From Gaiellales bacterium (GTDB lineage Bacteria > Actinomycetota > Thermoleophilia > RBG-16-64-13), in contig JAAYAL010000077.1 of assembly GCA_012719395.1 (NCBI GenBank), forward strand, positions 1-64,000: a stretch of DNA of 64,000 nucleotides, in the 5' to 3' direction. The notes beneath the pieces were generated by a model. The model was not told the DNA's origin. It saw only the letters and a list, made by a program, of their open reading frames with translations, and did no database searches. Positions 1 to 64,000 of this stretch are shown here, piece after piece (within the stretch, counting starts at the first letter, position 1; every line of letters starts with the position of its first letter). Made by a program: the position numbers and the translations under genes.

Positions 1-408
<408 letters not shown>

Positions 409-521
409 TATTTGCGATACGAGCGTCCGAAGATGCTCGGATCTGACTCTGAAGAGAGTTGATCGCTCTCAAAAGTGTTCGGTTGTGCGTCCTGCGAACA
501 GGCGCAACCGAAACGGGGTTT

Positions 522-538
522 GTCCTCCAATGGAGGAC
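522..538. other. Hairpin in rrn leader (GTCCTCC-AAT-GGAGGAC)
   Basis: Perfect 7-bp inverted repeat between boxA-like motif and 16S 5' end; possible processing element. Confidence 0.4.
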
Positions 539-586
539 CATAAAGATTGCAGGCAGATTGACTCTTTGTGTTCAATCCGTCACGCT

Positions 587-606
587 TGTTCAGTTTTCAA
601 AGACCA
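587..606 (-). promoter_or_regulatory. boxA-like rRNA antitermination motif
   Basis: Minus strand GGTCTTTGAAAACTGAACAA, the typical boxA-like rRNA leader sequence. Confidence 0.6.
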
Positions 607-821
607 CTGTGCTCCTGGGCACAAGCGGGTAGACTAGCACTTGGTCGCTGCCTCGTCAACCCTTCGGATGCCTCTTCCTCTGCCACGAGCTCTCTATACA
701 AATCGAGCCGCCTCGGCAACCAGCCGGGCGGCTCGCGAAGACCACAGACTCGCTGTGTCTACTCGCTGCCTCCCCTGCGGAAGCCTTGGTTGTCAGAGCA
801 TTTACGCATCCTGGACCTCTC

Positions 822-850
822 ATTATACTCGTGAGGCCCCACCTCGTCAA
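822..850 (-). promoter_or_regulatory. rrn promoter (sigma70/SigA type)
   Basis: Minus strand TTGACG-17 nt-TATAAT upstream of the 16S leader. Confidence 0.8.
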
Positions 851-950
851 CGAACCACCGGCCAACCCAACGGATCAACCCTTGCCCTGTGACGCTCGGG
901 TATTCTAGCACCTCATCCGCCGCTGACAAGGCCCCGAGCCATCCTTTTTT

Positions 951-1586
951 TCACCGACTCTCCTGCCGGGGAACGCATACCTCCGCCACCTGCAGAACCT
1001 TCTCTCTCGAGAAACCCGTTGCGTACACCCCATACCACTTGTCTCCCTCGGCCCATTGGACGAGGATACCTCCCAACACTCGGTAGACTGACGCGCGACG
1101 GCCGTCCGCCAGATCCACCCTCTCTGCCGGCAGATCCCCCATGTCCCCCTGGATGACTTGCTGGAACTCCAGCACCCCACCCTCACTCTCTACAGCGACC
1201 ACTGCCCGCGCCCGTGTACCAACCTGCGATGCCTCAGCCAGGCGGGCGTCAGCTGGCAAACATGTGGGGATGTAGACAGTGAGGCCCTTCAGCGCTTGCG
1301 CAGCGTCTTCGAACGCGCTCCGGATCTCAGGGCCCAGCGCTTCCCAGCCTTCTGTCCCGCACTCCTCTTGCGAGGCCTGCGAGTCAGAGCGGTTGGACGA
1401 GGCGACCGACGGTTCTTCTGGTGCATCCGTCGTTGCCACGGCGACGCCATGGTCATCTCCGGAGGACACCGTGAGCGGCTCTGTGCCAGTACGGGCAGCG
1501 CATCCGGCCGGAATCAGCAGAACCAGTGCCGCACACGCGCACAGACCCACCAGCAGTGCTCCCTTGCGTTCTTTGGGCCCCAACAC
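951..1586 (-). CDS. Putative lipoprotein, DUF4367-like C-terminus
   Basis: N-terminal signal peptide with lipobox-like IPAGC; C-terminal WYGVYATGFSREKVLQVAE pattern. Confidence 0.6.
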   Translation of the reverse strand: MLGPKERKGALLVGLCACAALVLLIPAGCAARTGTEPLTVSSGDDHGVAVATTDAPEEPSVASSNRSDSQASQEECGTEGWEALGPEIRSAFEDAAQALKGLTVYIPTCLPADARLAEASQVGTRARAVVAVESEGGVLEFQQVIQGDMGDLPAERVDLADGRRASVYRVLGGILVQWAEGDKWYGVYATGFSREKVLQVAEVCVPRQESR

Positions 1587-1684
1587 TCTTCACCTCGCTG
1601 CTCTCAAACGTAGCCTCTCGAGAGCAGCCTAAGAGACGCGCCTCACCCGCGCAATACAACCTTAGGTGGATTCTGGCACCGCAG

Positions 1685-2941
1685 CTAGGCCTTGATGCGA
1701 AGGAAGCGCCTCTTGCCGACTTGGATCAGGACCCCCTTCAGGGCACCCGGCTCCAACTCCTCATTGGCGTCCTTCATCACAACGTCGTCCAAACGCACTC
1801 CGCCCTGCGCTATCAGCCGCTTGGCCTCACCATTCGAACCGGCAAGCTTGAGATCCGCAAGCAGGCGAGGAAGCCAGACCTTGCCTTCTATGACCGAGGA
1901 AGCGGGGATGGCCGTCTCCGACACGTCCACCGAGCGATCCCGATCCCGGAACACGCGGTCGAAGTGGGTTCTCGCGGCGGATGCGACCTCGGTGCTGTAG
2001 TAGAGACCTGTGATGCGCTCCGCCAGGTCACGCTTGCATGCTGCAGGATGGTACTCGCCACGCTGGAGGCGGGAGGCGATGGCCTCCACCTCTCGGTGGC
2101 CCACTCCTGTCAGCAGTGTCCAATACGGCACCATGAGGTCATCCGGGATGGACATGACCTTCCCGAACATGTCGTTGGGCTCGTCATTCACCCCAATGTA
2201 GTTGCCGTAGGTCTTCGACATCTTCATAGACCCATCGGTCCCCACCAACAGAGGCACCGTCATGATGGACTGGGGATTGAGGGCGTAGGCCTCCATGACC
2301 GTGCGGCCCATCAGAAGGTTGAACTTCTGATCCGTCCCGCCCAGCTCGATGTCCGCCTTGACGGCCACGCTGTCATAGCCCTGCAACAACGGGTACATGA
2401 ACTCGAGAATTGAGATGGGCTCATTGTTGTGGTAGCGGCTGGCGAAGTCATCGCGCTCCAGCATGCGTGCCACCGTGGTCACAGAAGTCAGACGCAGCAC
2501 CTCGTCCATGCGCAGAGGCGATAGCCAATCACTGTTACGAACCAGTTCCACCTTCTCCATGTCCAGCACCTTGGCGGCCTGCTCCACGTAGGTGGTGGCA
2601 TTGGCGCTGATCTCCTCCTCGCTCAAACGCGGCCGGAGCTTGGATCGTCCCGACGGATCCCCCACTTTGGCCGTGTAGTCCCCGATGATGAGAACAGCGA
2701 TGTGGCCCATCTTCTGGAACTGGGCGAGCTTGCGCAGCACCACGGTGTGGCCCAGATGGATGTCGGGGGCCGTGGGGTCAACGCCTAGCTTGGCCCGCAA
2801 TGGGCGCTTCTGCTCCCTAGCCCAGGCCAGGCGCTGCAAGAGATCATCGGCCGGGAGAACGTCAACGCACCCGGTGATGAGATCCTGATGCTGCTCGAGG
2901 ATGTCGTCTGGGATGCCGGCCATGCCGCTGAACTGGTTCAT
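1685..2941 (-). CDS. tyrS: Tyrosyl-tRNA synthetase
   Basis: HLGHTVVLRK, KMSKTYGNYIG motif, C-terminal S4-like domain. Confidence 0.95.
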   Translation of the reverse strand: MNQFSGMAGIPDDILEQHQDLITGCVDVLPADDLLQRLAWAREQKRPLRAKLGVDPTAPDIHLGHTVVLRKLAQFQKMGHIAVLIIGDYTAKVGDPSGRSKLRPRLSEEEISANATTYVEQAAKVLDMEKVELVRNSDWLSPLRMDEVLRLTSVTTVARMLERDDFASRYHNNEPISILEFMYPLLQGYDSVAVKADIELGGTDQKFNLLMGRTVMEAYALNPQSIMTVPLLVGTDGSMKMSKTYGNYIGVNDEPNDMFGKVMSIPDDLMVPYWTLLTGVGHREVEAIASRLQRGEYHPAACKRDLAERITGLYYSTEVASAARTHFDRVFRDRDRSVDVSETAIPASSVIEGKVWLPRLLADLKLAGSNGEAKRLIAQGGVRLDDVVMKDANEELEPGALKGVLIQVGKRRFLRIKA

Positions 2942-3075
2942 GCTTGTTCCCTATTCGTGTGATGTGCCAACGAAGCATAGAAGGGACGAATCAGGCGTAC
3001 AAGACGGTGGCCTACGGCCCACCACCGGGTGACTGCGCTGCACCGCGTCGACGAACGACGGCACTCGGCGCCGGG

Positions 3076-4050
3076 TCAGGCCCGGCTCACGCGTATGAAG
3101 CCGGAGCAGGCCAGCAGGCTCACGCCGGCGCGTTCCCATTCGTCCAGTATGAGATTCATCCCCAGCGAGTCCGACGCGTGGTGACCCGCCACCACTACGT
3201 TGATGTGCGCCTCTTCGGCCACTTTGCGGCGCTCTTCATCCATATGCATGTCCACTATGGTCCCTACACCGGCCTCGGCCAGGCGCTTGACGGCGTCCTT
3301 TGGCCCAGAGGTCCCTCCCGTCATCTCCACCAGCACGCGCCCGGTGCGCCTGCCATCCTCTCCCTGGAAGAGAATGGGGCCAGCGCCGCGAATGGTGGCC
3401 TCGCGGTACTCCGGGATGGACTTGAGCATGTCCATGAGCTCGCCCAGGGTAGCATCCTCACCCAGCTGGTCACAGCGGTCCTGGATGTAGCGCTGCACGC
3501 AGTTGTCCGCCGGTGTGTGGCAGCACATGACAGAAAGACCCAACAGGCGCGCCGCATCCACCGCTTCCTCATTGTTGTAGGCGTGGAACGCACGGCGGAT
3601 CTCCTGCATCCGCTCCGCCATCACCGCTTCCCCGTAGGAGATGGGGAGACCACAGCGCCGCCACACATCCGCCTGCACGGCCATGACGTCCCCCAAGTCG
3701 GCAAGAGCGCGGCCCATAGGGTGGTGCGCCAGCACCAGGTCGATGGCCGTGCCCCGTTCACGCAAGCGGTCGGCCAGCAACATCTCCCCGACCTCCATGT
3801 CCACACCCACCAGCACCGTGGCAACTTCCAGCTCTGGATCGCCGAGCAGGATGCGGGTGTCGGCGAAAGGGTTGCTGAGGCTCTCCGCGTCGAACTCCCA
3901 CCGCCTGCGTTCCGGCAGGTCATCCCACGCCTTGCGGGTCTCCCGCAGCGCCCGTTCCACGCCCGCGGCTCCCCGAGGATCACTCTCGATGCCTCTGGCC
4001 ACGGCCATCTCATACAACTGCCGTAGTCTCACCAGGGAGGCTCCTTTCAC
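3076..4050 (-). CDS. Nif3-like (NGG1p interacting factor 3) family protein
   Basis: LVLAHHPMG, VVVAGHHASDSLGMN metal-binding motifs. Confidence 0.75.
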   Translation of the reverse strand: MKGASLVRLRQLYEMAVARGIESDPRGAAGVERALRETRKAWDDLPERRRWEFDAESLSNPFADTRILLGDPELEVATVLVGVDMEVGEMLLADRLRERGTAIDLVLAHHPMGRALADLGDVMAVQADVWRRCGLPISYGEAVMAERMQEIRRAFHAYNNEEAVDAARLLGLSVMCCHTPADNCVQRYIQDRCDQLGEDATLGELMDMLKSIPEYREATIRGAGPILFQGEDGRRTGRVLVEMTGGTSGPKDAVKRLAEAGVGTIVDMHMDEERRKVAEEAHINVVVAGHHASDSLGMNLILDEWERAGVSLLACSGFIRVSRA

Positions 4051-4157
4051 TTTGCCCAGGCCGGACGGCCCTTCACCTTTGTCTCCTCTTCTCTTCGCAG
4101 TCTAGCGCACGCACTCCCTTTGGCCTGCCCCGAGGGCGAAGTGGAGGACAGAGGCGG

Positions 4158-5612
4158 TCAGCCAAGGCCGGCCACAGCTTCCCGCAGGGCCTGTAGACGT
4201 GCTGCCGCCAGACCCAGTTGCTCCCCCACCCTCTCCGGTGCCGTGCCGCCCTGGGAGATCTTGCCAGCTACCACCCGCTCCAGGCGAACCACCTCCTGTA
4301 CCCCTTCCTCCAGCAGGGCGCTCACCGAGACCAAGTCGGAAGCGGTCAGCTCGGCGAGCGGGATGCCCCGAGCAGCGGCCGCCGCCACCAAGCGGCCGGC
4401 CACGGCATGAGCCTCACGAAAGGGCAGGCCCTTGCCGACCAGGTAGTCGGCCACATCCGTGGCCTGAGCGTACCCGCCTTCCGCGGCCTTCCGGGCCTGC
4501 ACCTCATCAAAGCTGAGGGCGGAGACCATGGCGGCGGTGGCCTCCAGGCATACATCCAGCTCCTCGCGGGACGCGAACACGTACAGCTTGTCTTCCTGCA
4601 GATCCTTGTTGTAGGCCAAGGGCAGCCCCTTCAGCAATGAGCCAAAGGCGGAGAGACGCCCTATGAACCCCGCCGCCTTTCCGCGAACCAGTTCTGCCGC
4701 ATCCGGGTTGCGCTTCTGCGGCATGATGCTGGAACCGGAGCTCCAAGCGTCCGGCATGCGGGCAAACCCGAACTCCTGGCTGCACCACAGGACCAGTTCC
4801 TCCGCCAGACGGGAGAGATTGAGTGCGCAGCAGGTGCAGGCGGCCAAGTACTCGAACGCGGCATCCCGCGATGCCACTGCATCCATAGCGTTGGGTGCCA
4901 CCCGGTCGAAAGCAAGCTCCCGCGCCACCGCCTCCCTATCCGCGGCGTAGTTCACACCAGCCAGGGCCCCTGCTCCCAGTGGCATCCACGAGCTCTCCCG
5001 CCACCGCAGAAAACGTGCCGCGTCTCTCTCCAGCATGAAGACGTAGGCCAACAGGTGGAAGGCCAGAGAGACCGGCTGCGCCCGCTGCAGGTGCGTGTAG
5101 CCGGGCAGGATCACCTGCTGAGTCCCGCGGGCACGGCGCAGCAACGCGTCCATGAGGTCCAAGACCAGGTGCAGGTGGCCCCGCACCGCTTCACGCAGGT
5201 AGAGCTGCAGATCCAGCGCCACCTGATCATTGCGGCTGCGGCCCGTGTGCACCTTCCCGCCCAGCGGGCCCACCAGCTCCGTCAGTCGCCGTTCCACCGC
5301 CATGTGGATATCCTCGTCGCGGAGATCCCAGATGAAGGAACCCGCTTCGATTTCGCCGCGCACGGCCTCCAGTCCCTCCAGCAGTCGCGAGGTCTCCTCG
5401 GGCTCCAACACACCGATCGCCCCCAGCATGCGCACGTGGGCACGGCTGCCGGCCAAGTCGTAGGGTGCCAGCTTGTAGTCGAAGGGCAACGAGGCGTTGA
5501 TGCGTTCGAAGAGGGGCGCCTGCTCGTCCTGAAAGCGCCCACCCCAGGGTTTGACATGCGGCGGCGGGGCGCTCCGCGCCTCGCCGCCGCCGCTTCCCGC
5601 CTCGCGCGTCAC
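4158..5612 (-). CDS. argH: Argininosuccinate lyase
   Basis: [12 protein letters not shown] signature, KPWGGRF N-terminus; likely GTG start at 5612 just after argG stop (ORF track start 5696 overlaps argG). Confidence 0.95.
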
Positions 5613-5616
5613 AGCC

Positions 5617-6819
5617 CTACAGCAGCCCTTGGGCCCGGCGTGCGGCCACTTCCATGGGCAGACCCCACAGCTGAATGAAGCCAACCGCCGACTCATGGCT
5701 GAATTCGTCGCCCGTGGCGTAGGTGGCCAGGCTCTCCACGTACAGCGAGTTGGGCGAGCGCCTGCCCACCACTGTGCAGTTGCCCTTGAAGAAGCTCAGA
5801 CGCACATCGCCGCTGACCCACTTCTGCGTTTCGTTGACGAAGGCACGCAGAGCGTCGGCCAGCGGGCTGAACCACTGCGCATCGTAGATCATGTCGGCCA
5901 TGCGCGTGTCCACGCCGCTCTTGTAGCGCAGCAGGTCGCGGGTCATGACCAAGTCTTCCAGGTCCTTGTGGGCCATGATCAGGGCCAGCGCCCCCGGGAC
6001 CTCGTAGATCTCGCGGCTCTTGATGCCGACCAAGCGGTTCTCGATCATGTCCACGCGGCCGTAGCCGTGTTTGCCGGCGATCTTGTCCATGGCGTCGATG
6101 AGCTCGACCAGCGGCATCTTCACGCCGTCCACCGCCACCGGCACGCCCATCTCAAAGGTGACCACGACTTCCTGGGGCTCGTCCGGTCCGTCTTTGGGAT
6201 TGACCGTCTCCGTGAAGGCTCCTTCCGGCACCGGAGCCCAGGCGTCCTCCAACTCACCGCATTCGATAGTGCGACCCCACAGGTTCTCGTCCACCGAATA
6301 AGGGTTCTTCTTGGTGAGCGGCACGTTGATGTTGCGAGCCGCGCAGTAGTCCAGAATCTCCTCCCGGTTCATGCCCCATTCCCGTGCAGGGCCCATCACC
6401 CGGATGGTGGGATCCAGGCAACGGAAGGAGATATCGAAACGCACCTGATCGTTCCCCTTGGCCGTACAACCATGGGCGACCACCTTGGCTCCACGCTCGT
6501 GAGCCAGGTCGATGATCTTCTTTGCGATGAGGGGGCGCGAGAGCGCCGCCACCAGCGGGTACTTGTCCTCGTACAAGGTGTTGGCCAGCAGAGCCGGCAA
6601 CACGAAGTCGCGAGCGAATTCCTCCCTGGCGTCAATAATGACGGCGTCTACCGCACCGGCCCCGAGGGCGCGCTGCTTGAGCTCGGCCAGGTTGCGGTTG
6701 CGTCCCGCGTCCACCAAGACCGCGATCACGTCGTAGCCGTACGTCTCCTTGATGTATGGCACCAAGGCCGAGGTGTCGAGCCCGCCTGAGTACGCCAAGA
6801 TGCACAGTTCACTGGCCAT
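5617..6819 (-). CDS. argG: Argininosuccinate synthase
   Basis: LAYSGGLDTS signature; SD GGAGG before ATG. Confidence 0.97.
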   Translation of the reverse strand: MASELCILAYSGGLDTSALVPYIKETYGYDVIAVLVDAGRNRNLAELKQRALGAGAVDAVIIDAREEFARDFVLPALLANTLYEDKYPLVAALSRPLIAKKIIDLAHERGAKVVAHGCTAKGNDQVRFDISFRCLDPTIRVMGPAREWGMNREEILDYCAARNINVPLTKKNPYSVDENLWGRTIECGELEDAWAPVPEGAFTETVNPKDGPDEPQEVVVTFEMGVPVAVDGVKMPLVELIDAMDKIAGKHGYGRVDMIENRLVGIKSREIYEVPGALALIMAHKDLEDLVMTRDLLRYKSGVDTRMADMIYDAQWFSPLADALRAFVNETQKWVSGDVRLSFFKGNCTVVGRRSPNSLYVESLATYATGDEFSHESAVGFIQLWGLPMEVAARRAQGLL

Positions 6820-6867
6820 GTTGCCTCCTACGTTCTAAGCCTTTCTGGCGACCGTGGCCGCCATCTG

Positions 6868-7326
6868 TCATCCCCCCAGCCTTTGCAGGTACTCGGCCAC
6901 CTGCTCCGCAGCCTTTGGGTCCGGCGTGACAATGAGCACCGTGTCGTCCCCGGCCACGCACCCGATGATGAGGTCGTGATCCAGTTGATCGATGACTCTG
7001 CCCAACCCAGGCGCCGTGCCCACCTCTGACTTCAATACCACCATGTTATGCGCTACCGCCACCACATTGGCGAACTCCCTCATCATCCGCCCCGCCGCCG
7101 CCCCTGGGTCCCGTTTCTGCTCGGTATCGGGCAGGGCATAGCGCGCGCGGCTCATGTGGTCCCGATACTTCTCCAGCCCCATCTCCCGTATGTCGCGGCT
7201 GATGGTGGCCTGCGTCACATGGCAGCCGAGGCCCCGCAGCGTGTTGACCAGTTCCAGCTGGGTACTGATCCGTTGCTGCGAAATCAGCGAACGGATGAGT
7301 TGCTGTCTGCTTCTCTTGGTCAGCAT
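6868..7326 (-). CDS. argR: Arginine repressor
   Basis: N-terminal HTH (VTQATISRDIREMGLEK), C-terminal GCVAGDDTVLIV. Confidence 0.95.
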   Translation of the reverse strand: MLTKRSRQQLIRSLISQQRISTQLELVNTLRGLGCHVTQATISRDIREMGLEKYRDHMSRARYALPDTEQKRDPGAAAGRMMREFANVVAVAHNMVVLKSEVGTAPGLGRVIDQLDHDLIIGCVAGDDTVLIVTPDPKAAEQVAEYLQRLGG

Positions 7327-7353
7327 CGCCGAGCACCTCCCTCTGCGGCCCGG

Positions 7354-8556
7354 TCAGAGTCCCAGGTATCCGCCCAGGAATTCCCCCACCCTGTCTATCT
7401 GGTCCTCCGTCACCACAAAGGAGGGGAGGAAACGCAGGGTGACGTCCGAGGTGGCATTGAGCAGGATACCCTGCTCAATGCCGGCCGCCACCACATGCTT
7501 GGCCACGGGCTCCGCCAGATCCGCGCCCACCATCAGCCCCAGCCGGCGGATATCGACCACCTTACCGGCTTCCTCCAGCCTCCGCAGCCACGACTCCAAT
7601 CGTGCGCCCAACGCCCTCACCCTGTCGAACAGGCCGTCTTCCGCCAACAGCTCCAGCACGGCCAGGGCGGCCGCCGAAACCACGGGCCCCCCCGCGAAGG
7701 TGGAGCCGTGATCCCCGGCCACCAACACCTCAGCCGCCCGGCCCCGGGCGATGCAGGCACCCATGGGAAGCCCGCCGGCCAGGCTCTTGGCCACGGTCAC
7801 GATGTCCGGGCACAGCCCGTACCGCTGGTAGGCGAAGGCCGCACCGCAACGGCCCAGACCACTCTGCACCTCATCCATGATGAAGAGCGCATCATCACGC
7901 CGGCAGAGGGTCTCCGCCGTGGCCAGGAACTCCTGTGCCAACGGCCACACGCCGGATTCACCCTGCACCGGCTCAGCGATGAGAGCGGACACCGGGCCAA
8001 CTCTGAACGCCTCCTCCAGGGCAGCCACATCGTTGCGGGGTACCAGGCGATAGTGCGGCAGCGGGAGGCCGAACGCCGCCTGCTTGGCCGGGCCACCGGT
8101 GGCCGACAGAGTGGCGATGGTCCTGCCGTGGAAGGAATTCTCCACGAACAGCACGTCCCCCCTGACGTCACTCTCCCCATTCGGTGTGGAGCGCTTGCGG
8201 GCGATCTTGAGGGCACACTCGTTGGCCTCGGCTCCGGAATTGGAGAAGAACACCCGGCCGCCGCCCACCAGCGCGGAGAGCCGCTCAGCCACCTGCGCCT
8301 GCGCAGCAGTGAGGAAGAGGTTGGAGCAGTGGATGAGGCGTCCGGCCTGCTCGCGAATGGCCGCCACCACCCGAGGATGGCAGTGGCCGAAGTTGTTGAC
8401 GGACAGACCGGTGACGAAGTCCAGATACCGCTGCCCCTGGGGGCCGATAAGCTCCGCCCCCTGGCCCGCCACCACTTCCAGCGGCAGGCGCGCATAGGTG
8501 GGAAGCACGTACTGCTGGTCCAGTGCCAGCACTTCCCGGCGCATCGTCTCATCCAC
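7354..8556 (-). CDS. argD: Acetylornithine aminotransferase
   Basis: Class III aminotransferase: FSNSGAEANE, NSFHGRT, IMDEVQSGLGR; GTG start overlaps argB stop. Confidence 0.93.
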   Translation of the reverse strand: MDETMRREVLALDQQYVLPTYARLPLEVVAGQGAELIGPQGQRYLDFVTGLSVNNFGHCHPRVVAAIREQAGRLIHCSNLFLTAAQAQVAERLSALVGGGRVFFSNSGAEANECALKIARKRSTPNGESDVRGDVLFVENSFHGRTIATLSATGGPAKQAAFGLPLPHYRLVPRNDVAALEEAFRVGPVSALIAEPVQGESGVWPLAQEFLATAETLCRRDDALFIMDEVQSGLGRCGAAFAYQRYGLCPDIVTVAKSLAGGLPMGACIARGRAAEVLVAGDHGSTFAGGPVVSAAALAVLELLAEDGLFDRVRALGARLESWLRRLEEAGKVVDIRRLGLMVGADLAEPVAKHVVAAGIEQGILLNATSDVTLRFLPSFVVTEDQIDRVGEFLGGYLGL

Positions 8557-9472
8557 GGCTCCGCCCCTTTCCCACCCGACCCGACACCCCCACCGGAGAG
8601 GGCAGCACCTTGGTACCCACGCCCGCTGCCGTGAGGATCTCCAGCAGCACGGCGTGCGGCACACGCCCGTCGATGATGTGAGCTGCCTTCACACCCTGGT
8701 CCAGGCCGGCCAGCACCGCTTCCACCTTGGGAATCATGCCCCGCGAAACCTGCCCCTCCTCCACCATGGCCTCCAGCTCCACTGCGGTGCATTCGGAAAC
8801 CAAACTGTTCTCGTCCTCCACGTCCACCAGAAGACCAGGGACGTCAGTGAGGAAGATCAGCTTCTCGGCGGCCAACGCACCGCCGATAGCAGCTGCCACG
8901 GTGTCGGCGTTGATGTTGAAGCTCTCGCCCAGCGTGCCCGTGCCCACCGAGGCCACCACCGGCACGTAGTCGGCTTCGAGCATTTCCAAGAGGGCCGTGT
9001 TGACCTGCGTCACCTCGCCCACCTGACCCAGATCCAGCAAGGATCCATCCGCGGAGCGCTTCACCAGCTTCTCCGCGATGAGCAACATGCCATCGTCGCC
9101 GCCCAGGCCCACGGCGCGAGTGCCAAAGCGATTGATAAGACTCACGATCTCCTTGTTTATCTTGCCCACCAGCACCATGCGGGCCACGTCCATGGTGGCG
9201 GCGTCCGTCACCCGTAGCCCGTCCACGAATTTCACGGGCAAATCCAACTTCTTCATGAGCCCGCTCACCTCAGCGCCCCCGCCATGCACGATGATGGGCT
9301 TGATACCGATGTAGCGCAGCAGCACGATGTCGGTGGCGAATTCCTCCTTCAGATCCGCCGAGTTCATGGCGGCGCCGCCGTATTTGATGACGACGGTCTT
9401 GCCGCTGAACTCGCGGATATAGGGCAGCGCCTCCAGCAGAGTCCCTACTCGTTTGCGATAGACCTCGCGCAT
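8549..9472 (-). CDS. argB: Acetylglutamate kinase
   Basis: VVIKYGGAAM, IIVHGGGAEV motifs. Confidence 0.96.
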   Translation of the reverse strand: MREVYRKRVGTLLEALPYIREFSGKTVVIKYGGAAMNSADLKEEFATDIVLLRYIGIKPIIVHGGGAEVSGLMKKLDLPVKFVDGLRVTDAATMDVARMVLVGKINKEIVSLINRFGTRAVGLGGDDGMLLIAEKLVKRSADGSLLDLGQVGEVTQVNTALLEMLEADYVPVVASVGTGTLGESFNINADTVAAAIGGALAAEKLIFLTDVPGLLVDVEDENSLVSECTAVELEAMVEEGQVSRGMIPKVEAVLAGLDQGVKAAHIIDGRVPHAVLLEILTAAGVGTKVLPSPVGVSGRVGKGRSRG

Positions 9473-9512
9473 TGCTTCCTCGTTCCTTATCCGGCGGACG
9501 CCAAGTGTTGCC

Positions 9513-10850
9513 TCAGGTGGTGTACTCGGCGTTCACGGTCACGTATTCATGGCCCAGATCGGAGAAGTACATCTCCTCGCGACCGCGGCCGCTGCCCAGG
9601 TGCAGCAGCAGGTCCACTTCACTCCGGGCCATCACCTCCCTGAGCATCCGTTGCGTCTCCGCCGCCAGCGGCAGCGCCCGCGCGTTCTCCACCACCCGCA
9701 GCCCGCCGATCTCCAAGTAGGTCCGCCCCAAGGACTGTCCCGCCAACTCGGCTCCCGCAGCGCTCAGGATGCGGCCCCAGTTCGGATCGCAGCCGTACAT
9801 GGCCGTCTTGACCAGCGAGGAATTGGCCACGGCCCGGGCCACGCACATGGCCTCCTCATCACGAGCCGCCCCCCGCACCCGCAGGTGCATGACTTTGGTG
9901 GCGCCTTCGCCGTCCGCCACAATCATGAGTGCCAGCCGCTGCAGGAGAGCGCGCACCGCCGCTCCCAACTGGGCGGCACCGGCCGGTGAGATATAGACCC
10001 GCGACGCACCAGTGGCCAGGAAGAACACACAGTCGTTGGTGCTCATCTGCCCGTCCACGCTGACCTTGTTGAAGGTGCGGCCCACTTCGCGGCGCAGCAT
10101 GCTGCGCGCCAGCGCGGGCGTGAGCACCGCATCCGTGGTGACGAAGCAGAGCATGGTGGCCATGCCCGGCGCAATCATCCCCGCGCCTTTGACACAGCCA
10201 CCCACGCGCACCACACCGTTATGGGTGACCACCTCCAGCGCGCAGGCCTTGGGGAAGCGATCGGTGGTCATGATGGCCTCAAGGAAGCGCCCGCCCCCGT
10301 CCGCTGTCATATCCCGCACCGCAGCCTCTATGCCTGCCTGCACCCGGTCGGCCGCAGGCAGGGTACCGATGACGCCGGTGGACGCGACACCCACCCGTTT
10401 CTCCTCCAGCCTCAGGCCGCGAGCACAGGCGGCCTGCATGGCACGGGCCACCGCCAACCCCGCCTGACCGGTGCAGGCGTTGGCCGACCCGCTGTTGGCC
10501 ACCACCGCACTCAGTTTGGAGGGCGACGTCTCGCGCTGGCTCACGATCACCGGCGCCGCCGCGAAAGCGTTGCTGGTGAAGACGGCCGCCGAGGTCACCG
10601 TATCCCACCAATCCGAACCGACACTCAGCACGGCCACATCCGGCTTCCCACTGGGCTTGAGCCCGGCGGCGGCAGCACCCGCCAGCAAACCGGCCGGGAA
10701 GGTCACGCCGGGCGAGACGCCATCCGGCTCCACCAACGTCACACCCTCCGGCAGCCGCCAGAAGAGAGAGTGCAGGGGATCCCTGACCAAGAGGTGCTCT
10801 GGGCCGCTGGGGGCTCTCCTCTGGCTTTCGGGCAGGGGAGCCGCTGTCAC
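9513..10850 (-). CDS. argJ: Bifunctional ornithine acetyltransferase/N-acetylglutamate synthase
   Basis: KGAGMIAPGMATMLCFVTTDA cleavage-site motif; GTGA overlap with argC stop. Confidence 0.95.
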   Translation of the reverse strand: MTAAPLPESQRRAPSGPEHLLVRDPLHSLFWRLPEGVTLVEPDGVSPGVTFPAGLLAGAAAAGLKPSGKPDVAVLSVGSDWWDTVTSAAVFTSNAFAAAPVIVSQRETSPSKLSAVVANSGSANACTGQAGLAVARAMQAACARGLRLEEKRVGVASTGVIGTLPAADRVQAGIEAAVRDMTADGGGRFLEAIMTTDRFPKACALEVVTHNGVVRVGGCVKGAGMIAPGMATMLCFVTTDAVLTPALARSMLRREVGRTFNKVSVDGQMSTNDCVFFLATGASRVYISPAGAAQLGAAVRALLQRLALMIVADGEGATKVMHLRVRGAARDEEAMCVARAVANSSLVKTAMYGCDPNWGRILSAAGAELAGQSLGRTYLEIGGLRVVENARALPLAAETQRMLREVMARSEVDLLLHLGSGRGREEMYFSDLGHEYVTVNAEYTT

Positions 10851-11860
10851 GCCTTTCCCTCCAAGCCCAACGATTCCTCCAACCCAAACATGATGTTCAT
10901 GTTCTGCACCGCCTGGCCTGAGGCGCCTTTCACCAGATTGTCGATCACAGAGATAACCTTGACCAAGCCGGCCGCCGGATCCGGCCGCACGCACACCCGG
11001 CAGTAGTTGGTCCACTGCACCTCCCGCAGGCTGGGCGCCTGGGTCACCACTTCCACAAACGGCTCGTCAGCATAGAAGTCCGCGTAGAGGCCGTGGAGGG
11101 AGGCTGCATCCGCTACCCCACCGGCCAAAGGCAGATAGACCACAGTCAGGATGCCACGGTCTACGGGCAGAAGGTGTGGGGTGAACGAGACCGGCGTGGG
11201 ACGCCCGGTCAGGAGCGATATCTCCTGCACTATTTCTGCCGTGTGACGATGACCCACCTCACTGTAGGCCTTGAAGTTGTCATGCACGCTGCAGAAGTGG
11301 GTCTTATCCGTGGCCCCGCGTCCGGCGCCGGAGACGCCGGACTTGGAATCGATGATGACCGCTCCCTCGGCCGCGCGCTTCGCCAGGGGCGCCACGGCCA
11401 ACAGGGCACTGGTGGGATAGCAGCCGGGATTGGCCACCAGGCGCGCGGCGGCGATACGTTCCCGGTAGAGTTCCGGCAAACCGTAGACCGCTTCATCCAC
11501 CAGATCCGGGTATGGATGCTCGAAACCGTACCACTCGGCATACTGCGCGGCGTCACGCAACCGGAAGTCAGCGGACAGATCAATAACGCGCACCCCCGCC
11601 TCCACCAGCTCTGCGGCCACCAGGTGGGCCTCAGCGTGCGGGTGGCAGACAAAGGCCACGTCGGAGCCTGCCACGCGGGCAGCCGAGTACGGCTCATACT
11701 GAGCGTCCAGCCGCAGATGCGGGAAGACCTCCGCTACACCACGGCCCACATAGGACCGCGAGGTCAGCGCGTGCATCCGCACCTGCGGATGGCGGGACAG
11801 CAGGTGGGAAAGCACCATGCCCGTGTAGCCTGTTGCCCCAACCACGCTGGCCTGTATCAC
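10847..11860 (-). CDS. argC: N-acetyl-gamma-glutamyl-phosphate reductase
   Basis: GATGYTGMVL N-terminus, NPGCYPTSALLA active site. Confidence 0.96.
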   Translation of the reverse strand: MIQASVVGATGYTGMVLSHLLSRHPQVRMHALTSRSYVGRGVAEVFPHLRLDAQYEPYSAARVAGSDVAFVCHPHAEAHLVAAELVEAGVRVIDLSADFRLRDAAQYAEWYGFEHPYPDLVDEAVYGLPELYRERIAAARLVANPGCYPTSALLAVAPLAKRAAEGAVIIDSKSGVSGAGRGATDKTHFCSVHDNFKAYSEVGHRHTAEIVQEISLLTGRPTPVSFTPHLLPVDRGILTVVYLPLAGGVADAASLHGLYADFYADEPFVEVVTQAPSLREVQWTNYCRVCVRPDPAAGLVKVISVIDNLVKGASGQAVQNMNIMFGLEESLGLEGKA

Positions 11861-11896
11861 ACCTCACCTCTCTCTGCAGCCGGCCGACGACCGGAC

Positions 11897-11931
11897 CGCA
11901 TAACTATACAGTGCGGTGCAACATTCTACAA
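11897..11931 (-). promoter_or_regulatory. argC operon promoter with overlapping ARG-box-like operator
   Basis: Minus strand TTGTAG-17-TATAGT; TGTATAGTTATGCG (11897-11910) resembles TGnATwwwwATnCA and overlaps the -10. Confidence 0.6.
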
Positions 11932-11941
11932 TCGCCCAACG

Positions 11942-11976
11942 AAAACCGGGCGGGGCCACCCATCCGGCCCGCCCGG
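11942..11976 (-). terminator. Rho-independent terminator downstream of pheT
   Basis: CCGGGCGGG...CCCGCCCGG stem followed by TTTT on minus strand. Confidence 0.7.
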
Positions 11977-12035
11977 TCAAGCGAACACGCTGCAACCACC
12001 AGCCGCGCGCGGGCGGCAGTCGTCAGCTCTCCTTC

Positions 12036-14453
12036 TCAGTTGCGCAGTTCAGCCGCCAACTGGGCCTTCAACGCCGCGAGCACCTTCGCCCGCACCTCGC
12101 CCACCTCGGCCTCGCTCAGCGTACGCTCCGGAGACCGGAACACCAGGCGCACAGCGAGGCTCTTGCGGCCGGCACCCACGCTCTCTCCTTCATACACATC
12201 GAAGATGCGGCATTCGCGCAACAAGGGGGCTCCGGCCTCGCGGACCACTCGCTCCAGCTCTGCCGCGGCCACGCCGGCATCCACCACCAGCGCCAGATCC
12301 TGCTCCAGGGCCGGATACGTCATGAGGTCTTCGAACAGCGGAACACCTCCGGCCACGGCGATGATCGCTTCAGATTCCAGTTCCAGCGCCATCACACCGG
12401 CGGGAAGATCGTACGCTTGCAGCACCAGCGGATGGACTTCGCCCACCCATCCTATCTCCTTGCCGGCCACCGCCACTCTGGCACCCTTCCCCGGGTGCAA
12501 AAAGGGCTCCGTCGCAACCGTGAAGTCCGCGACCAGGCCCAATCCGGCGAGCAGTCGTTCCACCACTCCCTTGGCCAAGAAGAAGTCCGTGGCCACTCCT
12601 CCCTTCAGCCAGGACTCCTGCAACCACGGGCCCATGAGCACGGCGCCTATACGCTCCGTCTCCCGCGGAAGCTCGGCTCCCTCCGGGTGAAAGGTCTTGC
12701 TGGTCTCGAAGATGTGAAGCCTGGTGTTGCGCACGGCCAGGTTGCGCGCCGCCGTGGCCAGCAGGCAGGGCAGCAGCATGGTGCGCATGACTGATTGGTC
12801 ACCCGATATGGGGTTGGCCACCACCACTGCGGCGCGGCGCGCATCGTCGAGGGGGAGACGCAGCTTGTCTGCCCACCCCGGCTCGTGGAAGGAGTAGGTG
12901 AGCACCTGCTGCAGGCCCGCCCCGGTCAAGATGTCCTGCATGGTGCGCATACGGTTCTGGGCGACGTTCAACCCACCTCTTCCCTGCTCCCGACCGGGTA
13001 CGGTAGAGGGCAGTTGATCCAGACCGTGAATCCTGGCCACCTCCTCCACCAGGTCTATCTCCCGCTCCAGATCCCGGCGGAAGGTGGGAACCAACACCAG
13101 CAATTCCTCGCCTGCCGATTTGACCTCACAACCCAACCGCCCCAGGACGGCTGCAGTGTCATCCGTCTCCACCCGGGTGCCCAGGATGGCTTCCACCCGC
13201 GACGGGCGCAGACGGACTTCCCACGGATTCCACTCTCCGGCTTTCACATCCACCGTGCCCACGGAAACCTCGCCGCCACAGATCTCGGTGATGAGCTGGC
13301 AGGACATGTCCAGGGCCAGAGGGGTCACGTTGGGATCCAACCCCTTCTCAAAGCGGGTGGATGCCTCACTGCGCAGCCCCAGTGCCCCCGAGGTGCGCAT
13401 GATGTTGCCGCCGTGGAAGGTGGCGGCTTCCAACAGGATGTTGGTGGTGACGTCCGTGATCTCCGAGTCCATGCTGCCCATGATGCCGGCGATGACGGAG
13501 GGTTGCTGCGCATCGGCGATCACGAGCATGTCCGAGGTCAACACCCGATCGACGTCATCCAGCGTATGAATGGGCTCTCCCTCCTTGGCCCGCCGCACGA
13601 TGATCTTCCCACCGCGTACCTTGTCCAGATCAAAGGCGTGCATGGGTTCGCCCACGGCCCACATCACGTAGTTGGTGATGTCCACCACGTTGTTGACCGG
13701 GCGCATGCCGATCTGCATGATGCGCGCCTTCAGCCAGGTGGGAGACTCGCCGATGGTCACACCCCGGATCACCCGGGCCGAATAGCGGGGGCAGAGGTCC
13801 GGGTCCCAGACCTCGATAGATATATCGTCGACGACCGGGCGAGAGCCGTATTCGAAATCGAAACGCTCTTCCTCCAGAAAGTCTTCACCGGTAACGGCGG
13901 CGATCTCGCGCGCCAACCCCCGCACGGAGAGGCAATCCGGCCGGTTGGGAGTGACTTCCACCTCCAACACATACTCGCTGAGCGGCAGCCGATCCACCAG
14001 CAGCTCGCCGGCCTCGTAGGCATCGGGCAGCTCCAGGATGCCGCTGCTCTTCACGGCAAAACCCATCTCCGCCTCGGACATGATCATGCCGGAGGAGATC
14101 ACGCCGCGCAGCTTCGCCTGTTTGATTTCGAAACCGTCCGGCATCACGGCGCCGGGCAGGCACACCGGCACCGTCTGGCCGGCGGCCACATTGGGTGCCC
14201 CGCACACAATGGTACGTGGATGCTCTTCCCCCACGTCCACCGTGCACACGTGCAGCTTGTCCGCATTGGGGTGCTTCTCGCAGGTGAGCACCTTGCCCAC
14301 CACGAACCGCTCCTGCACCTTCTCATCGTCCCGCACACCAACCAGGGACACCCGCTCCACCTCGGTGCCGGTCAGGGCCAGGCGGTCGGCCAGCTCATCC
14401 ACCGGGAGGTCAACGGCCACATACTCCCTGAGCCAGGACAATGGCGCTTTCAT
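12036..14453 (-). CDS. pheT: Phenylalanyl-tRNA synthetase beta subunit
   Basis: tRNA-binding domain, B3/B4, B5 and C-terminal FDX-ACB domain-like sequence; adjacent to pheS. Confidence 0.96.
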   Translation of the reverse strand: MKAPLSWLREYVAVDLPVDELADRLALTGTEVERVSLVGVRDDEKVQERFVVGKVLTCEKHPNADKLHVCTVDVGEEHPRTIVCGAPNVAAGQTVPVCLPGAVMPDGFEIKQAKLRGVISSGMIMSEAEMGFAVKSSGILELPDAYEAGELLVDRLPLSEYVLEVEVTPNRPDCLSVRGLAREIAAVTGEDFLEEERFDFEYGSRPVVDDISIEVWDPDLCPRYSARVIRGVTIGESPTWLKARIMQIGMRPVNNVVDITNYVMWAVGEPMHAFDLDKVRGGKIIVRRAKEGEPIHTLDDVDRVLTSDMLVIADAQQPSVIAGIMGSMDSEITDVTTNILLEAATFHGGNIMRTSGALGLRSEASTRFEKGLDPNVTPLALDMSCQLITEICGGEVSVGTVDVKAGEWNPWEVRLRPSRVEAILGTRVETDDTAAVLGRLGCEVKSAGEELLVLVPTFRRDLEREIDLVEEVARIHGLDQLPSTVPGREQGRGGLNVAQNRMRTMQDILTGAGLQQVLTYSFHEPGWADKLRLPLDDARRAAVVVANPISGDQSVMRTMLLPCLLATAARNLAVRNTRLHIFETSKTFHPEGAELPRETERIGAVLMGPWLQESWLKGGVATDFFLAKGVVERLLAGLGLVADFTVATEPFLHPGKGARVAVAGKEIGWVGEVHPLVLQAYDLPAGVMALELESEAIIAVAGGVPLFEDLMTYPALEQDLALVVDAGVAAAELERVVREAGAPLLRECRIFDVYEGESVGAGRKSLAVRLVFRSPERTLSEAEVGEVRAKVLAALKAQLAAELRN

Positions 14454-14466
14454 CTTCCCTCCCTCC

Positions 14467-15486
14467 CTAGAACTGCGTCAGGAAGCGCAGGTCATTTTCG
14501 TAGAACAGTCGCAGGTCGCTCACGCCATACTTCAGCATGGCGATACGTTCGATGCCCATGCCGAAGGCAAAGCCGGTGAACTCCTCCGGATCGTAATTCA
14601 CAAAGCCAAACACGTTCGGATCCACCATGCCGGCACCCAGGATCTCCAGCCAGCCGGTGCGTTTGCACAGGCGGCAGCCGTTGCCGTTGCAGGCCATGCA
14701 GGACACGTCCACCTCCACGGAGGGCTCGGTGAAGGGGAAGAAGTGGGGGCGAAGCCGGATGCGGCGGTCCTCCCCGAACATGGCCTTGGCAAACTGCTCC
14801 AGCGTACCTTTCAGGTCCGCCAGGGTGATGCCGTGGTCCACCACCAGCCCTTCCACCTGGTGGAACATGGGAGTGTGCGTGGCATCGCTGTCGCGGCGGT
14901 AGGCCTTTCCCGGCACGATAACGTACACTGGCGGCCGCTGCTTCTCCATGACACGCACCTGCACCGGCGAGGTGTGAGTGCGCAGCAACACGTTGTCGGT
15001 CACGAAGAAGGTGTCGTGCAGGGAGCGCGCCGGGTGGTCCTCCGGCGTGTTGAGGGCGGTGAAGTTGTAGTAGTCCGTCTCCACCTCCGGCCCCTCGGCC
15101 ACCTCGTATCCCATGCCGATGAAGATTGCCTCTATCTCCCGGCGGGTCTGCGTGATCAGGTGCAGGTGCCCCAGCGGAAGCTCCCGGCCGGGCAGGGTCA
15201 CGTCAACGCTGTCCTTGGCCAAGCCGTGCACCAGTTCCGCCTGCTCCAACTGCGTGTGACGCGCGTCGTAGGCCGCTTCCAGTTCCTTCTTCACCAGGTT
15301 GCCGAAGCGCCCCACCACCCTCTTGTCCTCCGGCGCAAGCTCGGCGATGCTGCGCAGCAGATTGGAGAGGTCCGCCTTCCGGCCCAGAAATCGAACTCGG
15401 GCTTCCTCCAACGCGTCGAGATCCCGGGCCGCCTCAAGGGCAGCTATCCCCTGTTGGTAGATCGCCCTCAGGTCGGCCCGTTCCAA
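14467..15486 (-). CDS. pheS: Phenylalanyl-tRNA synthetase alpha subunit
   Basis: Class II motifs, MFHQVEGLVVD, GFAFGMGIERIAML. Confidence 0.96.
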   Translation of the reverse strand: MERADLRAIYQQGIAALEAARDLDALEEARVRFLGRKADLSNLLRSIAELAPEDKRVVGRFGNLVKKELEAAYDARHTQLEQAELVHGLAKDSVDVTLPGRELPLGHLHLITQTRREIEAIFIGMGYEVAEGPEVETDYYNFTALNTPEDHPARSLHDTFFVTDNVLLRTHTSPVQVRVMEKQRPPVYVIVPGKAYRRDSDATHTPMFHQVEGLVVDHGITLADLKGTLEQFAKAMFGEDRRIRLRPHFFPFTEPSVEVDVSCMACNGNGCRLCKRTGWLEILGAGMVDPNVFGFVNYDPEEFTGFAFGMGIERIAMLKYGVSDLRLFYENDLRFLTQF

Positions 15487-15576
15487 CTGGGCAAGTATGT
15501 TCTCTTGGGCTGGAATGACGGTCCTCCTTCCTCTGGTTGGTGAACGAGGGCCGCGCGGCTCCCGTTATTGGATGCA

Positions 15577-16473
15577 CTATAGTCGTGGGCTTCCCCACGC
15601 GCAATGCGGGGCGGCGCCGCGCCTCAGCTCATACAGCAGGATGCTGCCGGCCATGGCCACATTGAGGGAATCGAACCGCATCTGTGGGATGCGGACCCGC
15701 AGCGTCCGGCCGGCGAAATGAGGCAGAGCCCCCCGCTCCGAGCCCAGGGCCAGTATCACGCCGCCGCCCCAGTCCGCTCCGCCTCCACCGGCTCCTCTTT
15801 CCCCGATGCACCCCTTCTCCACGGCTACCGCCACGTCCCAGGAGTCTGTCCCGCCCCGCGAGTCGGCTACCAGCAGCAGCGGGGCCGGCTCGCCCCGGCT
15901 CACTCGGCCTGTGACGTGCGCCTCCAGGTGCTCCGGCTCCACCTCCACCGCAATGGGTATCAGGAATTGCGCCCCCATGCCGGCGCGCAAGGCCCGCGGG
16001 CCGAAGGGATCAGCCGTGCCGGGGCTACAGCCTACGCCCCCGGCGCCGAAAGCGGCCGCCGCGCGCACCAGCGTGCCCACATTGCCCGGGTCTCCCACCC
16101 CGTGCAGGTAGACCGTCAGGCCCCTGCCCACCTCCCAATCGCCCAAAGAGCCGGGCCGGCTGGGAAAAACCGCCACCACATCGGCCGCCCCACCCAACAG
16201 GCTGGCCTCCGCCAGCACATCAGCCGGGCAGATCACCACGTCCAGTTGGTCTCTCTCCGCGGCGGCGCGCAGGCCCACGGGCAGACGACCTGCCAGGTCT
16301 TCCCGGACCAGCAGTTCCGCTGGCAGAGCGCCGGCATCCACGGCCGCGGCCACAACATCCCAACCCTCGGCCAGGAAGTAGCCACGCTCGGCGCGGTACT
16401 TCTTCTTCTGCAGCTTGCGGGCCAGCTTCAGACTGGGATTGTGGCGCCCGGTCACCGTTCGTATCACAGACAT
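15577..16473 (-). CDS. SpoU/TrmH-family RNA methyltransferase
   Basis: DPGNVGTLVRAA, LALGSERGAL, IPQMRFDSLNVAMAGSILLYE motifs. Confidence 0.9.
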   Translation of the reverse strand: MSVIRTVTGRHNPSLKLARKLQKKKYRAERGYFLAEGWDVVAAAVDAGALPAELLVREDLAGRLPVGLRAAAERDQLDVVICPADVLAEASLLGGAADVVAVFPSRPGSLGDWEVGRGLTVYLHGVGDPGNVGTLVRAAAAFGAGGVGCSPGTADPFGPRALRAGMGAQFLIPIAVEVEPEHLEAHVTGRVSRGEPAPLLLVADSRGGTDSWDVAVAVEKGCIGERGAGGGGADWGGGVILALGSERGALPHFAGRTLRVRIPQMRFDSLNVAMAGSILLYELRRGAAPHCAWGSPRL

Positions 16474-16488
16474 ACTCCCCTGAAGTGA

Positions 16489-16528
16489 GGGGGGCGGGCC
16501 GCACGCGACAGCGTGCGACCCGCCCCCC
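16489..16528 (-). terminator. Strong hairpin terminator after rplT
   Basis: GGGGGGCGGG-CC-GCACGC-GACA-GCGTGC-GA-CCCGCCCCCC extended inverted repeat between rplT and the methyltransferase gene. Confidence 0.6.
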
Positions 16529-16542
16529 TCACGCGCGTCCGC

Positions 16543-16908
16543 TCAGGCAGCGACGGCCAAGGCCTCTTTGGCCTTGGCCACGAGTTCCGCAAAGACCTCG
16601 GGCTCGGAGACGGCCAGGTCGGCCAGCACCTTGCGGTTGAGATCGATGCTGGCCTCCTTGAGGCCGTGGATGAACTGGTTGTAGCTGAGACCGTTCTGCC
16701 GGGCCCCGGCATTGATGCGCTGGATCCACAGAGCGCGGAAGTCCTGCTTGCGGGCCTTGCGGTCCCGGTAGGCGTAGGTGTAGGCCTTGAGCAGCGCCTC
16801 GTTCGCCCGCCGATAGGAGGACTTCTTCAGACCCCAGAAGCCTTTGGCTTCCTCCAGGACCTTGCGGCGTCTCTTATGAGCGTTGATGCTCCGTTTGATT
16901 CGTGGCAT
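16543..16908 (-). CDS. rplT: 50S ribosomal protein L20
   Basis: MPRIKRSINAHKRRRKVLEEAKGFWG...ALWIQRINAGARQNGLSYN. Confidence 0.98.
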   Translation of the reverse strand: MPRIKRSINAHKRRRKVLEEAKGFWGLKKSSYRRANEALLKAYTYAYRDRKARKQDFRALWIQRINAGARQNGLSYNQFIHGLKEASIDLNRKVLADLAVSEPEVFAELVAKAKEALAVAA

Positions 16909-16920
16909 CTCTGCTACCTC

Positions 16921-17112
16921 CTAAATGCCCATAAGGTCCTTGGCTTTGCGCGCGCCGCTGCCGGCGAGCACCACGTCCTTGCGGAACTTGCGCTTCCGCT
17001 TGCTCGACTTCTTGGTGAAGAGATGGCCGGAGAAGGCGTGCCGATGCAAGATCCGCCCGCTACCCGTCACCTTGACGCGCTTGCGCATGCCCTTGTGTGT
17101 CTTCCTCTTCAT
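16921..17112 (-). CDS. rpmI: 50S ribosomal protein L35
   Basis: MKRKTHKGMRKRVKVTGSGRILHRHAFSGHLFTKKSSKRKRKFRK; start at internal Met rather than the ORF-track start. Confidence 0.95.
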   Translation of the reverse strand: MKRKTHKGMRKRVKVTGSGRILHRHAFSGHLFTKKSSKRKRKFRKDVVLAGSGARKAKDLMGI

Positions 17113-17239
17113 CTTGACGACTCCCTTCGCCACGTTTCCAGGCCGTGGCCACCACAAGACAACCACCCGGCGGCGTGCCCGGCCTCCCCTGGGGAAGCCA
17201 CACGCCGCAGCGCACACTAAGAAGGAAAACGAGAGAAGC

Positions 17240-17764
17240 CTAGTGGTGCTGGGCCGCCTTCTTGGGAGCCAGCATCATCACCATGTTCCGTCCATCCAGA
17301 TTGGGCTGCGATTCGATCTCCGCCAACTCCGACAGGTCATCTGCCATACGGCGCAGAAGCTTCTCTCCCAGATGCGGATGCATCAACTCGCGCCCGCGGA
17401 ACATAATGGTGAGCTTGACCTTGTCTCCGTGCCGCAGGAAGCGTTCCACGTGGCCCTTCTTGGTGTCAAAGTCATGATCATCGATCTTGGGGCGAAGCTT
17501 GATCTCCTTGATGCTGATGACCGTCTGACGCTTCCTGGCCTCTTTGGCCTTCTGCTCCTGCTCGTACTTGTACTTGCCGTAGTGCATCACCTTGCACACG
17601 GGCGGACTGGCCATGGGAGCCACTTCCACCAGATCCAGGTTCATACGTTCTGCGTAGTCCATGGCCTCCCGGAGGCTGACGATGCCCACCTGCTCCCCAT
17701 TGGGGCCGATGAGGCGGACGCTGTCGGCACGGATTCTCTCGTTGATGCGTACGTTGTCGGCTAT
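17240..17764 (-). CDS. infC: Translation initiation factor IF-3 (predicted AUA start)
   Basis: [34 protein letters not shown] 9 nt upstream of ATA; 174 aa fits IF3 length. Confidence 0.9.
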
Positions 17765-17809
17765 GTTGACCAGCACCTCCTCCCGGGAATTCCGGGTCTT
17801 GTCACCAAC

Positions 17810-17836
17810 AAAAAAGCGGTGGCCACAACCACCGCT
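17810..17836 (-). terminator. Intrinsic terminator/attenuator in infC-rpmI-rplT leader
   Basis: Minus strand AGCGGTGG-TTGTGG-CCACCGCT followed by TTTTTT, about 45 nt upstream of the predicted infC start. Confidence 0.8.
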
Positions 17837-18057
17837 CCGCAGCGATACCAGAAGTGCCCGCACACGCGCAGGCGGCCGGACACACACTCACCGGCACTCC
17901 TATGGCTTGACCAGGCACCCTGTGGGCACGAGGTGGGAAGGGTGGCTTCCGCTTTATGCTGGGCGGCAGTATAGCCCACGCAGCCCACAGCGACCAGTGG
18001 AGCACGCCCCCGTCCAGCTCGGCTCCACGCGCAGTCTCCACGCACGCGCCGCCGGGC

Positions 18058-19965
18058 TTATCCCTGGACCTCCGGCGTGCGACACTGCTCGGCCAGCGTG
18101 GCAGCCACCACGTCCAGCGACATGGCACCCAGGTCACCCTTGCCGTGCGACCGTACCGCCGCCGTGCGCGCTGCCTCTTCCTTGTCACCCACCACCAGCA
18201 TGAAGGGCACTTTGGAGACCTCGTTGTCGCGGATCTTGCGGCCCACGGACTCGGCCCGCTCGTCCACCTCCACCCGCAGCCCCGCCACCTGGAGCACCCC
18301 CGCTACCTCACGAGCGTAGTCCGCGTGCCGATCAGCGATGGGGATGATGGTGACCTGCACCGGCGCCAACCACGCGGGGAAGGCGCCGCCGTAGTGCTCG
18401 ATGATGATGCCCAGAAAGCGCTCGATGCTGCCCAGCACCGTCCGGTGCAGCATAACCGGGGCATGCCGTTGATTGTCCACACCAATGTACTCCAGTGAGA
18501 AACGTTCCGGCATGGCGAAGTCCAGCTGACAGGTGGCGCACTGCCAGGTGCGCCCCATGACGTCCTCGATGTGGAAGTCGATCTTTGGACCGTAGAAAGC
18601 CCCATCGCCCGGGTTCAACTGATAGTCCAAACCGGTGCGAGCCAGCGCCCCGGCCAAGGAGGCCTCGGCCTTTTCCCACATCTCCGCGCTGCCGATGGAC
18701 TTGGCCGGCCGGGTGGATAGCTCCAAGTGGACCTTCTCGAACCCGAAGGTGCGGTACATGCGCCGCACCAAGTCGATCACTCCCAGCACTTCGTCCTCCA
18801 CCTGCTCCGGCAAACAGTAGAGGTGGGCGTCATCCTGGGTGAAGGCCCGCACGCGGAACAGACCGTGCAGCACTCCCGACATCTCGTGCCGGTGCACCAG
18901 GCCCAGCTCCGCCATGCGCAGAGGGAACTCGCGGTAAGAGTGCTGCGCCGACTTGTAGACGAGGATGCCGCCCGGGCAGTTCATGGGCTTCACCGCAAAA
19001 TCCATCTCGTCGATCTTGGTGAAGTACATGTTGTCCTTGTAGTTGTCCCAGTGGCCGGACTGCTCCCACAGGGCCCGATCCAGGATGATGGGTGTCTTGA
19101 TCTCCTGGTAGCCGGCGACGGCATGCTCCTTGCGCCAGTAGTCCAACAGGGTGTTGATGACCACCATCCCCTTGGGGTGGAAGAAAGGAAAGCCGGGGGC
19201 TTCGTCATGGAAGCTGAACAGATCCAGTTCCCGGCCCAACTTGCGGTGGTCCCGCTGCCGGGCCATCTCCAGGCGCTCCAGGTGCTCCTCCAGATCCTTC
19301 TTGGAGGGGAAGGCTGTCCCGTAGATGCGGGTGAGCATGGGATTGTCTGAGCGGCCCCGCCAGTAGGCACCGGCGGTGGACAGAACCTTCACGGCGCCGA
19401 TCCGACTGGTGTCCGGCACGTGCGGTCCGCGACACAGGTCGGTGAAGTCTCCATGCTGGTAGATGCTGATGGTGGCGCCCTCCGGCAAATCGCGGATGAG
19501 CTCCACCTTGTAGGGCTCACCGGCGAAAAGCTGCAGCGCCTGCTCCCGGCTCACCTCACGCCGCTGGAAAGGATGCGCCGCCTTCACCGAGCGGCCGATT
19601 TCCTCCTCGAAGCGGGCCAGGTCCGTCTCGGAAATGGGCTCCGGGAAATCGAAGTCGTAGTAGAAACCGTCCTTGATGGACGGGCCAATGGCCACCTTGG
19701 TCCCCGGGAACACCTTGGTTACGGCTTCGGCCATGACATGCGAAGCGGAGTGGCGCAGCAGTGAGAGGCCTTCCTCCGATTGCGCGGTCACCACCGCCAC
19801 TTGGTCCCCTTCGGATAGAGGCGTGTCCAGATCCCGCGTGGTCCCGTTGATAGTCACTCCCAGCGCGGCCTTGGCCAGACGCGGGCCGATGGCCTCGGCC
19901 AGCGTGCGGCCGGTGGCGCCTTCAGGAAGGGCCATCTCGGAACCGTCAGGCAGGAAGACATTCAT
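18058..19965 (-). CDS. thrS: Threonyl-tRNA synthetase
   Basis: TGS domain, SAD domain, class II core (GPHVPDTSRIG, MNCPGGILVYKS); ATG at 19965. Confidence 0.96.
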   Translation of the reverse strand: MNVFLPDGSEMALPEGATGRTLAEAIGPRLAKAALGVTINGTTRDLDTPLSEGDQVAVVTAQSEEGLSLLRHSASHVMAEAVTKVFPGTKVAIGPSIKDGFYYDFDFPEPISETDLARFEEEIGRSVKAAHPFQRREVSREQALQLFAGEPYKVELIRDLPEGATISIYQHGDFTDLCRGPHVPDTSRIGAVKVLSTAGAYWRGRSDNPMLTRIYGTAFPSKKDLEEHLERLEMARQRDHRKLGRELDLFSFHDEAPGFPFFHPKGMVVINTLLDYWRKEHAVAGYQEIKTPIILDRALWEQSGHWDNYKDNMYFTKIDEMDFAVKPMNCPGGILVYKSAQHSYREFPLRMAELGLVHRHEMSGVLHGLFRVRAFTQDDAHLYCLPEQVEDEVLGVIDLVRRMYRTFGFEKVHLELSTRPAKSIGSAEMWEKAEASLAGALARTGLDYQLNPGDGAFYGPKIDFHIEDVMGRTWQCATCQLDFAMPERFSLEYIGVDNQRHAPVMLHRTVLGSIERFLGIIIEHYGGAFPAWLAPVQVTIIPIADRHADYAREVAGVLQVAGLRVEVDERAESVGRKIRDNEVSKVPFMLVVGDKEEAARTAAVRSHGKGDLGAMSLDVVAATLAEQCRTPEVQG

Positions 19966-20095
19966 GGGAACCTCGCAACGAAGAAAGGAATGCAACGAGC
20001 CCTGCGCCGGCGCAGGGCCGCATTTCAGTATATCAGTGGACCCCGTGACCCGGCGTCGGCCATGGGCCCACGTGGGGCATGTGCCTACGGCAACG

Positions 20096-20120
20096 AAAAG
20101 GAGCCCCCTGCGGGACTCCT
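20096..20120 (-). terminator. Terminator-like hairpin upstream of thrS
   Basis: Minus strand AGGAGTCCCGCAGGGGGCTCCTTTT. Confidence 0.55.
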
Positions 20121-20293
20121 CATGATAGGTGGGCCGTGCTGGAGGCTCTTCGAGCAGTTGTTGCTTGAGCGTGTCGCTGTCAAATCAGACAACGAATAGT
20201 CTGCTACGAGTATTGCTGTCACGGAGTGGTCATGTGGTGCGACACCCGGTCTCTGCTCGGCCACTCAGCCAAATTCCGGTACCAAAGCGTGTC

Positions 20294-20500
20294 CTAATTG
20301 CCTTGGCGTCTCTCCCAGTCGTTGATCTGCGCGTTTATGAAAGTCGCCAACTCGTCTGCGGCTTGCGCGCCAACAATCTGCACGACATCCCCTGCTGTCT
20401 GCCACATCGGCGAGTCGCCGGGCTCACGTCCAGCGCAACAAGCCGTCAGTCGATTCAGTGCCGCCTCCAGCCGATAACCAGGGTCCTTGCTCACTGTCAA
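20294..20500 (-). CDS. Small hypothetical protein
   Basis: 68 aa ORF preceded by SD AAAGGAG; no recognisable family. Confidence 0.35.
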   Translation of the reverse strand: MTVSKDPGYRLEAALNRLTACCAGREPGDSPMWQTAGDVVQIVGAQAADELATFINAQINDWERRQGN

Positions 20501-20673
20501 CTCCTTTCCTATGAACGAGCGACTCAGCTTGCCAGCTCCATACTACTCAAACCGGTAAGGCGAATCGTCGTGACATTTCCCTATGGAATGCCGAGGCCGC
20601 CGATTTTGGCCCGGACTCGAGCCGGGATGAATCGCGCGTGGTTCCCGGCACGCCACCGCGTATCCATGGCATC

Positions 20674-21216
20674 CTATTTGCTCTTCGGATAGAGCGCCGT
20701 CTCCAGCGCGGATAGCACTGCTCTCTCGCTCTCGTTGATCGGTCGGTCATAGTCAGCGCAGACGGCGGCAAATCGCGAGTACATTGAGCGTAGAAGTTCA
20801 GCCAGTGAGGTGCGGTTAGCGGAGTCGTATATCTCGAAGAGAGACACGAACCCGGGGATTTGCAGCTCATATATGTTGGGATTGTCACGAAGCAGGGTCA
20901 TGAAACTATCACGGAGGTCGGGAAGAACCGCCTCCTTAAATCCCTTAGCTTCTAAGAGTTCTTCCGTTAAGTCGGAAAAATGGAAATAGGCCAGAACCTC
21001 CGCGAGGTCAATGAGAATGACGACTTCATCATCATCGAGTTCACCATCTGCGCTGAGGACGTCTATTGCAATTGCCAGGATACTCAACTTCAACTGCCGC
21101 TTCGGGTCGCGACTGTTGAATGTGAATATCGGGCTGTCCAGGACGGCCTCAAGGGATAGCAGATCACCGATAAGTCCGGCAAGAATATCTTTGCTGTGAG
21201 GACTGAATTGCGTCAA
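20674..21216 (-). CDS. TerB-like helical domain protein, hypothetical
   Basis: LSILAIAIDVLSADGELDDDEVVILIDLAEVL resembles TerB-type acidic helical repeats; SD GGAGG before TTG start. Confidence 0.5.
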   Translation of the reverse strand: MTQFSPHSKDILAGLIGDLLSLEAVLDSPIFTFNSRDPKRQLKLSILAIAIDVLSADGELDDDEVVILIDLAEVLAYFHFSDLTEELLEAKGFKEAVLPDLRDSFMTLLRDNPNIYELQIPGFVSLFEIYDSANRTSLAELLRSMYSRFAAVCADYDRPINESERAVLSALETALYPKSK

Positions 21217-21485
21217 GTCGCGCCTCCGCCTGGTCGAAAGGATGGATGGATAAGCTTCTGACGGAGAAGGAGAGCATTGGCAAGTAGTCGGTAGTCATGC
21301 AGTTTGAATCCAGAAGGAGAAGCCGTAAGTAATCGCTGACGCGAGAAGCGAGCTGATGCTACGAACGCGTTAGACGCCCCAACGGACCGCCTCGGTCGTG
21401 GCCCCCTTATGCTTCGGTCTGGGGCACGATGGCGGCGTGGGGCTGCCATCGTGCCTTGACAGCACCACCAGCGGGATAGCCGCTT

Positions 21486-21575
21486 AGACATCGACCAGAT
21501 CTTTCCATTCTTGACGGAATCCGACAAGAAGCGGAGCACTGGCGGCTGCATTTCGTAGTACTTGGGAACGGCCAT
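21486..21575 (-). pseudogene. Remnant of Mrr-type restriction endonuclease N-terminal domain (Mrr_N)
   Basis: MAVPKYYEMQPPVLRFLSD then, after a frame change, RQEWKDLVDV followed by stop; resembles the start of Mrr_N proteins. Confidence 0.4.
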
Positions 21576-21775
21576 TGATTCCCCCCTCGCTCGCGACGCA
21601 GTGTATCACTGCAATCATTAGGTGCGCTTTCCGTCCGACCCCCCTGCTAGGCTGAAATCTGCTGCGGTGTGGCGTTCCACCAAACCGGCGCAGAGGTATG
21701 CGGAACCCTCCCACAAGAGGGCAGCCGATAGCCCGCCTCCCCAACGAGGTAGCACGTGCGGGGGAGCTCAAACTT

Positions 21776-21828
21776 ACCTGAACCTGAACGCCTGGCTTGG
21801 CCATGCGGTTCAGGAGGTTCGTTCAGGT
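21776..21828. repeat. Four-copy CCTGAAC/GTTCAGG repeat cluster (two direct, two inverted)
   Basis: CCTGAAC at 21777 and 21783; GTTCAGG at 21808 and 21821; ACCTGAAC...GTTCAGGT and CCTGAACC...GGTTCAGG exact 8-bp inverted repeats. Confidence 0.75.
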
Positions 21829-22027
21829 GGAGTCGCGAGAAGCACGGAAGGGCGAAGCCCTACGGCGCACCCTCGCCGCTCGCGGCATCCCGCTCACGGC
21901 TCCTCAGGCCGCCCAGCTCGCCCTCGACCTCCTCCGCCTCGCGGGGGACGGGCTGCTGGTGTCGTCGGCGCCGACCGACCATGAAGGCCACGAACCGCAC
22001 CTTCGGCAACGGAGCGGGCAGCGGTAA
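21803..22027 (+). CDS. Small hypothetical protein upstream of rep
   Basis: MRFRRFVQVESREARKGEALRRTLAARGIPLTAPQAAQLALDLLRLAGDGLL; co-oriented with rep/recombinase; no family recognised. Confidence 0.3.
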   Translation: MRFRRFVQVESREARKGEALRRTLAARGIPLTAPQAAQLALDLLRLAGDGLLVSSAPTDHEGHEPHLRQRSGQR

Positions 22028-22116
22028 CGGGCGCGTCAGGCGCAGCGCAGGGGGCGGGGCGCACCGGAACCGGCGGCGGCGCCAGACGCAGCGGGGCCGG
22101 TGCAGCCGGCCTTGGC

Positions 22117-22959
22117 TTGTCTGATGCACATATCTCGGGAAACCCATGGCGAGCGGGGGTCAGCTATGCGGCTACGCACCGCAACGGGGAACTGGTGCAG
22201 GTCAAGGCCAGCGCCGGGACTGGCGGCGGTGGTGGTGGACCGCGTGCGGCGATCGGGGGATTCAGTCGTCAGTCCCGCAGGCGTCTTCTCTACCTTCTCG
22301 CCTCCATCGACCAGCAGGCTTCCGGACTGCCGCTCTTCGTCACGCTGACCTACCCGGGCCAAGATTGGGAAACCTACGCGGCCAATATGAAACGCCACCT
22401 GGACAACTTCCACCGCTGGCTCGCCTATCATCGTCCCACCACGTCGGCCATCTGGCGTCTCGAAGTACAGAAGCGCGGTGCTCCCCACTTCCACCTGCTC
22501 GTCTTCGGCGCGGGATTCCTCGATTGCCTCTTGGTGGCGGAAGCGTGGTGGCGCATCGTGGGGTCGGCGCAGGAGTCTCACCTGCTGGCCGGAACGCAGG
22601 TCAAGGCCTGCGCGCGCTGGCGTGAAGCCACTCGCTACATGGCGAAGTACATGGCCAAGCCGCAGGAAGAGACTGCAGAAGTCCCTGAGCTGTGGAGGCT
22701 CCCGGGGCGGTTCTGGGGCGTCTGGGGAGCCAAGAACTTGCCAGTGTGTCCGGAATACTGGACCTTGACTCCGGAAGTCGCTGCGCGCTTCAGACGCGTT
22801 CTGCGGGGCCATGCCAAGAGCCGGGGCTATCGTCTGCGCAACGGGTCCTCAGTAACCGCCTTTCTCCCCCACGCGGCGGCGGAGCGGGCGCTCCTCTTCT
22901 GTCAGGCCCAACGCAGGACTGCGTCCGACTCGGATGTCGGTCTGGCCGAGAGCAACTGA
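22117..22959 (+). CDS. HUH-superfamily rolling-circle replication initiator-like protein
   Basis: Motif I FVTLTYPG, HUH motif APHFHLLVF, motif III-like RYMAKYMAK; start codon uncertain (TTG at 22117). Confidence 0.75.
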   Translation: MSDAHISGNPWRAGVSYAATHRNGELVQVKASAGTGGGGGGPRAAIGGFSRQSRRRLLYLLASIDQQASGLPLFVTLTYPGQDWETYAANMKRHLDNFHRWLAYHRPTTSAIWRLEVQKRGAPHFHLLVFGAGFLDCLLVAEAWWRIVGSAQESHLLAGTQVKACARWREATRYMAKYMAKPQEETAEVPELWRLPGRFWGVWGAKNLPVCPEYWTLTPEVAARFRRVLRGHAKSRGYRLRNGSSVTAFLPHAAAERALLFCQAQRRTASDSDVGLAESN

Positions 22960-22994
22960 CGGCTATAGTGGGAGCAGCGGCAGAAGGAGGCGAC

Positions 22995-24491
22995 GTGACC
23001 GAATCCGGCAATCTGGCCAGTAAGACCACTCCCTGCGTCATCTATGCTCGAGTTTCTACCAAGGAGCAGCAGGAGGAGGGCTACTCCATCCCTGCGCAGC
23101 TTAAGGCCGTGCGTGCGTACTGTGCCAGGGAAGGCCTCAGGACCGTGGAGGAGTTCGTGGAAGCGCAGAGCGCGGGCAAGGCAGGGCGCAAGGGCTTTGG
23201 CCGTATGCTGGCCTATCTAGGGGCGCACCGCGAGGTGCAGGTGGTCGTGGCGCATAAGCTCGACCGCCTCTATCGCAACTTCGCCGACCAGCTGCACCTG
23301 GAAGAGGATCTCGGTGTGCGCGCCCGCTACGTGGTGGGTGATGTACCGCAGTCACCTCAGGGGGAACTGCTGCGGGACGTGCAACTATCCGTAGCCAAGT
23401 TCTACCTGGGAAACCTCCGCGAGGAGGTCAAGAAAGGCATGGAAGAGAAGGCGTCCCAAGGGGGCTGGCCGTCAGGGCGGGCGCCTCTCGGCTACTTGAA
23501 CGACCGAGAAACGCGTGGGCTGATCATGGACCCACTTCGGGCGCCCCTGGTGCGACACGCCTTCGAGCGCTACGCGACGGGCCTTGTGTCGCTCTCGGCT
23601 CTCGCGGACGAGCTTCACGCCATGGGTCTTCGCCACATGCGATCCGGCGCGAAGGTCTACCCGTCTTCCCTTCACTATGTGCTGAAACATCCGGTCTACT
23701 GCGGGCTGGTCCGGTACAAGGGTCAGCTATTCCGGGGCCAACATGAGGCGATTGTCTCGCCAGAGCTCTTCGATCGCGTCCAACAGGCCTTCGGGCCGAA
23801 CCGCCACGGCAACATGGAACAGAAGCACCTCTTCGCCTTGCGGGACTTCCTTTGGTGCGGGGAGTGCGGCTGCAAGATCACTGCGGAGCGTCAACGCGGC
23901 CACGTCTACTACCGCTGCACCAAGGGCAAAGGGCGCGCAGCCTGCGGCCAGCGGCATTACAGCCGCGAGGAACAACTGGAGGAGCAGGTGGAAGGCATCC
24001 TCTCTACCATCGAGATAGGCCCGGATATCCTTGCCGCCCTGGTGGAGGAGTCCAAGCTATTGGACCGGGCGGCGGTGCGTGGGAACGATGCGGAACGACA
24101 AAGCCTGCAGTGCGCCATTGCCGCAAGCGACCGCAAGGCCGGGCGGCTCCTCGACATCTACCTGGCGGGCAACGTGGACGGCGCGATCTACCGCCAGAAG
24201 GCCGCAGAGTTGGCTCGCGAGCGACTCACTTTCGAACATCGTTTGGAAGCCTTGGCGCATAGGTCATCGGACAGAACTGCCTGCGTAGAGGCACTAGCCA
24301 AGACTGCAGCATCGGCACGTATCCGCTTTCGGAGCGCCAACGTCCAACAAAGGCGCGAGGTGCTCGCCACTGTGCTTTCGAACGCGACGCTGCGGGATCA
24401 AGAAATAGTCGATTTCCAGCTGAAAAGCCCCTTCGACGTCCTTCAGATGGACGCCCAAGGGGCTCTCATTTCGGAAAAGTGGGCGTTATAG
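22995..24491 (+). CDS. Large serine recombinase (site-specific integrase)
   Basis: VIYARVSTKEQQEEGYSIPAQL resolvase domain, PLGYLNDRETRGLIMDP recombinase domain, zinc ribbon CGECGCKITAERQRGHVYYRC; SD GAAGGAGG before GTG. Confidence 0.92.
   Translation: MTESGNLASKTTPCVIYARVSTKEQQEEGYSIPAQLKAVRAYCAREGLRTVEEFVEAQSAGKAGRKGFGRMLAYLGAHREVQVVVAHKLDRLYRNFADQLHLEEDLGVRARYVVGDVPQSPQGELLRDVQLSVAKFYLGNLREEVKKGMEEKASQGGWPSGRAPLGYLNDRETRGLIMDPLRAPLVRHAFERYATGLVSLSALADELHAMGLRHMRSGAKVYPSSLHYVLKHPVYCGLVRYKGQLFRGQHEAIVSPELFDRVQQAFGPNRHGNMEQKHLFALRDFLWCGECGCKITAERQRGHVYYRCTKGKGRAACGQRHYSREEQLEEQVEGILSTIEIGPDILAALVEESKLLDRAAVRGNDAERQSLQCAIAASDRKAGRLLDIYLAGNVDGAIYRQKAAELARERLTFEHRLEALAHRSSDRTACVEALAKTAASARIRFRSANVQQRREVLATVLSNATLRDQEIVDFQLKSPFDVLQMDAQGALISEKWAL
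24423..24464 (-). terminator. Terminator for tRNA-Val embedded in 3' end of recombinase ORF
   Basis: Minus strand AGCCCCTT...AAGGGGCT with inner GTCC/GGAC pairing, followed by TTTT. Confidence 0.6.
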
Positions 24492-24551
24492 GATTTGAAC
24501 CTATGGCCTCTTCCGCGTCAAGGAAGCGCTCTCCCCCTGAGCTAAACGCCC
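24480..24551 (-). tRNA. tRNA-Val (GAC)
   Basis: GGGCGTTTAGCTCAGGGGGAGAGCGCTTCCTTGACGCGGAAGAGGCCATAGGTTCAAATCCTATAACGCCCA cloverleaf. Confidence 0.92.
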
Positions 24552-24627
24552 GCGCCGGCCATGATAACCCCGGTGCCCCACTGCGGCAAGTGCGTCAGCG
24601 GGGCACCAAGCTATCGCCGCTCCGGCC

Positions 24628-25899
24628 CTAACTGAAGTACACGTCCACCACGATGCCGACGAAAAGGCGATTGTACAGAGATACCGTGGCCCACACCGGA
24701 ATACGCACGCAGCCGTGACTGGCCGGCCACGGTGGAACGTCCCACGCCCCGTGGATGGCTATGCCACCGTCGAAATAGGCGGGGTAGTATAGAAAACCGA
24801 GTGGGCTGGTATCCCAATCGACCACCTTGCGAAAGACTCGGAACACGCCCGGCCGCGTCCCCCAGCCGGGAGCGCCGGAGGAGACGGGCAGTATCTCCGT
24901 CACCACGTTGTTCTGGATGTAGAACAGGACCTGCTTGGTGAGATCGATCTCCACGCGCGTCCCGTTGCGCGAGAGGCGCGGGGCAGGACGTTGAGCCGCT
25001 ACCAGCGCACCCCACACCTCCGGACCAACCTCACCGTCCCGCGCAAGCCTCTCCACTTTCTGGAACGCCATGACGGCGTCCTTGGTGCTTTCGCCGTACT
25101 CCCCGTTGACGGTACCCACCTTGTAGCCGAGTGAGGCCAGGTGTTCTTGCAGGTAGCTCACCATGGGACCGCTGGAGCCGCGCTTGAGTTGCTCGTAGCC
25201 ATCCGGGGGCACTGCCACCGGAGTCTCCGTGGCCACCTCCACCGGGACGAACAACGCTCGGTGCACGATGCCGGCGGCCTGAGCACGAGTGAGCGTGAGC
25301 ATGGGATAGAAGCGCTGCTCAGTGGAGCCGGTCATGACGCTGAGCCGGATGGCATTGGCCACGTTCCCACGATGTGAATCTGATACGTACCAGCGATCGC
25401 GCACCGTCCCCAGCCAGGCTTGGACTTCCTCCGGGCTGAGATCAAGGGAGAGACCTTCCACAGGCTCCATGCTGAGACGGTAGTTCAACCCCCGCAGGAC
25501 CATGCTGGCCGCCTGCTCCCGAGCAATACCGCTCTCCGGGGCGAAGGAAGTGGAGCTCAGCCCGAAGATCAAACCGGCATTGTAGAGGCGGCCGACCGAG
25601 GAGTAGTACCACTCGGAGACCGCCACGTCGGCAAAGGGGAGCTCCTGCACATCCGGCAGGGGAAGTGCCCGATCCATCATGGCCGCGAACTGCGCACGGG
25701 TGACTGTGTCGTAGGGGTGAAACGTACCATCTGCATACCCTTGGACAATCCCAGCGGCGAACAGTTCCTCTACCGGAGTCATGAACCAGTCGTCTTCCCG
25801 GATATCCGAAAAGGATTGACCCCAGGCTACGGCGGTCCCTCCCAGGGCAAGTACCAACGCCGCCAGCATCACCACTAGCCACCGTCTGCCGTCACGCAT
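24628..25899 (-). CDS. Secreted SLH-repeat / peptidoglycan-binding / L,D-transpeptidase (YkuD) protein
   Basis: Signal peptide, SLH repeats (FSDIREDDWFMTPVEELFAAGIVQGYADGTFHPYDTVTRAQFA), PG-binding (LKRGSSGPMVSYLQEHLASLGY), HGAWDVPPWPASHGCVRIP. Confidence 0.9.
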   Translation of the reverse strand: MRDGRRWLVVMLAALVLALGGTAVAWGQSFSDIREDDWFMTPVEELFAAGIVQGYADGTFHPYDTVTRAQFAAMMDRALPLPDVQELPFADVAVSEWYYSSVGRLYNAGLIFGLSSTSFAPESGIAREQAASMVLRGLNYRLSMEPVEGLSLDLSPEEVQAWLGTVRDRWYVSDSHRGNVANAIRLSVMTGSTEQRFYPMLTLTRAQAAGIVHRALFVPVEVATETPVAVPPDGYEQLKRGSSGPMVSYLQEHLASLGYKVGTVNGEYGESTKDAVMAFQKVERLARDGEVGPEVWGALVAAQRPAPRLSRNGTRVEIDLTKQVLFYIQNNVVTEILPVSSGAPGWGTRPGVFRVFRKVVDWDTSPLGFLYYPAYFDGGIAIHGAWDVPPWPASHGCVRIPVWATVSLYNRLFVGIVVDVYFS

Positions 25900-26205
25900 C
25901 GTTCAACGTCCTCCTCCATGTTCATCCGCCAACGGCATTCTACCTGCCGCCGGGCCGCAGCGGCTGCGCAATCATCTCAGACCGGGAGCGCGCCGGCAGG
26001 CCGCTCCTGCTTCCGCGTGGCGGGGAGGTTTGGCGCAGGTCCGGTGGGGGTACGCTGGTAGTATCCCGGGTCCGGCCCGAGAGGAGGGTGTGTCTACCCA
26101 GAAGGCGTCGGAGGGTCAGGGGCGCCTGCATCTCGGCGCCGGCCCGCGGTGCAGATCCGCGCACACCCCGGCGCACCTTTCGAATCACCTGATAGAGGTG
26201 GGAAG

Positions 26206-26277
26206 AGGCGCCGACCGGAATCGAACCGGTGTAACGGGTTTTGCAGACCCGTGCCTCAGCCACTCGGCCACGGCGCC
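26206..26277 (-). tRNA. tRNA-Cys (GCA)
   Basis: GGCGCCGTGGCCGAGTGG...GGGTCTGCAAAACCC...GGTTCGATTCCGGTCGGCGCC. Confidence 0.92.
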
Positions 26278-26327
26278 CGGAGAGAAGTGCGACGGCGTCC
26301 TGGGGACAAGGCCGCGGGTGAAAATGG

Positions 26328-26401
26328 AGCGGATGAAGGGATTCGAACCCTCGACCTTCTGCATGGCAAGCAGACGCTCTAGCCGACTGAGCTACATCCG
26401 C
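26328..26401 (-). tRNA. tRNA-Gly (GCC)
   Basis: GCGGATGTAGCTCAGTCGGCTAGAGCGTCTGCTTGCCATGCAGAAGGTCGAGGGTTCGAATCCCTTCATCCGCT. Confidence 0.93.
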
Positions 26402-26463
26402 CCGTCACCCCCTTGGCACCGGCCATGCGGGGGACTCCGGAGGGCAGGATTATAGCGCCTGCA

Positions 26464-28056
26464 TCAGGAGGCGTCCAGAGCCTTGTTCACCAAAAGGTCG
26501 GCGGCCTTGTTCTCCTCTCGAGGGACATGCGTGATGTCCACATGCCTGAACCGCCCAACCAGGCCCACTGCCACCTGGTACAGCTCCTGAAGCTCCGGGT
26601 CCCGCACTCTGTACTCCCGGCGCAGCTGACGCACGATCAGCTCCGAGTCCGAGAACACACTCACGTAACGTGCCCCCCGGTCCACCGCCGTTTCCAGACC
26701 GGTGATCAGCGCTTGGTACTCCGCCACGTTGTTGGTGGTATGCCCGATGCGGTCACAGATCTCTTCCAGCACGCGTCCCTCGGCGTCCTCCACCACCACG
26801 CCAATGGCAGCCGGGCCAGGGTTCCCCCGGGACCCCCCGTCCACGCGCAGCACCACCCGACGGTCATTCTCGGTGTCCCCGAGCGCCTCGTCCCCGACGT
26901 CAAACAGCTGTTCCGGTGCTGCCGCGCCCGAATCGCGCTTTCCCGCCCGCGCCGTGCGCCAAGGGTTGACCGACGACGTGGCGAACACGGCCGGGACGCG
27001 CCACCGGGCCAGCTGCTCGTTCAGCACTGCCGTCCACCGCTTCAACGCCCACGTCTCCACCTCGAAATGGGGCGCCTGGATGACAGCCAAGCCCACATCG
27101 GCGGCGCGCTCGGCATCGTGGTAGCCCAGGTCCCCCGTGATGAGCACGTCGGCCACACCCGCAGTGTCCTCCAGCAGGCTGCCCCCGCTCCCGGTCACCA
27201 CCGCCACCCGGTCCACCAGCTTCTCCGAGCTGCCGGCGTACGCCAATTCCCCCAACCCCAACACCGAGGCCATATTTGCCACCACCGAGACCAGCGGAAC
27301 GGGAGTGCGCAGACGTCCCACCCGGCCCTGTCCCCACCTCGCGCGCACGTTCTGCAAGGGGTAGATATCGAAAGCCGGCTCCTCATACGGATGCGCGGCG
27401 ATGTACGCGCGCACCACGGCCGCCACCCGTACCGCCGGAACCACGGTCTCCCACCGAGCCTCTCCCACCTCCGACCTCTCACCCACACCGCCCACGGTCG
27501 GCTGGGCTCCGGTCAGCGGGACGAAGCCCCCGGTTCCCGGCGTCCAGAAAGAGCAATCCCGATACTCCCCTATCACACCCGCCCCCGCCGCGAACACAGC
27601 TCGGCTCACCGCCTCCAAAGCCGCGGGCGGCACAAAGCCCACCAGCTTCACCCAACCGGGAGGCGTGCGCACCAACGGCTCCCGTTCCACCAGCCCAAGC
27701 TCGTCCGCCAGCTGATCGCACAGCCCCCGCGGTGCTCCGTCCAGGTTGGTGTGGCAGGCGAAAGCGGCCACGTCTCCCGCAATCAGTTGATTGACCATGA
27801 CCCCCTGACGGTCGCCATCCGTCACCCGGTTCATGGGGCGGAAGATCAGAGGATGGTGCGAGACGATGGCCTGGTAGCCGCCGGAGACAGCCTCCACCAC
27901 CACGTCTTCGGTCAGATCGAGCGCCACGAGGACCCGGCGTACCTCGTGGCTTCGGTGGCCGACCAGCAATCCCACGTTGTCCCACGGCTCCGCCAGGGCC
28001 AAGGGGGCGAGATAGTCCAGCACCCGTTCCAAGTCCTCGATGATCAAGGTTGGCAC
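26464..28056 (-). CDS. Fusion protein: Nif3/YqfO-like dinuclear metal protein + RNase HI-like domain
   Basis: N-term EPWDNVGLLVG, VSHHPLIF, HPYEEPAFDIYPL, ITGDLGYHDA; C-term RVDGGSRGNPGPAAIG, NVAEYQALITGLE, SDSELIVRQL, NKAADLLVNKAL. Confidence 0.92.
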   Translation of the reverse strand: MPTLIIEDLERVLDYLAPLALAEPWDNVGLLVGHRSHEVRRVLVALDLTEDVVVEAVSGGYQAIVSHHPLIFRPMNRVTDGDRQGVMVNQLIAGDVAAFACHTNLDGAPRGLCDQLADELGLVEREPLVRTPPGWVKLVGFVPPAALEAVSRAVFAAGAGVIGEYRDCSFWTPGTGGFVPLTGAQPTVGGVGERSEVGEARWETVVPAVRVAAVVRAYIAAHPYEEPAFDIYPLQNVRARWGQGRVGRLRTPVPLVSVVANMASVLGLGELAYAGSSEKLVDRVAVVTGSGGSLLEDTAGVADVLITGDLGYHDAERAADVGLAVIQAPHFEVETWALKRWTAVLNEQLARWRVPAVFATSSVNPWRTARAGKRDSGAAAPEQLFDVGDEALGDTENDRRVVLRVDGGSRGNPGPAAIGVVVEDAEGRVLEEICDRIGHTTNNVAEYQALITGLETAVDRGARYVSVFSDSELIVRQLRREYRVRDPELQELYQVAVGLVGRFRHVDITHVPREENKAADLLVNKALDAS

Positions 28057-28201
28057 CGGGGGCCTCCTTTCTCAACCGTCGCATGATCGAACCACACATC
28101 ACGAGTGTAGCGGCGCGGAGGAGGACTGTAAACGAGCGGCTCAAAGAGGGCCCACGGTGAGACCCCCTGGCCAAGGGGTGTGGCACCTGTATGAGAGGTG
28201 G

Positions 28202-28274
28202 TGGGCCCAGTAGGATTCGAACCTACGACCGGCCGATTATGAGTCGGCAGCTCTCACCGCTGAGCTATGGGCCC
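28202..28274 (-). tRNA. tRNA with CAT anticodon (elongator Met or Ile2)
   Basis: GGGCCCATAGCTCAGCGGTGAGAGCTGCCGACTCATAATCGGC...GGTTCGAATCCTACTGGGCCCA; identity depends on C34 modification. Confidence 0.85.
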
Positions 28275-28291
28275 GCCGGGCAGCGTCTATT

Positions 28292-28930
28292 CTAACCCTT
28301 CTCCAGCACGAACACGCCCTGCTGCGCCATCAGATTGGGCCAGAACCTCACCCGGCCCCGCGGCCCCAGATAGAAGGCGCGCACCACGCGCATGCCGTGG
28401 TGCCGTGCGAACAGCCGGAAATCGCGGATGCTGACGCTATGGATGTTGGGCGTGTCGTACCATTGGTAGGGGAGGTTGCGCGTGACCGGAGCCCGCCCCT
28501 GGAACATGAGTTGCACACGGGCCGCCCAGTAGGCGAAGTTGGGCACACCCACGATGAGACGGCGACCAACCCTCAGGCCCTCCTCCATCACCAGCACCGT
28601 TTCCCGTGCCTGCTGCAGCGTTTGATTGAGGATAACGTAGTCAAACATCCCGGAGGGGTAATCGGACAGGCCTTCATCGACATCGCCATGGTAAACGGAC
28701 AAGCCTTTGGCCACGGCCTCATACACCTTCTCCTCGCCAATCTCCACGCCGGTGCCGCGAACGTCCTTTCGGTCCGCCAGAAGCTTGAGCAGCGTGCCCC
28801 TTCCCGATCCCACGTCCAGCACGCGGGAGCCCGGCTCCACCACCTCCACGATGAACAAGTGGTCAAGCCGCTGCCCGTCTGCCACCCGCGCAATGCCGGC
28901 CGTGACGGAGGGAGCAGGTTCAGCCGGCAA
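28292..28930 (-). CDS. metW: Methionine biosynthesis protein MetW
   Basis: [50 protein letters not shown]; overlaps metX stop. Confidence 0.92.
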
Positions 28931-30098
28931 CCTTCACCCCGTTACGCCGCGCCGTCACTTCCAGGAAGCTCTTGATGAGCAGCGTGAGTTGCTCCTTCTC
29001 CACCAGGAAGGAATCGTGACCATAGGAGGCCTTGATCTCCAAGTAGGTGCAATCGAGGCCGTTGCCCTTGAGGGCGCGCACAATGTCCTTGGACTGATAG
29101 GGAGGGTAGAGCCAATCGCTGCTGAAGGCGATTACCAGGAAACGCGTCTCCGGCAGCGTGTCCGCAAAGGCCTGCACCAGCGTTCCCTGACCGTTGCTCA
29201 AGTCGAAGTAGTCCAGCGCCTTGGTGATGTACAGGTAGCTGTTGGCATCAAAGCGCCTGGTGAACACCTCTCCCTGGTGCTTGAGGTAGCTCTCCACCTC
29301 GAAGTCGATGGACTCGAAATCGAACCCGAAGACTTCCTTCCCGCGCAACCGGCGACCGAATTTGTCCCGCATGGACTCGTCTGACAGATAGGTCACATGA
29401 CCGATCATACGGGCGATGGTCAGACCGGTATCCGGCGCCTCGGCGTCGTAGTAGTCTCCCCCGCGCCAGTTGCGATCCCGCATGATGGCCTGGCGGCCCA
29501 CCTCATTGAAGGCGATCTGCATGGGTGAGTGCTTGTGCGTGCAGGCGATGGGGATGCAGGAGGCCACCATCTCCGGGTAAGCCGTGACCCATTGCAGCGC
29601 CTGCATGCCGCCCATGGAGCCGCCGCACACCCCCAGGAGGCGTTCGATGCCCAGTAGGCCCACCAGCATCTTCTGCGCCCGCACCATGTCGGGCAGCGTC
29701 ACCACCGGGAAACGTAACCCGTAAGGCTCGTTGGTCTCCGGGTTGAGTGAACAGGGGCCGCTGGAGCCCTTGCAACCGCCGATCACGTTGGAGCAGATGA
29801 CGAAGTACTTGTTCGTATCGAAGGCCTTGCCCGGCCCCACCATCATGTCCCACCACCCGGGGCGGCTGTCACCGCGATGGTAGCCGGCCACATGGGCATC
29901 GCCGCTCAGAGCATGAAGGATAAGCACGGCATTGTCCCGAGCCTCGTTCAGACGCCCATACGTCTCGTAGGCAATGGTGACCGGGGAAAGCACGAGCCCG
30001 GAATCCAGATCCAGTGCTTCAAAGAACGCGTACTGCGTCTCTTGCACCCATCCTAGAGAGGTGTCGAACCTTTGGCCCTCAATGTGGTAGTCGCTCAT
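28920..30098 (-). CDS. metX: Homoserine O-acetyltransferase
   Basis: [39 protein letters not shown]. Confidence 0.94.
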
Positions 30099-30104
30099 AG
30101 CCTG

Positions 30105-30110
30105 AGTTTA
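30105..30110 (-). promoter_or_regulatory. Candidate -10 box of a leaderless metX transcript
   Basis: TAAACT ending 6 nt before ATG on minus strand. Confidence 0.4.
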
Positions 30111-30158
30111 GCGCAGCCTGCCGCTGGAACCGTGAGGACCCCGCCCACGGCGCTGGGC

Positions 30159-31940
30159 TCAGTGGTGGTAGCGGTTGGTGATGGGCAGCCGGCGGTCCTT
30201 GCCGAAGGCCTTGGGAGTGATACGGACGCCGGGGGCAGCTTGGCGGCGCTTGTACTCGTTGAGGTCAATCATGCGCGCCACCCGCTCCACCTCGTCACGG
30301 GCAAGGCCTTTGGCGACGACCTCTTCCACGCTCTCATCGAGCACGACGTAGGCCTCCACGATACGGTCCAGGACATGGTAGGGCGGGAGGGAATCCTGAT
30401 CCACCTGGTCCGGCCGCAACTCGGCCGAGGGCGGCCGTGTGAGGATGGACTCGGGCAGGGGCCCGGAGCCGGAGCCCAGCGTGTTGCGGTAGCGGGCCAG
30501 CCGATAGACCAGCGTTTTAGGCACGTCCTTGATGACCGCGAACCCACCTGCCATGTCACCGTAGAGGGTGGCGTAACCCACGGCCATCTCGCTCTTGTTG
30601 CCCGAGGTCAGCACCAGCCACCCGAACTTGTTTGACAGAGCCATGAGGAGGTTCCCCCGAATGCGCGCCTGGATGTTCTCTTCCGTGACGTCCGGCTCCC
30701 TCCCAGCGAAACCACCGGCCAGCGAGTTCAGATACGCCGCGAAGACCTCCTCGATGGGAATCTCCCTGAATTCGACACCAAGCGCTTCAGAGACGGTGCG
30801 CGCGTCCGACCGCGTCCCCTCGCTCGTGTAGCGAGAAGGCATGGACACCGCCACCACTCGCTCCGGTCCCAGGGCATCCGCCGCAACACAGGCCACAAAA
30901 GCCGAATCGATGCCGCCGGACATCCCCATGACCACCCGCCGGAAACGATTCTTCTCCACGTAGTCCCGCACCCCCAGGCACAGCGCACCGTATACCTCCG
31001 CCTCCAACGGCAGGCTGTCACCCACCCCGGCGCAGGAGGCCCGCAGTTCCGTCCGGAAAGCGGCACCCATGCAATTCGGCACGTTGCACCCGGGATCAAT
31101 GCGCACCACGCGCACCGGCCACCGACCCCGGTCACCGTCGTCCTGCGTCCTCTGATCCCCCGCGTCCGCCGCATGCCGTGCGGTCTCTGCCTGGGGCAAT
31201 TCCGCGCCTTGACGGGACAGCCCCAGATCCACCAGAACCAGCGCTTCCTGGAACTGTGGTGCGCGACAGAGCACCTCCCCCTGGTGCGTCGTCACAAGAC
31301 TGTGCCCGTCAAACACCAGCTCATCCTGGCCGCCCACGCCATTGACATACGCAAAGGGCACGCCGGTCTCGCGCACACGCTCAGCCAGCATCTGCTCCCT
31401 CTCGTGCCCCTTTCCCACGTGGTAAGGGGACATAGAGATGTTCACGATGGCGGCGGCATGGCCCGCCACCGCCGCCTCGCTGGGCCCGCCGGCGTACCAG
31501 ATGTCTTCGCACACGTTGACGGCCACACAGCCGCCGGGCAGATCAAGTATCAGCACCTCATCTCCGGGCACGAAATAGCGCTTTTCGTCAAAGACGGCGT
31601 AATTGGGAAGCAGAATCTTGCGATAGACAGCCTGCACGCGACCCCGTGCCACCACAGCCGCTACGTTGTAGACCAGGCCGTCCTCCTCCAGCGGGCATCC
31701 GATCACCGCCACCGTAGACGTGCAGGCGGTGGCCGCCTCGGCCAATGCGTGAGCGCAGTCCCGCACAAAGTGGCTCTTCAGCAGCAAATCCTCCGGGGGA
31801 TACCCACTGATGGCCAGTTCCGGGAAAGCCACCAGGTCCGCTCCGGCCCGCTGAGCTTCCTCGATGACCCTCGCCACCAAGGCGGAGTTGCCCTCGAGGT
31901 CACCGACCGTGGGGTTGATCTGCGCCAGCGCCAGCTTCAC
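30159..31940 (-). CDS. nadE: NAD+ synthase, glutamine-hydrolysing
   Basis: N-terminal nitrilase domain (LALAQINPTVGDLEGN, CEDIWY), C-terminal GMSGGIDSAFVA. Confidence 0.94.
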   Translation of the reverse strand: MKLALAQINPTVGDLEGNSALVARVIEEAQRAGADLVAFPELAISGYPPEDLLLKSHFVRDCAHALAEAATACTSTVAVIGCPLEEDGLVYNVAAVVARGRVQAVYRKILLPNYAVFDEKRYFVPGDEVLILDLPGGCVAVNVCEDIWYAGGPSEAAVAGHAAAIVNISMSPYHVGKGHEREQMLAERVRETGVPFAYVNGVGGQDELVFDGHSLVTTHQGEVLCRAPQFQEALVLVDLGLSRQGAELPQAETARHAADAGDQRTQDDGDRGRWPVRVVRIDPGCNVPNCMGAAFRTELRASCAGVGDSLPLEAEVYGALCLGVRDYVEKNRFRRVVMGMSGGIDSAFVACVAADALGPERVVAVSMPSRYTSEGTRSDARTVSEALGVEFREIPIEEVFAAYLNSLAGGFAGREPDVTEENIQARIRGNLLMALSNKFGWLVLTSGNKSEMAVGYATLYGDMAGGFAVIKDVPKTLVYRLARYRNTLGSGSGPLPESILTRPPSAELRPDQVDQDSLPPYHVLDRIVEAYVVLDESVEEVVAKGLARDEVERVARMIDLNEYKRRQAAPGVRITPKAFGKDRRLPITNRYHH

Positions 31941-33388
31941 ACCCGTGCTCCCTCAACGCGGCCCTCCTGCCCCCCATCCTCCTGCAGCAGACGGAGCACT
32001 TCCTCCGTCTTGCGCCCCAGCAAGGCCTTGTCGCCCCGGGTCTCCACATTGACCCGCACCAGCGGTTCCGTGTTGGACATGCGCACGTTGACGCGCCAGC
32101 ATTCAAACTCAAGACTGACACCGTCTATCTCATTGAGCGACAGGGCGTCGGGGGCCAGCGCGGCGCGGAAACGGCCGAGGGCCGCCGCCGGGTCCGGCAA
32201 CTCCAGGTTGATCTCCCCACTGGAGGGATAGCGGGCAATGTGCGCGTTGACCAAATCGGAGAGGCGTCCTCCGGATTCACTCATCAGCGTTGCCACCAGA
32301 AGCCAGGGAATCATGCCGCTATCGCAGAAGGAGAAGCGCCGGAAGTAATGGTGGGCGGACATCTCCCCGCCGTACACGGCGTTCTCACGGCGCATGCGAT
32401 CCTTGATGAAGGCATGACCGCTCTTGTTCATCACCGGCACTCCCCCGGCATCGCGCACCAACTCGATTGTGTTCCACACCAAGCGAGGATCGTGCACCAC
32501 CCGGCCACCGGCGCTACCCCGCAGGGCCTGCTGCGCCAGTAGACCAACCAGGTAGTAGCCCTCGATGAAGTCCCCGTGCTCGTCGAAGAAGAAGCAGCGA
32601 TCGAAATCGCCATCCCACGCCAGGCCCAGATCTGCCCCCGCCTTGCGCACGGCGGAGCCGGTGGCCTCCCGATTCTCCACCAGAAGCGGATTCGGGACCC
32701 CCCGCGGGAAGGTCCCGTCCGGCTCCATGTTGAGGCCCGTGATGGAGAAGGGCAGATGGCACTGCAGCTTCTGGATGATCGGCCCCGCCATCCCATCCCC
32801 CCCGTTGGCCACGATCCGCAGCGGACGCAGGCGACGCAGATCGACGTAGGTGAGGAGATGGGCCAGGTATTCCTCCGTGACGTCCCGAGCCTCCCGCACC
32901 CCGGGCGTGCGCGGTTCCTCCGTTACCAACGGCCCGCTGCCGCCCAGCGCTTGGCCCACCCACTCCGACATCTGCTGCAACCCGGTGTCTCCGCTGATGG
33001 GTATGGCCTTGTCCCGCACGAACTTCATGCCGTTGTAGTCCGCGGGGTTGTGGCTGGCCGTCACCATCACACCGCCGGCGAGCTCCCAGGCAAAGGTGGC
33101 GAAGTAGACCTGCTCCGTGCCCACCAGACCGAGATCCACCACATCGACCCCAGCGTCGTTGAGGCCGCGCTGCAGGGCGTCTGACAGCGCCGTTCCGCTC
33201 AGTCGCATGTCTCTGCCCACGGCCACCCGCCGCCCAGAGATCAACTTGGCGAGTGCTCGGCCTGACCAGTACGCGATGTCCTCGTTCACCTCGTCCGGCA
33301 CTCTCCCTCGAACATCGTAGGCCTTGAAAGCAGCCAACGGGGAAGTCGACCCTCCAACAGCACCCGGCAACGCGGAACCGGCCATCAC
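31937..33388 (-). CDS. manB: Phosphomannomutase/phosphoglucomutase
   Basis: FKAYDVRGRVPDE, VMVTASHNPADYNGMK, WDGDFDRCFFFDE. Confidence 0.92.
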   Translation of the reverse strand: MMAGSALPGAVGGSTSPLAAFKAYDVRGRVPDEVNEDIAYWSGRALAKLISGRRVAVGRDMRLSGTALSDALQRGLNDAGVDVVDLGLVGTEQVYFATFAWELAGGVMVTASHNPADYNGMKFVRDKAIPISGDTGLQQMSEWVGQALGGSGPLVTEEPRTPGVREARDVTEEYLAHLLTYVDLRRLRPLRIVANGGDGMAGPIIQKLQCHLPFSITGLNMEPDGTFPRGVPNPLLVENREATGSAVRKAGADLGLAWDGDFDRCFFFDEHGDFIEGYYLVGLLAQQALRGSAGGRVVHDPRLVWNTIELVRDAGGVPVMNKSGHAFIKDRMRRENAVYGGEMSAHHYFRRFSFCDSGMIPWLLVATLMSESGGRLSDLVNAHIARYPSSGEINLELPDPAAALGRFRAALAPDALSLNEIDGVSLEFECWRVNVRMSNTEPLVRVNVETRGDKALLGRKTEEVLRLLQEDGGQEGRVEGARV

Positions 33389-34545
33389 AGATCCCTCCCA
33401 TGCCCGCGCTCGTCGAGGAAGCCCACCAGCCGCTTCAACTCCTCCGCCCGCGAGCAGGGCAGGATGAGCGTCTTGCTGCCGGCCCTAACCACCACAAGCC
33501 CGGAGACCCCGGCCAGGGCCACCAATTCGTCCTCATTCTCACAGAACACCAGATTGCCACCCGCGTCCAGCGCCGCCAGCCTACCGCGATACGCATTCCC
33601 CGCCTCATCCTGCTCCAGATACCGGCGCAGGGCCGGCCACCCTCCCAGGTCGTTCCAGTCAAAGGCCGCCTCCACCATGCGCACGTCCGACGCCTGCTCC
33701 ATGATGGCGTAATCGATGGAGACTGCTGCCAGCTGCTCGAAGGCGCGCAGAAGCACTTCCCGAGCGGGTACTCCGGCCGTGCACGCGTCCCCAATGGCAC
33801 GCACGTGCTTCGGGAGGAATCGTTCAAACGCCGCCAGCAGGACATCGTTGCGCCAGACGAACATGCCGCTGTTCCACAGGTAGTCGCCGGAGGCCACGTA
33901 CTGCTCGGCCACCTCCTGGTTGGGCTTCTCCCGGAATCCCTCCACCACATGATGGCGAAGCCCCGCCTCCGTGAAGAGTAGCGGCCCCCGACGTAGATAG
34001 CCGTACCCGGTGGCAGGATAGGCGGGACGGATACCGATGGTGTACAGACAGGCGGAAGCAGCGGCGGCCCGCGCCGCCGAAAGCATGACCCGGGCGAATT
34101 CCTCATCGGGCGCGATGCGATGGTCCGAGGTCAGCACCACGTTGACCGCCCGTCCCCACATCCTCTCCTGCACCACTGCCGCAAGGCAGATGGCAGCCGC
34201 AGTGTCTCTACGCAGCGGCTCTCCCAGCACGTTCCACGAGGGAAGCTCCGGCAACTGCTCCCTCACTTGGGGCACGAAATCCTCGTTGGTGAGCACGAGA
34301 ACCCTGTCCGCCGTCGTCAGCAGCAACGCCCGCCGAAACGACTCCTGCAACAGAGAACGGTCACCCAGCAGACGGAGGAACTGCTTGGGCCTGGCGCGGG
34401 TGCTGAGGGGCCAGAAGCGTGTCCCGCTGCCCCCAGCCAGGATGGTGACTACCCGCGGTGGCACGCACTCCTCACTCCTTCCATTGGAGATTGCTCTCCC
34501 CTTCGCCCGCACCGCGGTCGAGCACTGCGACCCGGGCTCGTGCAT
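33385..34545 (-). CDS. manC: Mannose-1-phosphate guanylyltransferase
   Basis: VTILAGGSGTRFWPLSTRARPKQFL, ASDVRMVEAAFDWNDLGGW; true start probably near VPPRVVTILAGG. Confidence 0.9.
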   Translation of the reverse strand: MHEPGSQCSTAVRAKGRAISNGRSEECVPPRVVTILAGGSGTRFWPLSTRARPKQFLRLLGDRSLLQESFRRALLLTTADRVLVLTNEDFVPQVREQLPELPSWNVLGEPLRRDTAAAICLAAVVQERMWGRAVNVVLTSDHRIAPDEEFARVMLSAARAAAASACLYTIGIRPAYPATGYGYLRRGPLLFTEAGLRHHVVEGFREKPNQEVAEQYVASGDYLWNSGMFVWRNDVLLAAFERFLPKHVRAIGDACTAGVPAREVLLRAFEQLAAVSIDYAIMEQASDVRMVEAAFDWNDLGGWPALRRYLEQDEAGNAYRGRLAALDAGGNLVFCENEDELVALAGVSGLVVVRAGSKTLILPCSRAEELKRLVGFLDERGHGRDL

Positions 34546-34643
34546 CTTCTCTCACTCTCCTCCGCGTTGCTCCACCGAGCCATCCTAACACGCGTTTCCC
34601 ACCAACCAGAGCGCCCGACACACCGCCAAGATGCCCGAAATGC

Positions 34644-34671
34644 CGAAGGCCCGCCTGACGGCGGGCCTTCG
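34644..34671 (-). terminator. Terminator downstream of tRNA-Asn
   Basis: CGAAGGCCCGCC-GTCA-GGCGGGCCTTCG perfect 12-bp stem. Confidence 0.65.
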
Positions 34672-34677
34672 CTAAGG

Positions 34678-34750
34678 CTCCTCGGGCAGGACTCGAACCT
34701 GCAACACCCTGGTTAACAGCCAAGTGCTCTGCCAATTGAGCTACCGAGGA
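34678..34750 (-). tRNA. tRNA-Asn (GTT)
   Basis: TCCTCGGTAGCTCAATTGGCAGAGCACTTGGCTGTTAACCAGGGTGTTGCAGGTTCGAGTCCTGCCCGAGGAG. Confidence 0.92.
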
Positions 34751-34833
34751 ACGACCTGGGTCCAACTGGTGCGCACTAGTGTAGCCGACCAGAGCCCTCA
34801 TGAAAACCGGTTACTCCATCTTGTCACCCCGCG

Positions 34834-35232
34834 TCAGCCCCGCCCGCCCGCAGCTTTTGGTGCTTCCCCGCCCACGAGGCAAATCAGCTCCGCCCCACAT
34901 TCCCGGCAGTGCAGCACTCGGCGCTGTTGTTGTTCGGAGCTCGGGCCGGTTCCCACGCCCGCCTGCCACACTTCCTCCAAGGGCGAGCCGCAGCAGAAGC
35001 AGGGCGTCTCCGTCCCCACGGCCCGCAACACCGCAGCCAGCGAGACACGGCCGATTCCCTCTGACCCACGCACTCGCTCGGCGCGCCCTGCGGCCGTGCC
35101 GGCGCCGGCACGGCCACGCGACCGGCCTTCACCTGTCTCCGGTGGCGAATCACCCACGAGAGACAGCTGACGCGGCTCCCCGGTAGTTGCGCATCTTGCC
35201 GGCGGCCACTCCCTCCTGCACGTAGCCGGCAT
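34834..35232 (-). CDS. Hypothetical zinc-ribbon-like small protein
   Basis: CFCCGSPLEEVWQAG...VLHCRECGAELICLVGG two Cys pairs; located after lexA; start uncertain. Confidence 0.4.
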   Translation of the reverse strand: MPATCRREWPPARCATTGEPRQLSLVGDSPPETGEGRSRGRAGAGTAAGRAERVRGSEGIGRVSLAAVLRAVGTETPCFCCGSPLEEVWQAGVGTGPSSEQQQRRVLHCRECGAELICLVGGEAPKAAGGRG

Positions 35233-35233
35233 G

Positions 35234-35851
35234 TCACAGCCTCCTCATCACCGACACGACCCGCCCCAGGATACGAGCCGCAGGGACAACAATGGGTTTC
35301 ATGGCGTCATTCTCAGGCTGGAGGCGCACCTGGCCACCCTCGCGGAAGAAGCGCTTGACGGTGGCGTCCTCCTCCACCATGGCCACCACGATGTCACCGT
35401 TGTCCGCGGTCTCCTGCCGGTGCACTGCCACCAAATCTCCGTCCAGAATGCCCGCGTTGATCATGGAAGAACCGCGCACACGAAGCAGGAAGCAGTCCTC
35501 CGCCGGAGCCAAGAAGGTAGGCAACTCCACATACTCCTCTATGCTTTCCGTGGCCAGCTGTGGCACACCCGCAGCCACCCGCCCCACCAGAGGCAGCGTG
35601 CGAACCGCGGACGAACTGCGCAGCGAGGAACGCGGCCCGCGCCCGTCTAGAAGCTCCAGCGCCCGCCGCTTGGCTGCTCCGCGCCGGATCAGCCCCTGCT
35701 CCTCCAATGCCCGCAGATGGTTATGGACTGTTGCCGGCGAGGAGAGACCAACCGCAGCCCCAATCTCCCGGATGGTGGGCGGAAAGCCCTGGGCCTCCGT
35801 GAAAGAGCGAATCACCTCCAGAACCTGATGCTGTCTCTCGGAAAGCGTCAC
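35234..35851 (-). CDS. lexA: SOS regulator LexA
   Basis: SERQHQVLEVIRSFTEAQGFPPTIREIGAAVGLSSPATVHNHL; Ser-Lys protease RVRGSSMINAGILDGDL. Confidence 0.95.
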   Translation of the reverse strand: MTLSERQHQVLEVIRSFTEAQGFPPTIREIGAAVGLSSPATVHNHLRALEEQGLIRRGAAKRRALELLDGRGPRSSLRSSSAVRTLPLVGRVAAGVPQLATESIEEYVELPTFLAPAEDCFLLRVRGSSMINAGILDGDLVAVHRQETADNGDIVVAMVEEDATVKRFFREGGQVRLQPENDAMKPIVVPAARILGRVVSVMRRL

Positions 35852-35876
35852 TGCCTTCTTCTCCCGGCGCGTACCA

Positions 35877-35888
35877 GAACGTATGTTC
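35877..35888. promoter_or_regulatory. LexA (SOS) box 1
   Basis: GAAC-GTAT-GTTC upstream of lexA. Confidence 0.8.
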
Positions 35889-35901
35889 GCTCGTGAGTAT
35901 A

Positions 35902-35913
35902 GAACAAATGTTC
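35902..35913. promoter_or_regulatory. LexA (SOS) box 2
   Basis: GAAC-AAAT-GTTC upstream of lexA. Confidence 0.8.
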
Positions 35914-35948
35914 GCTGCTGGCAAGGCTCGGGGCGGGCGCCGGCTCGG

Positions 35949-35977
35949 TTGACGGGCTGCAGGCCGGTCTCTATACT
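35949..35977 (+). promoter_or_regulatory. Promoter of tRNA-Leu
   Basis: TTGACG-17-TATACT upstream of tRNA-Leu. Confidence 0.7.
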
Positions 35978-35997
35978 CAGTTCCGCCCGCGAAGCAT

Positions 35998-36085
35998 GTC
36001 CGAGTGGCGGAATAGGCAGACGCGCTAGGTTGAGGGCCTAGTGACCGCATAGGTCATGGGGGTTCAAGTCCCCCCTCGGACACCA
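35998..36085 (+). tRNA. tRNA-Leu (GAG), CCA encoded
   Basis: GTCCGAGTGGCGGAATAGGCAGACGCGCTAGGTTGAGGGCCTAG...variable arm...GGGGGTTCAAGTCCCCCCTCGGACACCA. Confidence 0.93.
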
Positions 36086-36283
36086 TCTTTGCCCTTTTCC
36101 CGCCGCTTTCTTCCTTTCGCTTGGTTCGCCACAGCCACTCGGCGCACCCGGGTACCCGCTCGCCCCTTGCGTCCGCGCCTGAGCGTCGTCATATGCATCC
36201 GAATAGAACTATCATTGTAGAACTGTCGTTGGACCGGCCGATGGATGCTCGAACACGAGTAGCCGCCACTCACGGAGGTAATC

Positions 36284-38809
36284 ATGCCGAAACGCCCCGT
36301 CACCGCCAAGAAGGCTTCGGGTCCTGAGCCGCTTTCTGCCGCCGATGTCTACCGTTCGTGCGATCCTGCCGGCTTCACTTTCGCGACCACGGCGGAGCTT
36401 GAGCCGCTCACCGAGATCATCGGGCAGAAGAGGGCGGTCGGCGCCGTGGACTTCGGGGTGGGGATCAAGAGTCAGGGCTACAACATCTACGCCCTTGGGG
36501 TGCCCGGCACCGGCAAGTCGCGCACCATCATGGAGTTCCTCCGTCGTGAGGCGGCAACCCTGCCCACCCCCCCCGATTGGATCTACGTCCACAACTTCGC
36601 CGCGCCGCACAGGCCCAACGCCATCCGCATGCCCCCCGGCCGCGCCTGCGAGTTTCGCGACGACATGGAGAAGATGGTTGAAGCACTCCGGGCGGCCATC
36701 AGCCAGGCCTTTGAAGGGGAGGAATACGAAGCCCAGAAGCGATCCATCGCCCAGAAGGTGAGCGAGCAGCAGGAGACCCGCTTTCAGGAACTGAAGGAGA
36801 AAGCGGAGGGCCGTGGCTTCACCATCCTGCGCACGCCGGCCGGGCTGGCCTTCGCCCCACGCACCTCTGACGGCCAAGCCATGTCCCATGAACTCTACAA
36901 CGAACTGCCAAAGGAACGGCAGGAGGCCATCGACAAGGGCTTGGAAGAGCTCAACGAGGAGTTGCAGGCAGTCATGCGCCAAGTGCGCCTGGACGAGCGC
37001 TCCGCCCGGGAACAGCAACGAGACCTGGATCGCCAGGTGAGCACCTTCGCCGCCAGCCACTTGGTGCAAGAGCTCAAGGCCAAATGGGCGGACGTGGACG
37101 AGATAGAGGCCTACCTGGACGCAGTGATGAAGGATGTGGTGGAAAACGCCGCGGACTTCCGCAAATCGGACGATGAGCAGCCTGCCATGTTCATGGGTGT
37201 GCCCATCCAGGTGGGCGGCAAGAACGAGGGCACGTTCCGCAAGTACATCGTCAACGTCCTGGTGGATCACCAGAAGCTGCAGGGCGCTCCCATTGTGGAG
37301 GAGAGTAACCCCACTCACCCCAATCTGGTGGGGCGCGTGGAGCACATGGCTCAATTCGGCGCTCTGGTCACCGACTTCACCATGATCAAGCCGGGTGCAC
37401 TGCATCGCGCCAACGGGGGCTTCCTGGTGGTGGAGGCCCGCGAGCTTCTCACCAAGCCCTACGCCTACGATGCACTGAAGCGGACGCTGAAGACCTGCAC
37501 CGTGAGTATCGAGGATCTGGCACAGCAGATGGGTTGGGGAGCCACCTCCACCCTGGAGCCGGAACCCATCCCCTTCGCGGCCAAGATCGTGATCATCGGC
37601 GAGCCTTTCATCTATTACCTCCTCTTCTCCCAGGACCCGGACTTCCAGGAGCTCTTCAAGGTCAAGGCCGACTTTGAGACCCTGGTGGAGCGCACCCCGC
37701 AGAATGAACAGCTGTACGCGCAGTTCGTGGCGCATATCTGCAGCGCGGAGAACCTCCCCCATTTCTCGCCTGACGCCGTGGCCAGGGTGGTGGAGCAGGC
37801 CAGCCGCTACGTGGACGACCAGCGCAAGCTCTCCGTGCGCTTCGTGGACTTGGCGGATCTGGTGCGGGAATCGGCCTTTTGGGCGCTGCACCGCAACGGC
37901 GACAAGGCCGATACCGTGGTCTCCGCCGCCGACGTGCAGACGGCCGTCGACGAGCACACCTATCGCGCCAACCGCCTGGAAGAGCGTATGCGCGAGGTGA
38001 TCGCCGACGGCACCATCATGGTGGATACCGACGGCGCCGTGGTAGGGCAGATCAATGCCCTGTCCGTCTCCAGCACGGGCGACTATGCCTGGGGGCAGCC
38101 CAGCCGCGTGACGGCCACCACCCGTTTGGGCGACGGCCAGGTGCTCAATATCGAGCGCGAAGTGGAGATGAGCGGCCCCATTCACTCCAAGGGCGTGCTC
38201 ATCCTGGCCGGGTATCTCGGCGCCAACTTCGCGGCCGACAAGCCCCTATCCATGAACGCCCGCCTGGTCTTTGAGCAGTCCTACGGAGGAATTGAGGGCG
38301 ACAGCGCCTCCTCCACTGAGCTCTACGCGCTTCTCTCCTCGCTGTCCGGGCTTCCCATCCAGCAGAACTTCGCCGTGACCGGCTCCGTCAACCAGCGCGG
38401 CCAGGTACAGCCCATCGGTGGAGTCAACGAGAAGATCGAAGGCTTCTACGAGGTGTGCAAGGCCAAGGGCCTCTCCGGCAAGGAGGCCGTGCTCATCCCC
38501 CACACCAACCTGCCCAACCTCATGCTGAAGAAGGAAGTCCGCGACGCCATCGAGGCCGGCACCTTCCGCATCTATCCCGTGCAGACCATCAACGAGGGCA
38601 TCACCCTGCTGACGGGAGTCCCCGCCGGTGAGCCGGACGACAAGGGCCTCTACCCCGAGGGCACTGTCAACCGGCGTGTCGCCGACCGCTTGGAGGAGCT
38701 GACCCGGAAGGCTATTGAGCTCAAACAGAGCACCGAGGCCTCCTCCCCCGCTAAGAAGAAGCCCTCCGCCAAGAAGGGACCGAAGCCGGCGCCGGAAGAC
38801 GAGGAATAG
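36284..38809 (+). CDS. Lon-like ATP-dependent protease (AAA + Lon_C, LonB/YcbZ-like)
   Basis: GVPGTGKSRTIMEF, GGIEGDSASSTELYALLSSLSGLPIQQNFAVTGSVNQRGQVQPIGGVNEKIEGFYEVC. Confidence 0.92.
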   Translation: MPKRPVTAKKASGPEPLSAADVYRSCDPAGFTFATTAELEPLTEIIGQKRAVGAVDFGVGIKSQGYNIYALGVPGTGKSRTIMEFLRREAATLPTPPDWIYVHNFAAPHRPNAIRMPPGRACEFRDDMEKMVEALRAAISQAFEGEEYEAQKRSIAQKVSEQQETRFQELKEKAEGRGFTILRTPAGLAFAPRTSDGQAMSHELYNELPKERQEAIDKGLEELNEELQAVMRQVRLDERSAREQQRDLDRQVSTFAASHLVQELKAKWADVDEIEAYLDAVMKDVVENAADFRKSDDEQPAMFMGVPIQVGGKNEGTFRKYIVNVLVDHQKLQGAPIVEESNPTHPNLVGRVEHMAQFGALVTDFTMIKPGALHRANGGFLVVEARELLTKPYAYDALKRTLKTCTVSIEDLAQQMGWGATSTLEPEPIPFAAKIVIIGEPFIYYLLFSQDPDFQELFKVKADFETLVERTPQNEQLYAQFVAHICSAENLPHFSPDAVARVVEQASRYVDDQRKLSVRFVDLADLVRESAFWALHRNGDKADTVVSAADVQTAVDEHTYRANRLEERMREVIADGTIMVDTDGAVVGQINALSVSSTGDYAWGQPSRVTATTRLGDGQVLNIEREVEMSGPIHSKGVLILAGYLGANFAADKPLSMNARLVFEQSYGGIEGDSASSTELYALLSSLSGLPIQQNFAVTGSVNQRGQVQPIGGVNEKIEGFYEVCKAKGLSGKEAVLIPHTNLPNLMLKKEVRDAIEAGTFRIYPVQTINEGITLLTGVPAGEPDDKGLYPEGTVNRRVADRLEELTRKAIELKQSTEASSPAKKKPSAKKGPKPAPEDEE

Positions 38810-38840
38810 GCGCACCGGCCGGATGGCTGAAGCCTGAAAG

Positions 38841-38882
38841 GGCGGGGGGCGGCCGGTCCGCTCGGACCGGCCGCCCCCCGCC
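38841..38882. terminator. Perfect 42-nt palindromic hairpin between convergent genes
   Basis: GGCGGGGGGCGGCCGGTCCG-CT-CGGACCGGCCGCCCCCCGCC. Confidence 0.75.
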
Positions 38883-38918
38883 TCTCGTCCCGCAGCCCTC
38901 AGGCGAGGTCCGGCGCCG

Positions 38919-41627
38919 CTATGCCTTCTCGATCCGAACCGCCACCAGCTTCATGGCCGGAACACCGGTCACCGCGTCCGCTTCCCCACCGAACAGCCAC
39001 GCGGCTGGCGCTTCCGCGTAGTGCTGCGGCATGAACACCAGTCCTTCGGGTACAGAGTCACCCACTACCACCAGCGGCTCGATGCTGCCGTAGCGGCTGG
39101 TCACCTTGATCGTGTCACCATCGGCCAAGCCCAGCTTGGCCACATCCGCCGCGCTCATCTCCAGTCGTCCGCCGCCCACGAGCCCCGTCAGCCCCGTGGC
39201 CTGGCGCGTGCGCACCCCAGTCCCGAAGTGCTCGCGCTCGATCCCCGTGGTGAGCAGGAAGGGGAACTCACCACTGGCCGTCTCGCTGGGCTCCTGGTAC
39301 TCAACCGGCGCCAACACCGCCTTGCCGCCTGGGAAACCCTCCGCGTACAACACCGGCGTACCGGCGTCTTCGCTCGAAAGGCACGGCCACTGCAGACCCT
39401 GCTCCTCCAGCCGCTCGTAGCTGAACCCGGCGTATTCGGGGATCACCTTGCCTATCTCAGCGAAGACGTCCTCGGCGGAAGCATAGGACCATCCCGCCCC
39501 CAAGGCGTTGGCCACGTCGCGGGTGATCATCCAGTCCGGCCGGGCGTCCCCGCGTGGCTCCAGGGCCCCGCGGATGCGCTGCACGCGCCGCTCCGTATTG
39601 GTGAAGGTGCCATCCCGCTCCACGATGGTGCAGGCCGGCAGCACCACGTCGGCGTACCGCGCCGTCTCCGAGAAGAAGAGGTCCTGCACCACTAGGAACT
39701 CTACTCCCTGCAGAGCCGATACCACCGCATCCCGATCGGGCTGGGAGGTGGAGAGATTCTCGCCCACCACGTAGAGCCCCTTGATCTCGCCGGCAGCGAC
39801 GGCCTGCAGCATCTCATCCACTGTCTTGCCGGACTTCTTGTCGGCCACCTTGGCTCCCATGGCGGCCTCCACCGCCTTGACCCCGTCGGTGTCATCCAAG
39901 GCCCGGAAGCCGGGCAGGAAGTCGGGCAGGCAGCCCATGTCACAGGCGCCCTGAGCGTTGGCGCCCCCGGACAATGAGTTGACGCCCGTTCCCAGGCGGC
40001 CGATATTGCCCGTGAGCAACGCCAGATCCACCAGGGCCCGCACGATGGCCGCGCCTTTGGCCTGCTGCGTCACGCCCGCCGAGTAGACAATGCCGGCGGC
40101 GGCCGCCTGCGCATAGGCCTCAGCCGCGCTTTTCAGATCCGCTGCCTCCACCCCGGCGATGCCAGCGGCGGCCTCTGGAGTCAGATCCAAAGAGGACACC
40201 AGCTCGTCGTACCCTTCGGTGGACTGCGCCACGAAGTCCTTGTCCGCCAGACCTGTGTCCACAATGTGCCGCAGCATGCCCTTCAGCAGAGCGCCATCCG
40301 TGCCGGGCTTGACCGGGAGGTGGATGGAGGCACGCTTGGCCAGCGCCGTGCAGCGGGGATCCACCACGATGAGAGTCTTACCCTCCCGCAGCGCCTTGAC
40401 TATGCGCAGGGCCAACACCGGATGCTCTTCCGTGGTGTTGGACCCCACCACCAGCAGGACGTCAGCCTTGTCCAGGTCGGCGATGGAGTTGGTCATGGCC
40501 GGATATCCCAGCATGGGGCGCAACGTGGCCAGCGCGGCCGCCTGGTTGAGGCGTGCGCCGCTGTCGATGTTGGCCGTTCCCAGGACCGTCCGCGCCAGCT
40601 TCTGCAGCAGGTAGTTCTCCTCGTTGGTGCACCGCGTGGAGGCGATGACACCCACGGCCTTGCCGCCGCCGGCCTTGGCCTTCTTGAGCCCCTCGGCCAC
40701 CCGGGCCAGGGCGGTCTCCCAGTCCGCCGGCTTCAACAGGCCGTCCTCACCACGCACCAACGGGGCGGTGAGCCGCTCGTCCGAGTTCACATAGTCAATG
40801 CCGAAACGGCCCTTCACGCACAGATTGCCCTCGTTGACGCCCTGAGAGAAAGGCGCCTTGACCCGGACCACCTTGCCACGGAAGGTCTGCACCTCCATCT
40901 CGCAGCCCACAGCGCAGTAGCCGCAGGTGGTAATGGTCTTTTCTGTCTGCCAGTTGCGGGCAGCAAAGCGGCTGCGCTTCATATTGAGCGCGCCCACCGG
41001 GCAGGCGCTCACGCACTGACCACAGGAGACGCAATCCACGGCTTGCAGCGGCATGTTGTAGGGCGTGTCGATGATGGTGTCATAACCCCTGCTGCGAAAA
41101 CCCCAGCAGCCGATGCCCATCACATCGCGGCAGATGCGCACGCACCGCCCGCACAGGATGCAGCGGTTGGGGTCTCGGGCGATGTTGGGGTGATCGTCGC
41201 GCGTGGGATACTCGTGTGGTGTCCAACCCCAAGGCGAGACCGCCACGCCGTACTCATACGCGTAGTCCTGCAACCGGCAATCCCCCGCCGCCTCGCATAC
41301 CGGGCAGTCCAGAGGGTGGTTGGACAGCAGCAACTCGATCACGAACTTGCGCAGCCTCATGATCCGCTCGGTCCGCGTCTTCACGACCATGGCCTCGCCA
41401 GCCTTGAGGGCGCAGGAGGGCATGGGGGCACGTCCGCCTTCCACCTCCACCAAGCACAGCCGGCAGGCGCCGAAGGGCTCCAGACGCGGGTCATGGCACA
41501 AAGTGGGGATATCGATACCTACGCTGCGGGCGGCCTCCAGCACCGTGGTGCCGGCCGGGACCGTGACCTCCTGATCATCGATGGTCAGGGTAATGGTCTT
41601 CACTTCCGTCTCGGGAAGGGGCGCCAT
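38919..41627 (-). CDS. FdhA/NuoG-like molybdopterin oxidoreductase-family subunit lacking the catalytic Cys/Sec
   Basis: N-terminal 2Fe-2S and 4Fe-4S ferredoxin domains (CRLCLVEVEGG, CILCGRCVRICRDVMGI), MopB domain (TCGYCAVGCEMEV), C-terminal molydop-binding domain; IDSGARLNQAAALATL in place of the Fdh C-A-R-x-C/U-H motif. Confidence 0.88.
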   Translation of the reverse strand: MAPLPETEVKTITLTIDDQEVTVPAGTTVLEAARSVGIDIPTLCHDPRLEPFGACRLCLVEVEGGRAPMPSCALKAGEAMVVKTRTERIMRLRKFVIELLLSNHPLDCPVCEAAGDCRLQDYAYEYGVAVSPWGWTPHEYPTRDDHPNIARDPNRCILCGRCVRICRDVMGIGCWGFRSRGYDTIIDTPYNMPLQAVDCVSCGQCVSACPVGALNMKRSRFAARNWQTEKTITTCGYCAVGCEMEVQTFRGKVVRVKAPFSQGVNEGNLCVKGRFGIDYVNSDERLTAPLVRGEDGLLKPADWETALARVAEGLKKAKAGGGKAVGVIASTRCTNEENYLLQKLARTVLGTANIDSGARLNQAAALATLRPMLGYPAMTNSIADLDKADVLLVVGSNTTEEHPVLALRIVKALREGKTLIVVDPRCTALAKRASIHLPVKPGTDGALLKGMLRHIVDTGLADKDFVAQSTEGYDELVSSLDLTPEAAAGIAGVEAADLKSAAEAYAQAAAAGIVYSAGVTQQAKGAAIVRALVDLALLTGNIGRLGTGVNSLSGGANAQGACDMGCLPDFLPGFRALDDTDGVKAVEAAMGAKVADKKSGKTVDEMLQAVAAGEIKGLYVVGENLSTSQPDRDAVVSALQGVEFLVVQDLFFSETARYADVVLPACTIVERDGTFTNTERRVQRIRGALEPRGDARPDWMITRDVANALGAGWSYASAEDVFAEIGKVIPEYAGFSYERLEEQGLQWPCLSSEDAGTPVLYAEGFPGGKAVLAPVEYQEPSETASGEFPFLLTTGIEREHFGTGVRTRQATGLTGLVGGGRLEMSAADVAKLGLADGDTIKVTSRYGSIEPLVVVGDSVPEGLVFMPQHYAEAPAAWLFGGEADAVTGVPAMKLVAVRIEKA

Positions 41628-43516
41628 CACTTCCTCCTCACAGCGTTGAACCGGCACTTCTGATAGCAGGCACCACAGCGGATGCAGATGTCAGCATCTA
41701 TGGAATGGGGAGATTTCTTCTCGCCGCTGATGGCCTGGACCGGGCAGGCCCGGGCGCAGGCGCGGCAGCCGGTGCAGGTTTCCGCGTCAATGTAGTAGGT
41801 GGTAAGAGCGGCACAGGCACCCGCCCGGCACCTGTGCTCGAAGATGTGCTCCTCGAATTCCTCCCGGAAATAGCGAAGCGCCGTCTTGACCGGGTTGGCG
41901 GCGGTTCCGCCCAGGGCACAGAGGGAGGCCGAGCCGATGTTCTCGCACAGGTCTTCCAGCAACGGGATGTCCTCGGCCCGTCCCTTACCTTCACAAATAC
42001 GCTCCAGGATCTCCAGCATGCGCTTGGTGCCAATCCGGCAGGGAACGCACTTGCCGCAGCTCTCAGCCTGAGTGAAGTTGAGGAAGAACCGCGCCGTGTC
42101 CACGATGCAGTTGTCCTCGTCCAAGACCACCATGCCGCCGGAGCCCACGATGGCCCCCGTCTGGTTGAGGGCCTCGTAGTCCACCACCGTGTCCAGCAGC
42201 GATTCCGGCAGGCAACCGCCGGACGGCCCGCCCAGCTGCACAGCCTTGAAGGCACGCTTGTTCTTTGTGCCTCCGCCGATCTTGTAGATGACATCTCGCA
42301 GGGTGAGCCCCATGGGCACTTCAGCAAGGCCGGAGCGCTCGATCTTGCCCGTCAGGGCGAAGACCTTGGTGCCTTTGGATTTCTCAAAGCCGCGAGCGGC
42401 AAAAGCGTCCGCCCCGTTGGTGATGATCCACGCGATGCAGGCCAGCGTCTCCACATTGTTGATGTTTGTGGGTCGCCTCCACAGGCCGGATTCAGCCGGG
42501 AAGGGCGGCCGCAGGTTGGGCATGCCTCGCCGGCCCTCGATGGAGCCCATGAGCGCCGTCTCTTCCCCGCAGACGAAAGCGCCGGCACCTTCCTTGATCT
42601 TGATATGGAAGGAGAAGTCCGAGCCCATGATGTTGTCACCCAGCAGGTTGCGTTCCTCTGCCTGGGTCAGGGCGATCTTGAGGCGCTTGATGGCCAACGG
42701 ATATTCGGCACGCACGTAGATGTAGCCTTCGCTGGCGCCGATGGCGTAACCACCAATGGCCATGCCTTCAAAGACGGCGTGCGGGTCACCCTCCAGCACC
42801 GAACGGTCCATGAACGCGCCCGGGTCCCCTTCGTCACCGTTGCAGATGAAGTACTTCTGGCCGTCCGGGGAGGTGGCACCGTGGGCGAAGCGCCACTTCA
42901 TGCCCGTGGGGAAGCCGGCGCCGCCGCGACCACGAATACCGGAGGCCAGGATCTCCTCGATGACCTGCTCCTGCGTCATCCCGGAGAGGACCTTGTGTAG
43001 GCCCTTGTAGCCACCGGCATCCAGGTAGTCGTCTATGTCCTCCGGGTCGATCTTGCCGCAGTGCCGCAGCACCAAGCGGTCCTGATAGGCATAGAAGTCG
43101 TTATGGGAGGTGGGCTCGTCCTCCGAGAGCACGATCCACTTGTGGATGGGCTCGCCACCGATGATGTGCTCCTGGATGATCTTCTCCACCATGGCCGGCG
43201 TGACCTGGCCGTACGTGACGGTCTTGCGCTCTCCGTTCTGGCCGATGCTCACGTCCACCAGCACGTCCATGGCGCACATGCCGCGGCAACCGGTGCCGGT
43301 CAGTGACGAGCAGCTTCCGGAGCAGGTATCCTCCCGGGGCTTCACCACACCGTAGACTCCGGTGGCGGCCAGCCCCTTCTGGAAAGCCTCGAACACCTCA
43401 TTGCCGCCTGCGGCGATGCCGCCGGTGCCCAAGCACACCCCGATCTCCACCGGGGGACTGACCTTGCGCGGCCGCCGGGTCTGAGGCTCGCGGATAATGT
43501 GCAACGTCTCCGCCAT
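41627..43516 (-). CDS. HydB/NuoF-like NADH-binding flavoprotein subunit
   Basis: GRGGAGFPTGMKW, CNGDEGDPGAFMDRS, ESCGKCVPCRIGT, C-terminal CTGCRACARACP and CIRCGACYQKC. Confidence 0.94.
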   Translation of the reverse strand: MAETLHIIREPQTRRPRKVSPPVEIGVCLGTGGIAAGGNEVFEAFQKGLAATGVYGVVKPREDTCSGSCSSLTGTGCRGMCAMDVLVDVSIGQNGERKTVTYGQVTPAMVEKIIQEHIIGGEPIHKWIVLSEDEPTSHNDFYAYQDRLVLRHCGKIDPEDIDDYLDAGGYKGLHKVLSGMTQEQVIEEILASGIRGRGGAGFPTGMKWRFAHGATSPDGQKYFICNGDEGDPGAFMDRSVLEGDPHAVFEGMAIGGYAIGASEGYIYVRAEYPLAIKRLKIALTQAEERNLLGDNIMGSDFSFHIKIKEGAGAFVCGEETALMGSIEGRRGMPNLRPPFPAESGLWRRPTNINNVETLACIAWIITNGADAFAARGFEKSKGTKVFALTGKIERSGLAEVPMGLTLRDVIYKIGGGTKNKRAFKAVQLGGPSGGCLPESLLDTVVDYEALNQTGAIVGSGGMVVLDEDNCIVDTARFFLNFTQAESCGKCVPCRIGTKRMLEILERICEGKGRAEDIPLLEDLCENIGSASLCALGGTAANPVKTALRYFREEFEEHIFEHRCRAGACAALTTYYIDAETCTGCRACARACPVQAISGEKKSPHSIDADICIRCGACYQKCRFNAVRRK

Positions 43517-44083
43517 CTACTCCTCCTCCCCGCTGGCCTCTTGCGCTTCCGCCTTGCCGGCGCCGTTCCCGCTGCCCGCTTCCGCCGCCGAGAAATCCTT
43601 GAGGGCCCCAACGGCCTTGTCTGGGGTGAGCTTGCCGTAGGTCCGGTCGTTGATCATCATGACCGGCGCCATACCGCACGCCCCCAGGCACGCCACCGAC
43701 TCCAGCGTGTACAACATGTCTTCCGTGTTCTCACCGTCCTGGATGCCCAAGTGTTTCTCCACCTCCAAGCTCACCAGCGGAGCACCGGACACGTGGCAGG
43801 CGGTACCGTGACAGATACGAACCACATTCCTGGCGCGCGGGATGAGACGGAACTGGGCGTAGAAGGTGGCGACACCGAAGATACTGCTGAGCGGCTCACC
43901 GATGCCCTGGGCAATGCGCACCATAGCTTCCTTGGGCAGGTAACCGTACGCGGCCTGCGTACCCTGAAGCAGCGGGATCAGAGACCCCTTGATACCCCGG
44001 TACTTCGAGAGAAGCTCGTCGACAGGCCCGTAGTCGAACGCGGCTTCCGTCGCGGGGCCAGCCGGACTCTCAGCAACCGTCAT
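43517..44083 (-). CDS. HydC/NuoE-like 2Fe-2S thioredoxin-fold subunit
   Basis: GVATFYAQFRLIPRARNVVRICHGTACHVSGA, VACLGACGMAPVMMIND. Confidence 0.93.
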   Translation of the reverse strand: MTVAESPAGPATEAAFDYGPVDELLSKYRGIKGSLIPLLQGTQAAYGYLPKEAMVRIAQGIGEPLSSIFGVATFYAQFRLIPRARNVVRICHGTACHVSGAPLVSLEVEKHLGIQDGENTEDMLYTLESVACLGACGMAPVMMINDRTYGKLTPDKAVGALKDFSAAEAGSGNGAGKAEAQEASGEEE

Positions 44084-44110
44084 GGACCAACCTCCAACGT
44101 GTGCACAGCC

Positions 44111-44911
44111 CTATGCCAGTTCAGCATCAGACAACGAGAACAGGGTCTGGTTCCTGAAGGCACGTGTCAAACGCAACGTGCGCATCATATGAGGATCCAG
44201 CGCGTCCACAATAGCAGATGCGATGCCCAAAGAGGCGAGCATTGCAGCAAATACGCAGTTCAACGGGGAACGCAATTCGGCGGGAGCACCGTTGGACACG
44301 TTGGAGAGACCACAGGTGCTTCTGACTGGCGGGTCAAACAACTCCGCTAGACCGCGCAAGGTCTCCTGCACCGCCATGGCCTGCTGCTGACCCACGTCCA
44401 CCGTCAACGGCAGAACGATGGGGTCCACGAAGATGCGGTCATTGGGAATGCCGGCCGCATTGGCGGCGCTCACCAGCTCGTAAGCCAAAGCCAGGCGCTC
44501 ATCCGCGTCCGCGGGCACTCCCTCCGCCATGCACAAGCCCACCACCTCGCAGCCGTGGCGCGCCGCCAGGGGCAGGATTGCCTCCAGCCTGTCCGGCTGA
44601 AGAGAGAAGGAATTCACGATGGGCGTAGGCAACCCCAGTTCGGCGCAGGTCAGGATCCCGGCTTCCATTGCCGCGGCATTGGTGGTGTCCAGGCAGAGCT
44701 GCACGGGAGCAACTTCGGCCACGGTTCCCACCACAAAGCGCATCAGCTCTTCGCCACCCTTGCGTGCCGGCCCCAAGTTCACATCAAGAGCGTCGGCCCC
44801 GGCAGCAACCAGCGCCCGCGCCATCTCCTGAATGGGGCCCTTCCGGCGCTCCTTGATGGCAGGTCCCAGCCTGCGACTCATGATGTTGATGTTCTCGGCG
44901 ATGATGAACAC
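44111..44911 (-). CDS. acsE: 5-methyltetrahydrofolate:corrinoid/iron-sulfur protein methyltransferase
   Basis: Pterin-binding fold: IIAENINIMSRRLGPAI, DALDVNLGPAR, NSFSLQPDRLEAILPLA. Confidence 0.93.
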   Translation of the reverse strand: MFIIAENINIMSRRLGPAIKERRKGPIQEMARALVAAGADALDVNLGPARKGGEELMRFVVGTVAEVAPVQLCLDTTNAAAMEAGILTCAELGLPTPIVNSFSLQPDRLEAILPLAARHGCEVVGLCMAEGVPADADERLALAYELVSAANAAGIPNDRIFVDPIVLPLTVDVGQQQAMAVQETLRGLAELFDPPVRSTCGLSNVSNGAPAELRSPLNCVFAAMLASLGIASAIVDALDPHMMRTLRLTRAFRNQTLFSLSDAELA

Positions 44912-45009
44912 GGGTCTCCTCCATACTCAGTGCGCCATCAGCTTCGGCCTGATCGCAAGCGCACAGCCCGTCCGGCGCCCGGCAATCGCGGTCCACTGCT
45001 CAAGGCGCG

Positions 45010-45891
45010 TCAGTCTCCGGGTGCGCTCAGGCCACGAGCCCGCGCGAAGCCTGCCTCCGCCAAGTAGGAGCTGCGCACGAAAGGCCCGGCCTCAACCACC
45101 AGCCCCAGTGCCTCACCCCACTGCCGGTAGCCGGCAAAGACCTCCGGAGGCACATACTCTACAACCTCCAGGTGGTCCTTGCTGGGCCGCAGATACTGGC
45201 CGATGGTCACCACCTGCACTCCCGCCCCGCGCAGATCCTCCAGCAGCCGGTGCACCTGGGAGGCGTCCTCCCCCAAGCCAACCATGAACCCGCTCTTCAC
45301 GACGCTTGCGCGCCGGCCGGCCGCCCGGCGCAGAACCTGCAGAGACCGGGCGTAGATAGCCTGCGGGCGCGCCAGAGCGTAGAACTCGGGGATGGTCTCC
45401 ACGTTGTGGTTGAACACCTCCGGGCGGGCAGCCAGCACCACATCCACGGCGGCCGCCTCCCCTTGGAAGTCCGGCACGAGCACCTCCAAAGAGGCCTCCG
45501 GCAGCGCCCGGCGCACGGCCTGCATGCACGCCACGAAGTGCGAGGCGCCGCCGTCCGAGAGATCATCACGGGTCACAGAGGTGATCACTACGTGCCGCAG
45601 CCCCAGCGACACGGCCGCGTGGGCCACTCGGTGCGGCTCCTCCGGGTCGGGCGGGCCGGGGTGGCCGGGTGGCACAGCGCAGAAGCGGCAGTTGCGCGTG
45701 CAGTGGTCGCCCAGGATGAGAAAGGTGGCCGTACCCCGCTCAAAGCATTCACCGCGGTTAGGGCAGGCAGCACGCTCGCACACAGTGTGCAGACCATGGC
45801 CGCGCAGCAGGCGCGTCATGTCCGCCAGCGCTTCTGCGCGAGGCAGCTTCTTCTTGAGCCAGGGCGGCTTGCGCAAGGGGTCAGGCGTCAT
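45010..45891 (-). CDS. lipA: Lipoyl synthase
   Basis: CPNRGECFERGTATFLILGDHCTRNCRFCAV radical SAM and LipA Cys motifs. Confidence 0.94.
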   Translation of the reverse strand: MTPDPLRKPPWLKKKLPRAEALADMTRLLRGHGLHTVCERAACPNRGECFERGTATFLILGDHCTRNCRFCAVPPGHPGPPDPEEPHRVAHAAVSLGLRHVVITSVTRDDLSDGGASHFVACMQAVRRALPEASLEVLVPDFQGEAAAVDVVLAARPEVFNHNVETIPEFYALARPQAIYARSLQVLRRAAGRRASVVKSGFMVGLGEDASQVHRLLEDLRGAGVQVVTIGQYLRPSKDHLEVVEYVPPEVFAGYRQWGEALGLVVEAGPFVRSSYLAEAGFARARGLSAPGD

Positions 45892-45934
45892 ATCGCTGCC
45901 GCCTGGGCTGCCGCCTGCCGCCCCCGCATTCCAT

Positions 45935-47374
45935 TCAACCGGCCACGTGCACAGACTCACCATGCACATCACGCGCCGCTTCCATCACAGCTTCGGCCAT
46001 GGAGGGGTGCCCATGAACCACCTCGCCCAGTTGTCGAGCCGTGGCACCCAGTTGCATGGCGACCGCCACCTCATGGATCACGTCGGTGGCGTTGTGCCCC
46101 ATGACCACGGCACCCAGCAACCTCCCACTATCGTGGTCCGCGATGATCTGCGCGTATCCCTGCTCCTCCCCCAGCGCCAGGGCCTTGCCCAAGGCGCCGT
46201 GCCGGAAGGTCCCGGTCACGGGTCGGTATCCTTCCTCCCGCGCCTCTTCTTCGCTCAAGCCCACCGCCGCCACCTCGGGGACACCGTAGACGCAGCGCGG
46301 AATCGCCCACGTAGTGCGCTCCCTCACCGCTCCGGTACAGTTCTCCGCCGCCACCATCCCCTCGTGAGAGGCCACGTGGGCCTGCATCAATCCCCCGTTC
46401 ACATCGCCCACGGCGTAAATGCCGGGCACAGACGTTTCCAGCCGCTCGTTCACCATGACATAGCCGCGCTCGTCCATGCTGATGCCCGTAGCCTGCAGAC
46501 CCAGACCCTCGGTGCAGGGTCGCCTGCCCACCGCCACCAGCATCTTCTCCGCCTCCAGCCGCCGCCCGCCTTCCAGCGTCACCACCACCCGCTCCGCCTC
46601 GGCCTCCACCACCGCCTCCAGCCGGGTCTTGGTGAGCACTTCCACGCCCGTCTTGCGCATGACGCCCTGCAGTTGCCGCGCCACCCGCACATCCTCCGTG
46701 GGCAGCAGCTGTGGCATCAGCTCTATCAGGGTCACACGGCACCCCAATTCTCCGAAAAGACCGGCGAACTCGCACCCGATGGCACCGCCTCCCAGGATCA
46801 GGATGGAACGGGGAATGGAGCCGATCTCCAAGGCGGAGGTGGAATCCAGGATCGAAGAGCGCGAGAAATCAAAGAATGGTGGCCGCATGGGCTCAGAACC
46901 AGTGGCGATGATGATTCGGTCCGCGTCCAGTTCGAGCGGTGGCTCGGGCGGCGCGGCAGGTGGACCCGCCGCGCTCTCCGCCGGCCTTACCTGCACGTGG
47001 CCGGGCCCGGTCACCAGCGCCGTCCCCGGGACCAGGGTCACGCCTGCCTTCTTGAGCAGCGTGTGCACGCCCTCCCGCAGTCGCGTGACCACCCGTGCCT
47101 TCCGCTCCTGCATGGCCGGCCAGTCTGGGACCACCTCGCCATGTACCGCGAACCCGAACTCCGCCCCACCGCGCGCCGCCGTTCCGAAGGCCGACGCACC
47201 GGCCAGCAATGTCTTGGTGGGGATGCAACCCCGATTGAGACAGGTACCTCCCAGCAGATCCCGCTCCACCACGGTGACCGCAGCCCCCCGGTGCGCAGCA
47301 TGGATAGCGGCCACGTAGCCACCCGGCCCTCCGCCGATGACCACGACCCTGACGGCCGACTCAGCCATGTCCAA
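45935..47374 (-). CDS. lpdA: Dihydrolipoamide dehydrogenase
   Basis: GGTCLNRGCIPTKTLL redox motif, C-terminal HGHPSMAEAVMEAA. Confidence 0.93.
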   Translation of the reverse strand: MDMAESAVRVVVIGGGPGGYVAAIHAAHRGAAVTVVERDLLGGTCLNRGCIPTKTLLAGASAFGTAARGGAEFGFAVHGEVVPDWPAMQERKARVVTRLREGVHTLLKKAGVTLVPGTALVTGPGHVQVRPAESAAGPPAAPPEPPLELDADRIIIATGSEPMRPPFFDFSRSSILDSTSALEIGSIPRSILILGGGAIGCEFAGLFGELGCRVTLIELMPQLLPTEDVRVARQLQGVMRKTGVEVLTKTRLEAVVEAEAERVVVTLEGGRRLEAEKMLVAVGRRPCTEGLGLQATGISMDERGYVMVNERLETSVPGIYAVGDVNGGLMQAHVASHEGMVAAENCTGAVRERTTWAIPRCVYGVPEVAAVGLSEEEAREEGYRPVTGTFRHGALGKALALGEEQGYAQIIADHDSGRLLGAVVMGHNATDVIHEVAVAMQLGATARQLGEVVHGHPSMAEAVMEAARDVHGESVHVAG

Positions 47375-47401
47375 CCTCCTCGCCTCTCCGGAAACAGAGG
47401 C

Positions 47402-48307
47402 TCATCCCAGGTCGCCCAGGCCCGCCATTTCGAGGATGCGTGGCACCAACGCCGCCTTCCCGGGAGCCATAATGTGAACACCGTCGCAAAGGCCCTCTTC
47501 CCGCAGCCGCCGGATATGACGCGCACAGATGCGCATGCCGGTCTCGACGGCGTCCTCCTTGGTCTCGCATACCATCTCATCCACCAGCTCATCCGGCACG
47601 TAGATGCCCGGCACGGCACGGTTCATGTAGCGTGCCATGCCGGCGCTGCTCAGCACCAACAGCCCGGCCAACACCCTGACCTTCGTTCCCGCCAGCAGCT
47701 CACGCACCCGCCGCATGAAGCGGGCGAAGGCCTCGAGATCGTACACGGCCTGGGTCTGGAAGAACTCGGCCCCCGCCTCCACCTTCTTGGCAAACTTGTA
47801 GAGCTGGGGCTCCAAGGGATCGGCATCAGGGGCCACCACCGCGCCCACGAAAAGATCGGTGGCACCTTGAAGCGCATTACCGACCCAATCCACCCCGGAG
47901 TTCAGCTTTCGCACGCATTGGATCAGGTGAACGGAATCGAAGTCGTAAACAGGCTTGGCTTCCTTGTGATCCCCCACCCAGGGATGGTCCCCGGTGAGGC
48001 ACAGCACGTTGCGCACTCCCAGCAGGTGGGCCGACAGCAGGTCATTCTGCAGGGCCAACCGGTTGCGGTCTCGGCAGGAGAGCTGGAAGACGGGCTCGCC
48101 CCCCCGCGCCACCACCTCGTGCGAAACGGCCAGCGAGCCCATGCGCATGACGGCACTCTGGTTGTCCGTCACGTTGATGGCATGCACATGCCGCTTCAGC
48201 CGGTCGATGTCGCCCAGCACACCGCGCACGTCGGTGCCCTTGGGGGGGCCCACCTCGGAGGTGACCACGAAGCTCCCGGCCCTGCAGGCCTCCCGGAAGG
48301 AGCTCAC
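47402..48307 (-). CDS. metF: Methylenetetrahydrofolate reductase
   Basis: VTSEVGPPKGTDV, NVLCLTGDHP, FFQTQAVYDLEAF. Confidence 0.93.
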   Translation of the reverse strand: MSSFREACRAGSFVVTSEVGPPKGTDVRGVLGDIDRLKRHVHAINVTDNQSAVMRMGSLAVSHEVVARGGEPVFQLSCRDRNRLALQNDLLSAHLLGVRNVLCLTGDHPWVGDHKEAKPVYDFDSVHLIQCVRKLNSGVDWVGNALQGATDLFVGAVVAPDADPLEPQLYKFAKKVEAGAEFFQTQAVYDLEAFARFMRRVRELLAGTKVRVLAGLLVLSSAGMARYMNRAVPGIYVPDELVDEMVCETKEDAVETGMRICARHIRRLREEGLCDGVHIMAPGKAALVPRILEMAGLGDLG

Positions 48308-49044
48308 GAGCCGCTTCCTTCGTCACTGCCCTCATCCGCCCCCGGCAGCGTGCAGGCCGAAGTGCGGGTGTGTACCCGCCGGCTTTCCTCGCTCCGTTCC
48401 GGCCGCCATTGCGCCCGCCCCGGCCTCCGCGCCTGATCCCACCGCTTCGGGGGATGAATGACCTTCAGATCATCCAGGCGCCCCTGCTGCTTGAGTCGCT
48501 CGTAGACCATGGTCCAGGCACAGGGCTTGTTGGGGTTGACCTCACACATGCCGTGATCCGTCCCCCCACACGGCCCATTGAGGAGGCCTTTGCTGCAGCG
48601 GGCCACCGGGCACACGCCACCGAAGCGGTCAATGACACACTCGCCGCACAGCGAGCACTTCTCCTCGTAATCCAGACGGCGCAAGGAGTTGCCCAGGAAG
48701 AGCGAATCGGTGCCGGCCACAATGCGCGCCGTGGTAGCATCCCGCAGCGACTGCGCACCCGCACCACAGGACAGCACCAGGAAGACGTCCGTCCTTTCCA
48801 CCGCCTCCTTGTGCAGCCGCAGCAGCCGCTTCAGGTCCAGCTCCTGGCAGACAGAGTGGGCCACGTCCGTCCCCACCACCTCTTTGCCCTCCGCCTCCAG
48901 ACGCCGCTTCATATCCAGCACCTGGGGTGCACCGCCTGTTTCGGTGGCCGTGGCGCACTCACCGCAACCCACGATGAACACGCGGCGGCTGCCCTCCAGC
49001 ATGCGCAGGATGTCCGCAAAGTCCTTCTGCTTGGCAATGATCAC
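48304..49044 (-). CDS. metV: MetV-type methylenetetrahydrofolate reductase C-terminal/FeS subunit
   Basis: FIVGCGECATATETGG, CSLCGECVIDRFGGVCPVARCSKGLLNGPCGG; likely GTG start at 49044. Confidence 0.9.
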   Translation of the reverse strand: MIIAKQKDFADILRMLEGSRRVFIVGCGECATATETGGAPQVLDMKRRLEAEGKEVVGTDVAHSVCQELDLKRLLRLHKEAVERTDVFLVLSCGAGAQSLRDATTARIVAGTDSLFLGNSLRRLDYEEKCSLCGECVIDRFGGVCPVARCSKGLLNGPCGGTDHGMCEVNPNKPCAWTMVYERLKQQGRLDDLKVIHPPKRWDQARRPGRAQWRPERSEESRRVHTRTSACTLPGADEGSDEGSGS

Positions 49045-49063
49045 GCCGCTCTCCCGCCTCCAC

Positions 49064-50461
49064 CTACATTGTGCTGCGCAAGAAACGAGGGATGTCGGCA
49101 GCCTCACGCGGCCCCACCGTCACCTGCCACTCTCCACCCAGTTCCTCCTCCAGCTCGCCCGAGATCTGAGCCACGTATCCGGGGATGAGCAACCGCCGGT
49201 GACTGACCTTCTCCGCTACTCCCGATGTCCTCACGAAAGGAGCGATGGCCTCGGGGACAAACTTCCCCGCCGCCCACGCCGTGAGCACGGACTGGCCCTC
49301 CACGTCCATGACCAGCAGCCAGGCGGGTACTCGGCCGTTCTCCACCTCGCCCGCCACCGTGAAATACGTCAGGGAGAAGTTGGTGGTGAGGAGCACCGGG
49401 CTGTCCGGCCCCGGATCGTTCAGAGGGTACACGCCGGCGTCCACCTGCATGGGCCGCTGTGGATCAGTGTACAGATTCTGACTGAGCACCAGCAGGGGCA
49501 GGAGCTGTGCCGGATCGAGCGTTTCCAGAATGATGACCGCCGCGTACTTGGCGATGAAGAAGGAGGCGTACAGTGTGCCCAGCAGAGGGTCCACCGCCAG
49601 CGACTCCCCCCCGCCTATGCTCATCGTGCCGGCCGCCGCTCCGCGGGCGCGGGCCAGATGCCAGGGTTGGGCCAGGGTGGGAAAGCCCAACGACTTGCTG
49701 CGCTGCTTGACGGCCGCCCGCCGGATGAACGTGTGATCGCGCAGAGCTTCCTGCAGGGTGGCGGGCGACGTGTCCAGCACCAGATCCTTGAGGCCCAGAG
49801 CCACGGCCTGCGTCGCCAACGCCGCCACCGCCTCCACACCCCCGGCCCGCAGCACCAAGGGCAGATTAAGATCTAGGGCCACAGCCGCCATCCCGGGCAG
49901 GCTCTCGGCGTCAGCCGCACACAGCAAGGGCCGCGCCGCGGCCAGCGGCGCGGCGGCCGCGCGCAACACGGTGGGATCGCTCGACAGCAGAAGGAGCGGT
50001 GCCCCGGTGACCTGGTGTGCCTGCATCGCCCGTGCCGCCAGCAGCTCCGCATGGTCAGAGGCCAGCGCCAGCCCTCCTGGACGCAGCGTCTGTCCCACTC
50101 GGTCAAAGGCCATATCCCGGAAGGCAACCAGCGCCCTGCTGAATTCCTGATCTGTCACCTCTTCGCCCAGACGCACGGCCAGGAGAGGGGCGTGCTCGAA
50201 ACGACGCTCGTGGCGATACATCACCGTTTCCTCGCCCACGGTGACCGCCCGCTCCCCCGTGCCCAGCGTCAACCGTCGCACCGGCGGCGCCGCTGCTTCG
50301 CCCAGTTCGGCCGCAATCTCCTCGGCCACGTGCGGGCACTTCTCCAACTCCACCTTGCCTGCGGCCAACTGCATGGCGAAGGCCATGCACGTGGGGAAAC
50401 CACAATCCTTGCAGTTCGTCTTCGGCAACAGCTTATAGACCTGTAGCCCGCTTAAGGCCAC
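49064..50461 (-). CDS. acsC: Corrinoid iron-sulfur protein large subunit
   Basis: KTNCKDCGFPTCMAFAMQLAAGKVELEKCP 4Fe-4S motif; CFeSP-like TIM barrel and cobalamin domain; gene context. Confidence 0.93.
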   Translation of the reverse strand: MALSGLQVYKLLPKTNCKDCGFPTCMAFAMQLAAGKVELEKCPHVAEEIAAELGEAAAPPVRRLTLGTGERAVTVGEETVMYRHERRFEHAPLLAVRLGEEVTDQEFSRALVAFRDMAFDRVGQTLRPGGLALASDHAELLAARAMQAHQVTGAPLLLLSSDPTVLRAAAAPLAAARPLLCAADAESLPGMAAVALDLNLPLVLRAGGVEAVAALATQAVALGLKDLVLDTSPATLQEALRDHTFIRRAAVKQRSKSLGFPTLAQPWHLARARGAAAGTMSIGGGESLAVDPLLGTLYASFFIAKYAAVIILETLDPAQLLPLLVLSQNLYTDPQRPMQVDAGVYPLNDPGPDSPVLLTTNFSLTYFTVAGEVENGRVPAWLLVMDVEGQSVLTAWAAGKFVPEAIAPFVRTSGVAEKVSHRRLLIPGYVAQISGELEEELGGEWQVTVGPREAADIPRFLRSTM

Positions 50462-50511
50462 CCCAGTGCTCCTTTCGGCGTGTGGGCGAGGATCGCGGCC
50501 GAAGCCGCCCC

Positions 50512-52803
50512 CTAGAACAGCGCATCCATGGTCAAGGCGGGGTGCCCGGCCTCCATGAGAAAGGCCATCACCTCTTCCTCCTCGACCGCATCTTCCTCCG
50601 TGGCAATTCTGTCACAAAGATCGGGGTAACCGGCATCCTGCGCCGCCTGCTCGATCACCGAACGCAACTCCTCTTTCAAGCGGCGCGGCATCCAGACCAA
50701 GCGGGCCACACCACCTTCGGCCGAGATGAACTTCTTGGACCCCACATACAGTCGCGAGTGCCCGATGAAGCCCGGTGTCTGCACACCGCCCCCCACCAGA
50801 CCGGCCAGCGTGGAGAACTTCATGCCGGAGGGAGTCATCCCCGGATGGTCCCGGTCAACGGTCATGACACCGTTGCACATGGGCAGCACACCGCTCACCG
50901 CCTCAAAGCAGCCGCAGGCGGTCATGGGGTCCTCCAGAATGGAGTAGAGATTGATGCGCTGGATGGCCCCATGGGAGGCGTCGCGCACAAAGCTGTTGAT
51001 ACCGTCGTATTGGCCCCGATTCGGATCCACGGCCGCACCCTTGCCCACAGGCCGGTTGGGCCCCGTGGGGTCGATCTGGAAGGCGGCCTTGCCGTCCAGC
51101 CAGTTGTAGGCTCCACAGAGCCCGGAACGCTCCGGCGTGATGATGCATACGTGATCCGGTGCGAAGCTCTGGCAGAGGGTGCAGGAGTAGAAGACGTCGA
51201 CGCTCTCGTCGGTCAACGCACCGATGCGCTCGTCGCGCTCGCGATACACGGCGCGCGCCCGCTCCACCAGCCGCTCCACGTCCTCCGACAGGGAGAAGAC
51301 CGTCACCTGTGCTTTCTCCACGATCTCCCCGAAGTCGGCGTGGAGTCGCGCGTGGACAATGCGGCCCAGATGCTCCAGTCGGAAACCGGCCGCAGCCGCC
51401 CGGCCGCTCAGTCGCAACCAGACGATGTCCCGTTGACCCACGTGCAGCAGCCCCTCGGCTTCGTTGAGGAAGTGGTGCAGCTGGCGCTCCAAGATGGGTT
51501 CGAAATCCTTCTGCATCTTGCGTCCCGACACCTCCACCAGAACGCCCAGTGGGATGGTGCCGCCCTGAGGCACGCTGTCCACCTCCGGTCCCACCACCGT
51601 CACCCGTCCGTCCACCACGGACTGGGAGGGCGCGGACAGCAGCAGCTCCACCCCCGGTGCCTGCGGGCCCGCCATCTCCACCCGCAGGTCCTCCCGGCGG
51701 ATGCGCTCACCGGCAAAGGCCGCACCGTAGGCCACGGGGACCGGCACCTCTGTGACTCGGATCTTGAGCCCCCGCGTCTCTATGGCTCTGGAAACGATGG
51801 AGCAATGCGGCACCCGCGACACCACCTGCTCATAGGTGCAGATGCCACCGGGCAGGATGGAAGGGATGTCGCTGTCGCTGATGGTGGGGAAGCCGAAATT
51901 GAGTGCGCCGGCCGCCGCCGCGAACTGAGCGTCCTGCACCCGACCCAGCGCCATGATGAAGGCGAAGACCCGGTCGCGAGTGTAGTCCAGCACGCGCGCC
52001 GCCTGCCCCGGCGTCAGCCCCCCAAAGGCCATGGCCACCCGGACGGCGAAGCCCAGCGAGTAGATGTGGGAGGAGACATCCCGGCCGAAGGGCACCAACC
52101 GCGTCTCCCACCCCAACTGCACCCCTGCCGCCTGCAGTTGCTCGGCGAAGGTGGTAGCAGCCGGATACCCAGGAGGCACCGCCGCTCCTGCGCCGCCCGG
52201 CAGCGAAGAAGCGCCACGCTGCGCCGCGAGTCCAGGATCAAGGACGGTCTCCCCCGCCATGAACACGTAAAGAGACTTCTCCTGCATCTCTCGCGCCAGC
52301 GCGGCCGCCGCCTCCGGCGAGGGGGCGGCCCCTGTCACGGCCGCGAACCCCGGAGCCGACCCGTCCACGAACTCCACGCCACGTGCCCGCATGATCACGT
52401 CATCGGCCGCGCCCAGCCACAGGCCGTCAACCGGCGCCGGCCCCACGCCCAGGTAGCGAAGTGCCTCGACCACCTCCATCAGCCAGATCGCCGCCATGCC
52501 GGCGTCAAGCGTGTCACCCAGGTAGGGCAGCCACAGGGCATCCGCCGGAGGCGAGGGGATCATGCGCTCCGCCTCATCCAGGATCCAGACCGCGTCTTCC
52601 AGCGTCTGCACGGCACGGCCCGTCACAGCGTAGATGACGGGGAGGAAATACGCGGTGTTGGGGAACTCGAGCGGCGTGGAAGCCTCGTGCTGCTCCAAAG
52701 CCGTGCCCAGCCGCTCCCGAGCCAGATCCAGAAACGCCCGCGCGCCCCGGGCCGCCCCGCCGGCGATGACCTCCCGCACCCCTCCACCCGAGTCCGCCGT
52801 CAC
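50512..52803 (-). CDS. acsB: CO dehydrogenase/acetyl-CoA synthase, acetyl-CoA synthase subunit
   Basis: A-cluster motif region CTLCQSF...CIITPERSGLCGAYNWLDGKAA...CGCFEAV. Confidence 0.95.
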   Translation of the reverse strand: MTADSGGGVREVIAGGAARGARAFLDLARERLGTALEQHEASTPLEFPNTAYFLPVIYAVTGRAVQTLEDAVWILDEAERMIPSPPADALWLPYLGDTLDAGMAAIWLMEVVEALRYLGVGPAPVDGLWLGAADDVIMRARGVEFVDGSAPGFAAVTGAAPSPEAAAALAREMQEKSLYVFMAGETVLDPGLAAQRGASSLPGGAGAAVPPGYPAATTFAEQLQAAGVQLGWETRLVPFGRDVSSHIYSLGFAVRVAMAFGGLTPGQAARVLDYTRDRVFAFIMALGRVQDAQFAAAAGALNFGFPTISDSDIPSILPGGICTYEQVVSRVPHCSIVSRAIETRGLKIRVTEVPVPVAYGAAFAGERIRREDLRVEMAGPQAPGVELLLSAPSQSVVDGRVTVVGPEVDSVPQGGTIPLGVLVEVSGRKMQKDFEPILERQLHHFLNEAEGLLHVGQRDIVWLRLSGRAAAAGFRLEHLGRIVHARLHADFGEIVEKAQVTVFSLSEDVERLVERARAVYRERDERIGALTDESVDVFYSCTLCQSFAPDHVCIITPERSGLCGAYNWLDGKAAFQIDPTGPNRPVGKGAAVDPNRGQYDGINSFVRDASHGAIQRINLYSILEDPMTACGCFEAVSGVLPMCNGVMTVDRDHPGMTPSGMKFSTLAGLVGGGVQTPGFIGHSRLYVGSKKFISAEGGVARLVWMPRRLKEELRSVIEQAAQDAGYPDLCDRIATEEDAVEEEEVMAFLMEAGHPALTMDALF

Positions 52804-54776
52804 CCCGCCCTCCTCGCCGCCATGTCGAACAGCACCCTCTCTGTCTCCACGTCGAGCCCCAGGGTCACGCGCTTGGCCTCGATAGCGGCCGACGCCCGCT
52901 CCAGGATGTCCTGCCAGGCGGAGATGAACTCCAGTTGCCCGCCGTAGGCCTCCTCCCAGCCGGCAGCGAGGAGGTGGGTGACCTCAGCGGATGCCCCCAC
53001 CGGCGAGGAGACCCCTCCGAAGATCACGTGCACACCGCTGCCGGCGAAGTAGGTGGCAATGGCCACCGCCTTCTCACAGTAGTACTCAGGCGAGATGCCC
53101 ACGGCGGGAAGATGGCTGATGTCGTCTCCCAAGCCGCCCGTCCGCACCATGTCTGACAGCAGGGTGAGGATGCGGGAATTGTCAACGCAACTGCCCATGT
53201 GCAGCACGGGGGGCATGCCCACCGTCTCGCACACCTCGGCCAGCCCGGGACCGGCCTGCGCAAACACCTCCGGCCGTAAGAAACCGTGTTTGCCGGCAGC
53301 ATGCGCGGCGCACCCCGTGACCACCACCAGCACATCGCTCCGTATCAGCCCGGCCACCAGCCGCACAATCCCCTCATCCTGAGTGGTACGGGCGTTGTTA
53401 CATCCCACGATGGCGGCGACCCCGCGGATGCGTCCATTCACGATGTTGGCGTTCAGCGGACGCAACCCCTCGCGGAAGCGGCCTCCCAACATGCGGCGGA
53501 TGTACTCGTGGGAGAACCCGGCCACCACCGGTTCCTTGTGCGAGGGAATGTGAACGGCGCCCCGGCTGGCGTAGTTGGTGATGGCGGCCCGGACCAAGGC
53601 GCGGGCGGTCTCCCCGGCTTCCTTCTCCCGGAACTCCACGTGTTCCACGCCCTCCATGCGCGCTTTGGCCGAGGTTGTGACCAGCCTGGTGTGGAAGCGC
53701 CGGGCAATGTCGGCCAAACCCTGGAAGAAGCACTGCACGTCCACCACCATGAGTTCCACCGCCCCCGTCAGGAGCGCCAGTTCCTGATGCAGCATGTTCC
53801 CAGCCGGGGGGACACCCCGACGCATCCAGACCTCATTGGCGGTGCAGCAGATACCGGCCAGGTTGATACCGGCGGCCCCCACCGCCCGCGCCGCCGCTAC
53901 AGCTTCCGGTTCCTGCGCCGCATCAACTATCTGCTCCGACAGCGTGGGCTCATGGCCGTGGATGATGATGTTGATCTCGTCGGCGCGCAGCACTCCCAGG
54001 TTGGCTTCGGAGACCAGTGGCTGAGGGGTGCCGAAAAGGACGTCCGAGATATCAGTGGCCAACATGGAACCACCCCAGCCATCAGCCAGGCACATGCGTA
54101 CCGCCTGTTCCAGCAGGTGGGCGGGGTCTTGGTCCACCCCGGCGTGGGTGCGATGCATGGCTTCCACCACTTCGCGGTCAAATCCCCGCGGCACCACACC
54201 CGCCTTCTGCCACAACTCCCGGCGCCGAGCCGGAGCGCGGCCCACCAGCGTCTGCGTCCCCTCCTGCCGGCCGAATTCGTGCAGAGCCGCCAGTGCCACC
54301 TGCTCGGCCACTTCCGCATTGCCCAAGCCCTCATGAGCCACGCCCAGCTCCGCCGCCACGCGGCGCAGCTTCTCCGGGTCCTTGATCCGGTAGTCCGCCA
54401 GTTGCCCGCGACCCAGCGCCAGCAGGGTGAGAGCCAGACCCCGTCCGTGATCGGCGTGAGCCGACGCGCCGCCGGCGCAGGAGCGCAGGAAGTTGCGCGC
54501 CGCCACCGTGGCCAGGCTGGCGCCGCACACTCCCTGCTTGCTTTCAGCCTCGGGGCCGGCGAAGCGGCAGGGCCCCATGAAGCAAATGCGGCAGCAGGCG
54601 CCGCCGGCCCCAATAGGACAGGGCCGGGAGGCGGCGGCCCGGGAGAACATGGTGCCGGCCCCCAACTCCTGGGCGCGCTCCAGCATCTCCTGAGCCGCCG
54701 GATCAATGCTCCCGGGGCCGCATGGCTCCCGGTCGGCGGCTTCCAGCGGCCGACCGGCATCCACCCCGTGGGTCAC
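52800..54776 (-). CDS. cooS: Anaerobic carbon monoxide dehydrogenase catalytic subunit
   Basis: CPIGAGGACCRICFMGPCRF (B/D clusters), C-cluster ligands in HGHEP, GICCTANE, VQCFFQG, GCNNARTTQD, VTGCAAHAAGKHG, MGSCVDNSR. Confidence 0.95.
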   Translation of the reverse strand: MTHGVDAGRPLEAADREPCGPGSIDPAAQEMLERAQELGAGTMFSRAAASRPCPIGAGGACCRICFMGPCRFAGPEAESKQGVCGASLATVAARNFLRSCAGGASAHADHGRGLALTLLALGRGQLADYRIKDPEKLRRVAAELGVAHEGLGNAEVAEQVALAALHEFGRQEGTQTLVGRAPARRRELWQKAGVVPRGFDREVVEAMHRTHAGVDQDPAHLLEQAVRMCLADGWGGSMLATDISDVLFGTPQPLVSEANLGVLRADEINIIIHGHEPTLSEQIVDAAQEPEAVAAARAVGAAGINLAGICCTANEVWMRRGVPPAGNMLHQELALLTGAVELMVVDVQCFFQGLADIARRFHTRLVTTSAKARMEGVEHVEFREKEAGETARALVRAAITNYASRGAVHIPSHKEPVVAGFSHEYIRRMLGGRFREGLRPLNANIVNGRIRGVAAIVGCNNARTTQDEGIVRLVAGLIRSDVLVVVTGCAAHAAGKHGFLRPEVFAQAGPGLAEVCETVGMPPVLHMGSCVDNSRILTLLSDMVRTGGLGDDISHLPAVGISPEYYCEKAVAIATYFAGSGVHVIFGGVSSPVGASAEVTHLLAAGWEEAYGGQLEFISAWQDILERASAAIEAKRVTLGLDVETERVLFDMAARRAG

Positions 54777-55705
54777 GTCCGGCTAAGGCTGTCGAAGGCC
54801 GTGCGCAGCAGCTGGACGGACCGCGGGTGACGAAGCGCTAGGATATCCGCCCCCGCCAAGGCGAGGGTCAAGCCCGTGACGGCTTCCCATAGCACACCGC
54901 GTGTCAAGCGATCGCCCGCGCCGGGAAGCTCCGCTTCCCCGGCGCGGCTCTCCTTGGTCTTCCAGCTCTCCCCGCCCACCAGAGCGATGATAGGGACCTG
55001 CATCTTCTGATCATTCTGCGTGAGTGCCGCCAGCCGGATACGCTCGAAGACCGTGTACGAGTATTCCAGGCCGTAGCCCAATGCACCGGTGGTGGGATCC
55101 ATGATGATGGCGGATTCCTCCAGCCCCAGCCTGCTCAGCAGTACGTTGAGCTGTTTGGCCAGATTCACATCGATAGGGGACGAGGCGATCACGCCCTGCC
55201 CGTAGCCCAACGCCGCGGCACCCAGCGCCCGATGGTTGACCTCCTCTGCCATACCCAGGAAGCAGTGTTTCCCGGAAAGCGCAGCCGCCACGGCCTTGCC
55301 CACCTCGGCATCGCGCTCCGGCTCCCCCGGTCCCAGAATGACCGCCGGAATGCCGGTAGCCTCCACCACTGCCGCCGCCACACCCGCCGTCTCTGCCGTC
55401 GCCTTGGCGTCACCCTTTGCTCCGCCACCCATCAAGCGGAGCACCAGCATCTCGGCCCCCAGTGTCACGGCCTTCTCGGCCCACGCCACAGGATCATGCC
55501 AGACAGCGCCGTAGATGTCGGCCAGCGGTTGCGGCCAGTCTTCCGGAGCCGTGTCCCACACCTCAAGGGCCATGCGCGGCAGGAAGGGAACCTCTCCCTC
55601 GAACCTGTGGAAGGCGAGAGCAGTCTGGCCACCCACCGGCAACCCACCTATGTCAACCCGCGCGATGCGACCCTTTGCCGGCTCGCTCAGGGACGAAAGC
55701 ACCAC
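54773..55705 (-). CDS. acsD: Corrinoid iron-sulfur protein small subunit
   Basis: CdhD/AcsD-like TIM barrel: IIMDPTTGALGYGLEYSYTVFERIRLAAL; context. Confidence 0.92.
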   Translation of the reverse strand: MVLSSLSEPAKGRIARVDIGGLPVGGQTALAFHRFEGEVPFLPRMALEVWDTAPEDWPQPLADIYGAVWHDPVAWAEKAVTLGAEMLVLRLMGGGAKGDAKATAETAGVAAAVVEATGIPAVILGPGEPERDAEVGKAVAAALSGKHCFLGMAEEVNHRALGAAALGYGQGVIASSPIDVNLAKQLNVLLSRLGLEESAIIMDPTTGALGYGLEYSYTVFERIRLAALTQNDQKMQVPIIALVGGESWKTKESRAGEAELPGAGDRLTRGVLWEAVTGLTLALAGADILALRHPRSVQLLRTAFDSLSRT

Positions 55706-55780
55706 TTGCTCACCCTCCTCCGGACGCCCCCAGGCACCGAAACCTCTCGAGGAACACCCTGTCCTATTCTCCCAGATTCT

Positions 55781-56761
55781 CTATCGCGTCATCTCCGCCG
55801 CGGCCACGGCATTGCGCGCCAGCATCACGTTGGTCACTGCTCCCACTCCGCCCGGCACCGGAGTGAGGGCACCGGCCACCTCGGCCACCTCGGCGAAGGC
55901 CACGTCGCCCACCGTGACCCTCCTACTCCCATCCAAGAGCCCGCCACACGCCGGGCAGACCTGCGTCACATCCGCGGGCTCCGCGACCAAACCGGGGACC
56001 CTGCGGCCGCAACCGGCGCATTCCACCACCTCGTTGATTCCCACATCTATCACCGTCGCGCCCGGTTTCACGTGCTCGGCCCGGATGAGTTCTGCCACCC
56101 CTATGGCCGCCACCAGGTAGTCGGCTTCGCGGCATATCTCCACCAGCACTCCCGCGCGCGCGCTGTGCGAATGGCAGACCGTCAGGGTGGCATGCCGGTT
56201 CAACACCATGGCCGCCAGCGGTCGGCCCACCGACGGCGAGCGCCCCACGATCACCACGTGCGCCCCGGCAAAGCCCTCCGCCGCCGGGACGCCCTGCTCC
56301 GCCAGGCGGCGCTCCATCAGTTCCAGGCAGGCGGCGGGCGTGGCCGGAGGCCAGGCCCGCCGCCCTCCGAACAGGCGTCCCAGATTTGCCGGATTGAGGC
56401 AGTCGATATCCTTGTGGGGCAAGATGCGCTCCGCCAGTGACGCCTCCTCCAAGTGGGGAGGGAGGGGACGCAGCAGCAGGATGCCCGACACCCCTTCGTC
56501 CACGTTCAGCGACTGCAAGGCCTCCTCCACCTCCTCCCTGCCGGCCGTGGAGGGAAGATCAACCGCCCGGGAACGCAGACCCAGGCCGGAGCAAGTCTTC
56601 GCCACCGCGCCTCGGTACATGCGTGCACCGAAGTCGTCGCCCACCCGCAAGGTTCCGATACCGGCGGAACCGCCGGCCGCGTTCAAGGCACCCACACGCT
56701 CCCGCAGAAGCCGCCGCAGCTCCTCCGCCACTCTGCGCCCATCGATGATCTGTGCGGTCAT
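55781..56761 (-). CDS. folD: Methylenetetrahydrofolate dehydrogenase (FolD family) with zinc-ribbon-like insertion
   Basis: VVIVGRSPSVGRPLA, VIDVGINEV, LTPVPGGVGAVTNVML; insertion CAGC...CPAC. Confidence 0.93.
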   Translation of the reverse strand: MTAQIIDGRRVAEELRRLLRERVGALNAAGGSAGIGTLRVGDDFGARMYRGAVAKTCSGLGLRSRAVDLPSTAGREEVEEALQSLNVDEGVSGILLLRPLPPHLEEASLAERILPHKDIDCLNPANLGRLFGGRRAWPPATPAACLELMERRLAEQGVPAAEGFAGAHVVIVGRSPSVGRPLAAMVLNRHATLTVCHSHSARAGVLVEICREADYLVAAIGVAELIRAEHVKPGATVIDVGINEVVECAGCGRRVPGLVAEPADVTQVCPACGGLLDGSRRVTVGDVAFAEVAEVAGALTPVPGGVGAVTNVMLARNAVAAAEMTR

Positions 56762-56794
56762 TTCGCCGCCTCCTACTCTTACCGTCGGCCCTGC

Positions 56795-57460
56795 TCAGAG
56801 ACGCGACATGGTGTGGGCCAAGGCTTTCTCACGTAGACCCGCCGCCCGCTGCACCAGACCGTCCGCTTCCGCCTTGGCCTGCGCGGCGAAATCGCGGTCC
56901 TTCAAGTAACCCACATTGATATCCACATTGAGCGCTGCCCCCCGAGCGGCGGCTTCGGCCAAGACGGCGCCCACCCCTGCATCGCTCACGGCAGACGCGT
57001 TGCCGATCTCCGCCGCGATGACGCTGAGCTCACACACCACTACCGCCCGCCGGCAGATCCGCAGCGGTGTCTCGGTGGCCGCGACCAGAGCCTGCTGCAT
57101 GGCGCCCTCTCTTGCCATCCGCTGCTCCTCCTCGGCCTTGGGCATCTTCGCGGCCTGGGAGAAGGCGTCATAGGCCTCAGCATCGCGCTGCACAAGCTCC
57201 TGCAACTCCCCCCTGGCCTCATCCGCCCGCGCGCGCAGTTCCATGGCTTGCTGGTGCGCCTCCGCGTACTTGGGCGATCCCACGGTCAGGCTGGCCACCA
57301 TGCTCACCAGTGCCGCCCCGATAGCGGCACCCAGTGCCGACGCGCTACCCCCACCAGGCGTGGGCGCGGAGCCGGCCAGGAGGTCCAGGAACTCGCGTAG
57401 CGGCCTCTCCAAGAACTGGGGTGCTTCAGGAGACTGGTTCGACACTGCTGATCCCTCCAT
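56795..57460 (-). CDS. fchA: Methenyltetrahydrofolate cyclohydrolase (formimino-THF cyclodeaminase family)
   Basis: LAGSAPTPGGGSASALGAAIGAALVSMV, GNASAVSDAGVGAVLAEAA; start uncertain. Confidence 0.92.
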   Translation of the reverse strand: MEGSAVSNQSPEAPQFLERPLREFLDLLAGSAPTPGGGSASALGAAIGAALVSMVASLTVGSPKYAEAHQQAMELRARADEARGELQELVQRDAEAYDAFSQAAKMPKAEEEQRMAREGAMQQALVAATETPLRICRRAVVVCELSVIAAEIGNASAVSDAGVGAVLAEAAARGAALNVDINVGYLKDRDFAAQAKAEADGLVQRAAGLREKALAHTMSRL

Positions 57461-58346
57461 GGGCATGCTCCTCTGTCGACAGATACGCATCCACCAGGCG
57501 ACGCACCGCCTTCAGCGCCGGGCTATCGCCCGCCAGGGCAAACACGGTCTGTCCCTCCGCGTCTCCCACCACCAGCGTCTCATCATAGGGTATGGAGGCC
57601 AAGACCACCGGGGACAAAGCTGCCGACGCACCCCCAACCACATCGCCGACGGCCTCTTCCCCGCTGCCCGCGGCCGCGGGCAGCGGGCGCGCTCCGTTGG
57701 TGACACAAATGGCCCGCCGGGGAAGCACGTCCACCTCTCGCGCCAGTTCCAGGATCCTGCCCGCCGCCTGGCGGGCCCGCCGAGAGCCGTCGTCCAGCAC
57801 GAAAAGCACATCCACGGTGCGGCACAGACGGCGGCTGAGGTGCTCCAAACCCGCCTCGTTGTCCACCACGACGCATTGGTACCCCGCCGCCACGGACTGC
57901 AGGTACTCGCGCAGGAGACTGTTGGCGTAACAGTAGCAGCCTGGTCCCTCCGGCCGCCCCATGACCAGCAGGTCCATGCCCTGCCCCTCAGCCACCGCCT
58001 CCTGCATGCGGTACTCCACCCAGCTCCGAGCATCCCACCCCGCCGGACGCTCCCTTTCCGCTTGGGGCCCGCTGAAGGTCCGCTCGCGCAGAGCCCCCAC
58101 CGTCAACTGCGCCTCCAACCCCAAGAGTTGGCCCAGGTTGCTGTTGGGATCGGCGTCGACGGCAAGGACGGGAGCCACACCACATTCGAGCAGCGCCCGC
58201 ACCAAGAGAGCCGCAAATGTGGTCTTCCCCACGCCGCCCTTGCCGGCCACCGCCAGCGTCATCCCCGCATGCAGGCCGTCGTGAGCCTTGGGTGGAAGGG
58301 CAGGATGCGCCCCGGTCTCCCTTTCGCCCGTGCGGGATGGGTTCAT
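57426..58346 (-). CDS. cooC: CooC-type nickel/CODH maturation ATPase
   Basis: AVAGKGGVGKTTFAALLVRAL P-loop, PGCYCYANSLLR; ATGA overlap with acsV. Confidence 0.92.
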   Translation of the reverse strand: MNPSRTGERETGAHPALPPKAHDGLHAGMTLAVAGKGGVGKTTFAALLVRALLECGVAPVLAVDADPNSNLGQLLGLEAQLTVGALRERTFSGPQAERERPAGWDARSWVEYRMQEAVAEGQGMDLLVMGRPEGPGCYCYANSLLREYLQSVAAGYQCVVVDNEAGLEHLSRRLCRTVDVLFVLDDGSRRARQAAGRILELAREVDVLPRRAICVTNGARPLPAAAGSGEEAVGDVVGGASAALSPVVLASIPYDETLVVGDAEGQTVFALAGDSPALKAVRRLVDAYLSTEEHAHGGISSVEPVS

Positions 58347-60310
58347 CGACCACCTCTCGCCTGGGAAAGCCGGGCGAGAGTGCGCTCCATCTCCGGGAAG
58401 AGCGTCATATCGGTGTGCGGCAGGAAGTTGGCCGCCATGTAGTGGTCCACGAAACGAGAGTTGTCGCTCAGTTCCACGTTGGTCATCATGAGCGCCACCT
58501 GGTGGGCGGCCTTCAGCATGTCGATGGAGAAGGAGCCCAGCGCGGCCCCCAGCAGCGACCCATTGCCCACAAAGAAGAAGCGCTCCCGAGGCAACTCGGG
58601 GAACAGGCCCAGCGCGATAGCCTGCTCCAAGCGCAGATAACGACCGAAGCCACCGGCGATGTAGATCTGTTCCAGATCGTTCCACGACAGCGCCACGCTA
58701 TCCAGCAGGGTCTGCACTCCGGCAAAGATGGCCGCCTTGGCCCGCACCACGTTGTCAACGTCTGTTTCGTTGATCACGATGTCCTGGCCGGTGCCGGAAA
58801 GCGCCGCTTCCACCAGCACGAACTCAGCCGCACCGCCTTCCCGGCGCAGCCGGGGTGTGCTCACATCAGGGTTGAGGCGGCCGTTCTGCAAGAGCAACCC
58901 CGTGCGCAGCATCTCCGCCACGCAATCTATAATGCCTGAGCCACAGATGCCCACCGGCGGCCGATCCTGCACCGTCATGAGAGAAGGCTCGAAGGTCAGA
59001 GGGTCGATACGCACGGTCTCGATGGCCCCCGCCGTGGCCCGCATGCCGTGACGCAGGCCTCCGCCCTCAAACGCCGGCCCGGCTGAACACGAGGCCGCCA
59101 ACAGCCACTCGCGGTTGCCAACCACGGCCTCGCCGTTAGTGCCTATGTCCAGATACAGGGTGATCTTCTCCGTCTCCGACATCCCTGAGCCTACGATTCC
59201 CGAGACGATGTCCCCTCCCACGTAGCTGGCCACGGTGGGAAAGGTGTAGACATGCACGTGACGCCCCACCTGGATGCCGTCACCCAGGTTCACAGCCCGC
59301 ACCGGGGGGATGAAGTCGGCGGGAGGCACGTAGGGCTGCAGGCGCAGGTACTTGGGATCGATGCCCACCAGCAGGCACGTCATGGTGGTGTTCCCGGCGG
59401 CCATGATATGGCTGATCCTGGTCCGGTCGATGCCCGCCTGCTCCACCAGTTCCCCCAAGACGCCGTTGATGGTGTCCACCACCGCCTGCTGCAACTGCTC
59501 GCGCCGTTGGACGCCCTGGGAAAAGACGATGCGACTGATGACATCCTCGCCGTATTTGATCTGCTGGTTGTAGGCGGAGACCTCGGCAATGACCTGGTGT
59601 GCGTTGAGATCCAGCAACTGTCCCCACACGGTGGTGGTGCCGATATCCAGGGCCAAGGCATACGCCTTGTCCGTGTGCCTGCCCGACTCCACGTTGATCA
59701 CCTTGTAGCCATAGGGAGTGTTGACCACGGTGGCCGTGACCACCCAGTCCTCGTGGCGCAGCACGGCAGGCATGTTGCGGATCCAGATGGAATCGACCGA
59801 GACCCCGGTGAGGCCGTACTGGCTTTCCAAGCCTTTCTTGAAGCGCGCCAAATCGTTGAGGTTGTCCCCGGCGCACGGCGGGCAGAGCTCCATGCAGAAC
59901 AGCTTGACAACCGCGACCCGCCCTCCCCCGAAGGAGAGGTCCTCCAAACGGCGACTGGCCATGAGCGCCTCGCCCGTGACGGCTACGGTATCGCTGAGCC
60001 GGCATTCACCCAAGCGCGACGCCTCAGGGATCTCCACCTCCACATCGGACAGCACGCGCGTGCGGCAAGCCAGGCGCCACCCCTGGGCCCATTCCTCCCG
60101 GGTGAGGGCGGCGGTGGGCTCGGAATCCACCTCCCCCGCCAGAACCTTGATACGGCAGCGGCCGCAGACGGCGGATCCTCCGCACGGCGCCACAATGTCC
60201 ACCCCGGCCTCCAAGGCCGCCCGCAGCACAGTCTCTCCGTGGGCCACCGGGCCCACCTCCCTGGAGCCCGGCTGAATGACGATGGTATGCACTGCCTTCT
60301 CCGCCGCCAT
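58343..60310 (-). CDS. acsV: AcsV/RACo-type corrinoid activation ferredoxin (2Fe-2S + ASKHA)
   Basis: CGGSAVCGRCRIKV, ALDIGTTTVWGQLLDL, CSAGPAFEGGG, YIAGGFGRYL. Confidence 0.93.
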   Translation of the reverse strand: MAAEKAVHTIVIQPGSREVGPVAHGETVLRAALEAGVDIVAPCGGSAVCGRCRIKVLAGEVDSEPTAALTREEWAQGWRLACRTRVLSDVEVEIPEASRLGECRLSDTVAVTGEALMASRRLEDLSFGGGRVAVVKLFCMELCPPCAGDNLNDLARFKKGLESQYGLTGVSVDSIWIRNMPAVLRHEDWVVTATVVNTPYGYKVINVESGRHTDKAYALALDIGTTTVWGQLLDLNAHQVIAEVSAYNQQIKYGEDVISRIVFSQGVQRREQLQQAVVDTINGVLGELVEQAGIDRTRISHIMAAGNTTMTCLLVGIDPKYLRLQPYVPPADFIPPVRAVNLGDGIQVGRHVHVYTFPTVASYVGGDIVSGIVGSGMSETEKITLYLDIGTNGEAVVGNREWLLAASCSAGPAFEGGGLRHGMRATAGAIETVRIDPLTFEPSLMTVQDRPPVGICGSGIIDCVAEMLRTGLLLQNGRLNPDVSTPRLRREGGAAEFVLVEAALSGTGQDIVINETDVDNVVRAKAAIFAGVQTLLDSVALSWNDLEQIYIAGGFGRYLRLEQAIALGLFPELPRERFFFVGNGSLLGAALGSFSIDMLKAAHQVALMMTNVELSDNSRFVDHYMAANFLPHTDMTLFPEMERTLARLSQARGGR

Positions 60311-61974
60311 CAGAACAGACCCACTATCTCTCCGTTCACCAGATCTATGCGCGCGGCACCCGGCCGCTTGGGCAGGCCGGGCATGGTCGTCATCTTCCCA
60401 CAGACCGGAACCACCATGCCTGCTCCCGCCGAGAGCCGTGCCTCCCTCACCACCAGGCGCCAGCCCTTGGGTCGGCCACGCAGCATGGCGTCATCTGAGA
60501 GAGAGGCCTGCGTCTTCGCCATGCAGACGGGCAGGCCACCGTAGCCGTGCGCGCTGAATCGATCCAGCGCCCGCTCCGCCCGAGAGTAGAAATCCACGCC
60601 GTCGGCCCCGTATATCTTGGTGGATATCAGCTCTATCTTCTCTTTCAGCCCCAGGTCCAGTTCGTAGAGGGGGCTGAGACGGGAGGGGCCCGCCTCGGCA
60701 CAGCAGCGCACCACCTCCGATGCCAGGTCTACGGCGCCTTCCCCCCCCCGCGACCACACGTGACACCGCACTACCGGCAGCCGCCACGCGGCCACCTCCC
60801 GCTCCACCAGCTGCAGCTCCTCCTCCGTATCGCCGGAAAAGACGTTCAGAGCCACCACAACCGGCATACCGAAAAGGGCCATGTTCTCGCAGTGCTTCTG
60901 CAGGTTGGCCATCCCGCGGCCCACCGCCGCCGCATCCGGCTCACCCAGTTCGGGCAGCGGCACGCCTCCGTGCATCTTCAGCGCCCGCACCGTGGCCACC
61001 ATCACCACGCACGCGGGGACCAGGTCGGCGTAGCGGCATTTGATGTCGAAGAACTTCTCCGCTCCCAGATCCGCCCCGAAGCCGGCCTCGGTCACACAGT
61101 AGTCCGCAAGCTTCAGCCCCATCTTGGTGGCCTGTATCGAGTTGCAGCCGTGGGCGATGTTGGCAAACGGCCCGCCGTGGATGATGGCCGGCGTGTTCTC
61201 CACCGTCTGCACCAGATTGGGCATGATGGCGTGCTTCAGCAGCGCCGCCATGGCGCCGGACGCCCGGATGTCCTTGGCCGTCACCGGCTTCCCAAAACGG
61301 CTCCAGCCCAGGAAGACGCGGTCCAGCCGGGCTTTGAGGTCCGACAGGTTGGTGGCCAAACACAGGATGGCCATGACCTCGGAGGCGGCGGTTATGTCGA
61401 AACGGGTCACACGCTCGACGCCCTCCCCCTTCTGGCCGATGGTCACAACGCGCAGCGAACGGTCATTCATGTCCATAACACGCGGCCAGGCGATGAGGTC
61501 CGGCTCCACCTCCAGCTCGTTACCCTGAAAGAGATGGTTGTCCAGCATGGCGGAGCACAGGTTGTGGGCCGCCGTGACAGCGTGGAGGTCTCCAGTGAAG
61601 TGAAGGTTGATGTCCTCCATGGGCACCACCTGTGAGTAGCCGCCGCCGGCTGCTCCGCCCTTAATGCCGAAGGCCGGGCCCAGCGACGGTTCGCGCAGCG
61701 TGGTCACCACCCGCTTCCCCAAGCGGGCCAGCCCCATGGACAAGCCAATGTTGATGGTGGTCTTTCCCTCGCCGGCCGGAGTAGGGGTGATCGCGGTGCA
61801 CAGGATGAGCTTGCCGCAGGGTTGGCCGCGCCGCGACTCCAACACCTCGAGGTGCACCTTGGCCTTGTCGTGGCCATAGAGATCGATCTCCCCCTCAGCC
61901 AAGCCCAGCTGCGCCGCTATCTCCGTGACCGGCAGGAGCGATGCCGCCTGTGCGATCTCCAGATCAGTCTTCAC
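60310..61974 (-). CDS. fhs: Formate-tetrahydrofolate ligase
   Basis: TPAGEGKTTINIGLSMGL, REPSLGPAFGIKGGAAGGGYSQV. Confidence 0.97.
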   Translation of the reverse strand: MKTDLEIAQAASLLPVTEIAAQLGLAEGEIDLYGHDKAKVHLEVLESRRGQPCGKLILCTAITPTPAGEGKTTINIGLSMGLARLGKRVVTTLREPSLGPAFGIKGGAAGGGYSQVVPMEDINLHFTGDLHAVTAAHNLCSAMLDNHLFQGNELEVEPDLIAWPRVMDMNDRSLRVVTIGQKGEGVERVTRFDITAASEVMAILCLATNLSDLKARLDRVFLGWSRFGKPVTAKDIRASGAMAALLKHAIMPNLVQTVENTPAIIHGGPFANIAHGCNSIQATKMGLKLADYCVTEAGFGADLGAEKFFDIKCRYADLVPACVVMVATVRALKMHGGVPLPELGEPDAAAVGRGMANLQKHCENMALFGMPVVVALNVFSGDTEEELQLVEREVAAWRLPVVRCHVWSRGGEGAVDLASEVVRCCAEAGPSRLSPLYELDLGLKEKIELISTKIYGADGVDFYSRAERALDRFSAHGYGGLPVCMAKTQASLSDDAMLRGRPKGWRLVVREARLSAGAGMVVPVCGKMTTMPGLPKRPGAARIDLVNGEIVGLF

Positions 61975-61979
61975 GCGCG

Positions 61980-63206
61980 CTACTCCCCTTCACCCAATTC
62001 CGCCGCGGCGCGGGCTCCGGCACGCGCCGCGGCCATAACCATCCCCAGGGGCCGTCGCAGAGCGCGAGCCGCCGCCGCGGCTGATTCGTATTCGGGCGAC
62101 ACGGTGGTGACCTCTCCCTTCCAGCGGCCCACCTTGACCTTCACGGCGACCCCTTCCACCTCCACCTCCACCCACGACCGCTCCAAGCAGTGGCGTTCCA
62201 CCCGCCGCCGCCTCACGCCGAAGGTGCTCGACCCCCGGAACAACACCTCCACCAGCCGTGCCTCCAGCTCTTCCGGCACCAGAGCCGCCACTTCCACACC
62301 GGGCCGGTTCTTCTTCATCTGCACCGGCCGCAGCCACACATCAGTGGCTCCACTTGTCAACAACTCCTCCTGCAGGTGGCCGAGCTCCTCGCCGGTCATG
62401 TCGTCCACGGCCGCCTCCAGCAACAGCACGCCCTCCGCCCCGAGGCCCCACCACGGTGGGAAGGAGACGGACGGCACGCCTTTGCCCAGGATCACCCTCA
62501 CCAGATTCGGCCGCCCGGAGCCCAGCTTGCGGTGCCCGGCACCGTAACCCACATGTCGCGGTTGCATGGGCGGCAGTTCTCCCCAGCCCGTCGCCAGCTC
62601 GGAGGCCAGCAGGGCTCCGGTGGGAGTGGTGAGCTCCGACGCCTCCGGCCCACCGCTCACGGGCAGGTGGCGACACAACGCCAGCGTGGCGGGAGCCGGC
62701 ACTGCCAGGCGCCCGTGCGCCGTCTCTACAAAACCACTTCCCAAAGGCAGCGGGGCACTGACCACACTGGGCCCGCCGAGCGCCTCCCACAGCACGAACA
62801 CCCCCACCACGTCCACCAGAGTGTCCACGGCCCCCAGTTCGTGGAAGTGCACCTCCTCCACCGGAATGCCGTGCACTTCCGCTTCCACCTTCGCCAGTCG
62901 CTCCACCGCCGCGACCGCCCTCCGCCGCACCATTTCCGACAGCGGCGCCGCCGAGACCAAGCGGGCCAGCTCCGCCGGCCCCCTGAAGGGCTGCCCCGCG
63001 GCAGGGTGCACCTCCACCCGAGTAGCCCGGATGCCCTGTTCCACCACCGTCTGCGCCTCGAGCGTGTGCGCCGGCAGGCCCAGGCCCACCAGCGCCGCCC
63101 GCACCACCTCTTCGCCGGCACCCAAGACGCCCAGGTCCAACATGGCGGCCAGCAGCATGTCCCCGGCCACACCGGACCAGGGGTCAAGATAGAGAATATC
63201 GCTCAT
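61980..63206 (-). CDS. larC: LarC-family nickel pincer cofactor biosynthesis / nickel insertion protein
   Basis: LDPWSGVAGDMLLAAMLDLG, EEVHFHELGAVDTLVDVVG, AAVDDMTGEELGHL, RPVQMKKNRPGVEV. Confidence 0.9.
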   Translation of the reverse strand: MSDILYLDPWSGVAGDMLLAAMLDLGVLGAGEEVVRAALVGLGLPAHTLEAQTVVEQGIRATRVEVHPAAGQPFRGPAELARLVSAAPLSEMVRRRAVAAVERLAKVEAEVHGIPVEEVHFHELGAVDTLVDVVGVFVLWEALGGPSVVSAPLPLGSGFVETAHGRLAVPAPATLALCRHLPVSGGPEASELTTPTGALLASELATGWGELPPMQPRHVGYGAGHRKLGSGRPNLVRVILGKGVPSVSFPPWWGLGAEGVLLLEAAVDDMTGEELGHLQEELLTSGATDVWLRPVQMKKNRPGVEVAALVPEELEARLVEVLFRGSSTFGVRRRRVERHCLERSWVEVEVEGVAVKVKVGRWKGEVTTVSPEYESAAAAARALRRPLGMVMAAARAGARAAAELGEGE

Positions 63207-63212
63207 GCGTGG

Positions 63213-63218
63213 AGTTTA
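63213..63218 (-). promoter_or_regulatory. Candidate -10 box of a leaderless larC-acs operon transcript
   Basis: TAAACT ending 6 nt before larC ATG, same arrangement as metX. Confidence 0.45.
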
Positions 63219-63269
63219 GCCCACCTCCCCCGCGAAGAAGCGCTCCTGCCGCAGCGTCACCGCCCTCCG

Positions 63270-63298
63270 TTGCGCCCGCGCGCCCCAACCCGTACACT
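63270..63298 (+). promoter_or_regulatory. Candidate promoter of divergent XRE regulator
   Basis: TTGCGC-17-TACACT. Confidence 0.4.
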
Positions 63299-63351
63299 GC
63301 GAGAAGACGCCACAGGGGGACGGGGTGGGCCAGGAGCGAACGGCAAAGGTC

Positions 63352-63729
63352 ATGGACGACAAACGGCTGGCCAACTACATCGGGCAGACAGTCCGCCGCC
63401 TTCGCCTGGATCACGAGTTCACCCTCCAGGCCTTGGCAGACGAGTCGGGCGTCTCCAAGAGCTACCTGGGCGACATCGAGAAGGGGCGCAAGAACCCCAC
63501 CACCGACGTGCTGGAGGCGATCGCGCAGGCGCTCGACGTGCCGCCCCGGCGCCTCCTCTATCACGCTGCGCTGGATCAGGATGATCCCTTTCTGGTACCG
63601 GAGCAACTCACGCTGGAAGCAGACGCAGAGAGCAATGTGGAAATGCAGGAACTGGCACAGCTCGCCCGACACATGAGGCCGGCGGACAGGCGCCTGCTCC
63701 TGGACCTAGCCAGGCGTTTCTCCCGGTGA
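63352..63729 (+). CDS. XRE-family HTH transcriptional regulator
   Basis: IGQTVRRLRLDHEFTLQALADESGVSKSYLGDIEKGRKNPTTDVLEAIAQAL. Confidence 0.9.
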   Translation: MDDKRLANYIGQTVRRLRLDHEFTLQALADESGVSKSYLGDIEKGRKNPTTDVLEAIAQALDVPPRRLLYHAALDQDDPFLVPEQLTLEADAESNVEMQELAQLARHMRPADRRLLLDLARRFSR

Positions 63730-64000
63730 CCGCGCACGAAGACGGCACGCCGCGCCTCCCGCGAGAGCCGGCTCTCGCCCGCTACGGCAGGTGGCCGGTG
63801 ATCTTGGGGCTGCTGGTGGGCGTGGTGATCCTCTCCTCGCTCCTGGCGTTGCCCGTACTCCTGATCTTCGCCCTCGGCTCGGAAGCAGCGGTCCTGGAGA
63901 ACCCCTTCACCCTTTTCATGGTCATCCTGCTGGAGGACGCGGTATTCCTGGGCGTCATCTACTTCGTGCTCATCTACCGCGGTGTCACCAGCTGGAAAGA
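63726..64000 (+). CDS. N-terminus of multi-pass membrane protein (possibly CPBP family), truncated by window end
   Basis: GTGA overlap with XRE stop; RYGRWPVILGLLVGVVILSSLLALPVLLIF...VILLEDAVFLGVIYFVLIYRG hydrophobic segments. Confidence 0.55.
   Translation, partial: MTAHEDGTPRLPREPALARYGRWPVILGLLVGVVILSSLLALPVLLIFALGSEAAVLENPFTLFMVILLEDAVFLGVIYFVLIYRGVTSWK

Follow-up and report, generated by a model that had tools for sequence, protein, structure and literature searches.

A probable minimal integrating plasmid with a large serine recombinase at the 3′ end of tRNA-Val

In a 64,000-nucleotide stretch of a Gaiellales genome (hereafter the window), a gene for a HUH rolling-circle replication initiator (Rep) lies beside a gene for a large serine recombinase (LSR) that runs into a tRNA-Val gene. 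Do these genes form one integrative element, where does that element begin and end, and what kind of element is it? The first-pass annotation, made from the sequence alone, proposed a compact Rep–LSR element at 21776–24551, possibly of an undescribed class. The source assembly, a 2.43-Mb draft in 92 contigs, is 98% complete with 0.8% contamination.

The rep–int pair and its sister copy

The conserved part of the locus carries the following features, with copies compared to the sister copy described below.

21776–21828, plus strand: candidate double-strand origin (putative nick site), a hairpin that has CTTG close to its tip; DNA fold z = −4.2
21827–22027, plus strand: small ORF A (66 aa), which is conserved in the two copies; 64% amino acid identity, dN 0.27 versus dS 0.67
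22102–22143, plus strand: 42-bp block at the start of rep, identical in both copies, possible cis site; longest exact run in a 76%-identical alignment
22117–22959, plus strand: rep, HUH (Y2-type) replication initiator, 280 aa, PF23343; start codon uncertain, frame open upstream
22995–24491, plus strand: int, large serine recombinase, 498 aa, with PF00239, PF07508 and PF13408 above cut-offs; stop codon inside the tRNA when integrated

Both proteins read in the first pass were recovered with profile support. Rep matches Pfam family PF23343 (REP_ORF2-G2P) at E 1.4e-15 and 57.8 bits, above the cut-off of 27.8, and contains the HUH motif (HFH at residue 124) together with the two-tyrosine motif (YMAKY at residue 174). 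Its single-sequence AlphaFold model is of low confidence (pLDDT 36.5), and no sequence match to Rep was found in the PDB. The recombinase is complete, as had been stated: the Resolvase, Recombinase and Zn_ribbon domains each exceed their cut-offs, an RVS motif at residues 19–21 contains the catalytic serine, and the protein matches the integrase family phrog_95 at 1.8e-84.

Upstream of rep, the origin-like repeat cluster of the first pass resolves into a genuine hairpin, with none of 200 shuffles as stable, and with z = −2.7 in the sister copy and 85–90% identity between copies; its function as an origin is only a proposal. By analogy with other rolling-circle origins, the CTTG hairpin is a candidate nick site. 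The small ORF noted earlier likewise stands, as ORF A. A 47-aa ORF at 21981–22124 was considered as a second small gene and dropped, since mismatch phases favour the rep frame. A search of IMG/VR with part of the 42-bp block returned no match.

A search of the window's own genome disclosed a sister copy on another contig, C64 (L006 3445–6381), with 76% identity over 2,945 bp, in which rep and int are in matching orientation beside a tRNA-Val(CAC) gene. One genome thus carries two copies at two different tRNA-Val genes, GAC in the window and CAC on C64, and the two-gene cassette that the first pass suggested looking for elsewhere is found as this paralogue. Protein identity between the copies is 78% for Rep and 76% for the LSR, with dN/dS of ~0.12 for rep and ~0.13 for int at a dS of ~1.2. 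Judged from these comparisons, purifying selection has kept rep and int since the two copies diverged. Because the same pair, with the same tRNA position, recurs at tRNA-Val(CAC) and both genes are under selection, Rep and LSR form a single mobile unit.

Across several hundred related genomes, IMG/VR, and phage and plasmid records, only these two copies were found, both in one genome. Pattern scans of the genome contigs and IMG/VR yielded no Rep relatives, and IMG/VR gave a single weak match to the LSR. Members of the Rep family occur in an Inoviridae record (the closest phage match, 39% over 137 aa), on small non-mobilizable actinobacterial plasmids, and on a 6.4-kb contig. The last of these (L045 1–6385), from a relative in the phylum, encodes a Zot-like ATPase with a PF23343 Rep and looks inovirus-like. 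Rep relatives in four genomes (G142, G364, G395 and G095) have no related LSR in the neighbourhoods read.

Junctions, attP and the cargo slot

The junctions of the sister copy are fixed by a natural uninterrupted site. In G010, a related genome of the same family, a recombinase gene (LSR2) 90% identical to one that precedes the element on C64 directly abuts tRNA-Val(CAC), leaving the C64 site uninterrupted. L006 1–2011 aligns to L086 2705–694 and L006 6304–6411 to L086 702–593, which is adjacent DNA, and the two L086 alignments overlap by exactly 9 bp, ATGGTGGGC. The C64 insertion is accordingly flanked by a 9-bp direct repeat equal to the tRNA 3′ end including CCA, and measures 4,301 bp with one repeat (L006 2003–6312). 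With the insert removed, the C64 LSR2 frame reads into the tRNA (...GGSNYELMVGDTGLEPVTSAV), as does LSR2 of G010 (...GGSNYELMVGDTGFEPVTSAV).

LSR2 belongs to a larger element (L006 221–2116; L100 6385–13533), which in G010 includes an XRE regulator, a DNA methylase, a Replic_Relax protein and a TrwB/TraD-like coupling protein. In the window's genome this larger element is truncated where contig C64 ends, and the small element is inserted at its right end, an instance of tandem accretion.

We then placed the window junctions, which are listed here with their surroundings.

20098–20121, minus strand: rho-independent terminator that belonged to tRNA-Val(GAC), now displaced and lying beyond the element; stem-loop of −18.6 kcal/mol, T-run 20094–20097
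20129–20134, no strand: attL core GTGGGC, displaced tRNA-Val 3′ end; repeats 24479–24484 and matches L006 2006–2011, part of the 9-bp repeat
20135–20168, plus strand: element-side arm of attL, in the circle the last LSR codons and stop (tail ...EKWAVLEALRAVVA); best match to the C64 arm, tails alike
20160–21629, no strand: variable cargo slot, different from the sister's; identity to the sister is at background left of 21629
20674–21216, minus strand: cargo ORF, 180 aa, function unassigned; weak PHROG hint to a tellurite-resistance family, E 0.024
24479–24484, no strand: attR core GTGGGC, within the tRNA-Val 3′ end; repeats 20129–20134
24479–24551, minus strand: tRNA-Val(GAC), the target gene, left intact by the insertion; ARAGORN

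The left border was placed at 20129–20134 because the element-side left arm of the C64 copy matches there. Across the 64 kb searched, this arm has a single strong match, at 20128–20162, with a score of 40 against shuffle maxima of 35–36 and 26 at the next best place; the search used a parse of the C64 LSR2 frame and preceded the G010 comparison. The integrated element therefore extends from attL core to attR core, 20129–24484, or 4,350 bp with a single core copy, and comprises a conserved backbone (21629–24479) and the cargo slot. The window element's own direct repeat is only 6 bp, and the window site has no same-species empty version. A simple direct-repeat search for a long att repeat beside the tRNA found nothing above shuffles; the real repeat is 6–9 bp and came to light by way of the C64 tandem and G010. 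A left border at 21629, where similarity to the paralogue ends, was rejected, as the uninterrupted site puts the border beyond the cargo.

These coordinates revise the first-pass limits. The left junction lies 1.65 kb further left than 21776, the right border falls inside the tRNA 3′ end (24479–24484) so that the tRNA body up to 24551 is host sequence, and the element measures 4.35 kb, including 1.5 kb of extra cargo, instead of ~2.7 kb. The tRNA-Val 3′ end itself was correctly named: the 3′ end of tRNA-Val(GAC), on the minus strand, overlaps the LSR stop. Int thus sits at the end of a site-specific insertion with a short att core (9 bp on C64, 6 bp in the window), the position of an LSR-type integrase.

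The surroundings of the window insertion are consistent with this site. The displaced terminator lies 7 bp beyond attL, and in the rebuilt site it directly follows tRNA-Val. The gene order tRNA-Val–thrS is kept in five relatives, and in the relative G004 the two genes adjoin with a short gap, as expected from the rebuilt site. Among relatives, the interval separating thrS from tRNA-Val(GAC) ranges from ~0.1 to 6 kb and contains different genes (L027 5194–11259, L029 5811–8521, L030 6998–8193, L031 6406–7952).

When the int frame is read round the circle through attP, it ends in ...EKWAVLEALRAVVA in the window and continues as ...EWWAVVNALRTCYR... on C64, and the circle-form tails of the two copies are alike (EKWAVLEALR versus EWWAVVNALR). 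Because these tails agree, attP is part of int, lying in frame at its 3′ end, and integration swaps the LSR tail for codons read from the tRNA.

The backbone is accompanied by cargo, at variance with the first-pass statement that no cargo gene was present: the slot holds the unassigned 180-aa ORF in the window, and that of the sister copy encodes a DUF4062 protein (L006 2227–3345, minus strand; PF13271 at 1.7e-28, and phrog_15411 at 1.6e-96 over nearly full length). The window slot has a GC content of 55% versus 65% for the window, and its 180-aa ORF has no match in Pfam, NCBIfam or PADLOC. A second ORF in the slot, 21213–21575 on the minus strand, has no database match and is perhaps a remnant; its first residues, MAVPKYYEMQPPVLRFLSD, resemble the start of Mrr-type restriction enzymes.

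Nature of the element

The element is very probably a minimal integrative rolling-circle replicon, that is, an integrating plasmid, inserted at tRNA-Val by its LSR. The LSR would recombine attP, in frame at the 3′ end of int, with the tRNA-Val 3′ end, the crossover falling within GTGGGC. Insertion, which the junctions show, leaves the tRNA intact, moves its terminator 4.35 kb away and changes the C-terminal tail of the LSR. Once the element is excised, the CTTG hairpin at 21776–21828 would be nicked by the HUH Rep and the circle would be copied by the rolling-circle mode, with one interchangeable cargo segment carried between attL and the origin. Excision, replication and the nick site are predicted from gene content and DNA structure; among the 92 contigs of the draft assembly, no circular form was seen. 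Transfer of the element between cells is likewise presumed. Riding along with the C64 neighbour, the LSR2 element, is possible, because the G010 relative of that element encodes the Replic_Relax and TrwB/TraD-like coupling proteins.

That last association also lends itself to a different account, in which the element is mobilisable (IME- or CIME-like): it would be carried along by the larger LSR element at tRNA-Val(CAC) or by some other conjugative element, and Rep would serve as the relaxase as well. HUH Reps are able to play both roles, the C64 copy is inserted exactly at the right end of the LSR2 element, and the 90%-identical G010 relative has the two proteins just named. In the window, however, no larger element lies beside the copy, no mobilisation gene was recognised in the element, and Rep resembles plasmid and phage initiators (PF23343) with no match to a relaxase family; we regard this account as possible but somewhat unlikely. 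Still less likely is an origin from a filamentous, inovirus-like phage (phiRSM type), with the virion genes lost and a remnant or satellite left. The Inoviridae record is the closest phage match to Rep, the Zot-like ATPase on the 6.4-kb contig accompanies a Rep relative from the phylum, and phiRSM has a serine recombinase at the 3′ end of tRNA-Ser (PMC3816273). Yet the phiRSM recombinase is small and that of the window element large, Zot, coat and assembly genes are unmatched in the scanned ORFs of both copies (very small coat proteins could escape), and continued selection on both rep and int argues that the element is no wreck.

A decayed actinomycete integrative and conjugative element (AICE), cut down to rep and int, would account for a rolling-circle Rep paired with an integrase at a tRNA, as AICEs combine these parts; ~14% of AICEs use serine recombinases, eight of these at tRNA-Leu in Mycobacterium (PMC3218068). 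Against such decay, no tra/FtsK-like gene is present in either copy (ORF lists for 20129–24484 and L006 2003–6312, with Pfam searches on the cargo ORFs), Rep scores 15.5 bits where the RepSA cut-off is 34, and copies 60% different at the synonymous level share the same reduced gene set with intact frames, which argues that the small form is itself stable. We consider it doubtful, on a par with the phage remnant. Finally, before the second copy was found, Rep and LSR could have come from different elements lying side by side, with the tRNA flank a coincidence. Both suspicions had been raised in the first pass and neither survived: the gene pair, its spacing and its tRNA position recur at the second tRNA-Val, and comparison of the uninterrupted G010 site with C64 gives junctions at the tRNA 3′ end and one insertion spanning both genes. 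This explanation is now barely credible, and the claim that a single integrative element, located at a tRNA 3′ end, holds both Rep and LSR agrees with both the paralogous copy and the uninterrupted site.

The integrating-plasmid reading can be set against the closest known systems. The phiRSM-type filamentous phages of Ralstonia share a pII-like Rep, a phage-coded serine recombinase and a small genome, but have a small resolvase-type recombinase with coat and assembly genes, whereas the window element has a large recombinase, no virion gene and attP inside int (PMC3816273). AICEs, among them pSAM2 and those of Mycobacterium that use serine recombinases (PMC3218068), are likewise integrative with a rolling-circle Rep, some with an LSR-type integrase at tRNA-Leu, and the window element shares the combination of integrase and rolling-circle Rep at a tRNA gene. 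They differ in their Tra (FtsK-like) transfer protein and regulators, neither of which is in the window element, and its Rep belongs to PF23343 and does not reach the RepSA cut-off. Integrative and mobilizable elements, in the parts of the literature drawn on here (PMC5704250, PMC5357655), are small and integrated, with serine-recombinase integration and rolling-circle proteins on record; compared with those parts, the window element has no recognised relaxase and targets a tRNA 3′ end.

Given these precedents, the suggestion of an undescribed class was too strong; an undescribed minimal variant, a very small form of known integrating plasmids, fits. Its parts come down to a single Rep, a single LSR, an origin and a cargo slot, and few integrative replicons smaller than this could be drawn. 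More tentatively, and with confidence well below even, the two copies might represent a family of their own among minimal integrative rolling-circle replicons, one whose attP is formed by the 3′ coding end of int. The free circle would make the tail ...WAVLEALR and the inserted state a tRNA-read tail, a swap that could set the direction of recombination and replace a separate directionality factor; none was recognised in the element. The in-frame attP thereby offers a testable switch model.

The recombinase clade and its tRNA and tmRNA targets

The first pass regarded a serine recombinase at a tRNA as unusual. In 2011 tRNA genes were described as rare locations for serine recombinases, examples being the AICEs of Mycobacterium and the phage phiRSM1 (PMC3218068, PMC3816273), and the LSR tree shows that in this lineage the view does not hold. 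Among 35 LSRs, a supported clade of 27 (100/98) includes both copies, and 23 of its 27 members lie at a tRNA or tmRNA 3′ end versus 0 of the 8 outside, a count that describes this sample, in which some clade members were collected by similarity to the window LSR and branches outside the clade are long. LSR2 is counted among the 23 through G010, and the wider PF07508 set served as control. Likewise, 11 of 14 class-level LSRs with E below 1e-60 have 3′ ends in an antisense tRNA or tmRNA. The clade's targets comprise tRNA Val, Met, Ala, Pro and Lys as well as tmRNA, so far as these placements go indicating that tRNA and tmRNA 3′ ends are the usual target in the clade of the window LSR. The element thus helps to mark out an LSR clade aimed at such ends, and LSRs with conserved, well-defined targets are useful in genome engineering.

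The clade members of the same class and phylum (within L049–L068 and L076–L096) resemble the window LSR in that the gene ends inside an antisense tRNA or tmRNA 3′ end. They differ in their neighbours, mostly HTH proteins, ImmA-like peptidases and Replic_Relax proteins, with a possible, weak Rep only at L049/L053. In L062 and L063, LSR genes of the clade end inside the 3′ part of the tmRNA gene (ssrA). The nearest LSR outside the genome, that of L049/L053, has 39% identity and lies at tRNA-Ala(CGC). In L053 (4129–8759), the gene before it encodes a 354-aa protein that matches Rep_trans weakly (E 0.007, below cut-off), possibly a second kind of Rep–LSR element.
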